From NCBI RefSeq assembly GCF_900066015.1, contig NZ_LN890655.1:1962726-2026725 (forward strand): 64,000 nucleotides of DNA. Reading direction: 5' to 3'. The number at the start of each line of letters is the position of its first letter. Position 1 is the first letter of the stretch. A program made the translations under genes and the position numbers. Under the pieces are notes generated by a model, which was not told where the DNA came from, ran no database searches, and saw nothing but the letters and a program-made list of their open reading frames with translations. This DNA is from Candidatus Promineifilum breve. Its GTDB lineage: Bacteria; Chloroflexota; Anaerolineae; Promineifilales; Promineifilaceae. Shown in pieces: positions 1 through 64,000 of this stretch.

Positions 1-1269
1 GTGTATTGGGTGTGGCTGGCAATCACCGGGTTGGCCGTAGCCGGTGGGCTGGTCTGCGCAGCGCAGGCTTACCGGCGGCAGCGTAGGACGGCCGCCCGCC
101 GCTTACCGCTGAACGCCGACTGGCTCCTGGCCGCTCTGCTGGCCGTCTGGCCGCTGCTGGTGCTGGCCGGGCTGCTGGCCTTCATGCTGCGCACCGAGGC
201 GGCCCAGGGGCGGCTGCTCTTCCCCGCCATTTTGCCCCTTTCGCTGGGGACGGCCTGGGGATTGGCCGGCTGGAGCCGCTGCGCACCGCAGGCTCTGGGC
301 AAGTTCAATCGCCGCCTGGCCCCGCTATTGGCCCTGCTGGCCCTGGCGACCAGCGTCTACAGCCTACTCTACGTCATCGAACCCGCCTACCGGCCGCCGC
401 CGACCATCGCCGCCATTCCGGCCGGGGCGCGGCGCGTGTTGCCCGAATTAGTCGAGCGCGGCCAGGGTATTGCGCTGCTGGCGGCCGAGGTCGATACCGA
501 CACCGCCCGGCCGGGCGACGTCATCTGGCTGACGCTCTATTGGCAGGCCGACGAGCCGCCGGCCGAACCGCCGGAATTCGTGCTGGAGCTGTTCGGGCGG
601 GAGGTGGAGCGCATCGCCAACCTGCACAGCTATCACGGCCGCGGCCTCTACCCGGCCACGCTGTGGCCGCCGGGGGCGGTCATCGCCGACCGCTTCGCCG
701 TGCGCATCGACCCGGCGGCCGAAGCGCCGGTGATGGGGCGCGTCTTCGCTCGGGTCGAAGGCGGCGCGCCGGGCATCGAGGTCGCCACGGTGAAAATCGA
801 GCCACTGGAGCCGCCGCCCGTGCCCGATAGCTGGGCAGCCGAACTGGGCGACCACATCGCCCTGGTCAACGCCACCATCCGCCCGGCCCAAACCACGGCC
901 GGCCAGCGCGTCCAGGTGCTGGTGCGCTGGTACGTGCCCGTCGGCGCGCCTGACCGCGATTACACCACGCTCATCCACCTCGGCCCGCCCGACGCGCCGC
1001 CGCTGAGCACCGGCGATAGCCCGCCACTGGGTGGCGCCTATCCCACCAGCGCCTGGCGCAACGGCGAGACGATCGACGACCGCTACTTCCTGCTCATTCC
1101 GGGCGGTCTGGCCCCCGGCCCCTATCCGGTGTGGATCGGCCTCTATGACCCGGCCACCGGCCAGCGCCTGCCGGTGGTGGTCGAGGGCGAATTGCAGCCC
1201 AACGGCGTCTATCTGGCGGGCTGGGTCGAGGTGGTCTGCGCCGGCGAGGATGCCGATTGTGCGCCCTGA
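1..1269 (+). CDS. C-terminal part of a polytopic membrane protein, possibly a glycosyltransferase-like protein (cut by window edge)
   Basis: The frame is open from base 1, so the GTG there need not be the true start and the gene probably begins outside the window. The visible 422 residues have about four hydrophobic segments (roughly residues 3-24, 41-63, 72-91 and 107-127). A soluble, beta-rich, proline-rich tail of almost 300 residues follows. The segment with GRLLFPAILPLSLG between membrane helices resembles the late part of PMT/DUF2142-type membrane glycosyltransferases, in which an Arg-rich loop precedes a Pro-containing helix. That family link is inference from style. The stop overlaps the next gene by 11 bases, so the two are probably co-transcribed and translationally coupled. 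Confidence 0.6.
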   Translation: MYWVWLAITGLAVAGGLVCAAQAYRRQRRTAARRLPLNADWLLAALLAVWPLLVLAGLLAFMLRTEAAQGRLLFPAILPLSLGTAWGLAGWSRCAPQALGKFNRRLAPLLALLALATSVYSLLYVIEPAYRPPPTIAAIPAGARRVLPELVERGQGIALLAAEVDTDTARPGDVIWLTLYWQADEPPAEPPEFVLELFGREVERIANLHSYHGRGLYPATLWPPGAVIADRFAVRIDPAAEAPVMGRVFARVEGGAPGIEVATVKIEPLEPPPVPDSWAAELGDHIALVNATIRPAQTTAGQRVQVLVRWYVPVGAPDRDYTTLIHLGPPDAPPLSTGDSPPLGGAYPTSAWRNGETIDDRYFLLIPGGLAPGPYPVWIGLYDPATGQRLPVVVEGELQPNGVYLAGWVEVVCAGEDADCAP

Positions 1270-2407
1270 TGACATCCCCCTCTTCACCGGCCCCAGAGCT
1301 GACAACACGGCCAATCCCTTCCTGACCACCGGCGACGCCCTGATTCGCTCGCTGAACCGCGCGCGGCTGATGGCGGTGCCGGGCGTGGGGGAAACGGACG
1401 GGGTGCTAGGCCACACGGCGTTTGAGTTGCTCTCGGCCGCGGCCGTCGCCAATTTGATCCGGGATGCGGCCGGGGCGCTGGGACTTGATCCGGCCGATCC
1501 ACAACTCCTGCGGGCCTTCAATCGCTGCTTCGATGACCCGCGCCGCCAACCGGCGGCGGCGGCCGTGGCCGGGGTCGTTGGCCGGCGGCTGGGCGCGCTG
1601 CTGCTGGTGCTGTGGCGCGGCGACCCGGCCAACCGCGCCGCCCGGCCGGAGTGGGACGATGCCCACTGGGCTTACTGGCGCGGGGTGCGGCGGGTGGTCA
1701 TCGGCGGCGGGCTGTTCGCCGGGCAGCTGGGGGCGGCGGCCGTGCCGGTGGCGGCGGCGTTTCTGCGCGGGGCCGGCTGCCCCATCACGGTCGAGCGCTC
1801 CCCCTGGGGCGAGGCCCTGCCGCTGGTCGGGCTGGCCCGCCACACCCCGCCCGACACGGCGCGGATGCTGCTGTTCGACTTCGGCCAGACGTCGGTCAAG
1901 CGGGGCCTGGCGATCTATCGCGCCGGCGCTCTGGTTGATATCAGCCGCCGGCCGTCGCTGCCCGCCCCCGACCGCGGGACGTTGGATGAGCCACCGGCGG
2001 CCATCGCCCGACGCTGGGCGGCGATGCGCGACATCGTCCTGGCCGATTGGCCAGACCGGCCGAACGCCGGCCACTCCGAAAGCATCGCCATCGGTCTGGT
2101 GCTGGCCGCCTACATGCGTGACGGCCACCCGTTGGACGCCGACCGCAGCAGCTACAGCCGCCTGGGGCGACTTGCCCCCCATCTGGCGACGTTTCTGCGC
2201 GACGATTTGGCGGCGGCCGTCGGCCGATTTCATGCCCTGGCCCTGTTGCACGACGGGCTGGCCGCGGCCTGCGCCCACGCCGGGCAGCCCGCCACGGTGG
2301 TGCTGACGTTGGGGACGGCCATTGGGGCGGGTTATCCGCCGGAGGAGGAGGGGTTGCGGGCGATGGCGGCCGAGCTAGGTTGGGGCAATAGCTCGCAGTT
2401 GGTGTAA
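1259..2407 (+). CDS. ASKHA-fold (sugar kinase/ROK-like) ATPase
   Basis: The 382-residue protein probably starts at a GTG (1259), which overlaps the end of the upstream gene. The longer frame to 1031 only reads through that gene. The central LLFDFGQTSVKRG resembles the phosphate-1 loop (DxGxT..K) of actin-like ATPases and ROK-type sugar kinases. VVLTLGTAIGAGY near the C-terminus resembles the second glycine-rich phosphate or adenosine loop. Substrate and reaction cannot be read from the sequence. The overlap with a membrane glycosyltransferase-like gene hints at a cell-surface sugar role, but this is only inference. It converges on the restriction endonuclease gene with four bases between the stops. 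Confidence 0.6.
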   Translation: MRPDDIPLFTGPRADNTANPFLTTGDALIRSLNRARLMAVPGVGETDGVLGHTAFELLSAAAVANLIRDAAGALGLDPADPQLLRAFNRCFDDPRRQPAAAAVAGVVGRRLGALLLVLWRGDPANRAARPEWDDAHWAYWRGVRRVVIGGGLFAGQLGAAAVPVAAAFLRGAGCPITVERSPWGEALPLVGLARHTPPDTARMLLFDFGQTSVKRGLAIYRAGALVDISRRPSLPAPDRGTLDEPPAAIARRWAAMRDIVLADWPDRPNAGHSESIAIGLVLAAYMRDGHPLDADRSSYSRLGRLAPHLATFLRDDLAAAVGRFHALALLHDGLAAACAHAGQPATVVLTLGTAIGAGYPPEEEGLRAMAAELGWGNSSQLV

Positions 2408-2411
2408 GGGG

Positions 2412-3425
2412 CTACCCGCGCAGTTGTTGAATCACATGCCACTGACCTGTTGCCGGGTCCTGAAAGTGCCAAAAACTCCATCCGTTGCAGCTTTTCCACC
2501 CGCTAGCTACTTGTCCGGCCGCTGAAACCGATTTGTAGCGTTGGCCGTCATAAGTTATCACTCCATTCAAATCATGCAGGATGGCCGATTTCTCAGGATC
2601 GTTGCCGGCACGTACATTCAATGGAAATCCAATGGCATAGGTCTGAACCGGCTGTGTCTTCTCCGGAATAAGGGACACAGGTGGTTGCTGGATTGGCGTT
2701 CCCGTTACCTCTCCCCACCACTCTTCATCGAGGGAAATGACTGTATGTTGTAGCTTCGTCACACCAATTTCATGTTCAACCAGTAATTCAAGCAGTTGAT
2801 CGCCGTTGACCAGGCTGATAGGTGATTTGCCGATGGCGTTGGCCTCTTGGCGCGCGCCGGTTGAAAAGTTGCTGGTGGTAATGATAATACCTTGCTCCTG
2901 TGCGGTCAGGGAGCCGCGTACTTCGCGAACGGTAGTAGCCTGAACGTTGTGTTTCCATTTTTTCGCCTGCACCGCGGCCCTGATTCGGGTAACCCCACCG
3001 GCATTTAATTCACCGCGTACATCAATACCACGATCACCGCTATAGCGCGTCACATGCACCGTCGATTCATCGAAACCGATGGCCCTCAACAGTTCACCGA
3101 TCAATGCCTCAAATCGATCGGCCGGCATATCGGAAAGCGTCTGACGCAACTGCAGCCTGGTCTGACGGTTAATGTCTTCTACTCTATGGCCGATCTCATC
3201 GGTGAGCCCTGACTTTACAAGTTCGAAAAACCCCCGGCCGCTTCGGCGAAAGCGAGAATCCGGACGATTGGTATCGACGTAAAGACGCGAACCCATGGTT
3301 GCTTCCGGTGTTTGACCGGAAGTATCCAGGATACCGCGCATCAGCGCTTTTTTGGCAATTTCTGAGTAATGGAGTGGGGTCTGCGCTTCGGTTAATATTT
3401 CAAAAGCAGCATCGAGAAAATTCAT
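2412..3425 (-). CDS. Mrr-family restriction endonuclease with HARE-HTH and RAMA domains
   Basis: The 337-residue protein has three recognisable parts. Residues about 1-75 look like a HARE/HB1-type winged helix (start MNFLDAAFEILTEAQ, then SRFRRSGRGFFEL). Residues about 100-235 form an Mrr-type PD-(D/E)xK nuclease: FEALIGELLRAIGF, then SGDRGIDVRGE with the catalytic Asp, then AAVQAKKWK giving the QxK element. The last 50 residues end in NGWSFWHF, typical of the RAMA domain found on restriction enzymes and adenine methylases. The ATG at 3425 is chosen because similarity to HARE begins there; the frame could extend to 3503. No methyltransferase lies next to it, which fits a stand-alone type IV enzyme cutting modified DNA. 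That role is inferred. Confidence 0.8.
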   Translation of the reverse strand: MNFLDAAFEILTEAQTPLHYSEIAKKALMRGILDTSGQTPEATMGSRLYVDTNRPDSRFRRSGRGFFELVKSGLTDEIGHRVEDINRQTRLQLRQTLSDMPADRFEALIGELLRAIGFDESTVHVTRYSGDRGIDVRGELNAGGVTRIRAAVQAKKWKHNVQATTVREVRGSLTAQEQGIIITTSNFSTGARQEANAIGKSPISLVNGDQLLELLVEHEIGVTKLQHTVISLDEEWWGEVTGTPIQQPPVSLIPEKTQPVQTYAIGFPLNVRAGNDPEKSAILHDLNGVITYDGQRYKSVSAAGQVASGWKSCNGWSFWHFQDPATGQWHVIQQLRG

Positions 3426-3529
3426 AATAAGGCTATTCCATAGACAAGTTACTTTTATTTTAGTTATTAGTAACAAATCGGCCAATGGTGATTCCCGGCC
3501 CATCCCGAGGCCACATTTTATCAGGCAGA

Positions 3530-3558
3530 TTGATAACTATGTTCATGCTATGTACAAT
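3530..3558 (+). promoter_or_regulatory. Sigma70-type promoter of the HEPT/MNT pair
   Basis: TTGATA at 3530-3535 and TACAAT at 3553-3558 are separated by 17 bases and lie about 30 bases before the GTG start at 3590. Both hexamers differ from consensus by a single base. Confidence 0.6.
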
Positions 3559-3589
3559 GGGATCACATGCATGAAGGACGGAAATTATT

Positions 3590-4042
3590 GTGGAACTTGA
3601 CCTAACCAGTTTATCCGAAGCGATTCGAGCGATGGGCGAGACGTTGGCCCGCGCCGAAGATGACAAGCTGATGGGGTCGCTTGATGAAGTCACCCAAAAT
3701 GCCATTCGCGCCGGCGTAATCCAGCATTTTGAGTTCACTTACGAACTGAGTTGGAAGTTCATCCAACGTTGGTTACGACTCAATGCCTCGGCATCCGATG
3801 CCGAGCCGCTGACAAGGCGCGAGCTTTTCCGCACAGCCGCGCGTTATGGCCTCATCACCGATCCGCAACCCTGGTTTGGCTATAGTGAATCCCGCAACTT
3901 GACGTCGCACACCTACGACAGGGCAGTCGCTGAGCGCGTGTATGCGGTGGCGGGGCGCTTTCTGGCCGACAGCCGCTTTCTGCTTGAGCAATTGGAGTTG
4001 CGCAATGATTCAACTAGACCAGACACAACTGAAGCTGGTTAA
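3590..4042 (+). CDS. HEPT-domain (HI0074-type) nucleotidyltransferase partner, toxin-like
   Basis: A 150-residue helical protein with a GTG start. HFEFTYELSWKFIQRWL followed by EPLTRRELFRTAARYGLI and YSESRNLTSHTYD match the HI0074/nucleotidyltransferase substrate-binding family. The RN..SHTYD segment carries the Rx4-6H motif that forms the RNase-like site of HEPT toxins. It overlaps the MNT gene by 38 bases, the usual HEPT-then-MNT order. By analogy with characterised HEPT/MNT modules the pair may be a toxin-antitoxin system in which the MNT protein modifies the HEPT toxin. This is family knowledge rather than something shown here. Confidence 0.85.
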   Translation: MELDLTSLSEAIRAMGETLARAEDDKLMGSLDEVTQNAIRAGVIQHFEFTYELSWKFIQRWLRLNASASDAEPLTRRELFRTAARYGLITDPQPWFGYSESRNLTSHTYDRAVAERVYAVAGRFLADSRFLLEQLELRNDSTRPDTTEAG

Positions 4043-4334
4043 GGGCATCCTCAGCACCTATGTCCCCGACCGGCGCGTGGTCGCGTTTGGGTCGCGCGTG
4101 CAAGGGACGGCCCGGCTATACTCTGACCTCGATCTCGTCATCCTGGGCGATGAGCCGCTTGAGCCGCATACCTTGAGCGAACTTAGAAACGACCTGGCCG
4201 AATCCGATCTTAGCATACAGGTCGATGTGCTGGAGTGGTATAGCCTCTTGCCGTCGTTTCGCCGCGCCATTGAGCAGACCCCCATCGCAATCGTTCAGGA
4301 AGCAGGTAGCCCCATGCCGGAGCCTGCCCGGTAA
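4005..4334 (+). CDS. MNT-domain nucleotidyltransferase, antitoxin-like (HI0073 type)
   Basis: The 109-residue protein starts at the ATG at 4005, inside the end of the HEPT gene. GSRVQGTARLYSDLDLVIL contains the minimal nucleotidyltransferase signature GSx10DxD, and IQVDVLEW supplies the third carboxylate. All three metal-binding acids are therefore present and the enzyme is predicted to be active. Known MNT antitoxins add AMP to a residue of the partner HEPT toxin. The gene precedes the uracil glycosylase gene by 15 bases, but the strong ribosome-binding site there suggests independent translation. Confidence 0.88.
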   Translation: MIQLDQTQLKLVKGILSTYVPDRRVVAFGSRVQGTARLYSDLDLVILGDEPLEPHTLSELRNDLAESDLSIQVDVLEWYSLLPSFRRAIEQTPIAIVQEAGSPMPEPAR

Positions 4335-4349
4335 TAGAGGAGATTCGGT

Positions 4350-4985
4350 ATGCAATTCGGCCTTTTTGAAGAACGACCGCAATCCTACCCCACCCTCGAC
4401 GCCCTCGTGGCGGCCATGATGAAGCTGGAGGACGACCCGCTCTTTCCGGCGGGCACGAATATGGTCATCTATCGCGGCAACCCCCAGGCCAGATTGATGA
4501 TCGTGGGCGAAGCGCCGGGCACGGAGGAAGACCGCCAGGGCAAACCGTTCGTCGGCCGCTCCGGTCAGTTGCTCGATCAAATCCTGCGCTCGGCCGACTT
4601 CGACCCGGACAAGGACGTCTTCATCACCAACTCGGTCTTTCGCCTGCCGCCCGGCGATGACGGCAAGCCGCTGCGCAAGCCGACCTCGGACGAGATCGCC
4701 TATTACAAGCCGTATCTGCTGGAGATCGTCCGCCTGGTCGATCCGCTGCTCATGCTGCTGACGGGCAACGTCGCCACCGAATCGCTGCTGGGGCAGACGG
4801 GCATCACCCGGCTGCGCGGGCAGTGGTTCCGGGTGGACGGCCGCTGGGCCATGCCCATCTTCCACCCGGCCTACCTGCTGCGCAACCCCTCGCGCGAGCC
4901 GGGCAGCCCCAAGGCGCTGATGTGGCAGGATATAAAGGAAGCCAAGCGCAAGTATGACGAATTAGTCGGCAAACCCGCGCAGTGA
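4350..4985 (+). CDS. Family-4-like uracil-DNA glycosylase lacking all cysteines
   Basis: The 211-residue protein has motif A as GEAPGTEEDRQGKPFVGRSG (residues about 53-72), a TNSVFRLPPGDDGKP block, and HPAYLLR near residue 175. These are the hallmarks of family-4 (UdgA-type) glycosylases, which remove uracil from DNA. Canonical members hold a 4Fe-4S cluster with four cysteines, one inside the block that normally reads KCRPP. This protein contains no cysteine at all, and the KCRPP position reads VFRLPP, so it cannot bind the cluster in the usual way. An AGGAG-type ribosome-binding site supports the ATG at 4350. Catalytic activity is likely but untested. Confidence 0.8.
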   Translation: MQFGLFEERPQSYPTLDALVAAMMKLEDDPLFPAGTNMVIYRGNPQARLMIVGEAPGTEEDRQGKPFVGRSGQLLDQILRSADFDPDKDVFITNSVFRLPPGDDGKPLRKPTSDEIAYYKPYLLEIVRLVDPLLMLLTGNVATESLLGQTGITRLRGQWFRVDGRWAMPIFHPAYLLRNPSREPGSPKALMWQDIKEAKRKYDELVGKPAQ

Positions 4986-5010
4986 CAGGGCGCTCTCACC
5001 ATGCTATACT
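4982..5010 (+). promoter_or_regulatory. Extended -10 promoter of the Phd/PIN pair
   Basis: GTGACA (4982-4987) is followed after 17 bases by TATACT (5005-5010), which is preceded by TGC (extended -10). The site starts at the stop codon of the glycosylase gene and lies about 60 bases before the antitoxin start. Confidence 0.6.
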
Positions 5011-5027
5011 AGTTGTACAGGACTGGC

Positions 5028-5041
5028 AGATTGTACAATCT
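5028..5041. promoter_or_regulatory. 14-bp perfect palindrome, probable antitoxin operator
   Basis: AGATTGTACAATCT is a perfect 14-base palindrome just downstream of the predicted -10 box. A second partial copy containing TTGTAC lies at 5013-5018. Phd-type antitoxins repress their own operon by binding such palindromes, so this is a plausible autoregulatory operator. The function is inferred from position. Confidence 0.5.
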
Positions 5042-5068
5042 TGAGCATGGCCTGGGCGAGGTGATCAA

Positions 5069-5473
5069 ATGGTTCAACACATTTCGAGCGAGCAGGCGCG
5101 CGCGCGCTGGCGCGACATTCTGGACGCGACCGCCGCGGGCGAGCAAATCGTCATCGAGCGCTATGGCCGGCCGGTCGCTATCCTCATCCCCTATCAGTCG
5201 GAACCAACTGCCCAAGTCCGCGAACCCGGGCCGATATATGACCTGCCCACGTATGAACGGATGAAATCGGAGGTTGTCGCCGAGGTGCTGGCCGAGCTTG
5301 AAGCCGCGAACCTGGAGCCAATCTCCTGGCAGGAAGGATTGGCTGATCTCCAGCGCTCGATTGCCGAAAGCGGTAGTCCTTTCACCGGCAAGAGTACCGA
5401 CGAGATCGTGGAAATGATGCGTGAGACACGTCGGGAAGTATTCGAAGAGATGTATGGTCATCTGTATCGATAG
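5069..5473 (+). CDS. Phd/YefM-family antitoxin
   Basis: The 134-residue protein has the Phd/YefM DNA-binding N-terminus: ISSEQARARWRDILDATA, then EQIVIERYGRPVAILIPY, the short beta-strand motif typical of the family. The C-terminal half is long, acidic and helical, as expected for the toxin-neutralising region, and is somewhat longer than the usual 80-90 residue antitoxin. GAGGTG before the ATG at 5069 is the likely ribosome-binding site. Its end overlaps the PIN gene by 20 bases. The upstream palindrome suggests autoregulation. Confidence 0.88.
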   Translation: MVQHISSEQARARWRDILDATAAGEQIVIERYGRPVAILIPYQSEPTAQVREPGPIYDLPTYERMKSEVVAEVLAELEAANLEPISWQEGLADLQRSIAESGSPFTGKSTDEIVEMMRETRREVFEEMYGHLYR

Positions 5474-5879
5474 TTGTGTATTCATCCGTGGATTGATCCG
5501 AGAGGAGGCCGATACAAGGCAACTTCTTGGACTGATTGGGCCGGAAATTCAATTAGTGATTCCTCGTCTGGTGGCTGTAGAGGTCACACGCAACCTGACA
5601 ACACGTCCCCAGCAAGTAGCCTTTTACAGCCTGTTACACAAAAACGAGAATGCAGCGATCATTGATGCACCGATCCCTCCTCGACTAATCGCTCGCTATT
5701 TAGCCCTGGGTCTGTCCGAAAAAGGAGATGCCATTATCGGAGCATTTGCCGAGTGGATGCAAGTGGACTACCTCATCTCCGACAACCGCCACTTCCTGCA
5801 AGAACTGCGCACCGACGCCTATCGCCTGCTGACGCCCGGCGACTTCCTGGAAATCCTGCAAGGCGAGCCGAAGCCATGA
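5454..5879 (+). CDS. PIN-domain toxin (VapC-like RNase)
   Basis: The 141-residue protein begins MVICIDSCVFIRGL, giving the first conserved Asp of PIN nucleases. VAVEVTRNLT supplies the Glu near residue 45, KGDAIIGAFAEW the central Asp, and YLISDNRHF the last Asp. The four-acid metal site is therefore complete, and the protein is predicted to be an active Mg-dependent endoribonuclease. The ATG at 5454 lies inside the antitoxin gene, the usual antitoxin-toxin overlap. The stop overlaps the following methyltransferase start (ATGA). Confidence 0.88.
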   Translation: MVICIDSCVFIRGLIREEADTRQLLGLIGPEIQLVIPRLVAVEVTRNLTTRPQQVAFYSLLHKNENAAIIDAPIPPRLIARYLALGLSEKGDAIIGAFAEWMQVDYLISDNRHFLQELRTDAYRLLTPGDFLEILQGEPKP

Positions 5880-6754
5880 CCGCCACCCACTCCGACAAGG
5901 CCGCCGAGCGCGGCGAACCGGGCTACGTCTGGCGCGCCGGCCAGGAGCGACGGCTGGCGATGATCCGCCAATGGTCTGATCTGGACGGCCGCATCCTCGA
6001 CAACGGCGCGGGGCTGGGCACGTATCTGGAGGCATGCGGCCGGGTCAACCCCGATAGCCTGCGCGTGGGACTGGAGGTGGAGTTCGACCGGGCCGTGGCT
6101 GCCCTGGCGCGGGCCGACGGCATCGCCCTGGGCATGGGCGAGCAGTTGCCCTTTGCCGCCGATAGCTTCGACCTCATCCTGAGCAACGAGGTGCTGGAGC
6201 ACGTGGCCGACGACCGGGCCTGCGCAGCCGAGATGGCGCGCGTGGCCCGGCCCGGCGGCCGCATCGTCATCTTCGCCCCCAACCGCTGGTATCCGGTGGA
6301 GCAGCATGGGGTCTACTGGCGCGGCCACTACCGTTTCGGCAACGCGCCGCTGGTCAACTATCTGCCCGACCCGCTGCGCAACCGGCTGGCTCCCCACGTG
6401 CGGACCTATACCGCCGGGGGGTTGCGCCGCCTGTTCGCCGGGCTGCCGCTGCGCGAATTGCACTACGGTCGCATCTTCGGCGGCTACGACAATATTGTCC
6501 GGCGCTATCCGCGGCTGGGTGGGGGCATTCGGCGCGCGCTGTATGCCGCGGAGGGGACGCCGCTGGCCGTGCTTGGTTTATCGCATTTTCTCGTGCTGGA
6601 AAAGCTCCGACCCCGCGATCCGGCGGCCATCACCGCCGCCTTCAACGCGGTCTACGCCACCGAACCGTCCGAGCTTGATCCGGTGTTGAGCGAGATGCAA
6701 TATCGCACCCTGATGGAAAACAGCGCCGACGACGACTGGACAGCCGACAGTTGA
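5876..6754 (+). CDS. Class I SAM-dependent methyltransferase
   Basis: The 292-residue protein has the Rossmann motif I as ILDNGAGLGTYLEACG (about residues 39-54), an acidic strand-2 end (VGLEVEF), and the Methyltransf_11 core FDLILSNEVLEHVADD followed by RVARPGGRIVIFAPN. The post-core region contains aromatic and basic residues, as in small-molecule or lipid methyltransferases. The substrate is unknown. The start ATG overlaps the PIN stop by four bases. That coupling looks accidental, because the gene does not resemble a toxin-antitoxin component. Confidence 0.82.
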   Translation: MTATHSDKAAERGEPGYVWRAGQERRLAMIRQWSDLDGRILDNGAGLGTYLEACGRVNPDSLRVGLEVEFDRAVAALARADGIALGMGEQLPFAADSFDLILSNEVLEHVADDRACAAEMARVARPGGRIVIFAPNRWYPVEQHGVYWRGHYRFGNAPLVNYLPDPLRNRLAPHVRTYTAGGLRRLFAGLPLRELHYGRIFGGYDNIVRRYPRLGGGIRRALYAAEGTPLAVLGLSHFLVLEKLRPRDPAAITAAFNAVYATEPSELDPVLSEMQYRTLMENSADDDWTADS

Positions 6755-6813
6755 GCCAATACCACCATAGAGGCCGGGTTGTCCGGCGTAGTTCCAGATG
6801 AGACGCTAACCCA

Positions 6814-8925
6814 ATGGAACGCCAAATCTACCTCGAAGACATCCCCCTCGACGACGCCTGGGCCGCCTTCCGCGCCGCGCTGGACGCCGCCGGGCTGTGG
6901 CAGCCGCTGGCCGCCGAGACCGTGCCTCTCAGCGAGGCCAACGGCCGCGTCACGGCCGCCGCCGTCTGGGCCCGCCTCTCCTCGCCCCACTACCACGCCG
7001 CGGCCATGGACGGCTACGCCGTGCGGGCGGGGGAGACGGTGGGGGCGACGGACGGTGTACCGTTGGAATTCGCCCTGATTGAGGAGCAGGGGAGCGGGGG
7101 GGCAGGGGAGCAGGGGAGCACCCTTTCTCCCCTGCTCCCCCGCTCCCCTGCTCCCCTGCTCTCCGCCACCCCCGTCAACACCGGCCACCCTCTGCCCCCC
7201 TGGGCCAATGCCGTCATTATGATCGAGCACGTCCAGCCGGTCACATTGCCCGACGGCCGGGCGGGCATCGCCATCCGCGCCGCCGTGCCGCCCTGGCAGC
7301 ACGTCCGGGCCATGGGCGAGGACATGGTGGCGACCGAGCTGGTGCTGCCCGCGAACCACCGCCTGCGGCCGGTCGATCTGGGGGCGCTGGCCGGTTCGGG
7401 CCACGCCACGGTCAGCGCCTATCGCCGGCCGCGCGTGGCGATCATCCCCACCGGCTCCGAACTGGTGGCCGTGGAAGCGGGCGCGCCGGAGCCGGGCCAC
7501 ATCATCGAGTACAACTCGCTCGTCCTGGCCGCGCAGGTCGAGAATTGGGGCGGCTTGCCCACCCGTTGGCCCATCGTGCCCGACGACCTGGCGGCCATTC
7601 GCGCCGCCGTCCTGGCCGCCGCGGCCGACCACGACCTGATCCTGCTCAACGCCGGTTCCTCGGCCGGCAGCGAAGATTACACCGCGCCGGTCGTCCAGTC
7701 GCTCGGCCGGCTGCTCGTCCACGGCGTGGCCGTGCGGCCCGGCCATCCGGTGGTATTGGGAATGGTGGAAGAAATGACGAATGACGAATTACGAATGACG
7801 AATGAAGAGAAGAAGCAGGGCGATGAGCCTTCTTCATTCGTCATTCGTCATTCGTCATTCGTCATTCCTCTGATTGGTGTTCCCGGTTACCCCGTCTCGG
7901 CCGCGCTGACGGGCGAAATTTTTGTCGAGCCGTTGCTGGCCCGCTGGCAGGGGCAGCCGCCGCACCGCCCGGCCACGCTGGAGGGGGCGCTGACACGCAA
8001 GATCGTCTCCCACACAGGGGATGATGATTACGTGCGCGTCGTTGTCGGCCGGGTGGGCGACCACGTGACGGTGACGCCCATCAGCCGCGGCGCGGGCATC
8101 ATCACCTCGCTCGTGCGCGCCGACGGCATCGTCCGCGTGCCCCGCTTCAGCGAAGGCCACGACGCCGGGGCGAGCGTCACCGTCCACCTCTACCGCGACC
8201 CGCGCGCCATCGAGCAGGCCATCGTCGCCATCGGCAGCCACGACCTGACGCTCGACCTGTTGGCCCAATTCCTGGCCGAGCGCCACAACGGGCTGCGCCT
8301 CATCTCGGCCAACGTCGGCAGCCTGGGTGGGCTGATCGCCCTACGGCGTGGTGAGGCCCATCTGGGCGGCGCCCACCTGCTCGATCCGGCGACGGGCGAA
8401 TATAACCTGAGCTACATCCGCCGCTACTTGCCGGGCGAAGAGGTGGCCGTGGTGTCGCTCGTCGGCCGCGAGCAGGGCTGGATCGTCGCGCCGGGCAACC
8501 CACTGGGGCTGCGCGACTGGGCCGACGCCGCCCGGCCCGACATACGCCTGGTCAACCGCCAGCGCGGCGCGGGCACGCGGGTGTTATTGGATTATGAGTT
8601 GGGCAAATTGGGGATCGATCCGGCGGCCGTGCGCGGCTATGAGCGGGAGGAGTATACCCATCTGGCCGTGGCCGCCGCTGTGGCCTCGGGCGCGGCCGAT
8701 GCCGGGCTGGGCATTCGCGCCGCCGCCCGCGCCCTGAACCTCGACTTCGCGCCGCTGGCCCACGAGACGTACGAACTCGTCATCCCCCGCGCCCATTACG
8801 AAAGCGAACGGCTGCAACCGCTGTTGGCTCTCTTGCACGACTCGGCGTTTCGGGCCGCTGTGGCCGCGATGCCGGGCTATGACGTGGGCGGCATGGGGGA
8901 TGTGCGTCTGCTAACCAATCATTAG
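6814..8925 (+). CDS. moeA: MoeA-type molybdopterin molybdotransferase fused to a PBP-like domain
   Basis: The 703-residue protein is MoeA-like to about residue 445. It has an N-terminal domain with SPHYHAAAMDGYAV, a PTGSEL block, NAGSSAGSEDYT near residue 285 (the MoaB/MogA-like site), a GVPGYPVSA block, and a C-terminal RADGIVRVP. MoeA inserts molybdate into adenylated molybdopterin. Residues about 470-690 form a type-2 periplasmic-binding-protein-like domain (GGLIALRRGEAHLGGAHLL; RQRGAGTRVLLD). This MoeA-PBP architecture is known and probably senses an oxyanion. Two low-complexity repeat palindromes are inserted in frame, at residues about 90-117 and 320-351. A molybdoenzyme gene lies 3 kb away. 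No good ribosome-binding site is seen before this ATG. Confidence 0.85.
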   Translation: MERQIYLEDIPLDDAWAAFRAALDAAGLWQPLAAETVPLSEANGRVTAAAVWARLSSPHYHAAAMDGYAVRAGETVGATDGVPLEFALIEEQGSGGAGEQGSTLSPLLPRSPAPLLSATPVNTGHPLPPWANAVIMIEHVQPVTLPDGRAGIAIRAAVPPWQHVRAMGEDMVATELVLPANHRLRPVDLGALAGSGHATVSAYRRPRVAIIPTGSELVAVEAGAPEPGHIIEYNSLVLAAQVENWGGLPTRWPIVPDDLAAIRAAVLAAAADHDLILLNAGSSAGSEDYTAPVVQSLGRLLVHGVAVRPGHPVVLGMVEEMTNDELRMTNEEKKQGDEPSSFVIRHSSFVIPLIGVPGYPVSAALTGEIFVEPLLARWQGQPPHRPATLEGALTRKIVSHTGDDDYVRVVVGRVGDHVTVTPISRGAGIITSLVRADGIVRVPRFSEGHDAGASVTVHLYRDPRAIEQAIVAIGSHDLTLDLLAQFLAERHNGLRLISANVGSLGGLIALRRGEAHLGGAHLLDPATGEYNLSYIRRYLPGEEVAVVSLVGREQGWIVAPGNPLGLRDWADAARPDIRLVNRQRGAGTRVLLDYELGKLGIDPAAVRGYEREEYTHLAVAAAVASGAADAGLGIRAAARALNLDFAPLAHETYELVIPRAHYESERLQPLLALLHDSAFRAAVAAMPGYDVGGMGDVRLLTNH
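7081..7162. repeat. GGGGAGCA-family inverted tandem repeat inside moeA
   Basis: A purine-rich array of the 8-base unit GGGGAGCA (7083-7120) is followed by a short spacer and its reverse complement, TGCTCCCC units (7128-7162). It is translated in frame as a Gly/Glu/Gln/Ser-rich stretch, then a Ser/Pro/Leu-rich stretch. Confidence 0.9.
7773..7866. repeat. GAATGAC-family inverted tandem repeat inside moeA
   Basis: GAATGAC heptamers with one GAATTAC variant occupy about 7773-7806. The reverse-complement ATTCGTC array occupies about 7832-7866. The element is in frame with moeA, and related arrays lie at 38301-38399 and 52031-52057. Confidence 0.9.
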
Positions 8926-8975
8926 ACCTGACAGGTCGGCGGGCCTATACCTATGCCCGCCGACCTGTCAGGTCT
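8924..8975. repeat. Nested palindrome between convergent genes
   Basis: Two perfect 21-base arms (8924-8944 and 8955-8975) flank a 10-base loop. Each arm contains an inner palindrome, ACCTGACAGGT. The element overlaps the moeA stop codon and lies seven bases from the convergent DUF892 gene. It may act as a bidirectional terminator, although there is no long T-run. Confidence 0.8.
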
Positions 8976-8981
8976 GGGAAA

Positions 8982-9533
8982 TCAGGCATGAACCGACTGC
9001 CCGACGATAACTTCCGAGCCGTCGTCGCGGGGGTCGGCCGCCGGGCCGCTATAGGGCATCATGCCCTGGGCCAGTTGTTGCAGCCGGTGATCGGTCAGTT
9101 CCTCTTCCTGTAGGTTCATCTCCAATAAGGCCGCCGCGTCGTTGAAACCCAGCTCGTGGGCCTTGGCGATGGCCGCGCGGTAGGCGGTGATCTCGTAATG
9201 CTCCACCTTGCGGGCGGCGTCGATGAGCGCGGAATCGAGCACCGGGCCAAAGGTCGTAGCGGTCATCAGGCCTTCGCCCTCGGCGATGAGGCCCTCAATA
9301 CCCTTGCATACCGTACCATCCGGCTTCTCGCCGACCTCGTTGAGCGCCTGCTCGACGCGGCGCAAATGGTGGCGGGTTTGTTCCAGATGGCGGGCAAAGC
9401 CGGAGCGCAGTTCGGACGTATCGGCCGCGCTGGCCATCTTGGTGAGCGCCTGCACCAGTTGCTCCTCGGCGCTATACAGGTCTTGCAGTTCGTGGATGAA
9501 AAGTTCATCGACAGTGCTGATTTTCTCGGTCAT
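8982..9533 (-). CDS. DUF892 (YciE/YciF-like) ferritin-like stress protein
   Basis: The 183-residue protein matches the DUF892/YciF family: an N-terminal DELFIHELQDLYSAEEQLV, then RHHLRRVEQAL, then RKVEHYEITAYRAAIAKAHELG. The Glu/His positions fit the ferritin-like four-helix di-iron fold. YciF-type proteins are linked to stress responses and possibly to iron or peroxide handling. The C-terminus adds a polar tail of about 30 residues. A paralogue lies directly upstream on the same strand, so the two may form a tandem duplication or an operon with an 82-base gap. Confidence 0.85.
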   Translation of the reverse strand: MTEKISTVDELFIHELQDLYSAEEQLVQALTKMASAADTSELRSGFARHLEQTRHHLRRVEQALNEVGEKPDGTVCKGIEGLIAEGEGLMTATTFGPVLDSALIDAARKVEHYEITAYRAAIAKAHELGFNDAAALLEMNLQEEELTDHRLQQLAQGMMPYSGPAADPRDDGSEVIVGQSVHA

Positions 9534-9555
9534 GGGAATCGTCTCCTGAAATGGG

Positions 9556-9582
9556 ATAGCGGCCGCTCAAAGCGACCGCTAT
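9556..9582 (-). terminator. Hairpin between the two DUF892 genes
   Basis: ATAGCGGCCGCT (9556-9567) pairs with AGCGACCGCTAT (9571-9582) with one mismatch and a three-base loop. There is no U-run, so it may be an attenuator or mRNA-processing hairpin rather than a full terminator. Confidence 0.45.
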
Positions 9583-9615
9583 TTATGCATTGCTTGCGCC
9601 TAAACAGGGTTGTAA

Positions 9616-10125
9616 TTAGTGGGTCAACGCCTTTTCATTGGCCCCGGCGAAGGTCATGCGCCCCTCGGCCAATTGGGTCAGCAGCTTGTTGGCGTCGCCC
9701 TCTTCATCGAGGGTCGTCTGCAACAGATCGACGAGTTCCATGTGGCCGAGCGTCTCGGCATGGGCGCGGGCCGTGCCATAACCGGCGATCTCGTAATGCT
9801 CCACACGCTGGGCCGCGCCGATCAGACCGGCGTCCATCACCGCGGGATCGGTGGCGTTCTTGATGATTTCATCGCCTTCCTTAATAAGCCCCTGCATCCC
9901 CTTGCAGGTGTGGGCCTTCGGTTCCAGGCCCAACGCCTTGAACGCTTTCTCCAGGCGCGTGATATGGGCCTTGGTCTGCTTCAGGTGATTCCTGAACGCG
10001 GCCTTGAGTTCGGGGTCGTTGGCGGCCTGCTCCATCAGCGGCAGCGCTTCCAGCAATTGCTGCTCGGCGCTCAGCAAATCTTCCAGTTCATGCTCAAATA
10101 GCTTATCCAGCGAATTGATTTTCAT
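9616..10125 (-). CDS. DUF892 (YciE/YciF-like) ferritin-like stress protein, second copy
   Basis: The 169-residue protein begins MKINSLDKLFEHELEDLLSA and contains AAQRVEHYEIAGYGTARAHA, the DUF892 signature. The ATG at 10125 is preferred over the longer frame to 10173 because a GGAGG ribosome-binding site lies seven bases upstream. It shares the helix pattern of the downstream DUF892 gene, but the two proteins are clearly diverged. It is probably the first gene of the pair. The 260-base region upstream shows no other gene. Confidence 0.87.
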   Translation of the reverse strand: MKINSLDKLFEHELEDLLSAEQQLLEALPLMEQAANDPELKAAFRNHLKQTKAHITRLEKAFKALGLEPKAHTCKGMQGLIKEGDEIIKNATDPAVMDAGLIGAAQRVEHYEIAGYGTARAHAETLGHMELVDLLQTTLDEEGDANKLLTQLAEGRMTFAGANEKALTH

Positions 10126-10322
10126 CGTCAACCTCCATACAGTTGATTCGTATCTGACTGATACACAAGTCATTCACTCGGATTGAAATCTACTGTACAG
10201 TCTACGGAAATGGCCGCCCGTGGCTATATGTCCTGGTATGCAGTTGAGGTATAGGCCGGGATATATTTGGCAAGAATGCGGCCACCGGCCGGCACAAGTT
10301 GCGAGACGGGTTAGAAGGGGGC

Positions 10323-10359
10323 GCTTTGGGGGCGGCGTCTGTTAAACCGCCCCCAAAGC
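10323..10359 (-). terminator. Rho-independent-like terminator after the rhodanese/MBL gene
   Basis: A perfect 13-base stem (GCTTTGGGGGCGG at 10323-10335 with CCGCCCCCAAAGC at 10347-10359) begins 28 bases after the stop codon of the minus-strand gene. The T-run on the minus strand is weak. Confidence 0.6.
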
Positions 10360-10387
10360 TCTGGAAGAAGAGAAGGTATGAATCCGA

Positions 10388-11581
10388 CTAGCCGGGGACA
10401 GGCACGAATGAGGTGTAGGCCGTGCTCAGGGCGCACACGTTGCGGCCCATTTCCAGTTCCAGCGCCCGCCGCGAATTGACCTCGGCCAGGCCGCCGTTGA
10501 TGCGCTTGATCTCCACGTATTCCGGCGGCGTCCAGGGCAGGCTGGTCAGCACGTGGCTAACAAACTCTTCCTGCTCGGCGAAGGCCAGGTCTTTATTTGT
10601 GGCCCACACGGTTTCGAACGTGCTCGTATACAGGCCGTGCTTGTCCACCTCGCCGGGGCCGGCGTAGTGGCCGGGCAGTACCGGCGCGTTACCCGGCGTG
10701 GCCGACTTGAGCGTGCCGAAAATCGTCTCGTGGGCCAGGCAGGCCCACAATTCGGCCTGCCCGCCCAGATCGGGCCGGCCGATGCCGCTGAGAAAGATGG
10801 TGTCGCCGCTGAACAGGTAGGACTGGCCGGCAACGGTCGTGGCTAAGAGCACCACGTGGCCCAGCGTGTGGCCCGGCGCGTGCAAGGCGCGCAGGACGAC
10901 GCTGCCGAGACGGAAGCGATGGCCGTCGTAGAGCGCCTTGTAGTCTACCGATGCCGGGGTCACATCGAACGGGTTGATGGCATCGTAGGGATGCAGGTAG
11001 TAGGGCGCGCCCGTGGCCTGGGCCAGCGCCGGGCCGCCGCTGATGTGGTCGGCGTGGGCGTGCGTATCGACGATCAGGCGCAGCGACGCGCCGCACGACT
11101 TGAGCAGGGCCAGATATTCGTCGGTATAGCGCGACGGATCGACGACGACCGCCCAACCGTCGCTGACGATGACGTAGCTGAGGCAGCCGCGCGCCACGCG
11201 GTCGATCTGGAAGATCTCCACCCATTCGTCGTCCACAACCGGCCGCACCACGTGCAGCCCGGCCCACCCTTCCATGCCGCCGGCCAGGTTGGCGACCTCG
11301 TAACCGTAGCGTCGCAAGATGCCGGCCACGTATTCGCTGCTGCCGCCGTAGGCACAGACGGCCACGATCGGCCGTTCCCGGGGGATGCGATCGAGCGCCA
11401 CCTCCAGCGTATCATCCTCGATGAACTCCACGTAGGGAATGTTCAGCGTCTCCGGGGTGTGGCGCGTTTCGATGCGCGAACGGCGGAACTCTTCGTTATT
11501 GCGCACGTCCAGAAGCAGGAGATCGCCACGCTGTTGCAGGCGCTGATAGAGAGCATTGGCCGACAGGAGTTTGGGGAGCAT
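10388..11581 (-). CDS. Rhodanese fused to a metallo-beta-lactamase (persulfide dioxygenase-like) domain
   Basis: The 397-residue protein has an N-terminal rhodanese domain (about residues 8-110) with the active-site loop VAVCAYGGSSEYV. An MBL-fold domain (about 120-320) has THAHADH, PGHTLGH, GDTIF and LPGHYAG metal motifs. The MBL part resembles ETHE1/BlrB-type persulfide dioxygenases, which oxidise glutathione persulfide to sulfite. The rhodanese is placed before the MBL domain, not after. The gene follows the sulfite-oxidase-like gene by three bases, with a GGAG ribosome-binding site overlapping that gene's end. Together they could form a persulfide-to-sulfite-to-sulfate route. Substrate is inferred, since hydrolase alternatives within the MBL fold cannot be excluded. 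Confidence 0.8.
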   Translation of the reverse strand: MLPKLLSANALYQRLQQRGDLLLLDVRNNEEFRRSRIETRHTPETLNIPYVEFIEDDTLEVALDRIPRERPIVAVCAYGGSSEYVAGILRRYGYEVANLAGGMEGWAGLHVVRPVVDDEWVEIFQIDRVARGCLSYVIVSDGWAVVVDPSRYTDEYLALLKSCGASLRLIVDTHAHADHISGGPALAQATGAPYYLHPYDAINPFDVTPASVDYKALYDGHRFRLGSVVLRALHAPGHTLGHVVLLATTVAGQSYLFSGDTIFLSGIGRPDLGGQAELWACLAHETIFGTLKSATPGNAPVLPGHYAGPGEVDKHGLYTSTFETVWATNKDLAFAEQEEFVSHVLTSLPWTPPEYVEIKRINGGLAEVNSRRALELEMGRNVCALSTAYTSFVPVPG

Positions 11582-11584
11582 TAT

Positions 11585-12703
11585 TTATTCTCCAACTTGT
11601 ACCTCTACCTGGTGCCAGGCATTGTTCATGTAACCCTTGTAGTTCCACGTCTGCCGAACGTCGGCCGGCTGGGTGTGTCCCCGGCAGTCGGTGGCGCGGG
11701 CGATGATCGTCTGCGCGCCGGGTCGCAGGGTGATGGTGGCTTCCCACAGTTGCCAGGCCCAGACACGCTGCTCGCCCAGCAGCGTGGCCGCCGTCCAACT
11801 CTGGCCGCCGTCGCCCGACAGTTCGACCCGCGCCAACGGACTGCCGCCGTGACCGACGGCATAGCCGCGAATCGTGGCCGGCCCGCCGGGCAGGACTTCG
11901 CCGTCCGACGGCGCGCAAATGGTCGCGCTGACGAACAGTTCGTCCAGCATGACGCCCTCGTCTTCCACCGCGGTCGTCGCGTCCACCTCCGGCGGGAAGT
12001 GGCGGTAGGCCACGGCCTGGAAGTAGTTGTCGGACGGCCGAGCCTGCACGGCGATCTCGCCCAACCACTTGACGCTGCGCGCGCCGATATAGCCGGGCAC
12101 CACCAGGCGCAACGGCGCGCCGTGCAACGCCGTCAGCGGTTCGCCATTCATCTCATAAGCCAGCAGGACTTCGGGGGCGAGGGCCTTAGCCAGAGGGATC
12201 GACGCGCCGAAGCCGAAGCGCCGGCCGCGCCGCTCCACCTCATCCAGGCCGGTGAAGGCGACATGGGCCGCGCCGGCGCCGATACCGGCATATTCCAGCA
12301 CCTGACTCAGGCTGACACCGGCCCATTCGGCCTGACTGATGGCCTCCAGATCCCAGGGCAGTTCGTTGGGAATGTCGCGCACGGCCAGCATCTCTTGGCG
12401 GCGGTTGCCGGCGCATTGCAGCGCGGCGGTGACGCGGCGCTGGGGAAAGGTGTGGCGCAGATCGTCGAGTGACAGGGACAACGGCCGCTCAATCCGGCCG
12501 CGCACCGTCAGGCGATAGGCATCGGGATCGATGGCCGGCACCGTGCCGTGGTTGCGCACGAAGAACAGCTCTGTCGGCGTCTGCCACGACCGGCTCAACA
12601 GGCCCGGCGGCGGCCCGGCATTGAACGGTTCGGCCGACCGGACGATCAGCGCGGGATGTTTGTCAGCCTGGACGATGGTCGGGTGTTCCATAATACCGGA
12701 CAT
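11585..12703 (-). CDS. Sulfite-oxidase-family molybdoenzyme
   Basis: The 372-residue protein matches the sulfite oxidase family. Its Mo-pterin domain carries the Mo-ligating cysteine in TAALQCAGNRRQEM (about residue 97) and LRLVVPGYIGARSVKWL near residue 215. A C-terminal Mo-co dimerisation domain (about 255-372) contains RVELSGDGGQSW. It lacks a signal peptide and a heme domain, so it is predicted to be cytoplasmic and to use an unknown electron acceptor. GGAGG seven bases before the ATG at 12703 fixes the start. It is first in a two-gene operon with the rhodanese/MBL gene, and a moeA gene lies close by. Confidence 0.85.
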   Translation of the reverse strand: MSGIMEHPTIVQADKHPALIVRSAEPFNAGPPPGLLSRSWQTPTELFFVRNHGTVPAIDPDAYRLTVRGRIERPLSLSLDDLRHTFPQRRVTAALQCAGNRRQEMLAVRDIPNELPWDLEAISQAEWAGVSLSQVLEYAGIGAGAAHVAFTGLDEVERRGRRFGFGASIPLAKALAPEVLLAYEMNGEPLTALHGAPLRLVVPGYIGARSVKWLGEIAVQARPSDNYFQAVAYRHFPPEVDATTAVEDEGVMLDELFVSATICAPSDGEVLPGGPATIRGYAVGHGGSPLARVELSGDGGQSWTAATLLGEQRVWAWQLWEATITLRPGAQTIIARATDCRGHTQPADVRQTWNYKGYMNNAWHQVEVQVGE

Positions 12704-12855
12704 AGCGCGCCTCCAAATCGATTGCGTACCAAATTAGCATAGCGGACGTGAGTAACAACGCGGTCGACAAAAGGTAACAGAAAAGTAACGAGCCGGCTAT
12801 GGCGGCATCCTTAAGATTGATTGACACTTTGGGCGCATATGCTGAACAATTAGTG

Positions 12856-12892
12856 GAAATTAGGAATTACGAATTAGGAATTAGGAATTACG
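12856..12892. repeat. AATTAGG/AATTACG tandem half-element
   Basis: Five AATTAGG or AATTACG heptamers stand in tandem without a reverse-complement arm. They precede the PHP gene start by about 36 bases. Related palindromes lie at 43561, 52568 and 57512. Confidence 0.85.
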
Positions 12893-12927
12893 CACAACCT
12901 GCAACAATGAGTTCGGGGGTAAATAAA

Positions 12928-13869
12928 ATGGAACGCACGTTTATTGCCGATTTACATAATCACACGACCGCCTCGGATGGCGAATATACGCCGACCGAAT
13001 TGATTCATAAGGCCGCCGAATTGGGGCTGGAAGCCATCGGCGTGACCGACCACGATACGTTGAACGGGCTGGATGAGGCGCTGGCCGCCGGCGCGGCCGT
13101 CGGGCTGCGCGTCGTGCCCGGCGTCGAGGTGTCGCTGCGCTTCAAGCGCCCCTACTTCACCGGCACGCTCCACTACCTGCTCTACATCCCCGACGACCTG
13201 CTGGCCGACGCCGACTTCCGGCGCGCGGCCGAAGCCGTGTTGAGCCAGGGGCGCGGCGGTGGGCTGGTGCGCGCCCGCGTGGCGGCCATCAACGCCGAGT
13301 TCGGCCCGGCGGGGGCCACGCCGCTGCTGACCCGCGACCTGACGGCCGAGGAGATCGAAGCCCTGGCCGACAACGTGACCCGCCGCCACTTCGCCCTGGC
13401 CCTCAGCACCAACCACGGGCTGAACAAGGAGCAGGTCAATCAGCTGATCGGTAACGACAGCCGGGCCTACATCCCGTCGGGCATCGACCCGGCCACGCTG
13501 ACGCCGCTGCTCCACGCCTACCCGCAACTGGTGCGCGTCTTCGCCCACCCGGCGGCCGGCTCCTACCCCGGCGAAAGCCTCTACAACGAAGTGCTGCCGC
13601 CCATCGATGTCGTCGAAATCCTCATGCCCGAATTCCTGGACGACAACCTGCTGGGGCTGGACGGGCTGGAAGTGCAATACCCCGGCCACGTGGCCGAGCA
13701 CCGCGCCCTGATGGCCGAATGGGCCGAGCGCCATGACCTGATCCAGACCGGCGGCTCCGACTGCCACGACCGGGTGAATCGGCCGTTGGGCGTGGCCGGA
13801 GTCGACGCCGACGGGCTGAATGGCTTGCTGGCCCTGTTGGGCGAGCCGGTGTCGATCCTGACGCCCTAG
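12928..13869 (+). CDS. PHP-domain phosphoesterase
   Basis: The 313-residue protein begins MERTFIADLHNHTTASDGEY, giving the HxH metal motif. VTDHDTLNGLDEA supplies the next metal-binding Asp/His, GVEVSL the Glu, and GGSDCHD the C-terminal DxH. The four PHP motifs are intact, so a trinuclear-metal phosphoesterase is expected, perhaps an RNase AM (YciV)-like 3'-5' nuclease or nucleoside phosphatase. The ATG at 12928 is chosen because the family similarity begins there. The longer frame runs back through a repeat array. A strong bidirectional terminator follows. Confidence 0.8.
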   Translation: MERTFIADLHNHTTASDGEYTPTELIHKAAELGLEAIGVTDHDTLNGLDEALAAGAAVGLRVVPGVEVSLRFKRPYFTGTLHYLLYIPDDLLADADFRRAAEAVLSQGRGGGLVRARVAAINAEFGPAGATPLLTRDLTAEEIEALADNVTRRHFALALSTNHGLNKEQVNQLIGNDSRAYIPSGIDPATLTPLLHAYPQLVRVFAHPAAGSYPGESLYNEVLPPIDVVEILMPEFLDDNLLGLDGLEVQYPGHVAEHRALMAEWAERHDLIQTGGSDCHDRVNRPLGVAGVDADGLNGLLALLGEPVSILTP

Positions 13870-13894
13870 TTGCCTTGCCGTTAGCTGAATCGAA

Positions 13895-13937
13895 AAAGAC
13901 CCGCCCAGCGTGATCGCTGGGCAGGTCTTTCTGTTTT
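13895..13937. terminator. Bidirectional rho-independent terminator
   Basis: AAAGACC and GCCCAGCG (13895-13910, one bulged base) pair with CGCTGGGC and GGTCTTT (13915-13930) around a four-base loop. T-runs follow on the plus strand, and A-runs precede the stem for the minus strand. It sits between the convergent PHP and hicB genes. Confidence 0.85.
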
Positions 13938-13956
13938 TTTGACCAGCTGTGTCTAG

Positions 13957-14319
13957 TCAAACGGAGCGACTGAGCACCGAAGTGATGTATTGGTTGAGAC
14001 TGACGCCTTCGCGGTCGGCCTGACGCACAAGATCGCGGTGAAGTGATTTAGGCAGCCTGACCGAAAATTTCCCACTGAATTCATCTTCGCTGGTGGGTTC
14101 AGGAACAGGGTCGCCCGCTTCCAGCGCATCGGTGATCCACTCGCGCATGGCCTCCCGAATTTGCCCGGCGGCCTCATCGAAATCGTCCGCCTCGGTCATA
14201 CAACCCTTGAGTTCGCGCACCGACGCAAACCAGACCGGGTGCTCGGGGTCAGATTTATCGGGTACGAACTCGATCGTATACGGCAAATTAAGATAATACT
14301 CGATTGGTGTTTCACTCAT
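13957..14319 (-). CDS. hicB: HicB-family antitoxin
   Basis: The 120-residue protein has the HicB degraded-RNase-H-like N-terminus: YTIEFVPD, then VWFASVRELKGCMTEADDF, then AAGQIREAMREWI. It ends in a ribbon-helix-helix segment, KFSVRLPKSLHRDLVRQAD...SLNQYITSVL, which binds DNA. The ATG at 14319 overlaps the end of hicA by eight bases. Type II HicB proteins neutralise HicA and repress the operon. Order here is hicA then hicB. Confidence 0.88.
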   Translation of the reverse strand: MSETPIEYYLNLPYTIEFVPDKSDPEHPVWFASVRELKGCMTEADDFDEAAGQIREAMREWITDALEAGDPVPEPTSEDEFSGKFSVRLPKSLHRDLVRQADREGVSLNQYITSVLSRSV

Positions 14320-14572
14320 TTTCGATCTCATCCAGTAGTTTTACGACGCTTTTGACGTAGACCTCTCGCAGATGGGGGCGATTCATCGGTATCGTCAATC
14401 TCAGTTGGCCCCGTATGTAGATAAAGTGACTCGATCCACTACGAGGTTGGCGACGCTTAAATCCAAATTCTAGCAGGAGTTGATCCAATTCTTCGAAGCG
14501 CACATTTTTGGGATTGTTGCGTACCTTTTCCAGCCGCTTTTGCCGCTTAGTCACGAAGTTATAGTACCACAT
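14312..14572 (-). CDS. hicA: HicA-family mRNA interferase toxin
   Basis: The protein of up to 86 residues contains NVRFEELDQLLLEFGFKRR and GSSHFIYIRG, the HicA double-stranded-RNA-binding fold with its catalytic His in the GSSH motif. HicA toxins cleave mRNA independently of the ribosome. The annotated ATG is at 14572; a GTG at 14554 would give a more typical HicA N-terminus beginning at VTKRQKRLEK. An inverted repeat overlaps the longer start. Confidence 0.85.
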   Translation of the reverse strand: MWYYNFVTKRQKRLEKVRNNPKNVRFEELDQLLLEFGFKRRQPRSGSSHFIYIRGQLRLTIPMNRPHLREVYVKSVVKLLDEIENE

Positions 14573-14586
14573 ATGGTGTCATATGT
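14569..14586. promoter_or_regulatory. Inverted repeat at the hicA start, possible HicB operator
   Basis: ACATATG (14569-14575) and CATATGT (14580-14586) form a perfect seven-base inverted repeat with a four-base gap, overlapping the upstream edge of hicA. The ribbon-helix-helix domain of HicB would bind such a site. Function is inferred. Confidence 0.45.
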
Positions 14587-14644
14587 CTACAGCAAGATGT
14601 GGCTATTGATTTGAAACACCTGTTCGGTTATCATCCCGCCCACT

Positions 14645-33642: not shown

Positions 33643-34437
33643 ATGACGACGCGAGCAATAATGCCGATCGAGCAAAAAGCGGTCCTGTTCTACAACGATG
33701 AGATTTTGGCCGTGCGAATGGAAGATGGCTCTGTATTTGTGCCGATAAGGCCGATTGTTGAGCGACTTGGCCTCAACTGGAGTGGTCAATACTCTCGCAT
33801 AAAGCGAGATCCGGTGCTTGGGAAAGTGCAAGGTGTTTGTGTAATACAAACACCCGGGGGCCGGCAAGAAGCATTATCTATCCCGCTTGACTACTTAAGT
33901 GGATTCCTATTCGGTATTAACGCGGATCGGGTAAAGCCGGAGTTTCGCGAGGATGTGATACGTTATCAGATGGAGTGCTATAAGGTTCTTTCAGAGGCAC
34001 TCACCGAAGGACGGCTCATCACCGATCTCACTTTCGACGACCTGCTCCAGACGGCCGACCCCGGCGCGGTTCAGGCTTACCAGATCGCCCAGGCAGTGAT
34101 GCGGCTGGCCCGCAACCAGATATTGCTTGAGTCCCGCCTAACCGGGCGAATTGACGATCACGAGGGCCGGCTGGTCACGCTGGAGGCGCAACTAGGCGAT
34201 ACCGGCCGGAATGTGACGCCCGATCAGGCCAGCCAGCTAAGCCAGGCGGTGAAGGCAGTGGCGATTGAATTGGGCAAGAAGAGCGGCCGGAACGAGTTCG
34301 GGGCGATCTACGGCGAGCTATATCGCAAGTTCGGCATCACGTCCTACAAGATGCTCCCGGCCCGCCGCTTCGACGAGGCGATGCAATTCCTCACCAACTG
34401 GCACGAGAGTATTACCGGAGCCGTCGCGCCGTTCTAA
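33643..34437 (+). CDS. Phage antirepressor-like protein (P22_AR_N and ORF6C domains)
   Basis: The 264-residue protein begins with a P22_AR_N-like region: VPIRPIVERLGLNWSGQYSR, then VCVIQTPGGRQEALSIPL, then FLFGINADRVKPEFREDVIR. A coiled middle leads to an ORF6C-like end: YGELYRKFGITSYKMLPARR and DEAMQFLTNWHE. Such proteins act as phage antirepressors or DNA-binding regulators. GGAGG before the ATG at 33643 supports the start. It is inserted between the two halves of an ABC exporter and is AT-richer at its 5' end than its neighbours. It may be a domesticated phage gene. Confidence 0.8.
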   Translation: MTTRAIMPIEQKAVLFYNDEILAVRMEDGSVFVPIRPIVERLGLNWSGQYSRIKRDPVLGKVQGVCVIQTPGGRQEALSIPLDYLSGFLFGINADRVKPEFREDVIRYQMECYKVLSEALTEGRLITDLTFDDLLQTADPGAVQAYQIAQAVMRLARNQILLESRLTGRIDDHEGRLVTLEAQLGDTGRNVTPDQASQLSQAVKAVAIELGKKSGRNEFGAIYGELYRKFGITSYKMLPARRFDEAMQFLTNWHESITGAVAPF

Positions 34438-34452
34438 TAACTGAACCACTGA

Positions 34453-34511
34453 AGAGCGATAGCGATCACGATAGCGATAGCGACTCACTGACCTACTGAC
34501 CTACTGAATAC
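34453..34511. repeat. GCGATA and ACTGACCT tandem half-arrays
   Basis: A GCGATA hexamer array (34456-34482) is followed by an ACTGACCT array (34486-34511), both just before the second ABC gene. The GCGATA family recurs at 55896-55977. The GACCTACTG motif recurs at 36451-36500 after the gene. Confidence 0.75.
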
Positions 34512-34524
34512 TGGACACCAAACT

Positions 34525-36456
34525 ATGGGCTTCATCCTCGACGGACTAGAAACCGAAAGCTACGACCGGCAATATAGCGACCGCGATCTACTGGATCGCA
34601 TCGTGTCCTACTTCCGGCCCTATCGCGGCCGCATGGTGATGATCGCCGCCATGATCACCGGCAACTCGCTCATGGGTGCGCTCGGCCCCATTGTCATCGC
34701 CCGCGCCGTGGGGCTGCTGGAGACGAACACGACGGTTGTCACCATGGCCCTCATCGCCCTGGGCGTCAGTCTGGTGGGCGCGTCGGCCTGGGTCTTCAAC
34801 TACATTCGCCAGATGTTCTCGGCGCGGGTGACGAGCAACGTCGTGCTGCAACTGCGCGAGGACGTGTTCAACGCCACGGTGCGCCACGATATGTCGTTCT
34901 ACGACGAGCACCCATCGGGCAAGATCGTCAGCCGGGTCACGTCGGACACGCAGGATTTCGCCGAGGTGGTCAACCTGACGCTCAACATGCTGAGCCAACT
35001 GCTGCTGGTGGTGATCCTGATCGTCTATCTGCTGACGGTCAACGCCTCACTGACGCTGCTGCTCATCGCCATGGCCCCCTTCGCCGCGGCCATCGCCCTC
35101 AGCTTCCGGCGCGTGGCGCGGCGGGTGACGCAGAACGCGCGGCGGGTGACGGCCACGATCAACGCCCAGATTCAGGAGTCGATCAGCGGCATCCTCGTCG
35201 CCAAGAGCTTCCGCCAGGAGCCGGCCATCTATGCCACCTTCGACGCCAACAACAAGCAGGGCTATCGCGTCGGCCTGACGCGCGGCCTGACGCTGTCGGG
35301 CATCTTCCCGCTCATGGGGTTGGCCTCGGGACTGGGCACGGCCATCGCCGTCTTCGTCGGCGGGCTGGCGACGCGCGGCACGCTATCGCCGGCCGAGTGG
35401 TATCTGTTCATGCAGACGGTGGGCTTCTTCTGGTTCCCGGTCACGAGCATCGCCTCGTTCTGGAGCCAGTTCCAGGACGGCCTGTCGGCCGCCGAGCGGG
35501 TGTTTGCCCTCATCGACCGGGAGCCGCGGGTGATGCAGTTGGGGAATGAACCCGTTGGGCCACGGCCGCAAGCGCAGGGGAGCAGGGGGGCAGGGGGGCA
35601 GGGGAGCGGCGGCTCACCCCTGCTCCCTTTCTCCCCTGCTCCCCTGCGCCCGAACGAGACGCCAGCCGCACCACCAACGCGCGGCCACATCGCGTTCCGC
35701 CACGTCCGCTTCAGCTACACCGACCGCGAAGTGGTCTTGCCCGACTTCTCGCTCGACATCCGCGCCGGGGAAACGGTGGCCCTGGTGGGCCACACCGGCG
35801 CGGGCAAGAGCAGCATCGGCAAGCTGATCACGCGCTTCTATGAATTTCAGGGGGGCGAGATTTTGCTCGACGGCCGCGACATCCGCCGCCTCGACCTGGG
35901 GCAATACCGGCGGCAGATCGGCCTCGTGCCCCAGGAGCCTTTTCTCTTCGCCGGATCGGTGGCCGACAACATCCGCTACGGCCGGCCGGAAGCTAGCGAC
36001 GACGAAGTGCTGGCCGCGGCGCGCAGCATCAGCGGCGGCGAGTGGCTGGCGTCGTTGCCGGGCGGGCTGGCGACCGACGTGGGCGAGCGCGGCGGCAGCC
36101 TGTCGATGGGCCAGCGGCAACTGGTGGCGTTGGCGCGGGTGGTGATGAAAGACCCGGCCATCTTCATCCTCGACGAGGCCACGGCCAGCGTCGATCCATT
36201 CACCGAGTCACAGATTCAGGAAGGGCTACAGGAGATCATGCGCGACCGGACGTCGCTGGTCATTGCCCACCGCCTGTTCACCGTGCGCCACGCCGACCGC
36301 ATCATCGTGTTGCGCGATGGGCACATTATTGAGGAAGGCAAGCACGAGGAATTGCTGGCCGGCGGGGGGCATTACGCCGAACTGTATAACACGTACTTCC
36401 GGCATCAGTCGCTGGAATACGTGGAGCAGCGGGTTTGGGAGAGCGATAGCCAGTAG
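34525..36456 (+). CDS. ABC exporter half-transporter, consensus-Glu subunit
   Basis: The 643-residue protein is the probable partner of the 31449-33371 subunit. It has six membrane helices (about 35-325). A repeat-derived linker (about 351-376) leads to a nucleotide-binding domain with VRFSY A-loop, Walker A GHTGAGKSS, Walker B FILDEATASVD with the catalytic Glu, and switch VIAHRL. Its signature is LSMGQRQL rather than LSGGQ. A degenerate first subunit and a noncanonical second signature together predict one hydrolytic and one degenerate ATP site. The substrate is unknown. Confidence 0.85.
   Translation: MGFILDGLETESYDRQYSDRDLLDRIVSYFRPYRGRMVMIAAMITGNSLMGALGPIVIARAVGLLETNTTVVTMALIALGVSLVGASAWVFNYIRQMFSARVTSNVVLQLREDVFNATVRHDMSFYDEHPSGKIVSRVTSDTQDFAEVVNLTLNMLSQLLLVVILIVYLLTVNASLTLLLIAMAPFAAAIALSFRRVARRVTQNARRVTATINAQIQESISGILVAKSFRQEPAIYATFDANNKQGYRVGLTRGLTLSGIFPLMGLASGLGTAIAVFVGGLATRGTLSPAEWYLFMQTVGFFWFPVTSIASFWSQFQDGLSAAERVFALIDREPRVMQLGNEPVGPRPQAQGSRGAGGQGSGGSPLLPFSPAPLRPNETPAAPPTRGHIAFRHVRFSYTDREVVLPDFSLDIRAGETVALVGHTGAGKSSIGKLITRFYEFQGGEILLDGRDIRRLDLGQYRRQIGLVPQEPFLFAGSVADNIRYGRPEASDDEVLAAARSISGGEWLASLPGGLATDVGERGGSLSMGQRQLVALARVVMKDPAIFILDEATASVDPFTESQIQEGLQEIMRDRTSLVIAHRLFTVRHADRIIVLRDGHIIEEGKHEELLAGGGHYAELYNTYFRHQSLEYVEQRVWESDSQ
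35575..35650. repeat. GGGGAGCA-family inverted repeat inside the second ABC gene
   Basis: A purine array (35575-35610) and a reverse-complement array (35618-35650) encode a Gly/Ser/Gln-rich then Pro/Leu-rich linker between membrane and nucleotide-binding domains. Confidence 0.88.
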
Positions 36457-36494
36457 GTCAGTTGGAGATTACACGGTAGGCCATCGGTGATGAC

Positions 36495-36500
<6 letters not shown>
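36451..36500. repeat. CAGTAGGTCA inverted repeat after the second ABC gene
   Basis: CAGTAGGTCA (36451-36460) and TGACCTACTG (36491-36500) are exact reverse complements. The right arm includes the last two rpoD codons and its stop. It could fold as a shared terminator between convergent genes. Confidence 0.7.
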
Positions 36501-38297
<1,797 letters not shown>

Positions 38298-38300
38298 AGT

Positions 38301-38399
38301 TACGAGTGACGAATGACGAATGACGAATGGCGAATGGTGAATGGTGCTTTCATAGAGAGATGTTCCTGATTCGTCATTCGTAATTCGTCATTCGTCATT
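38301..38399. repeat. GAATGAC-family inverted repeat between dnaG and rpoD
   Basis: GAATGAC/GAATGGC heptamers (38304-38346) and reverse-complement ATTCGTC/ATTCGTA units (38369-38399) enclose a short loop. The right arm forms part of the dnaG stop codon region. The element fills the whole dnaG-rpoD spacer. Confidence 0.88.
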
Positions 38400-40476
38400 A
38401 ATTCTTGGTTTTTCCCTCGGCGGCGCGGCGGCGGCCGGTGGCCGACATCGCGTCGCGGGCATGATTGATACGCTTCATCTGCCGCACCTGCTCCAAATAG
38501 GACAGAGTCAACTCATCGGCCGAATCGGTCGGACCGCCGGCAGGATGCAATTGCTTGAAGATCGTATTATGCTCTCTGATTTTTTCCAGACGCCAATCGA
38601 GCACGGACAGGGCCAGGGAGTCGGGCAGGCGCTCCAGCTTCGTCCCCGGCTGCGGCGGCGTCGCCGCCAAGACTTTTACCCGTTGCGCCAGCGCCGAATC
38701 CAGACTATCGCACAATTCGGCAATCGTGGCAACAGTGGGCAACGTGGCCCGCTGGGCAATTTCAGTCAGCAGCGCCTTGTCTTCGGCGCGGGCGAAGTCA
38801 CCGGCCGACACTTCGGGCAGCTTGTGGCGGCTCAGCAGGTAGTTGACGGCCGACAGCGCGCCGGGATGCTCCAGGCATTGGCGCAGGAAGTTGGCCTCCA
38901 GTTGCGGCGAATGGCGCAGGCGGCGGGTGGCGATGGTGCTGCCGCCGACGCTGATCGCGCCTCGCGTCGGCGGCCCAAAATCATCCGGCGGCCCTTCCGG
39001 CTCCGGCGGAACCTGACCGCTCCACTCTCTTTCTCCCCCGCTCCCCTGCTCCCCTGCCCCCCTGCTCCCCTGCCCCCCTGCTCCCTTTCGCCCCTGCCCC
39101 CCTTTCCCCCTACCCGGCGGCCGATCCTTCCTCTGCCGCTCCGCCGCCTGCCGCAGCGCGGCCACCTCGATGCCCAGCGTCTTGCCCAGCTTGTTCAGGT
39201 AGTGGTCGCGCTCCACCGGGTCGGCGATGTCGTTGATGAGCGGCAGCACCTGGGCCGCGGCGGCCGATTTGCCTTTGGCATCGCCCGGGGCCAGCTCGGC
39301 GGCCACCACGCCGATGACGTAATCGACCACCGGCCGGGCCTCAGCCAGCAGCCGCGGCCAGGCCGCCGGGTCGGTGCGGATCAGCTTGTCGGGGTCTTGC
39401 CCTTCCGGCAGGGTGACGATGCGGATGTCGGCCTTCAGCCGCCCCTCCAGTTGCACCAGGCCGCGGGCATTGAAGCGCACGTCGAGGTCGCGGTCGAGGG
39501 TTTCGCGGGCCAGTTGCAGGCTACGCAACGTGGCCTTGGCCCCGGCGGCGTCGGGGTCGAGGGCCAGCACGAAGCGCTTGCTCTGCTTTTGCAGCAGGCG
39601 CAACTGGGCTTCGGTCAGGCTGGTGCCCATCTGGGCCACGACGTTGCGGAAGCCGTGCTGCCAGGCGGTCATCACGTCCAGATAGCCCTCCACCAGCACC
39701 ACCTCGTGCTTGTCGCGGATGTGGCGTTTGGCCATGTCCAGGCCGAAGATGAGGTGGCCCTTGTCGAAGAGCGCGGTCTGGGGGCTGTTGAGGTATTTGG
39801 GCACGCCGTCGGGGTCGAGCGTGCGCGCGCCGAAGCCGACGACGCGGCCGTCGAGATCGCGGATGGGGATCATCAGCCGGCCGCGGAAACGGTCGTAGCG
39901 GGTGTGGCGCTCCTCGTGCTCGGTCAGCAGCCCGGCGGCCAGTAGTTCGGCCTCGCTATAGCCCTGGGCGGTGAAGTGGGTCTTGGCCGCGTCCCAGGAA
40001 TCGAGGGCGAAGCCGAGGCGGTAGGCGGCCACGGTCTCGTCGGTCAGGGCGCGGTCGGCCACGTAGCGGCGGGCGGCCTCGGCCTGGGGGGCGTGGAGCA
40101 GCAGTTGGTGGTAGTAAAGGGCGGCCGTGTCGAGCAGGGCGGCTTGCCGATCTTCGGCCGCCTCGCGGGCGGCGTCCTTCGGCCGCGCGTCGGCCAGTTC
40201 CACCCCGGCCCGCTTGGCCAGATCGGCCAGCGTCTCTTTGAAATCCCAGCCGTTCTTCTTCATCACGAAGGAGAACACGTCGCCGCCGTCGGCGCAGGCC
40301 CCGAAGCAGCGCCAGGTCTGGCTTTCGGGGAAGATGTAGAAGGCGGGGGTCCTGGTGTTGGGGTGGAAAGGGCAGAAGCCGGCGTAGTTGCGCCCCGATT
40401 TGCGCAGTTGGACGCCGTAGTCCTGAACTACGTCGACGAGGTCGAGGCGGTTTTTGATCTCCTGTAAATCGGTCAT
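38398..40476 (-). CDS. dnaG: DNA primase DnaG
   Basis: The 692-residue protein starts MTDLQEIKNRLDLVDVVQDY. The CHC2 zinc-binding domain has CPFHPNTRTPAFYIFPES and CFGACADGG, with CxxxC in place of the more common CxxC spacing. The TOPRIM core contains VLVEGYLDVM and LALDPDAAG. The C-terminal domain follows a repeat-derived insert at about residues 455-483. Primase makes RNA primers for DNA replication. dnaG-rpoD is the classic macromolecular-synthesis order. The insert lies between the catalytic core and the C-terminal domain that contacts DnaB, a position likely to tolerate extra linker. Confidence 0.92.
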   Translation of the reverse strand: MTDLQEIKNRLDLVDVVQDYGVQLRKSGRNYAGFCPFHPNTRTPAFYIFPESQTWRCFGACADGGDVFSFVMKKNGWDFKETLADLAKRAGVELADARPKDAAREAAEDRQAALLDTAALYYHQLLLHAPQAEAARRYVADRALTDETVAAYRLGFALDSWDAAKTHFTAQGYSEAELLAAGLLTEHEERHTRYDRFRGRLMIPIRDLDGRVVGFGARTLDPDGVPKYLNSPQTALFDKGHLIFGLDMAKRHIRDKHEVVLVEGYLDVMTAWQHGFRNVVAQMGTSLTEAQLRLLQKQSKRFVLALDPDAAGAKATLRSLQLARETLDRDLDVRFNARGLVQLEGRLKADIRIVTLPEGQDPDKLIRTDPAAWPRLLAEARPVVDYVIGVVAAELAPGDAKGKSAAAAQVLPLINDIADPVERDHYLNKLGKTLGIEVAALRQAAERQRKDRPPGRGKGGQGRKGAGGQGSRGAGEQGSGGEREWSGQVPPEPEGPPDDFGPPTRGAISVGGSTIATRRLRHSPQLEANFLRQCLEHPGALSAVNYLLSRHKLPEVSAGDFARAEDKALLTEIAQRATLPTVATIAELCDSLDSALAQRVKVLAATPPQPGTKLERLPDSLALSVLDWRLEKIREHNTIFKQLHPAGGPTDSADELTLSYLEQVRQMKRINHARDAMSATGRRRAAEGKTKN
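39028..39113. repeat. TGCTCCCC-family tandem array inside dnaG
   Basis: About ten TGCTCCCC-type units (GGGGAGCA on the coding strand) stand in one orientation, encoding a Gly/Gln/Arg-rich linker. There is no inverted arm. Confidence 0.88.
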
Positions 40477-40497
40477 GTCGGCCGTGCCGCGGAAGAG

Positions 40498-40566
40498 AAT
40501 CCACAGATTTCACAGATTGCACCGATTAAGAACCCGGCTTGCGGCGGGGTCTGTGGATTGGCCTGT
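40498..40566. repeat. AATCCACAG inverted repeat upstream of dnaG
   Basis: AATCCACAG (40498-40506) and CTGTGGATT (40551-40559) are exact reverse complements, with a CACAGATT tandem inside the left arm. The element would lie in the dnaG leader. Confidence 0.65.
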
Positions 40567-40588
40567 GGATGTGGTTGTCGGAAGGGGG

Positions 40589-40594
40589 ATTATA
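40589..40594 (-). promoter_or_regulatory. TATAAT -10 box for dnaG-rpoD
   Basis: A perfect minus-strand TATAAT lies at 40594-40589. Transcription would start near 40582, giving a leader of about 105 bases. No good -35 hexamer is seen. Confidence 0.45.
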
Positions 40595-40610
40595 GCGCAA
40601 ACGGGGTGGA

Positions 40611-40619
40611 TGTTATAAT
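40611..40619 (+). promoter_or_regulatory. Extended -10 promoter for the small membrane protein gene
   Basis: TGTTATAAT gives an extended -10 match (TGN followed by TATAAT) 38 bases before the start at 40657. It diverges from the minus-strand -10 at 40589-40594. The -35 region is weak. Confidence 0.5.
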
Positions 40620-40656
40620 TGGCGGAGTCGCGGGCGATGCTATGAGGCGGAGCGAC

Positions 40657-41013
40657 ATGAACCTATTCGCGCTTATGAGCCGCTATCTCTTTGTCCTATG
40701 GTGGGCGATTACGCTGGTCACCATCATCTACTATCACGTTGTCGAGTTTCGTCTGGAGTGGGCGACGTTGAAAATACCTCTCGATCGTCCCGGCAGCCAA
40801 CCCTTAGCGGTTCGCGGCCGTCGCGTGGACTATCTCAACTTCGCCTTCGCCGCCGGCTTTGTCGGAGTGACTTCGCTGTGGTTTGGGATAGCCGACCTGG
40901 TCGGGGCGAATCTAGGCATCGGCTGGCTGATTCTCGCCCTTCTGGTGGGCAAGATGTCGCGTTGGAAGATGAAGATGGATTTGCGGCGACACGTATTCGA
41001 GGGAGAGGCCTAA
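40657..41013 (+). CDS. Small protein with two predicted membrane helices
   Basis: The 118-residue protein starts at the ATG at 40657, which a GAGGCGGAG region precedes. Hydrophobic segments lie at about residues 12-32 (VLWWAITLVTIIYYHV) and 60-98 (FAFAAGFVGVTSLWFGIADL, then GWLILALLVG). Basic residues follow (KMSRWKMKMDLRRH). No family is recognised. It stands alone between divergent dnaG and a toxin-antitoxin-like pair. Confidence 0.6.
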   Translation: MNLFALMSRYLFVLWWAITLVTIIYYHVVEFRLEWATLKIPLDRPGSQPLAVRGRRVDYLNFAFAAGFVGVTSLWFGIADLVGANLGIGWLILALLVGKMSRWKMKMDLRRHVFEGEA

Positions 41014-41084
41014 TTCCATTTTATCGCCACTATTCGGCTGCTACCCTTTCTAATAGCGTCTACTCGGTTTCCTGATCTGAGATA

Positions 41085-41093
41085 TGGTAAAAT
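41085..41093 (+). promoter_or_regulatory. Extended -10 promoter of the DUF6922/AbiEii pair
   Basis: TGGTAAAAT (TGN then TAAAAT) at 41085-41093 lies 26 bases before the start at 41119. No clear -35 box is seen. Confidence 0.4.
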
Positions 41094-41118
41094 TGAGCTA
41101 AATCATGGTGCATTTGTG

Positions 41119-41445
41119 ATGGTAACGACAATACCAAGCTTAAGCCAAGCTGACCTGCCAACCGACATGGCCTGGTTATTTCCTGAATACGCCTTTCTAA
41201 CAATTGGCGTTCAGTCGCACCAGGGCGTCATCATCGAACGGGTATTGGAGCGCGGCAGTTGGGAGCAGGTCAGGTGGCTATTCACGACTTACGGAGAAAC
41301 GGCCGTGGCGCAATGGGTTGGCAAACACGGTTTTCGTCTCCTTTCTAAGCGTTCCTTTGCGCTGTGGCGATTGGTTTTGGATATCGAAACCTTTGAAGCG
41401 CCAGATTGGGCCGTTGCTGCCAAGAAGTTACCGGAATCATGGTGA
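41119..41445 (+). CDS. DUF6922-like partner protein (antitoxin-like)
   Basis: The 108-residue protein contains ADLPTDMAWLFPEYAFLTIG, then ERVLERGSWEQVRWLFTTYG, resembling the DUF6922 family that commonly precedes AbiEii-type nucleotidyltransferase genes. The family name is from memory of the pattern and should be checked. The ATG at 41119 is preferred over the GTG at 41116. Its stop overlaps the AbiEii start by seven bases. It is likely the antitoxin of the pair. Confidence 0.65.
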   Translation: MVTTIPSLSQADLPTDMAWLFPEYAFLTIGVQSHQGVIIERVLERGSWEQVRWLFTTYGETAVAQWVGKHGFRLLSKRSFALWRLVLDIETFEAPDWAVAAKKLPESW

Positions 41446-42095
41446 AGTTTTACGATGCGGCTATTACTTCATCGTGCCGAGAAGCGCTGGCCTTTCTACG
41501 CCAACAGTCGTTTATTCATGGATTCTATTTAGCCGGCGGCACAGCTCTGGCTCTGCAAATCGGTCACCGCCTTTCAACAGACTTGGATTGGTTCAGCGCC
41601 CAACGAACATTATTAGCTTCCGAGCGGGAAAACATCTCTCGATCCTTGGGGGTTGGTGACCAATCGCAAATCGTCTCGGAACAAGATGGGATGCTCTATG
41701 CGCGATTGTCGGGCACAGACGTCAGTTTCATCTTTCAACAACACCCCCTACTCCACGAAACGGTAACCTATCAGGGTGTCGCTCTAGCTTCGCCGACGGA
41801 CATCGGCTTGATGAAGCTTGCGGCCATCAACTCGCGTGGTGCGCGCCGAGACTTCGTAGACATCTACTGTATGCGGAGCATCATCTCCCTGGAAGACCTC
41901 TTGGCCTTAGCCCCTCAGAAATACGCGAACCGGCCAGACTTTTTGTCTATTTCTGTACGGGCACTGGCTTATTTTGAGGACGCAGAACAACAACCGATGC
42001 CACAGATGTACATCCCAACCCGGTGGGAAGACGTCAAAGCGTATTTTCAATCAGCGGCGCGTAATCTGGCACGCGGGTTATCTGGATTAAAATAA
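41439..42095 (+). CDS. AbiEii/AbiGii-family nucleotidyltransferase toxin
   Basis: The 218-residue protein contains IHGFYLAGGTALALQIGHRL followed by STDLDWFSA, the AbiEii GG-x10-S/T-x-DxD nucleotidyltransferase core. SPTDIGLMKLAAINSRGARR supplies the conserved Lys and Asp motif typical of the family, followed by RDFVDIY. Members such as MenT block tRNA charging by adding nucleotides, and others give abortive infection. The gene starts inside the end of its partner gene and ends with a convergent AbrB gene. Confidence 0.85.
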   Translation: MVKFYDAAITSSCREALAFLRQQSFIHGFYLAGGTALALQIGHRLSTDLDWFSAQRTLLASERENISRSLGVGDQSQIVSEQDGMLYARLSGTDVSFIFQQHPLLHETVTYQGVALASPTDIGLMKLAAINSRGARRDFVDIYCMRSIISLEDLLALAPQKYANRPDFLSISVRALAYFEDAEQQPMPQMYIPTRWEDVKAYFQSAARNLARGLSGLK

Positions 42096-42155
42096 GAAAT
42101 CGAATCATATGCCGGCAATATACCGTCTTCCGGCAGGCTACAAAAACCGGGTACA

Positions 42156-42383
42156 TCAACTTGAGCCAGAATTCCGGCGCGATATATCCTGCTCTTGACT
42201 CGCCGGCATCGCCTCCGGTTCAACCGGGCATATGATGAACGAGCCGTCATCGCCCAGTTCAATCTCTACCTGCATTCCGGGTCGCAACTGAAGATGCTGC
42301 ATTACACTCCGGGGCAGGGTGATCCGGTTTCCGCTGGTAATCCTGATGGTGCCGGTTATTTTATGAGATTCCTTGCCTGTCAT
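42156..42383 (-). CDS. AbrB/SpoVT-type DNA-binding protein
   Basis: The 75-residue protein TGTIRITSGNRITLPRSVMQ, then LQLRPGMQVEIELGDDG, has the AbrB/MazE swapped-hairpin fold. The ATG at 42383 is chosen because GGGAG lies about six bases upstream; the longer frame to 42509 adds 42 residues with no recognisable fold. No toxin gene lies on the same strand. It may be an orphan antitoxin or a small regulator. Confidence 0.65.
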   Translation of the reverse strand: MTGKESHKITGTIRITSGNRITLPRSVMQHLQLRPGMQVEIELGDDGSFIICPVEPEAMPASQEQDISRRNSGSS

Positions 42384-42720
42384 CGTTGTCTCCCACCAAT
42401 CAGCAACAAAGAAATTATAGCCCAGATGACGGCGAGTTGAAACAGCCGATGTTTTAACCTCGGTCAACTCCGTTATTTTGGTTGGTATATTCATTGTGAT
42501 AGAATTCACATCATGGGAGAAAGGCCGTTTCTCCCATGTGTTGTATTAGTGGCGCATCTCGCTCGGTGAGACTATGATCTCTCCGCTGCGAATCGGCAGA
42601 GAATGGGGCTACGGGTTTGAGCATGGGCGGAATTGGTTATCCGTATTATCCGTGTCCAATCCGTGTTTAATTTTTTATCCGCCGGCGCCATGAACTTACC
42701 CGACATTACAGAGCGCGATT
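42384..42720. other. 337-base gene-poor region between the AbrB gene and nuoA
   Basis: No convincing gene is seen. The region contains ATCCGTATTATCCGTGTCCA at 42641-42660, a fragment of the CGGAT repeat family. A TTGGTT (42478-42483) and TAGAAT (42500-42505) with a 16-base gap could be a nuo promoter, but the match is weak. Confidence 0.4.
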
Positions 42721-43076
42721 ATGGATCAAACGCTAATAGACTTTCTCCCAATCGCCGTCCTGCTGGGCATTGCCCTTTTCTTTGCCCTGCTGTTGCCCAT
42801 CCTGTCGCTCAGCCTGGGGCCGAAGAAGATGGGCGCGCGCGCCCTGGCCCCCTACGAATCGGGCATGACGGCCATCGGCGAGGCGCAACGCCGCCTGCCG
42901 GTGAAGTTCTACCGCATCGCCGTGCTGTTCATCCTCTTTGACGTGGACATCATCCTACTCGTCCCCTGGGCGGTCACCTTCCGCAACCTGGGCTACTTCG
43001 GGCTGTGGGCCATGCTCATCTTCATGGTCATGTTCGTCGTCGGCGATCTCTGGGTGTGGAAGAAAGGAGTGTTGGA

Positions 43077-43086
<10 letters not shown>
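42721..43086 (+). CDS. nuoA: NADH-quinone oxidoreductase subunit A
   Basis: The 121-residue protein has three membrane helices (about 8-30, 65-85 and 90-112). The conserved segment [20 protein letters not shown] is followed by [20 protein letters not shown], with the membrane Asp/Glu residues of the subunit A family. It sits at the junction of the peripheral and membrane arms of complex I. It overlaps nuoB by ten bases, so the two are translated together. It opens the cluster. Confidence 0.93.
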
Positions 43087-43559
<473 letters not shown>

Positions 43560-43560
43560 A

Positions 43561-43642
43561 TAATTACGAATTAGGAATTAGGAATTACGAAACCCACATC
43601 CCTCATCTTGAATTCCTAATTCCTAATTTTTAATTCCTAATT
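43561..43642. repeat. AATTAGG-family inverted repeat between nuoB and nuoC
   Basis: AATTAGG/AATTACG heptamers (43562-43591) and AATTCCT units (43610-43642) enclose an 18-base loop. The right arm ends at the GGAG ribosome-binding site of nuoC. The element fills the gap apart from that site. Confidence 0.92.
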
Positions 43643-43652
43643 GGAGAAAGGT

Positions 43653-44174
43653 ATGACACGGAACGACCTTGTAGTAGACAAGTTGCGGGCGGCCCTGGGG
43701 GCGGCCGTCGAGGAAATCAGTGATTTCCGCGACGAGCGCACGATCTTCGTGCCCAAGAACAAGCTCATCGAGACCTGCCGCCTGCTGCGCGACGATCCGG
43801 CGCTGCGCTACAACTTCCTGTCCGACATCGTGGCCGACGACTATCTGCCCGATTTCCCGCGCTTCGTCGTCAGCTATCACCTACTGTCCATGCCCAACAA
43901 GCACCGGCTGCGGCTGCGCGTCTGGGTCGATGATCCCGACGACGGCCCGCCGACCCTGGCCGACGTGTGGCCCATCGCCACCTGGCTGGAGATGGAAGTG
44001 TATGACCTGATGGGCGTGCGCTTCGCCGGCAACGGCAGCCTGCGCCGTCTCTTCCTGCCCGAAGATTGGCAAGGCCACCCGCTGCGCAAGGATTACCCTC
44101 TCGGCTATGAAGAGGTGCAGTTTTCCTTCAACTGGCAGGAGATCGACGCGAAGAAACCGTATGCGAAGCAGTGA
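43653..44174 (+). CDS. nuoC: NADH-quinone oxidoreductase subunit C
   Basis: The 173-residue protein contains ADDYLPDFPRFVVSYHLLSM, then DVWPIATWLEMEVYDLMGVR, then RLFLPEDWQGHPLRKDYPLG, the Complex1_30kDa signature. It packs against subunit D in the peripheral arm. The GGAGAAAGG ribosome-binding site directs the ATG at 43653. Its TGA stop is at the start of the following CAGTGGT repeat array. nuoC is separate from nuoD here, not fused. Confidence 0.94.
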   Translation: MTRNDLVVDKLRAALGAAVEEISDFRDERTIFVPKNKLIETCRLLRDDPALRYNFLSDIVADDYLPDFPRFVVSYHLLSMPNKHRLRLRVWVDDPDDGPPTLADVWPIATWLEMEVYDLMGVRFAGNGSLRRLFLPEDWQGHPLRKDYPLGYEEVQFSFNWQEIDAKKPYAKQ

Positions 44175-44240
44175 TCAGTGGTCCGTGGTCAGTGGTCAGT
44201 GGTCTGTAACTGACCACTGACCACAGACCACAGACCACTT
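44171..44240. repeat. CAGTGGT-family inverted repeat between nuoC and nuoD
   Basis: CAGTGGT/CCGTGGT heptamers (44176-44207) and the reverse complement ACCACTG/ACCACAG array (44211-44238) meet with almost no loop. The array starts within the nuoC stop region. A GGAG ribosome-binding site follows. Confidence 0.92.
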
Positions 44241-44257
44241 AAGCATTGGAGTTTGTT

Positions 44258-45520
44258 ATGGGAATAATGCTACCGCAAGCAAACCTAAGCCGGCAGGAAC
44301 TCAGCGTCGAGGAACTGCGGGCCAAGGTCGGCACGGGGATGGAGATCGCCGACGCCGAAGAGCACATGCTGCTGAGCATGGGGCCGCAACATCCCAGCAC
44401 CCACGGCGTGCTGCGCCTGCTGGTGGAACTGGACGGCGAGACGGTCGTCAACATGGCCCCCGACATCGGCTTCCTCCACACCGGCATCGAGAAGAACATG
44501 GAGTCCAAGACCTTCACCAAGGCGTTGGTGATGACCGACCGGATGGACTACCTGTCGCCGATGACCAACAACATGGTCTACATCATGGCCGTCGAGAAGC
44601 TGCTGGGCATCGAAATCACCCCGCGGGCACAGACCATTCGCCTGATATTGGCCGAGTTGTCGCGCCTGAGCAGTCATCTGGTGTGGCTGGGAACCCATGC
44701 CCTCGATCTGGCGGCTATGTCGGTCTTCCTCTATTGCTTCCGCGAGCGCGAATACATCCTCGACATTTACGAGATGGTCGCCGGGCAGCGCATGATGGTC
44801 AGCTATTTCCGGCCGGGCGGCCTGTGGCGCGACGTGCCCGATGAGTTCGAGCCGGCGGTGCGCAAGCTGCTGGACTTCATGCCGGCCAAGATCGCCGATT
44901 ACGAGGCGTTACTCGATAAAAACCCGATTTTCCTGGCGCGCACCAAGGACGTGGGCGCCATCTCCGGCGAGCAAGCCATCGCCTGGGGCCTTAGCGGGCC
45001 GAGTATGCGCGGCTCCGGCGTCGATTGGGACAACCGCCGCGACATGCCCTATGGCGGCTACGAAGCCTATGAGTTCGACGTGCCGGTGGAGCAGGAGGGC
45101 GACGTCTACGCCCGCTACCGCTGCCGGATGCGCGAGATGCGCGAATGTCTGCGCCTGCTCCGCCAGGGCCTCGACCGGCTGAAGCCCGGCCCGGTCAACA
45201 TCGACAATCACAAGATCGTGCCGCCGCCGCGGGCCGACCTCGGCCGCAGCATGGAGGCCGTCATCCACCACTTCAAGCTGTGGACGGAGGGCTTCAGCGC
45301 CCCCGTCGGCTACGTCTATCAGGTCATCGAATCGCCACGGGGCGAGATCGGCTGCTATTTGCGCGGCAACGGCGGCAACAAGCCGGCCCGCGTCCATTTT
45401 CGCGGCCCGTCCTACGTCAACCTGGCGTCGCTGCCGCTGATGTCGAAAAATCGCTTCATCGCCGACGTGGTGTCGATCATCGGTTCGATCGACATTGTCT
45501 TGGGTGAAATTGATAGATAG
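44258..45520 (+). CDS. nuoD: NADH-quinone oxidoreductase subunit D
   Basis: The 420-residue protein contains LLSMGPQHPSTHGVLRLLVE, the quinone-binding region with its conserved His; GFLHTGIEKNMESKTF; and the C-terminal GSIDIVLGEIDR. It forms the quinone pocket with subunit B. The ATG at 44258 has GGAG upstream. Length is in the usual range for the subunit. Downstream lies an inverted repeat, then nuoE. Confidence 0.95.
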   Translation: MGIMLPQANLSRQELSVEELRAKVGTGMEIADAEEHMLLSMGPQHPSTHGVLRLLVELDGETVVNMAPDIGFLHTGIEKNMESKTFTKALVMTDRMDYLSPMTNNMVYIMAVEKLLGIEITPRAQTIRLILAELSRLSSHLVWLGTHALDLAAMSVFLYCFREREYILDIYEMVAGQRMMVSYFRPGGLWRDVPDEFEPAVRKLLDFMPAKIADYEALLDKNPIFLARTKDVGAISGEQAIAWGLSGPSMRGSGVDWDNRRDMPYGGYEAYEFDVPVEQEGDVYARYRCRMREMRECLRLLRQGLDRLKPGPVNIDNHKIVPPPRADLGRSMEAVIHHFKLWTEGFSAPVGYVYQVIESPRGEIGCYLRGNGGNKPARVHFRGPSYVNLASLPLMSKNRFIADVVSIIGSIDIVLGEIDR

Positions 45521-45590
45521 TGGACAGTGGGTAGTGGATAGTTGACAGTTCAGAGTTACTGTCCACTATCCACTACCCACTATCCACTTC
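45517..45590. repeat. AGTGGAT-family inverted repeat between nuoD and nuoE
   Basis: TAGTGGACAGTGGG-type units (45517-45545) and their reverse complement ACTGTCCACTATCCAC (45558-45590) flank a short loop. The left arm runs over the nuoD stop. GGAG of nuoE follows within a few bases. Confidence 0.92.
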
Positions 45591-45604
45591 ACCGGAGAAG
45601 AGTT

Positions 45605-46162
45605 GTGCTAAGAGAAAAATACGCCAACGAAATCGACGCCTTGCTGACCCGTTTCCCGCAACGGAAATCGGCCGTGCTGCATCTGATGCACCTGGCCCAG
45701 AACGAATACGGCTACATGAGCGACGAGGCCATGCGCGAAGTGGCCGATATTCTCGATCTGGACCCGACCCACGTGCTGTCGCTGGCCGGCTTCTATTCGC
45801 TCTTCTACGAGGAGCCGACCGGCAAATACGTGCTGGAAATCTGCAACGACCTGGCCTGCGCCCTGCGCGGGGCGGATGAGTTCGTAGACATGGCCTCGCG
45901 CAAGCTCGACATTCCGGTGGAGGGCACGACCAACGACGGCCTGTTCACGCTCAAGAGTGTCATGTGCCTGGGGGCCTGCGACCGCGCGCCGATGCTGCAA
46001 TGCAACCTGAAGTTCTACGAGAACCTGGACGAAGCCAAATTTGTGGGGCTGATCGCTGAGCTACGGGCCAAGGCCGCCGGCGACAGCGAACCGTCCGTTG
46101 TCGAACGCATTATCGGCTATACCATAGAGGATCAGACCAACGCCAAGACGCAAAGCCGCTAA
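45605..46162 (+). CDS. nuoE: NADH-quinone oxidoreductase subunit E
   Basis: The 185-residue protein has the 2Fe-2S thioredoxin-like core: EICNDLACALRG near residue 80 (CxxxxC) and VMCLGACDRAPM near residue 122 (CxxxC). It belongs to the NADH-oxidising module. The GTG at 45605 is chosen because GGAGAAG stands seven bases before it. The last seven residues, NAKTQSR, are encoded by the CGCAAAG repeat that runs past the stop. Confidence 0.93.
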   Translation: MLREKYANEIDALLTRFPQRKSAVLHLMHLAQNEYGYMSDEAMREVADILDLDPTHVLSLAGFYSLFYEEPTGKYVLEICNDLACALRGADEFVDMASRKLDIPVEGTTNDGLFTLKSVMCLGACDRAPMLQCNLKFYENLDEAKFVGLIAELRAKAAGDSEPSVVERIIGYTIEDQTNAKTQSR

Positions 46163-46206
46163 GTTTTCTTGATCTTTGCGTCTTAGCGCCTTTGCGTTTT
46201 TCTTCA
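46139..46206. repeat. CGCAAAG inverted repeat overlapping the nuoE end
   Basis: CGCCAAGACGCAAAG (46141-46155) pairs with CTTTGCGTCTTAGCG (46174-46188) apart from one unpaired base in each arm. The left arm is the last coding segment of nuoE. A further CTTTGCG unit follows. Confidence 0.88.
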
Positions 46207-46218
46207 AGAGTAAAGAAT

Positions 46219-47484
46219 ATGGCATACGTACTGCTGCGAAACCGCGACATACCCGACCTCCACAAGCTGGACGTCTACCGCGACAACGGCGGCTATCAGG
46301 GGTTGAAGAATGCGCTGGCGATGACGCCGGCCGAGGTGATCGACGTGATGAAGGCGTCGAACCTGCGCGGCCGCGGCGGCGCGGGCTTCCCCACCGGGGC
46401 CAAGTGGAGCTTCATCCCCAAGAACGCGCCGGAGACCTACGTGCTGATCAACACCGACGAGTCGGAGACGGGCACGTTCAAGGATCGCGAGCTGATCGAG
46501 CGCAACCCGCATCAGGTCATCGAGGGGGCGCTCATCGCCTCCTATGCCGTCAATTCCAGGCTGGTCTTCAACTACATGCGCGGCGAGTACATGGATGCGG
46601 CCTACGCGTTCGAGGATGCGCTGCGCGAGTGCCGCGCGGCGGGCATCATCGGCCAGAATATTATGGGCAGCAACTACTCGGTGGAGTTCTATACCCACTA
46701 CGGCGCGGGGGCCTACATCTGCGGCGAAGAGACGGCGCTGATCGAGTCATTGGCCGGGAATCTGGGCCAGCCGTGGTCGAAGCCGCCCTTCCCGGCCGTC
46801 GAGGGCCTCTATCGCAAGCCGACCGTGGTCAACAACACCGAGACGCTGGCCAACGTGCCGCCCATCCTGGTCAATGGGCCGGACTGGTTCAAGACGATGG
46901 GCACGGCCGACAGCCCGGGCATGAAGATCGTCTGCGTCAGCGGCCACGTGGAAAAGCCGGGCAATTACGAAGTGCCTTTGGGCACGACCTACCGCCAATT
47001 GCTCGACATCGCCGGCGGTATGCGCGGCGGTAAGAAGTTCAAGGCCATCCTGCCCAGCGGCGGCTCCGGCCCGATTATCACCGAGAGCGCGCTCGACGCG
47101 GCCTGTAGCTATGAGGGGTTGACGCCGTTCCGCTCGGTCATGGGGTCGGCCTCGGTCATCGTCATGGACGAGACGACCGACATGGTCTGGGCGGCGCTGA
47201 AGATGATCCACTTCTTCCGCCATGAGTCGTGCGGCAAGTGTACGCCCTGCCGCGAGGGTACATTCTGGCTGGAGAAGGTGCTCCACCGCGTCTACCACGG
47301 CCACGGCACCGAGGGGGACATCAAACTGCTGGAGAGCATCGCCAACAACATGACCGGCAAGTGCCTGTGCGCCCTGGGCGAGTTCGCCACCAGCCCGGTG
47401 CTGTCTTCCATCGCCCACTTCCTGCCGGAGTATAAAGCGAAGGTGGCGGCGGGGGCGAAGAAGGTGGCGGTAGCGGCCGATTAG
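46219..47484 (+). CDS. nuoF: NADH-quinone oxidoreductase subunit F
   Basis: The 421-residue protein contains the NADH/FMN site LRGRGGAGFPTGAKWSFIPK, GAGAYICGEETALIESL, and the cluster motif ESCGKCTPCREGT with the later LCALGEFAT Cys. It oxidises NADH. The ATG at 46219 fits family length; the frame opens nine codons earlier without support. Downstream is an intruding Uma2 gene rather than nuoG. Confidence 0.95.
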   Translation: MAYVLLRNRDIPDLHKLDVYRDNGGYQGLKNALAMTPAEVIDVMKASNLRGRGGAGFPTGAKWSFIPKNAPETYVLINTDESETGTFKDRELIERNPHQVIEGALIASYAVNSRLVFNYMRGEYMDAAYAFEDALRECRAAGIIGQNIMGSNYSVEFYTHYGAGAYICGEETALIESLAGNLGQPWSKPPFPAVEGLYRKPTVVNNTETLANVPPILVNGPDWFKTMGTADSPGMKIVCVSGHVEKPGNYEVPLGTTYRQLLDIAGGMRGGKKFKAILPSGGSGPIITESALDAACSYEGLTPFRSVMGSASVIVMDETTDMVWAALKMIHFFRHESCGKCTPCREGTFWLEKVLHRVYHGHGTEGDIKLLESIANNMTGKCLCALGEFATSPVLSSIAHFLPEYKAKVAAGAKKVAVAAD

Positions 47485-47497
47485 GAAAGTAGACCAG

Positions 47498-47556
47498 TAA
47501 TTTTCAGGTCAGTATTCAGTAACCAGTTATCACGTCTGCAACGACCAACGACTAAC
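47498..47556. repeat. Degenerate CAGTA-type repeat remnant between nuoF and the Uma2 gene
   Basis: The segment contains GTAGACCAGTAA, CAGTATTCAGTAACC and ACGACCAACGACTAACAAC units, which look like decayed short tandem repeats. No clear long palindrome is visible. Confidence 0.45.
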
Positions 47557-47560
47557 AACA

Positions 47561-48160
47561 ATGGTAACGCGAGCGGCAACACCAACCATCATCGAGCGGC
47601 GCTGGACGGCGGCGGAGTATTTGCGGTTGCCCGAAGGGCCGCCTTATTATGAATTGGAAGACGGGGAGCTTATTGAGATGGTTCGACCGCGCGGAACACA
47701 TCAAAAAATCATCGGCCGGCTGTTCGCGCTATTGGATGAATTCATCGAACGTGGCAAGATTGGTGGAGTGTGGCCGGAAGTGGCCGTTCAGTTATCTCCC
47801 ACACGCATCTACATACCCGATTTGAGTTTTCTATTAACGGAAAACCTGAACCGCTTTGAAGAGGACGTCCTTATCCAGGGGCCGCCAGACCTGGTGGTGG
47901 AAGTTATTTCCCCATCGACAGCATCCCGCGACCGCTCACACAAGCTGCGTACCTATCGCGCGGCGGGTGTGCCCTGGTACTGGCTGGTGGAGAGCGACAC
48001 GCTGCTGATTACCGAGTATCGCCACACGCCCGACGGCTATCTGGTGAACCAGACGGCGGCGGCAACCGATGAATTCGCGCCGGCATTATTCCCCGGCCTG
48101 GCATTTCGCATGGCCGATTTGCTGGGGCCGACCGGCGCGGTGGAAGAAGTGCAAGAGTGA
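47561..48160 (+). CDS. Uma2 (DUF820)-family PD-(D/E)xK nuclease-like protein inside nuo
   Basis: The 199-residue protein contains WTAAEYLRLPEGPPYYELED, then YIPDLSFLLTENLNRF, then DLVVEVISPSTASRDRSHKL, then YRAAGVPWYWLVE. This is the Uma2 fold with the D...ExV/K active-site pattern. Uma2 proteins are abundant in cyanobacteria and Chloroflexota, with no firmly known role. It starts 76 bases after nuoF and stops three bases before nuoG, so it is part of the cluster. It has no obvious part in respiration. Confidence 0.85.
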   Translation: MVTRAATPTIIERRWTAAEYLRLPEGPPYYELEDGELIEMVRPRGTHQKIIGRLFALLDEFIERGKIGGVWPEVAVQLSPTRIYIPDLSFLLTENLNRFEEDVLIQGPPDLVVEVISPSTASRDRSHKLRTYRAAGVPWYWLVESDTLLITEYRHTPDGYLVNQTAAATDEFAPALFPGLAFRMADLLGPTGAVEEVQE

Positions 48161-48163
48161 TCT

Positions 48164-50752
48164 ATGAGTGACATGGTAACCTTGACGATTGACGGCGCGG
48201 AGATCTCCGTGCCCAAGGGAATGCTGGTCGTCGACGCGGCCAAGAAGATCGATATCGACATCCCGGTGTTCTGCTACCATCCCAAGCTGAACCCGGTCGG
48301 CATGTGCCGCATGTGTCTGGTGGAGATCGGCCTGCCGGTCATCGACCGGGCCACGGGGCAGAAAGTGCTGAACCCCGACGGCTCGGTGAAGCTGAACTTC
48401 GGCAAGGGGCTACAGACCGGCTGCACCGTCGTCGTCAGTGAGGGCATGGTCGTGCGCACGGCCACCGTGCCCGTCCAGGACGCCCGCGAGGACATCATCG
48501 AGTTCCTGCTGACCAGTCACCCGCTCGACTGCCCCGTCTGCGACAAGGGCGGCGAGTGCCCGCTGCAAAACCTGACCCTGGCCTACGGCCGCGACGAAAG
48601 CCGGATGGACTTCCGCGACAAGATGAAGCTGGCCAAGCACGTGCCGTTGGGCGAACTGATCGTCCTCGACCGCGAGCGCTGCATCCAATGCGCCCGTTGC
48701 ACCCGCTTCCAGGCCGAGATCGTCGATGACCCGGTCATCCATTTCCACAACCGCGGCCGGCGGCTGGAGATCGTCACCTTCAGCGACCCCGGCTTCGACA
48801 GCTATTGGAGCGGCAACACGACCGATATTTGCCCCGTGGGCGCGCTCACCTCGTCGGACTTCCGCTTCGAGGCTCGGCCGTGGGAACTGACGCCGGTTGC
48901 CAGCATCTGCCCCCACTGCCCCGTCGGCTGCAACACGACGATGAGCACCCGCCGCGAGGCCATCTCCGGCGGCCGTAACGTCATCAAGCGCATCATGCCC
49001 CGCCAGAACGAGGCCGTCAACGAGATCTGGATCTGCGACAAGGGGCGCTTCGTCCACCACTTCGCCGACGCGCCGGAGCGACTGACCCGGCCGCTGGTAC
49101 GGCGTGATAGTCGCCTGGAGCCGGTGTCGTGGGACGACGCGCTCGATTACGTGGCCGGCAAGCTGCAACAGCACAAGGGGGCCGCGGCCGGCATCGCCGG
49201 CGAACGGCTGAGCAACGAGGATTACTTCCAGTTCCAGCGCCTCTTCCGCCAGGGATTGGGCAGCGGCAACCTCGATCTGGCCGAGCGGCGACTGGCCGGC
49301 GGCGACGTGGTGGCCCAGGTGGGGCTGAGCCGCGGCAGCAACCTGCGAGACCTGAAGAAGGGCGACGTGATCCTGGTGGTGGCCGCCGATCTGCACGAGG
49401 AAGCGCCGGTGTGGTGGCTGCGCGTGAAGCAGGCCGCCGAGCGCGGCGCGACGCTGATCGTGCTGAATGCCCGCGCCACGCGGCTGGACAAATTCGCCCG
49501 CTATGCCCGGCATTACGCGCCGGGCGGGGCGCTGGCCGCGGCGCGCGAACTGCTGACGCTGGCCCACGTGGACACCGGCGCGCCCGAACCGGACAGCGCC
49601 GGGGCCGTGGCCGCCGCGCTGGTGGAAGCGGAAAATCTGGTCATCTTCTACGGCGCCGAGGGCCTGACCTACGACGAGAGCGACGCGCTGGCGCGGACGC
49701 TGGGCAATCTGCTGCTGCTGAAGCGGGGCGACGATGACACGGCCGCGTCCCACGCCGGGCGGCCCAATAACGGCCTGGTTCCCGTCTGGAGCCACGGCAA
49801 CACGCAGGGCGCGTGGGACATGGGCATCCACCCGGCGTTTGGCCCCGGCTATACGGCGGCGGCCAACCAGGGGCGCGGCGCGGCCGAGATTTACGCCGCC
49901 GCCGCCGAGGGGCGCGTCGAGGCGCTCTACGTCCTGGGCGCGGACCCGGTGGGCGACGGCCTGCTGCGCGCCAAGCCGGGCTTCCTCGTCGTCCAGGAGT
50001 TGTTCCTGACCGAGACGGCGGCGCTGGCCGACGTGGTGCTGCCCGCCCAGAGTTGGGCCGAGCGCGAAGGCACCTATACCAACGGCGAGCGGCGCGTGCA
50101 GCGCTTCTACCCGGCCATCGCCGCCATGGGCGAGGCGCGCCCCGACTGGCAAATCCTGGCCCAGATCGGCGAGCGGGTGGGGCTGGGCAAGCCGCCCTTC
50201 GCCGCCGCGCTGGTCTTCAAGGAGATCGCCGCCGTCGTGGCTCCCTATAAGGGGCTGGATTACCGGACGCTGGCCCACGTGGAAGCGCAATGGCCCATCG
50301 TTGGCGGCCCCGACCTGTATTTCGGCGGCACGGCCTATGCCAACCGGCAAGGGCTGGGGCAGCAGTGGGCAGCGGCGGCCGAGACGGGCGCGTTGCCCAG
50401 CTACGAGTTACCGCTCGACGGGCCGGCCGGGCGGAGTGGCGGCGGGCTGCGCGTGATGCGTATCCCCGCGCTCTATACGCCGGGCACGCTCATCGACCAT
50501 ACCGACCTGCTGAACCGGCGCATGGCGCGGCCGGCGCTCTATCTGAACCCGGCCGACGCGGGCTTGTATGCCGACGGCGAAGCCCTGACGGTGGCCGTGG
50601 GCGGCGAGAGTTTCGACGTGACGGCGACGATCAGCGACATGGCCCCGGCGGGCGTGGCGTTGCTGCGCGGTGTGCCCGGCGCGCACCCGCTGGGCATCGA
50701 GCCGGCTATCGTCAGTCGCCGGCCGGTGGCCGAGATGGCCGCGGCGGATTAA
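48164..50752 (+). CDS. nuoG: NADH-quinone oxidoreductase subunit G
   Basis: The 862-residue protein has an N-terminal 2Fe-2S domain (VFCYHPKLNPVGMCRMCLVE, with its later Cys), the His-Cys block HPLDCPVCDKGGECPLQ, a 4Fe-4S pair (CIQCARC and CPVGAL), and a molybdopterin-oxidoreductase-like domain starting CPHCPVGCN. It carries electrons from F to the peripheral arm. It begins three bases after the Uma2 stop, suggesting translational coupling with that gene. Confidence 0.94.
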   Translation: MSDMVTLTIDGAEISVPKGMLVVDAAKKIDIDIPVFCYHPKLNPVGMCRMCLVEIGLPVIDRATGQKVLNPDGSVKLNFGKGLQTGCTVVVSEGMVVRTATVPVQDAREDIIEFLLTSHPLDCPVCDKGGECPLQNLTLAYGRDESRMDFRDKMKLAKHVPLGELIVLDRERCIQCARCTRFQAEIVDDPVIHFHNRGRRLEIVTFSDPGFDSYWSGNTTDICPVGALTSSDFRFEARPWELTPVASICPHCPVGCNTTMSTRREAISGGRNVIKRIMPRQNEAVNEIWICDKGRFVHHFADAPERLTRPLVRRDSRLEPVSWDDALDYVAGKLQQHKGAAAGIAGERLSNEDYFQFQRLFRQGLGSGNLDLAERRLAGGDVVAQVGLSRGSNLRDLKKGDVILVVAADLHEEAPVWWLRVKQAAERGATLIVLNARATRLDKFARYARHYAPGGALAAARELLTLAHVDTGAPEPDSAGAVAAALVEAENLVIFYGAEGLTYDESDALARTLGNLLLLKRGDDDTAASHAGRPNNGLVPVWSHGNTQGAWDMGIHPAFGPGYTAAANQGRGAAEIYAAAAEGRVEALYVLGADPVGDGLLRAKPGFLVVQELFLTETAALADVVLPAQSWAEREGTYTNGERRVQRFYPAIAAMGEARPDWQILAQIGERVGLGKPPFAAALVFKEIAAVVAPYKGLDYRTLAHVEAQWPIVGGPDLYFGGTAYANRQGLGQQWAAAAETGALPSYELPLDGPAGRSGGGLRVMRIPALYTPGTLIDHTDLLNRRMARPALYLNPADAGLYADGEALTVAVGGESFDVTATISDMAPAGVALLRGVPGAHPLGIEPAIVSRRPVAEMAAAD

Positions 50753-50760
50753 GAAAATGA

Positions 50761-50855
50761 ATTAGCCACGGATTGACACGGATTCAACGGATTTTCACGG
50801 ATCAACGCATTCCGATCCTTGAAAATCCGTCATATCCGTGAAAATCCGTGTTTAA
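50761..50855. repeat. CACGGATT-family inverted repeat between nuoG and nuoH
   Basis: ACGGATT/CACGGAT units (50768-50802) and reverse-complement AATCCGT/ATCCGTG units (50823-50852) flank a short loop. GAGTGG before the nuoH ATG follows after about 20 bases. Related fragments lie at 17086 and 42641. Confidence 0.9.
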
Positions 50856-50879
50856 ATTATTAGTAGACAGGAGTGGCGT

Positions 50880-51983
50880 ATGACTCCAGGCGAGATCGCG
50901 ATTCGCGCCTTAATCATCGGCTTTATTATCAGCTTTGCCGTCATCACCGGCTTTGCCTACACCACGCTGCTGGAGCGCAAGGTGCTGGCCCGGCTACAGG
51001 CGCGCGTCGGCCCCAACCGGGCGGGCTATATCCCTGTGCCCTGGCGCGGCGGGGAGAAGCGCTTCCTGGGCGGCTTTCTGCAACCGGCGGCCGACGCCGT
51101 GAAGCTGTTCTTCAAGGAAGACCCCACCCCGGCCAAGGTCGATCGGGTCATCTATAACCTGGCCCCCATGCTGGCCGTCATCCCGGCTATCCTGATCCTG
51201 GCCGTCATTCCCTGGGCGCCGGCCTTTCGCCTCGGCCCGTGGCGCTTCACGCCCTATTTCGCCATCGCGCCGGGCATCAACGTCGGCGTGCTGTTCATCC
51301 TGGCCGTCACGTCCATCGGCGTCTATGGCGTGGTGTTGGCTGGGTGGGCGTCGAACAGCAAGTACGCTGTACTGGGCGGCATTCGCGCCTCGGCGCAGAT
51401 GATTAGCTACGAACTGGCGCTGGGCATTATCGTCCTCATCCCGATTATGATGGCGAACTCGATGGATTTGGGCCGCATCGTGGAGGCCCAGCGGCCGGTC
51501 TGGTTCATCTTTATCCAGCCGCTGGCGGCGCTGGTGTTCTACATCGCCGCGCTGGCCGAGTTGCAGCGCGCGCCGTTCGACCTGCTGGAGGCCGAGCAGG
51601 AGCTATCGGCCGGGTTCAACGTGGAGTATGCCGGGATGCGCTTCGGCATGTTCTTCATGGCCGAGTACATGAAGATGATCTCGCTCAGCGCTATTTTCGC
51701 CACGTTATTTTTGGGTGGCTTCGGCGGGCCGTTCGTCGACCGCTTCCCGTGGCTGGGCTTCATCTACATCATCGCCAAGATCATCGCCAGTCTGTTCGTG
51801 ATGATCTGGGTGCGGGCCTCGCTGCCGCGCCTCCGCTATGACCAATTGATGGGTTTCGGCTGGAAGGCGCTGCTGCCCATCGCCGTGCTCAATTTCCTGG
51901 TGACGGCCGTCGTCATCGTGATGTACGAGGAAGGTACACTGGCCCCGATTATCGAATCGGTGCGACTGTTCTTTACAGGCTAA
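50880..51983 (+). CDS. nuoH: NADH-quinone oxidoreductase subunit H
   Basis: The 367-residue protein has about eight membrane helices and family motifs VGPNRAGYIPVPWRGGEKRF, GWASNSKYAVLGGIRASAQM, and APFDLLEAEQELSAGFNVEY, with conserved charged loop residues. It forms the quinone channel with D and B. A GGAG upstream supports the ATG at 50880. Confidence 0.95.
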   Translation: MTPGEIAIRALIIGFIISFAVITGFAYTTLLERKVLARLQARVGPNRAGYIPVPWRGGEKRFLGGFLQPAADAVKLFFKEDPTPAKVDRVIYNLAPMLAVIPAILILAVIPWAPAFRLGPWRFTPYFAIAPGINVGVLFILAVTSIGVYGVVLAGWASNSKYAVLGGIRASAQMISYELALGIIVLIPIMMANSMDLGRIVEAQRPVWFIFIQPLAALVFYIAALAELQRAPFDLLEAEQELSAGFNVEYAGMRFGMFFMAEYMKMISLSAIFATLFLGGFGGPFVDRFPWLGFIYIIAKIIASLFVMIWVRASLPRLRYDQLMGFGWKALLPIAVLNFLVTAVVIVMYEEGTLAPIIESVRLFFTG

Positions 51984-51994
51984 CACGTGTGACG

Positions 51995-52057
51995 CGTTGC
52001 GAGCGACGAGAAACGAGCGAAGAACGCTCTGCATTCGTCATTCGTAATTCGTCATTA
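51995..52057. repeat. Repeat segment between nuoH and nuoI
   Basis: A GCGAGCGACGAGAAACGAGC stretch (51999-52018) is followed by an ATTCGTC/ATTCGTA half-array (52031-52057), the reverse complement of the GAATGAC family. AAGGAG of nuoI follows. Only one arm of the element is present. Confidence 0.75.
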
Positions 52058-52068
52058 AGGAGTCCCGC

Positions 52069-52569
52069 ATGATCGGTGAGATTCTCAAAGGCATGGGCAC
52101 GACGCTGAAGCATATGTTTCAGCCGCCGGTGACGATCCAATACCCGGAGGTGGAGCGGCCGGTGCGCAAGCGCTTCAAGGGCCGCCACGAACTGAAGCGG
52201 TATGATAACGGGCTGGAACGCTGCATCGGCTGTTCACTGTGCGCCGCGGCTTGCCCGGCCGACGCCATCTTCGTGGAGGCGGCCGAGAATACCGACGCCG
52301 AACGCTACTCGCCCGGCGAGCGCTACGCCCGCGTCTACGAGATCAACATGATGCGCTGCATCTTCTGCGGCTATTGCGAGGATGCCTGCCCCACCCAAGC
52401 CATTGTGCTGGAGCACGAATATGAACTGAGCTTCTACGACCGGGCCAGCTCGATCTATACCAAAGGGATGCTACTGGTCGATATCCCGATCAACGGCATC
52501 CCCACGCCCCAGGCCAGCGAGCCGGGCGTCTACACGCGGTCGATACCGGACATGGAAAACCCGAAATGA
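52069..52569 (+). CDS. nuoI: NADH-quinone oxidoreductase subunit I
   Basis: The 166-residue protein contains two ferredoxin motifs, [12 protein letters not shown] and [12 protein letters not shown], ligating two 4Fe-4S clusters (N6a and N6b). It passes electrons to subunit B. AAGGAG supports the ATG at 52069. Its TGA stop is overlapped by the following repeat. Confidence 0.95.
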
Positions 52570-52641
52570 ATTACGAATTACGAATTAGGAATTAGGAATT
52601 ACGAATTTCAATTCCTAATTCCTAATTCGTAATTCGTAATT
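52568..52641. repeat. AATTACG-family inverted repeat between nuoI and nuoJ
   Basis: AATTACG/AATTAGG heptamers (52568-52605) and AATTCCT/AATTCGT units (52610-52641) meet across a few bases. The array overlaps the nuoI stop and ends 16 bases before nuoJ. Confidence 0.92.
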
Positions 52642-52657
52642 GCCATAAGGCGGCTTT

Positions 52658-53185
52658 ATGATTCATCCGATACCCTTCATTTTTCTGGCGGCCGTCGCTG
52701 TCGGCGCCGCGTTGGGCATGTTGTTGAGCCGCAATGCCGTCCATAGCGCGCTCTATCTGGTGCTCAACTTTATGACGGTGGCCGTCTTCTATCTGGCCCT
52801 CAACGCGCCGTTCATCGCCCTGGTGCAGATCACGGTCTATGCCGGGGCTATCGTGGTGCTGTTCCTGTTCGTCATCATGCTGCTGGGAGCCGACCGCTTG
52901 CGCGGCGCGGCCGACGACGTGCGCGGCGGCGAACGCTACCACCGTTATACGGCCGTGGCTCTGGCCCTGGTGCTGGTGGGCGTCATCGGCTACCTGCTTC
53001 TGCAAAACGACCTGGGCGGGGTGGCCCTCAGCCCGACCATCGACGCCAGCCCGCAGGCATTGGGCATGGCCCTCTTCCAGGGCTACGTGCTGCCGTTCCA
53101 GGTGACGGGCGTATTGCTACTGGCGGCCATCGTCGGCGTCGTCATCTTCGGCCACACCAAGAAGGGAGGGAAAGAAAATGCCTAG
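52658..53185 (+). CDS. nuoJ: NADH-quinone oxidoreductase subunit J
   Basis: The 175-residue protein has about five membrane helices: [40 protein letters not shown], then [10 protein letters not shown], and a C-terminal [14 protein letters not shown]. The conserved V-x-Y-x-G-A-I segment is present. It belongs to the membrane arm. Its 3' end overlaps nuoK by eight bases and carries the nuoK ribosome-binding site. Confidence 0.93.
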
Positions 53186-53489
53186 CGCGGTCACAATCAA
53201 CTGGTACATCGCCCTCAGCGGCATCCTGTTCGCCATCGGCGCGCTGGGCGTGCTGTTGCGGCGCAACGCCATCATTCTGTTCATGTCGGTCGAGTTGATG
53301 CTCAACAGCGCCAACCTGCTGTTCGTGGCCTTTGCCCGCCATCTGGGCCGGCTGGACGGGCAGGTGCTGGTCTTTTTCGTCATCACCGTGGCCGCGGCCG
53401 AGGTGGCCGTGGGCCTGGCGCTGATCGTCGCCATCTTCCGCACCAAGAAGAGCATCAATATTGATGAGATTAATCTGTTGAAAGGCTGA
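53178..53489 (+). CDS. nuoK: NADH-quinone oxidoreductase subunit K
   Basis: The 103-residue protein has three helices, including [16 protein letters not shown]-type residues seen as [20 protein letters not shown] with the conserved Glu, and [20 protein letters not shown] with the second membrane Glu. It is part of the proton-moving membrane arm. GGAGGGAAAG upstream lies inside nuoJ. Confidence 0.94.
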
Positions 53490-53491
53490 AA

Positions 53492-53561
53492 GAGACCACA
53501 GACCACGGACAGCAGACCGCACGACCGCTGTCCGTCGTCTGCCGTCCGCGGTCTGTGGTCG
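53492..53561. repeat. GACCACAG-family inverted repeat between nuoK and nuoL
   Basis: GACCACAGACCACGGACAGC (53494-53513) pairs with GTCCGCGGTCTGTGGTC (53544-53560). Related to the CAGTGGT element at 44171-44240. A CGGAG site for nuoL follows. Confidence 0.88.
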
Positions 53562-53573
53562 TTCGGAGCATTT

Positions 53574-55895
<2,322 letters not shown>

Positions 55896-55898
<3 letters not shown>

Positions 55899-55977
55899 TC
55901 GTTATCGCCATCGCAATCGCTGTCGTAGTCGAAGATCGATTACGACAGCGATTGCGATTGCGATAGCGATTGTGATA
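55896..55977. repeat. GCGATT/GCGATA-family inverted repeat between nuoL and nuoM
   Basis: ATCGCCATCGCAATCGCTGT (55908-55927) and its near reverse complement GCGATTGCGATTGCGATAGC (55949-55968) flank a short loop. The element begins at the nuoL stop. The GCGATA half-array at 34456-34482 is related. Confidence 0.9.
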
Positions 55978-55996
55978 AAAAAGGACGGGGAACACT

Positions 55997-57508
55997 ATGA
56001 ACTGGCTATTAACGATTCTCACCTTCCTTCCCCTGGTGGGCGTTCTGGCGATTTTATTCTTGAAAGAGACGGACGAACCGTCGAGCCGCAACACGATCAA
56101 GATCGTCGCCATCGCCACCTCGGCGGCCACGCTGGTGGTGTCGCTGATGGTGCTATGGCGCTTCGACGCGAGTAATCCGGCGCTGCAACTGGTCGACCGC
56201 TTCGACTGGATCCCGGCCTGGGGCATCAGCTACTTCCTGGGGATCGATGGCCTGAGCATCCTCATGGTGCTGCTGACGACGTTCATCTCCCTGCTGGCGA
56301 TTATCGGGTCGTGGACGGCCATCGAGATGCAACTCAAGCAGTACTACATCTTCATGCTGCTGTTGGAGATGGGTATGCTGGGCGTCTTTCTGGCCCAGGA
56401 CTTATTCCTGTTCTACATCTTCTGGGAGTTCACGCTCATCCCGATGTACTTCCTCATCGGCATTTGGGGCGGCAGCCGGCGCGTCTATGCGTCGATCAAG
56501 TTCTTCCTGTACACGATGGCCGCCTCGCTGCTGATGCTGGTCGCCATCCTCTACATGGGCATCACCAACGGCACATTCGCCCTGCCCGACCTCATCGCCG
56601 GGCGCGATCTCTTTGCCCATGCCCAGAACCTGCTGTTCATCGGCTTCTTCCTGGCCTTCGCCGTCAAGGTGCCGATCTTTCCCTTCCATTCGTGGCTGCC
56701 CGACGCCCACACCGAGGCACCCACGGCCGGGTCGATCATCCTGGCCGGTGTGTTGCTGAAGATGGGCACCTATGGCCTCATCCGCTTCAACCTGCCGCTC
56801 TTCCCGGAGGCGGCCTACAAGTACGCGCCGTTTATCGCCGTGCTGGCGATCATCGGCATCATCTACGGGGCCATCGTCTCCTTCCCCCAGAAGGACGTGA
56901 AGAAGCTGGTGGCCTACTCCAGTATCAGCCATCTGGGCTTCGTCACGCTGGGCATCTTCGCCCTGAACAATGCCGGCATCCAGGGGGCCATCCTGCAAGG
57001 GGTGAACCACGGCCTGAGCACGGGCGCGCTGTTTTTCCTGGTCGGCGTGCTCTATGAGCGCACCCACACGCGCGAGATGTCGGAGTACGGCGGGGTGTGG
57101 AAGATCATGCCCGTTTTCAGCGTCCTGTCGCTCATCGTCGTGCTGTCGAGCATGGGCCTGCCCGGCCTCAACGGCTTCGTGGGCGAGTTCACCATCCTGC
57201 TCGGCTCGATGGGGGCCGAATCGCTGGCGCCGCGGCCGTGGATCTACACCGCCTTCGCCACCACCGGCGTCATCCTGGCCGCCGTCTACCTGCTGTGGAT
57301 GTTCCAGCGGGTGTTCATGGGGCCGGCCATCAGCGAGAAGGTGAAGGGTCTGAAGGAGATGAACCGCATGGAGATGGCGATCATGCTGGCCTTCCTGGTC
57401 TTCATCTTCTGGATCGGCATCGCCCCGTCGGCCTACTTCCACTTGATGGACGGGACGGTCAGTGCGCTGGTAGACAATATCAGTCAGGCCGTCTTGGCGA
57501 TGCGCTAG
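55997..57508 (+). CDS. nuoM: NADH-quinone oxidoreductase subunit M
   Basis: The 503-residue protein has the antiporter-like core: YIFWEFTLIPMYFLIGIWGG with the conserved Glu, VKVPIFPFHSWLPDAHTEAP, and KKLVAYSSISHLGFVTLGIF. LSSMGLPGLNGFVGEFTILL follows. It is a proton-pumping subunit. In most clusters nuoN follows, but here a metallophosphoesterase gene does. The upstream GCGATA palindrome separates it from nuoL. Confidence 0.95.
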   Translation: MNWLLTILTFLPLVGVLAILFLKETDEPSSRNTIKIVAIATSAATLVVSLMVLWRFDASNPALQLVDRFDWIPAWGISYFLGIDGLSILMVLLTTFISLLAIIGSWTAIEMQLKQYYIFMLLLEMGMLGVFLAQDLFLFYIFWEFTLIPMYFLIGIWGGSRRVYASIKFFLYTMAASLLMLVAILYMGITNGTFALPDLIAGRDLFAHAQNLLFIGFFLAFAVKVPIFPFHSWLPDAHTEAPTAGSIILAGVLLKMGTYGLIRFNLPLFPEAAYKYAPFIAVLAIIGIIYGAIVSFPQKDVKKLVAYSSISHLGFVTLGIFALNNAGIQGAILQGVNHGLSTGALFFLVGVLYERTHTREMSEYGGVWKIMPVFSVLSLIVVLSSMGLPGLNGFVGEFTILLGSMGAESLAPRPWIYTAFATTGVILAAVYLLWMFQRVFMGPAISEKVKGLKEMNRMEMAIMLAFLVFIFWIGIAPSAYFHLMDGTVSALVDNISQAVLAMR

Positions 57509-57511
57509 TAA

Positions 57512-57586
57512 TTGACAATTAGGAATTAGGAATTAGGAATTAGGAACTATTCTTCATTCCTAATTCCTAATTCATAATTCCTAATT
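57512..57586. repeat. AATTAGG-family inverted repeat up to the next start codon
   Basis: AATTAGG heptamers (57518-57546) and AATTCCT/AATTCAT units (57556-57586) enclose a short loop. The last repeat unit runs directly into the ATG of the metallophosphoesterase gene. Confidence 0.92.
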
Positions 57587-58438
57587 ATGCCGCCGGTCTA
57601 CTTCGTCCATCTCAGCGACACCCATTTCGGCCCGACGGAGGGCTATTCGCGGCAGGGGCATCGCTCGTTGCCCTACGCGCGGCACGTGATCGACCTGATC
57701 AACAACCTGCCGACGCGGCCGGATTTCGTTGTCCACACCGGCGACGTGACCACCCACCCCACCGAGGCCGCCTACCGGCTGGCGGCCGAGACGTTCGCCG
57801 CCCTTGACGCCCCCATCTACTACTGCACGGGCAACCACGACCGCTCTTCGGACATCCACCGCTACCTGCCGATGGGGCCAAAGGAAGATTGCCAGCCGGG
57901 CACGGACACCCTCTCCTACACCTTCGAAGTCCGCGGCGAGCGCTTTCTGGTGCTCGACGCCCGCGGCCCCGATCAGATCGACCCCCACGGGCTGCTGTCG
58001 GCCCAGCAGATGGACGTGCTGCGGCGCGAGGCCACGCCCGACGGCCCGCCGCTGACCATCTTCACCCACTACCCCACCCTGCGCCTCAACGCGCCGTGGA
58101 TGGACGCCAACATGCTCATCTTCAACGGCGAAGAGATGCACCAGGCGCTGCTGCCGGCGCGCGGGCGGCTGCGGGGCGTGTTCTACGGCCACATCCACAA
58201 CTCCATGCAGACCTGGCGCGACGGCATCCTCTACTGCGCCGCGGCCAGCACCTTCGCCGGCTTCACCACCTGGCCGACCGAGGAGATGATCCGCGCCGAC
58301 CACGACGCCATGCCGGCCTTCAACTTCGTGCAACTGCTGCCCGACCAGACGATTGTGCAGCAGCGGCCGTTTGCCCGGCTGGTGGGTGAGCCGGTTCGGC
58401 GGACGAAGGAGAATGATTCGGGGAGTTTGGAGGATTGA
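57587..58438 (+). CDS. Calcineurin-like metallophosphoesterase
   Basis: The 283-residue protein contains VHLSDTHFGP (DxH), VVHTGDVTTHP (GDxx), YYCTGNHDRSSD (GNHD), FTHYPTL and YGHIHNSM (GHxH), the complete set of metal-binding motifs of calcineurin-type phosphoesterases. It may hydrolyse a cyclic nucleotide or phosphodiester; the Icc/CpdA-like pattern suggests this. The start codon has no ribosome-binding site: a tandem repeat occupies that place. Confidence 0.85.
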   Translation: MPPVYFVHLSDTHFGPTEGYSRQGHRSLPYARHVIDLINNLPTRPDFVVHTGDVTTHPTEAAYRLAAETFAALDAPIYYCTGNHDRSSDIHRYLPMGPKEDCQPGTDTLSYTFEVRGERFLVLDARGPDQIDPHGLLSAQQMDVLRREATPDGPPLTIFTHYPTLRLNAPWMDANMLIFNGEEMHQALLPARGRLRGVFYGHIHNSMQTWRDGILYCAAASTFAGFTTWPTEEMIRADHDAMPAFNFVQLLPDQTIVQQRPFARLVGEPVRRTKENDSGSLED

Positions 58439-58456
58439 ATACAAATCATCACTGCC

Positions 58457-58486
58457 TTGTGGGAATAAGAGCGGTTAGTTTATAGT
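58457..58486 (+). promoter_or_regulatory. Promoter of the small-gene cluster
   Basis: TTGTGG (58457-58462) and TATAGT (58481-58486) are separated by 18 bases and lie about 40 bases before the first small gene. Confidence 0.4.
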
Positions 58487-58523
58487 ACAAAAAACACACG
58501 CAGTTGATATAGGCCGAGAACTC

Positions 58524-58760
58524 ATGGCTTCGTTTGAAATTGTAGGCGAAATAACTGACATCCAGGTCATCGCGACGGGGCGGGGTGTACAGATTCGTCG
58601 TCATCTGGAACGGACGTATGGTAAAGGACGTTGGCGTAAGATGAAAGGGAGCGCGACAGTCCATCTGGGAGATGATACAATTTATAAAGTTGAACTACAT
58701 TGGTATGAAGCGCATGGCATCGGCCGCAAGGACTTCAAGATAAAAAGGATCATACGATGA
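58524..58760 (+). CDS. Small basic protein of unknown function
   Basis: The 78-residue protein contains IATGRGVQIRRHLERTYGKG, followed by RWRKMKGSATVHLGDD and LHWYEAHGIGRKDFKIKRI. I recognise the pattern as one seen in small proteins of cyanobacteria and Chloroflexota, but cannot name a family or function. It overlaps the next gene by four bases (ATGA), so the two are co-translated. Confidence 0.65.
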   Translation: MASFEIVGEITDIQVIATGRGVQIRRHLERTYGKGRWRKMKGSATVHLGDDTIYKVELHWYEAHGIGRKDFKIKRIIR

Positions 58761-58981
58761 CCCAATTCGTTATTTGCATCAACAACGAAAGCAATCCTGC
58801 GAGTCTGATCCTTGGCAAGGTTTACCGATCTATTTCAGATGAAACGGCCGAACAACTTGGGTTGCTTCGCGTGGTCGATGAAGACAGCAGTGAACCGGAC
58901 GGCTATCTCTATCCATCGTCCATGTTTGTACCGATTGAAGTGCCGGAGGTGGCTCAGCAAGTGCTGTTAGCGACGCCGTAG
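58757..58981 (+). CDS. Small acidic protein of unknown function
   Basis: The 74-residue protein has FVICINNESNPASLILGKVY and DGYLYPSSMFVPIEVPE. It starts at the ATG within the stop of the upstream basic protein, like a toxin-antitoxin pair. The fold may be a small beta-barrel. No function can be stated. Confidence 0.65.
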   Translation: MTQFVICINNESNPASLILGKVYRSISDETAEQLGLLRVVDEDSSEPDGYLYPSSMFVPIEVPEVAQQVLLATP

Positions 58982-58995
58982 AACAAAAAAACACG

Positions 58996-59349
58996 ATGAA
59001 CCTGATGATTGAAACAGTCACGCCACCCAACAGCGGGACGTTCCGCCTGGAACTGCAATTATCGGCCGACATCCTCGTACCGGCCGACACGGCCCGCCGG
59101 CAGGTCAGCACCTTCGTTGGCCTGGAAATTGCCGATCTGCTTCATGGCGAGCGCCCCGATCTAGTCTGGCAAGAACAGGGCGTATCCTGGCGCGTGCCCG
59201 TCGTCCTGTCCTCGCGCTCGCTCGGTCGGGTCGGCGTCGTCGGGGCGATCGATGTCGACGTTAAGACCGGCGAACTACACATCAATGACGAAATACTCCA
59301 CACGATAGAAGATAATGCCCAACGCCTTGCTGCCGGTGCCGCATTATGA
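58996..59349 (+). CDS. Protein of unknown function, start of a truncated C39 module
   Basis: The 117-residue protein begins MNLMIETVTPPNSGTFRLEL and ends in a region that overlaps the following C39-like start by 35 bases. It contains a probable alpha/beta fold (VVLSSRSLGRVGVVGAIDVD). No family is recognised. It follows the small acidic gene by 14 bases. Together with the C39 remnant it may be what is left of a larger operon. Confidence 0.55.
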   Translation: MNLMIETVTPPNSGTFRLELQLSADILVPADTARRQVSTFVGLEIADLLHGERPDLVWQEQGVSWRVPVVLSSRSLGRVGVVGAIDVDVKTGELHINDEILHTIEDNAQRLAAGAAL

Positions 59350-59392
59350 GCAGAGCCGGGATGGGGCTTGCCTGCCCACCTGTGCGCGTTCA
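59315..59392 (+). pseudogene. Truncated papain-like/C39 peptidase start
   Basis: The first 26 codons read PVPHYEQSRDGACLPTCAR, the N-terminal Gln/Cys active-site region of C39-type or papain-like cysteine peptidases (QS.DGACLPTC). Similarity ends near 59392, ten bases before the stop of the opposite-strand gene. The frame then continues only as antisense of that gene. It looks like a gene cut off by rearrangement. The rest of the peptidase is not in the window. Confidence 0.6.
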
Positions 59393-59401
59393 TCAGGGCG
59401 A

Positions 59402-61669
59402 CTACTGAAAAACCCCGACCAGATAACCGCTTTCCACCAAAACCTGCAATTCCCCCATACCATCGGCCGCCAACCGCCAAATGGGCGAGAGCGGACGTGT
59501 GAATTCCACGGTCGTGTCCGGCCCATCCAGCAGCAGATACGCCCCATCGGCCGACCAGAAGAGGCGATCCAGCGGATAGAGTGCCTCGGCCGGCCTGGGC
59601 AACGCTTGCGCCCATTGCACGTCACCCGTCGCCGCGTCGAGGACGTAAACCCAACTTGATTCGGTCGCCGCGGCACAGTTCAACAGAAATGCCAACTGCG
59701 TCCCGTCCGGCGACCAGGCCCAGTTGTTGCTACCAAGAATCGCCCGGGGGCAGGCTTCATTCGTGGGGAGGGCATCAATCACCGCGCCGTTCACATCGCC
59801 GACTTCCCCAGAGCGATATAGCACCCATCGGCCGTCGGGCGAGATGTCGTGCACCGGCCGGCTATAGGTGATTGTGGGCAAATCGGTCAGCGAATAGAGA
59901 ATCGAGTTCATGTCCGGCTCGACGGTTTTAATCAGCAGGCGACCGTCGGCCGTCCACGCCAACATCTCCGCGCTGGTGGCCTGGGGTGGCATCTCATAAG
60001 CGCCTATTGCAAATGTTTCACTGCCGTCTAATGCAAATAGCCATACCGTAACGCGACAGCACGGGGCGCTCGGATCAGCCTGGGCTAACGCGATGTGGCT
60101 CCCGTCGGGTGAGTAGGCCGCGCCGATCAGGTTCTCAACGACTGTGCCGTCGAAGTCAACGACCGGGGCGCAGGCTTCGGAAGCCGACTCCAAAGTGAAA
60201 ACACATATCCCGCTTTGGTCCAGAAAGGCGAAGGCGACGCTGTCGGGTGACCAGGTGGGCGACAGGCGAGCCTGGCCGCTGCCCGTGGCGACGAGTTCAC
60301 CCGTCGTCGCGTCGAATAATCGCCAGTTGCCGGTTGTCTCGTCGGCCGCGGCGTGCTCGATGAGCCAACGGCCGTCGGGAGAGACCTGGGGCGGGTTGGC
60401 TTGAAAGTAGGCGCCGGGATCATCGCCGATGCCGCTGACGGATAGCAAGGAGAGGGGATTACTTCCCTGAACATCCACACGCTCCAGCGAGCCGTTCCGA
60501 TAAATAAGGACATCGGCCGACGCTAAAGACGGGGATTCCGGCGCGGGCGTAGAGGGGGCAGCGCCAATATCCCGCACAAAAGTGGATAGTATGGCGTCGG
60601 CCTCCGCCTGCACGTTGGCCGATATCATCGCACCCTGATCAGGGTCAAGGTTGCTCACTAAGGCCAGGCTGAAAAGCAGGTCGCCCCGTTGGATGGCGGC
60701 CGTCTTGTTATAGTGAACCGCTTGCACCACGTCCTGGTAGATTCTGGCCGTGCGCTCCACCTCCGCGCCCAGGAACGGCACTGACCCCTGGGGCACGAAA
60801 TCCCCGGCCGCGCCGCCATATAGTTGAAGGTCGGCCCCCTCGCCGAGCCGCGCCACCTTGACGCGCAAGGCGATGGAGTCCTTCTCATACGTCAGCGACA
60901 ATAGATGCTCATCGCGCGCCGGGAAAACTGGAGTCCAGCGTTCGGCCGGGTAGCGGAAGGAGTAGCCGTAGGTCGGGTCGTGATAGGTTGCCCAGTCCGT
61001 GGGTGGAGTGAGAGGGGTAGGCGCGTAGAGCGCATCGGCCGCCGGGGTCAGGGCCAGGTCTTCCAACGTCCGCGTCGGCGGATAGAAACTTAGTCCAGCC
61101 AGCAGGCAGCGGCCGGCGTCGTCCAGCGCTTCGCGGGCGTAGAGCAGGCGAAAGAGGCGGCCGTCTACCGTTAGATAGATCGCCGTGTTGGTCACCTCGC
61201 CCGGCACGGGCCAAAGCATCACCCCCTCGATGCCCGCCACCGTCACCGGCGCGCGTTCCACCGGCAGATCGGCCAGTTGGCTGAGATATTCTTCGATGAC
61301 CGTTTCTAGGGGCCGGGTTTCTTGATAGAGCCAGCCGACCTGGAGGAGCGATGATCGATCTTGATTGACGAGAGAGATGGTGTAATCGTCGCCCAGGTAT
61401 TGCGGCTCGACAACCGAAAGTTCCACCGAGTGGGCCAGTTCAACGCCCAGCACGTCGTTGCGGTAGATGGTCGGGGTGGGCGGGCAGGTAACAGGTGTGG
61501 CGGGGATGGAGTCGGGCGCGGGCGTTATGGTGGGGATGGGAACAGGCGTTAGCGCTATCGTGGACGCGGGTGGGACGCCAAGCTCCTGAGATCGACCAGC
61601 CGTGCAGCCGAACAGCAAGCCCCCAAAAACAGCCGCCATGAGGAGCAGCCATCGCTTGAGGTTGGACAT
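59402..61669 (-). CDS. Beta-propeller lipoprotein with WD40-like/PD40 repeats
   Basis: The 755-residue protein has a lipoprotein signal (LLMAAVFGGLLFGC), a Thr/Pro-rich linker, two lipoprotein-like blocks resembling PsbP (about 70-380: DPTYGYSFRYPAERWTPVFP), and a C-terminal beta-propeller (about 400-755). PD40-type repeats there include SPDGRWLIEHAAAD, SPTWSPDSVAFAFLD and SPDGTQLAFLL. It would be anchored at the outer face of the membrane. TolB-like propellers often bind proteins or polysaccharides. It cut into the C39-like gene on the other strand. Confidence 0.72.
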   Translation of the reverse strand: MSNLKRWLLLMAAVFGGLLFGCTAGRSQELGVPPASTIALTPVPIPTITPAPDSIPATPVTCPPTPTIYRNDVLGVELAHSVELSVVEPQYLGDDYTISLVNQDRSSLLQVGWLYQETRPLETVIEEYLSQLADLPVERAPVTVAGIEGVMLWPVPGEVTNTAIYLTVDGRLFRLLYAREALDDAGRCLLAGLSFYPPTRTLEDLALTPAADALYAPTPLTPPTDWATYHDPTYGYSFRYPAERWTPVFPARDEHLLSLTYEKDSIALRVKVARLGEGADLQLYGGAAGDFVPQGSVPFLGAEVERTARIYQDVVQAVHYNKTAAIQRGDLLFSLALVSNLDPDQGAMISANVQAEADAILSTFVRDIGAAPSTPAPESPSLASADVLIYRNGSLERVDVQGSNPLSLLSVSGIGDDPGAYFQANPPQVSPDGRWLIEHAAADETTGNWRLFDATTGELVATGSGQARLSPTWSPDSVAFAFLDQSGICVFTLESASEACAPVVDFDGTVVENLIGAAYSPDGSHIALAQADPSAPCCRVTVWLFALDGSETFAIGAYEMPPQATSAEMLAWTADGRLLIKTVEPDMNSILYSLTDLPTITYSRPVHDISPDGRWVLYRSGEVGDVNGAVIDALPTNEACPRAILGSNNWAWSPDGTQLAFLLNCAAATESSWVYVLDAATGDVQWAQALPRPAEALYPLDRLFWSADGAYLLLDGPDTTVEFTRPLSPIWRLAADGMGELQVLVESGYLVGVFQ

Positions 61670-61734
61670 ATGGCAATACTACCACGGACAAGATAGGTAG
61701 AGCAATCGCCTGGTAGCGACAAAAAACACAGATT

Positions 61735-62214
61735 TCACACAGAAGGAATTGCCTCCAGAACTTCCTCAATTGCATCTTTGATTGCCGGCGGGTCAAAGGT
61801 TTGCGTACTGATATTTTTCCTCAGTGATTCGACCATTGCCTGGACTATCTTCTGGGAATTGGGGTTCGGCTGGGCAACCATCTCGACCAACGTGCCGATG
61901 AAGTTGACAATATTCTCCACGGCCTTTTGCTGCGCCTTATTCAGCGGCTTGACTTGATCGCGTAGGTTTTTCAGGGCGAGGCTCAGCGCCGCCTTCTTCG
62001 ACTTGTCAAACGTGGCGGTATCGGCCTGTTTAACAGCCTTGATGGCCCCATCCAAACGGCGCAAGTCATCCCGAATCGGCCTTTTATTTGACGGTGGCGC
62101 ACTACTCTCGCTTTTTCCCTGCGGCATCTGCCACGTATCGTCTTGCCGGTAGGGCGAGAAGGTTCCTTTGAGATCGCTTGCTGCAAAAGTCGCCTTCTGT
62201 TTGGGTCTGTTCAT
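61735..62214 (-). CDS. Helical protein of unknown function
   Basis: The 159-residue protein has a polar disordered N-terminus and a C-terminal helical region: DDLRRLDGAIKAVKQADTAT, then NKAQQKAVENIVNFIGTLVE, then DPPAIKDAIEEVLEAI. No signal or membrane helix is seen. The ATG at 62214 is chosen since GGAGAG lies just upstream; the longer frame to 62250 lacks one. It lies downstream of the TPR protein gene by 67 bases and may be in its operon. Confidence 0.6.
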   Translation of the reverse strand: MNRPKQKATFAASDLKGTFSPYRQDDTWQMPQGKSESSAPPSNKRPIRDDLRRLDGAIKAVKQADTATFDKSKKAALSLALKNLRDQVKPLNKAQQKAVENIVNFIGTLVEMVAQPNPNSQKIVQAMVESLRKNISTQTFDPPAIKDAIEEVLEAIPSV

Positions 62215-62281
62215 TTTTCTCTCCGACTCATCTCTATCGTTGTCGTCCAAATGTGTTCACGGAGCGCGATCATCATCCCGG

Positions 62282-64000
62282 TTAGGACGTTCCCGCGCTC
62301 TGGTCCCACGCGATTTGCGCCGGGCCGCGATAGAGTGAATCCTGCGGCGCGTGCCTGAGAATCCACTCGTAAATAGCTTGCGCCGGTTCCGGGTTGTCCA
62401 GCGGCAAATTAGCGGCATACATGAAGGCATTGCCGATGAAAGCGTCAAGCCCCTGTTGGGCCAAATCGTTACAAAGGCCGAGCATTTCCCCATAATCCGC
62501 CAACGCGCCGGGCGAATCACCGTTGTTTAACCGATTGGCCGCGCGCGCACTCAAGGATTCACAAAGCGTAGTCATGGCGGCCGTCTGCTTTTCCGGCGAT
62601 AATATCTCCGACTGGATCGCTTCTCTCAAGTCGTCTATAGCCGGATCGCGGTTGTCCAGTTCCAGATAGACGCGACCCCTGAGGTATCTCGCTTCGGCAT
62701 TATTTGGCTGGATGGCGAGGGCCTGGTCCAGTTTCGGCCGCGCTTTATCATTTTGCCCCGCGTATTGGAGCGCCCTGCCCCAGAGGTGCCAAAAAAGGTG
62801 GTTTTCCAAGTCGCCCAATAAATAATATATTTCAAAACTCTCGATCGCCTCACCATAGGAGTTAAGCTCGAGCTGCGCCCGGCCGCGATTTAGATAGGCA
62901 TCGGCGTAGCGGTCATCCAGTTGACATGCCCGAACAAAATCAGCTAGTGCGCGGGTCCGCAAGGTCTGTGATACCTCAGGGGCCAAGGCGGCTGCCAGTT
63001 CGAGTCTGGACATTCCGCGACAGAGATAGAGTTCCTTGCGAGTTGCGTCCCACTGGATAGCTACGTTACAGGTGGAGATGGCGTCATCATACTGTCGGAG
63101 TCGATAGTAAGCCCAGCAGAGGGTAATGCGGGCTTCCACCAACGCCGGATTTTGCGCCAGAGACTCCAGGCTATCGGTAACCGCCTGTTGCTTCTTGGCA
63201 TCGTCACCCGTCACTATCCCAATGTTCAGGCGGATGGCTGCCAGGTTGGCTCGTTTTTCGGCGTCCTCGGGCCACAATTTAAGACTGTCCTTAAGCAACG
63301 TTTCTTCATTCCGTAATTTTTCCAGGTCGCGTGTCTTCCGCTCGGCGGGGGTCAAAGCATTCGGCCCTTCCTCGCCCAAAAGACTTGCTAAGGCGTCGGC
63401 CGCGCTGTCTTCGGTTAAACGGTCGCGACTGCGATAATAAGTTCGAATCAAGGTAAAGTTGGCGAAATTGCGGGGGTTCCCCAGCGTGTAGAGGTCTTGG
63501 ACGTTGATCAACCCCAGTTGACCGCGCAGGATTTCGGCTTGGTTCGGCTCGCTTGAGTTGGCACCAGGCAGAGGAAGAGTATCGAGGCGCGCCTTGAAAT
63601 CCGAATAGGTGTTGATGCCGTGGGAGCGAAACTTGACGAACTTCTCCGGCCCGATGCGGGTATACAGAATGGCCTGATCGATCCAGTTAATTATTTGCTC
63701 CGCGCTGAAGCGGGTGGTCAGAAGTAGCTCGAGGACGTTGGCCGTGGCCAGATTCTGGATGTCGTCGATGCCCATTTCCAGCAATCGCGATTCGTGCAAG
63801 TGGCTAATGCCGGCCAAATTGCTGAGTGGCTCAATCGGGGTAACCGGCCGCTCGTTGCCCAATACACTCGACATGCGCTGCGACATCAATCGCGTGCCCC
63901 GCGCCGGTATCATGCCTATCAGGAAGGCCAGGACGATGGCCCAGGCGTCCGCACCGGACGCCGGAACACTGGTTTCTTTACTTTTTTCATCATTACCATC
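62282..64000 (-). CDS. Helix-hairpin-helix/TPR protein, N-terminus outside the window
   Basis: The frame stays open to the window edge: the bases right of 63913 encode a run ending AWAIVLAFLIGMIPARG, a probable membrane helix. The ATG at 63913 is therefore unlikely to be the start. Residues after it form a DUF4332-like helix-hairpin-helix region (NLAGISHLHESRLLEMGIDD). Several TPR units follow, including AYLNRGRAQLELNSYGEAIE and YLRGRVYLELDNRDPAIDD. TPRs mediate protein contacts. The gene may be a multi-domain membrane protein of unknown role. Confidence 0.75.
   Translation of the reverse strand, partial: DGNDEKSKETSVPASGADAWAIVLAFLIGMIPARGTRLMSQRMSSVLGNERPVTPIEPLSNLAGISHLHESRLLEMGIDDIQNLATANVLELLLTTRFSAEQIINWIDQAILYTRIGPEKFVKFRSHGINTYSDFKARLDTLPLPGANSSEPNQAEILRGQLGLINVQDLYTLGNPRNFANFTLIRTYYRSRDRLTEDSAADALASLLGEEGPNALTPAERKTRDLEKLRNEETLLKDSLKLWPEDAEKRANLAAIRLNIGIVTGDDAKKQQAVTDSLESLAQNPALVEARITLCWAYYRLRQYDDAISTCNVAIQWDATRKELYLCRGMSRLELAAALAPEVSQTLRTRALADFVRACQLDDRYADAYLNRGRAQLELNSYGEAIESFEIYYLLGDLENHLFWHLWGRALQYAGQNDKARPKLDQALAIQPNNAEARYLRGRVYLELDNRDPAIDDLREAIQSEILSPEKQTAAMTTLCESLSARAANRLNNGDSPGALADYGEMLGLCNDLAQQGLDAFIGNAFMYAANLPLDNPEPAQAIYEWILRHAPQDSLYRGPAQIAWDQSAGTS

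What the first reader, a model, noticed from the sequence alone, without database searches (positions are those of the whole stretch)
43560..57586. Each gap over 50 bp in the nuo cluster is filled by a short-tandem-repeat element, usually an inverted repeat
Gaps nuoB-C, C-D, D-E, E-F, G-H, H-I, I-J, K-L, L-M and M-next each contain a short-tandem-repeat element. Most are inverted, with arms of about 15-40 bases around a short loop. The families differ: AATTAGG (B-C, I-J, M-next), CAGTGGT (C-D), AGTGGAT (D-E), CGCAAAG (E-F), CACGGATT (G-H), ATTCGTC (H-I, half only), GACCACAG (K-L), GCGATT (L-M). nuoF-Uma2 holds a decayed remnant. In most cases the element begins at or inside the upstream stop and ends just before the downstream ribosome-binding site. 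Predicted mRNA hairpins therefore separate the cistrons. Short tandem repeats are known in cyanobacteria, but such systematic occupation of one operon is striking. It could set mRNA stability, processing or subunit ratios, or reflect an insertion process that targets intercistronic gaps.
Basis: partly seen in the sequence, partly recalled or inferred. Interest (0 to 1): 0.82.

Follow-up and report, generated by a model that had tools for sequence, protein, structure and literature searches.

The report
Genome-wide repeat hairpins after gene ends
The gaps between the genes for respiratory complex I in this Chloroflexota bacterium are filled with hairpins built from short repeats, but the same kind of element sits in most medium-sized gaps sampled behind other genes and changes quickly between related species, so it looks like a spreading repeat element and not like special wiring of this operon.

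Summary
Of 11 nuo gaps over 50 bp, 10 carry a significant tandem array. RNA folding gives a strong hairpin in 9, and in a tenth (E-F) once the end of nuoE is included. Most elements start at the upstream stop codon and end before the ribosome-binding site.

The nuo-specific reading does not hold. In 1.24 Mb of the same genome, 129 of 208 same-strand gaps of 51-150 bp and 43 of 51 convergent ones carry such elements, against 6 of 19 divergent ones: the pattern of a 3'-end-associated element. nuo is denser than average in tandem arrays, but this was noticed after the fact. In seven congeners 24 of 42 nuo gaps over 50 bp are occupied. At shared gene pairs, occupancy does not correlate significantly between species and families are often exchanged. 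Arm mismatches show no G-U bias, so selection on the RNA hairpin was not detected.

Best reading: REP-like or STRR-like hairpin elements that spread and turn over, kept where they do least harm. The host belongs to Promineifilum (Chloroflexota). Open puzzle: one word, AATTA(C/G)G in tandem, recurs in other phyla while its reversed form was found in neither of two phyla sampled. Novelty: a new variant of a known kind.

The parts
43562..43642 (.). nuoB-nuoC element: AATTASG heptamer arrays, inverted (hairpin 43562-43635, loop 24)
   Evidence: (z -5.0)
44169..44239 (.). nuoC-nuoD element: CAGTGGT/GGTCNGT heptamer arrays, inverted; overlaps the nuoC stop codon
   Evidence: (z -7.5)
45516..45588 (.). 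nuoD-nuoE element: AGTGGAT heptamer arrays, inverted; overlaps the nuoD stop codon
   Evidence: (z -8.8)
46145..46200 (.). nuoE-nuoF element: CGCAAAG-type hairpin whose 5' arm lies in the last codons of nuoE and supplies its stop
   Evidence: (z -4.0)
47539..47559 (.). nuoF-Uma2 gap: short array only, no hairpin (decayed or partial element)
   Evidence: (z -0.3)
50756..50861 (.). nuoG-nuoH element: ACGGATT-type repeats, inverted
   Evidence: (z -6.6)
51990..52056 (.). nuoH-nuoI element: GACGAAT / ATTCGTC heptamers, degenerate 5' arm, still folds; loop with GAGCGAAGAACGCTC
   Evidence: (z -3.3); ungapped inverted-repeat score not significant (p 0.17)
52568..52641 (.). nuoI-nuoJ element: AATTASG heptamer arrays, perfect 32-bp arms, loop 9; begins in the nuoI stop codon
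   Evidence: (z -12.6)
53493..53560 (.). nuoK-nuoL element: GACCACAG-type arrays, inverted (opposite polarity to most families)
   Evidence: (z -6.0)
55897..55977 (.). nuoL-nuoM element: AATCGC/GCGATT hexamer arrays, inverted, loop 3
   Evidence: (z -10.0)
57517..57586 (.). Element between nuoM and the next gene (57587-58438, not scanned): AATTAGG arrays, inverted, ends at the next ATG
   Evidence: (z -10.5)
54809..54842 (+). GCAGGGGA octamer array inside nuoL, within an in-frame insertion of about 35 aa absent from five congeners

Best explanation
These are members of several families of dispersed repeat elements: two arms of short tandem units (mostly 7-9 nt, sometimes 6 or 10) in inverted order around a short loop. 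They spread through the genome and turn over quickly. How it most likely works: (1) Copies or new arrays arise by an unidentified DNA-level process; the sharing of words between loci, species and, for some words, phyla argues for copying of pre-existing words and not for fresh slippage each time (inferred). (2) Unit number and variants then change by slippage and exchange (inferred). (3) Purifying selection removes insertions in coding sequence, promoters and ribosome-binding sites, so survivors sit just after stop codons, in same-strand and convergent gaps (the distribution is shown, the cause inferred). (4) In the nuo transcript the survivors fold into hairpins between cistrons (predicted). 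They may affect transcript ends and prevent translational coupling, as a side effect and not as a conserved design (inferred). nuo looks complete because most gaps over about 80 bp in this compact genome hold an element.
For: Occupancy by orientation in 1.24 Mb, nuo left out: same-strand 51-150 bp 129 of 208 (62%), convergent 43 of 51 (84%), divergent 6 of 19 (32%). If each gene 3' end carries an element with probability 0.62, 86% of convergent gaps should have one (my arithmetic). Same-strand occupancy rises with gap length: 6 of 35 at 30-50 bp, 21 of 56 at 51-80, 108 of 152 at 81-150. Hairpins start a median 10 nt after the stop and end a median 43 nt before the next start (n = 103). Single words are dispersed: 218 AATTASG hits, 163 CAGTGG hits and 92 CACAGATT hits in G000, overlapping hits counted, reversed controls 0. 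The pattern GAAACCGRGTTT...AAACYCGGTTTC occurs at 95 places, control 0. Turnover: the I-J gap has an 88-bp element here, 18 bp without element in G006, overlapping genes in G007, and by eye other families in G002, G004 and G005. At 69 shared gaps G000 and G006 show both 21, G000 only 24, G006 only 8, neither 16 (p = 0.32), and by a word list only 2 of 21 doubly occupied gaps share a family. Smaller sets with G003 (22 gaps), G004 (13) and G001 (10) give p = 1. Species differ in load: tandem in 39 of 101 same-strand gaps of 56-127 bp in G000 against 4 of 45 in G006. Elements also enter genes: nuoL insertion, nuoE tail.
Against: nuo is denser than the controls (tandem p = 0.0014 and both p = 0.010; 0.001 and 0.0008), and every congener gap over 50 bp at I-J (4 of 4; G002 borderline, p 0.03) and M-next (5 of 5) has a hairpin, of differing families by eye; this would fit local demand for a hairpin. 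The B-C gap carries AATTASG-like units in all four congeners where it could be read (by eye). A first, smaller ortholog set leaned towards correlated occupancy (both 11, G000 only 14, G006 only 1, neither 9, p = 0.11). Where G000 is occupied the orthologous G006 gap is not shorter (median 95 bp, 4 of 45 at 30 bp or less), so plain insertion into a short gap is not what most pairs show; replaced or decayed elements have to be assumed. No enzyme was identified. The word list misses some families, so 2 of 21 is a lower bound; by eye six to eight pairs share a hairpin, several of them terminator-like.
Confidence: 0.72

Rival explanations
1. Selected intercistronic hairpins: each nuo gap keeps a hairpin because it stabilises, processes or punctuates the polycistronic mRNA and sets subunit ratios; the sequence family does not matter.
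For: Strong predicted hairpins in 9-10 of 11 gaps, stop-proximal position with the ribosome-binding site mostly free, hairpins at I-J in 4 of 4 and M-next in 5 of 5 congener gaps over 50 bp with differing families, higher density in nuo than in other operon-internal gaps. Transcript stability or translational coupling has been suggested for heptamer hairpins between hupS and hupL (PMC2670836, passages seen).
Against: No excess of G-U over A-C arm mismatches on the transcribed strand (62 against 68). No significant correlation of occupancy at 69 orthologous gaps (p = 0.32). 18 of 42 congener nuo gaps over 50 bp unoccupied, and 17 further ones at most 50 bp long.
Confidence: 0.15
2. REPIN-type mobile elements moved by a REP-associated tyrosine transposase (RAYT).
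For: REP elements show the same genomic placement (unidirectional and convergent gaps, next to gene 3' ends; PMC3733652, section read), and REPINs are inverted doublets that fold into hairpins (PMC3116915, abstract seen). G000 has three Y1_Tnp matches. GTAG stands near an end of 13 of 207 hairpins against 4 for the reversed motif; 9 of these 13 are among the 87 hairpins without tandem arms, so a minority could be REPs.
Against: Only 4 of 120 tandem-armed hairpins have GTAG and none CGTC near an end. The best RAYT-like gene (L216) is flanked by a different, non-tandem palindrome. Y1_Tnp count does not visibly follow element load: G006 has 2 and few tandem elements; the sample is eight genomes, several incomplete.
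Confidence: 0.1
3. In-place origin: each element grew where it stands by replication slippage, and the second arm was made or corrected by template switching (quasi-palindrome correction).
For: Unit order is partly mirrored between arms (z = 5.3, against 11 for a simulated copy-plus-mutation control).
Against: The same words recur at many loci and in other species with reversed-pattern controls at 0 for AATTASG, CACAGATT and GAAACCGRGTTT; independent slippage would not be expected to choose the same words. The elements had been selected for high hairpin score, which inflates the mirror signal, and an earlier version that allowed shifted registers found no significant excess.
Confidence: 0.12
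4. A reverse transcriptase or telomerase-like enzyme adds purine-rich repeats to broken ends, and two extended ends fuse head to head.
For: Polarity: purine-rich unit strand 5' of the loop in 76 of 83 tandem-armed hairpins; within 11 of 12 word families one orientation takes all or most cases. Three clear nested hairpins.
Against: No RVT_1 match in the 99.96% complete G000, which has the highest counts among the congeners searched for four words, all taken from G000 itself. Unit order partly mirrored. Two word families break the polarity (GCGATT 0:4, GGTCNGT 2:3).
Confidence: 0.03

Closest known systems
STRR sequences of cyanobacteria (heptamer arrays that form hairpins between hupS and hupL; PMC2670836, two passages seen)
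   Same: 7-bp tandem units, hairpin-forming, in intercistronic gaps, one of them near the 3' end of the upstream gene; function unknown, stability or coupling proposed
   Different: Different phylum; 6-, 8-, 9- and 10-nt families too; occupancy measured over a quarter of the genome here; turnover between congeners shown
Repeats in the extended hyp operon of Nostoc PCC 7120 (PMC2408588, passages seen)
   Same: Six intergenic regions of one gene cluster hold short dispersed repeats of different families, some palindromic; transposition considered
   Different: Predicted hairpins there are short (-1.3 to -10.5 kcal/mol); here -23 to -57 kcal/mol in ten nuo gaps (other program, so only roughly comparable)
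REP / REPIN elements (PMC3733652 abstract and one section; PMC3116915 abstract and outline)
   Same: Palindromic, dispersed, between same-strand and convergent genes, next to gene 3' ends, sometimes inside ORFs, hairpin in ssDNA or mRNA
   Different: No GTAG/CGTC tag in most, arms made of tandem units, no linked RAYT found
TAACTGA direct repeats of Beggiatoaceae, cyanobacteria and Bacteroidetes (PMC4679880, abstract and one section)
   Same: Intergenic heptamer arrays of one word in distant phyla, horizontal spread suspected, no mechanism known
   Different: Direct, not inverted; mostly just upstream of start codons in BOGUAY, while these sit after stop codons
trnL intron P6b stem of Nostoc (PMC4476775, introduction and passages)
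   Same: Hairpin whose stem is built on degenerate heptamers; one repeat class can be replaced by another with the structure kept
   Different: A single locus inside a self-splicing intron

Membership tests
Cyanobacterial STRR | tandem units of about 7 bp, dispersed through the genome | tested here: met
   in 464 kb of G000, coding sequence included, 59 of 136 arrays have period 7, 32 period 8, 22 period 6, 22 period 9; dispersed words
Cyanobacterial STRR | hairpin formation in intercistronic gaps | tested here: met
Cyanobacterial STRR | host is a cyanobacterium | tested here: not met
   congener G002 shares contigs and positions with the record titled Promineifilum sp. SSF11; that this genus is Chloroflexota is recalled
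REP (GTAG/CGTC super-families) | GTAG or CGTC tag at one end of the palindrome | tested here: not met
   GTAG 13 and CGTC 1 of 207 hairpins; 4 and 0 of 120 tandem-armed; reversed GATG 4. A minority of the non-tandem hairpins could be REPs
REP (GTAG/CGTC super-families) | placement between same-strand and convergent genes, near gene 3' ends | tested here: met
REPIN | linked RAYT flanked by the same element | tested here: not met
   L216 RAYT-like gene flanked by another palindrome; L223 shows none, L227 has an ACGGAT hairpin about 1 kb away; about 1.5 kb on each side of the match was looked at
REPIN | inverted doublet is the unit that moves | tested here: inconclusive
   same hairpin types at many loci but unit order differs; no transposition intermediate could be looked for
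Intrinsic terminators | T-tract directly after the stem | tested here: not met
   5 or more T in 8 nt after 12 of 74 tandem-armed and 17 of 60 other hairpins, so some of the others may be terminators; no clear excess of terminator-like sites in the nuo region (16 against 12.4 +/- 3.5)
Known RNA families (Rfam 15) | match above gathering score | tested here: not met
   21 matches at E <= 0.1, none at its gathering score
TAACTGA-type heptamer repeats | direct repeats next to start codons | tested here: not met
   inverted and stop-proximal

The most novel reading that the evidence does not exclude
A sequence-specific process, shared by distant phyla, writes a common set of short repeat words as head-to-head arrays with the purine-rich strand leading into the loop. 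It can fire again inside the loop of an existing hairpin (nested elements) and marks gene 3' ends genome-wide. The AATTA(C/G)G word recurs in Chloroflexota and Cyanobacteria while its reversed form was found in none of the genomes sampled there, and a GAAACCGRGTTT hairpin is shared by Promineifilum and Planktothrix.
Probability: 0.12. Interest if true: 0.85.

Novelty: new variant of a known kind. Interest (0 to 1): 0.47.

Why it matters
In the sampled quarter of a Chloroflexota genome, about 60% of same-strand and over 80% of convergent gaps of 51-150 bp carry hairpin-forming repeat elements, and congeners differ in load and carry empty or differently filled sites. This turns an old cyanobacterial curiosity (STRR) into something that can be traced by comparison: which sites fill, which families replace which, and whether the same words have travelled between phyla. 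It also warns that an apparently designed operon architecture can be the residue of a genome-wide insertion process.

Tried and rejected
Tried and rejected. (1) nuo-specific architecture: genome-wide controls and congeners speak against it. (2) Arms as exact copies or fully independent: a first test that allowed shifted registers found no significant mirror order, a fixed-register test found z = 9.2 but is biased by register choice, a re-run of the hairpin finder gave an intermediate z = 5.3 against 11 for the copy control; left open. (3) Reverse-transcriptase origin: no RVT_1 in G000. (4) RAYT origin: see the membership table. (5) A shared dictionary for all words: CAGTGGN x3 occurs in 6 of 43 outgroup genomes (80 hits in Atlanticothrix, 23 in one Planctomycetota genome) but the reversed control in 2 of 43, and the CACAGATT word in 0 of 43; so the cross-phylum claim rests on AATTASG and weakly on the GAAACCGRGTTT hairpin (2 of 43, control 0). 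The 43 outgroups had been chosen because they carry AATTASG. (6) A common loop core GAAGARCG: 7 of 134 hairpin centres, 0 in outer parts, about 0.5 expected from its density (my arithmetic); real but too rare to define the elements. (7) Hairpins at AATTASG sites of other phyla: 11 of 94 sites in 80 loci by a fixed rule, so the inverted form is not general. (8) Rfam: 19 of the 21 weak matches are microRNA families below cut-off, chance matches to any long hairpin.

Rows dropped before counts: in the genome-wide tables gaps next to genes with coding score under 30 and gaps outside 30-400 bp (30-500); divergent gaps and pairs whose longer gap was outside 40-300 bp (G006: 113 adjacent pairs, 69 kept); the A-B and J-K gaps and gaps over 300 bp. 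Of 36 relatives with a NuoH match the loci of 20 were fetched. The gene caller is my own and was not checked against an annotation. The G000 sample is not fully random: of 1.24 Mb, 680 kb is one stretch around the window.
Full report
What was checked. The nuo region was re-read and ten gene products were scanned with NCBIfam. The window is C1:1962726-2026725 of a 5.03-Mb, 3-contig, 99.96% complete genome, here G000. A congener, G002, has the same contigs and positions as the genome behind locus L059, titled Promineifilum sp. SSF11, so the host belongs to that genus; that the genus is Chloroflexota is recalled.

The observation. For each of the 11 nuo gaps over 50 bp, tandem and inverted-repeat scores were compared with 100 dinucleotide shuffles. 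10 of 11 have a tandem array, 8 of 11 an ungapped inverted repeat, 10 of 11 either. RNA folding gives z from -3.3 to -12.6 in 9 of 11. The weak E-F gap becomes a full hairpin (z -4.0) when the end of nuoE is included. Its 5' arm forms the last codons of nuoE, whose product is 8-10 residues longer than in four congeners. F-Uma2 keeps only a short array. The significant inverted repeats begin at the stop codon, and seven of the eight end 13-27 nt before the next start; the last one ends at the ATG.

Is it special to nuo? Genes were called in 864 kb and then 1.24 Mb of G000. Outside nuo, same-strand gaps of 51-150 bp are occupied in 129 of 208 cases, convergent in 43 of 51, divergent in 6 of 19. 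Among operon-internal gaps of 56-127 bp outside nuo, 25 of 43 are occupied (15 tandem, 21 hairpin, 11 both). nuo, with 11 gaps (10 either, 10 tandem, 8 hairpin, 8 both), is denser in tandem arrays (p = 0.0014) and in both together (p = 0.010), not clearly in either (p = 0.07). Against all same-strand gaps of that length in 864 kb (101 gaps: 39 tandem, 42 hairpin, 21 both, 60 either) the values are 0.001, 0.0008 and 0.05. These tests are post hoc, since the cluster was picked because it looked striking. Occupancy rises with gap length, so a rule that selects gaps over 50 bp selects elements.

Anatomy. The genome holds at least a dozen word families: AATTASG, CAGTGG, GGTCNGT, GTRGCGR, GACGAAT, CTAGGKK, GCAGGGG, CACAGATT, CGCAGATT, ACGGATT, CACAGAG, CGCAAAG, GCGATT, plus non-tandem palindromes such as GAAACCGRGTTT. 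In tandem-armed hairpins the purine-rich strand stands 5' of the loop in 76 of 83, in others in 48 of 74. By word family the strand listed (chosen by me as the purine-rich one) leads 13:0, 20:0, 15:0, 32:7, 4:1, 8:0, 3:0, 12:0, 15:0, 11:0 and 2:0, with GCGATT 0:4 as the exception; GGTCNGT is mixed, 2:3. Hairpins start a median 10 nt after the upstream stop and end 43 nt before the next start (n = 103); 12 of 74 tandem-armed and 17 of 60 other hairpins have a T-tract. Unit order is partly mirrored between the arms. Three hairpins hold another family's hairpin in their centre by rule (its fourth row is an overlap of words), and two more by eye.

Relatives. nuo loci of seven congeners and thirteen family members were fetched and gaps delimited with the window's proteins. 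In congeners 24 of 42 nuo gaps over 50 bp are occupied, and 17 further gaps are at most 50 bp; in the other family members 35 of 52 are occupied and 47 are short. The I-J gap shows the turnover: 88 bp here, 18 bp in G006, overlap in G007, by eye other families in G002, G004 and G005. B-C keeps AATTASG-like units in all four congeners where it was read (by eye). I-J and M-next have hairpins in 4 of 4 and 5 of 5 congener gaps over 50 bp (I-J of G002 borderline, p 0.03), the best lead for a local function. For 69 orthologous gaps between G000 and G006 occupancy is both 21, G000 only 24, G006 only 8, neither 16 (p = 0.32; a first set of 35 gave p = 0.11); by a word list 2 of 21 doubly occupied gaps share a family, by eye six to eight share a hairpin. 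G003, G004 and G001, with 22, 13 and 10 gaps, give p = 1. Species differ in load: tandem arrays in 39 of 101 gaps in G000, 4 of 45 in G006.

Selection on the RNA? If the transcript hairpin were maintained, arm mismatches on the transcribed strand should favour G-U over A-C. They do not: 62 against 68 in all same-strand hairpins (138 other mismatches), 44 against 58 in tandem-armed ones. This test has limited power but gives no support.

Other phyla. With a built-in reversed control it occurs in 7 of 201 genomes of the window's phylum, two of them G000 and its congener G004 (control 0), and in 12 of 97 of the phylum of a Nostoc genome besides that preselected centre (control 0). The GAAACCGRGTTT hairpin pattern occurs at 95 places in G000, in all other congeners except G001, at 10 places in a Planktothrix genome and 1 in Atlanticothrix, control 0. 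CAGTGG is shared less clearly and CACAGATT not at all in the 43 outgroups.

Origin. No reverse transcriptase (RVT_1) was found in G000. Three Y1_Tnp genes exist, but the best is flanked by another palindrome and their number does not visibly follow the element load. REP tags are mostly absent, though GTAG (13 of 207) exceeds its reversed control (4), 9 of the 13 in hairpins without tandem arms.

Literature, as seen. PMC2670836 (two passages) states that heptamer STRR hairpins, found between hupS and hupL, are not unusual in filamentous cyanobacteria, with unknown function. PMC2408588 (passages) describes different dispersed repeats in six intergenic regions of the Nostoc hyp cluster. PMC3733652 (abstract and the section on genome distribution) and PMC3116915 (abstract, outline) describe REP and REPIN elements. 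PMC4679880 (abstract and one section) describes TAACTGA heptamers in three groups of bacteria. PMC4476775 (introduction and passages) describes heptamer-built stems in trnL. One search joining Chloroflexi with repeat terms listed 10 of 13 papers, and no listed title was about such elements in Chloroflexi; this is weak evidence of absence.

Verdict. Real, striking to the eye, and mostly explained: a genome-wide, 3'-end-associated, fast-changing set of hairpin repeat elements, a new variant of the STRR/REP kind. What remains open is the process that makes and moves them and why the same words recur across phyla.

Noticed in passing
window 54809-54842 (inside nuoL): GCAGGGGA octamer array within an in-frame insertion of about 35 aa in a His-rich loop of NuoL; absent from five congeners.
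   Followed up: yes
window 46145-46162 (end of nuoE): The last codons and the stop of nuoE lie in the 5' arm of the E-F hairpin, and the protein is 8-10 residues longer than in four congeners.
   Followed up: yes
   Followed up: partly
L015:17966, L179:12001, L194:12790 (also L191:9922, L180:7818 by eye): Hairpins of one repeat family nested in the centre of a hairpin of another family.
   Followed up: partly
G000 hairpin centres, e.g. L188:15555, L193:623, L180:9594, L185:5282; also window 52015-52029 (H-I gap, not among the 134): A GAAGARCG / CGYTCTTC core recurs in loops of different arm families: 7 of 134 centres, 0 in outer parts.
   Followed up: partly
L216 (G000:C2:284376-284717): RAYT-like Y1_Tnp gene flanked by a separate palindrome family (AACCGGCTGAAGCCGGTT, GGCGGGTTTGAACCCGCC), perhaps a REP-like system of its own.
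   Followed up: partly
G000:C1:2942900-2943823: A second NuoH-like protein (48% identity) in G000, perhaps from a second complex I or a relative.
   Followed up: no
window 26830-27116: A 123-bp repeat, 2.3 copies, within the long ORF 25446-29051.
   Followed up: no
L189:2881: A long inverted repeat of about 90-nt arms with CCCTCTCCC / GGGAGAGGG motifs in an intergenic gap.
   Followed up: no
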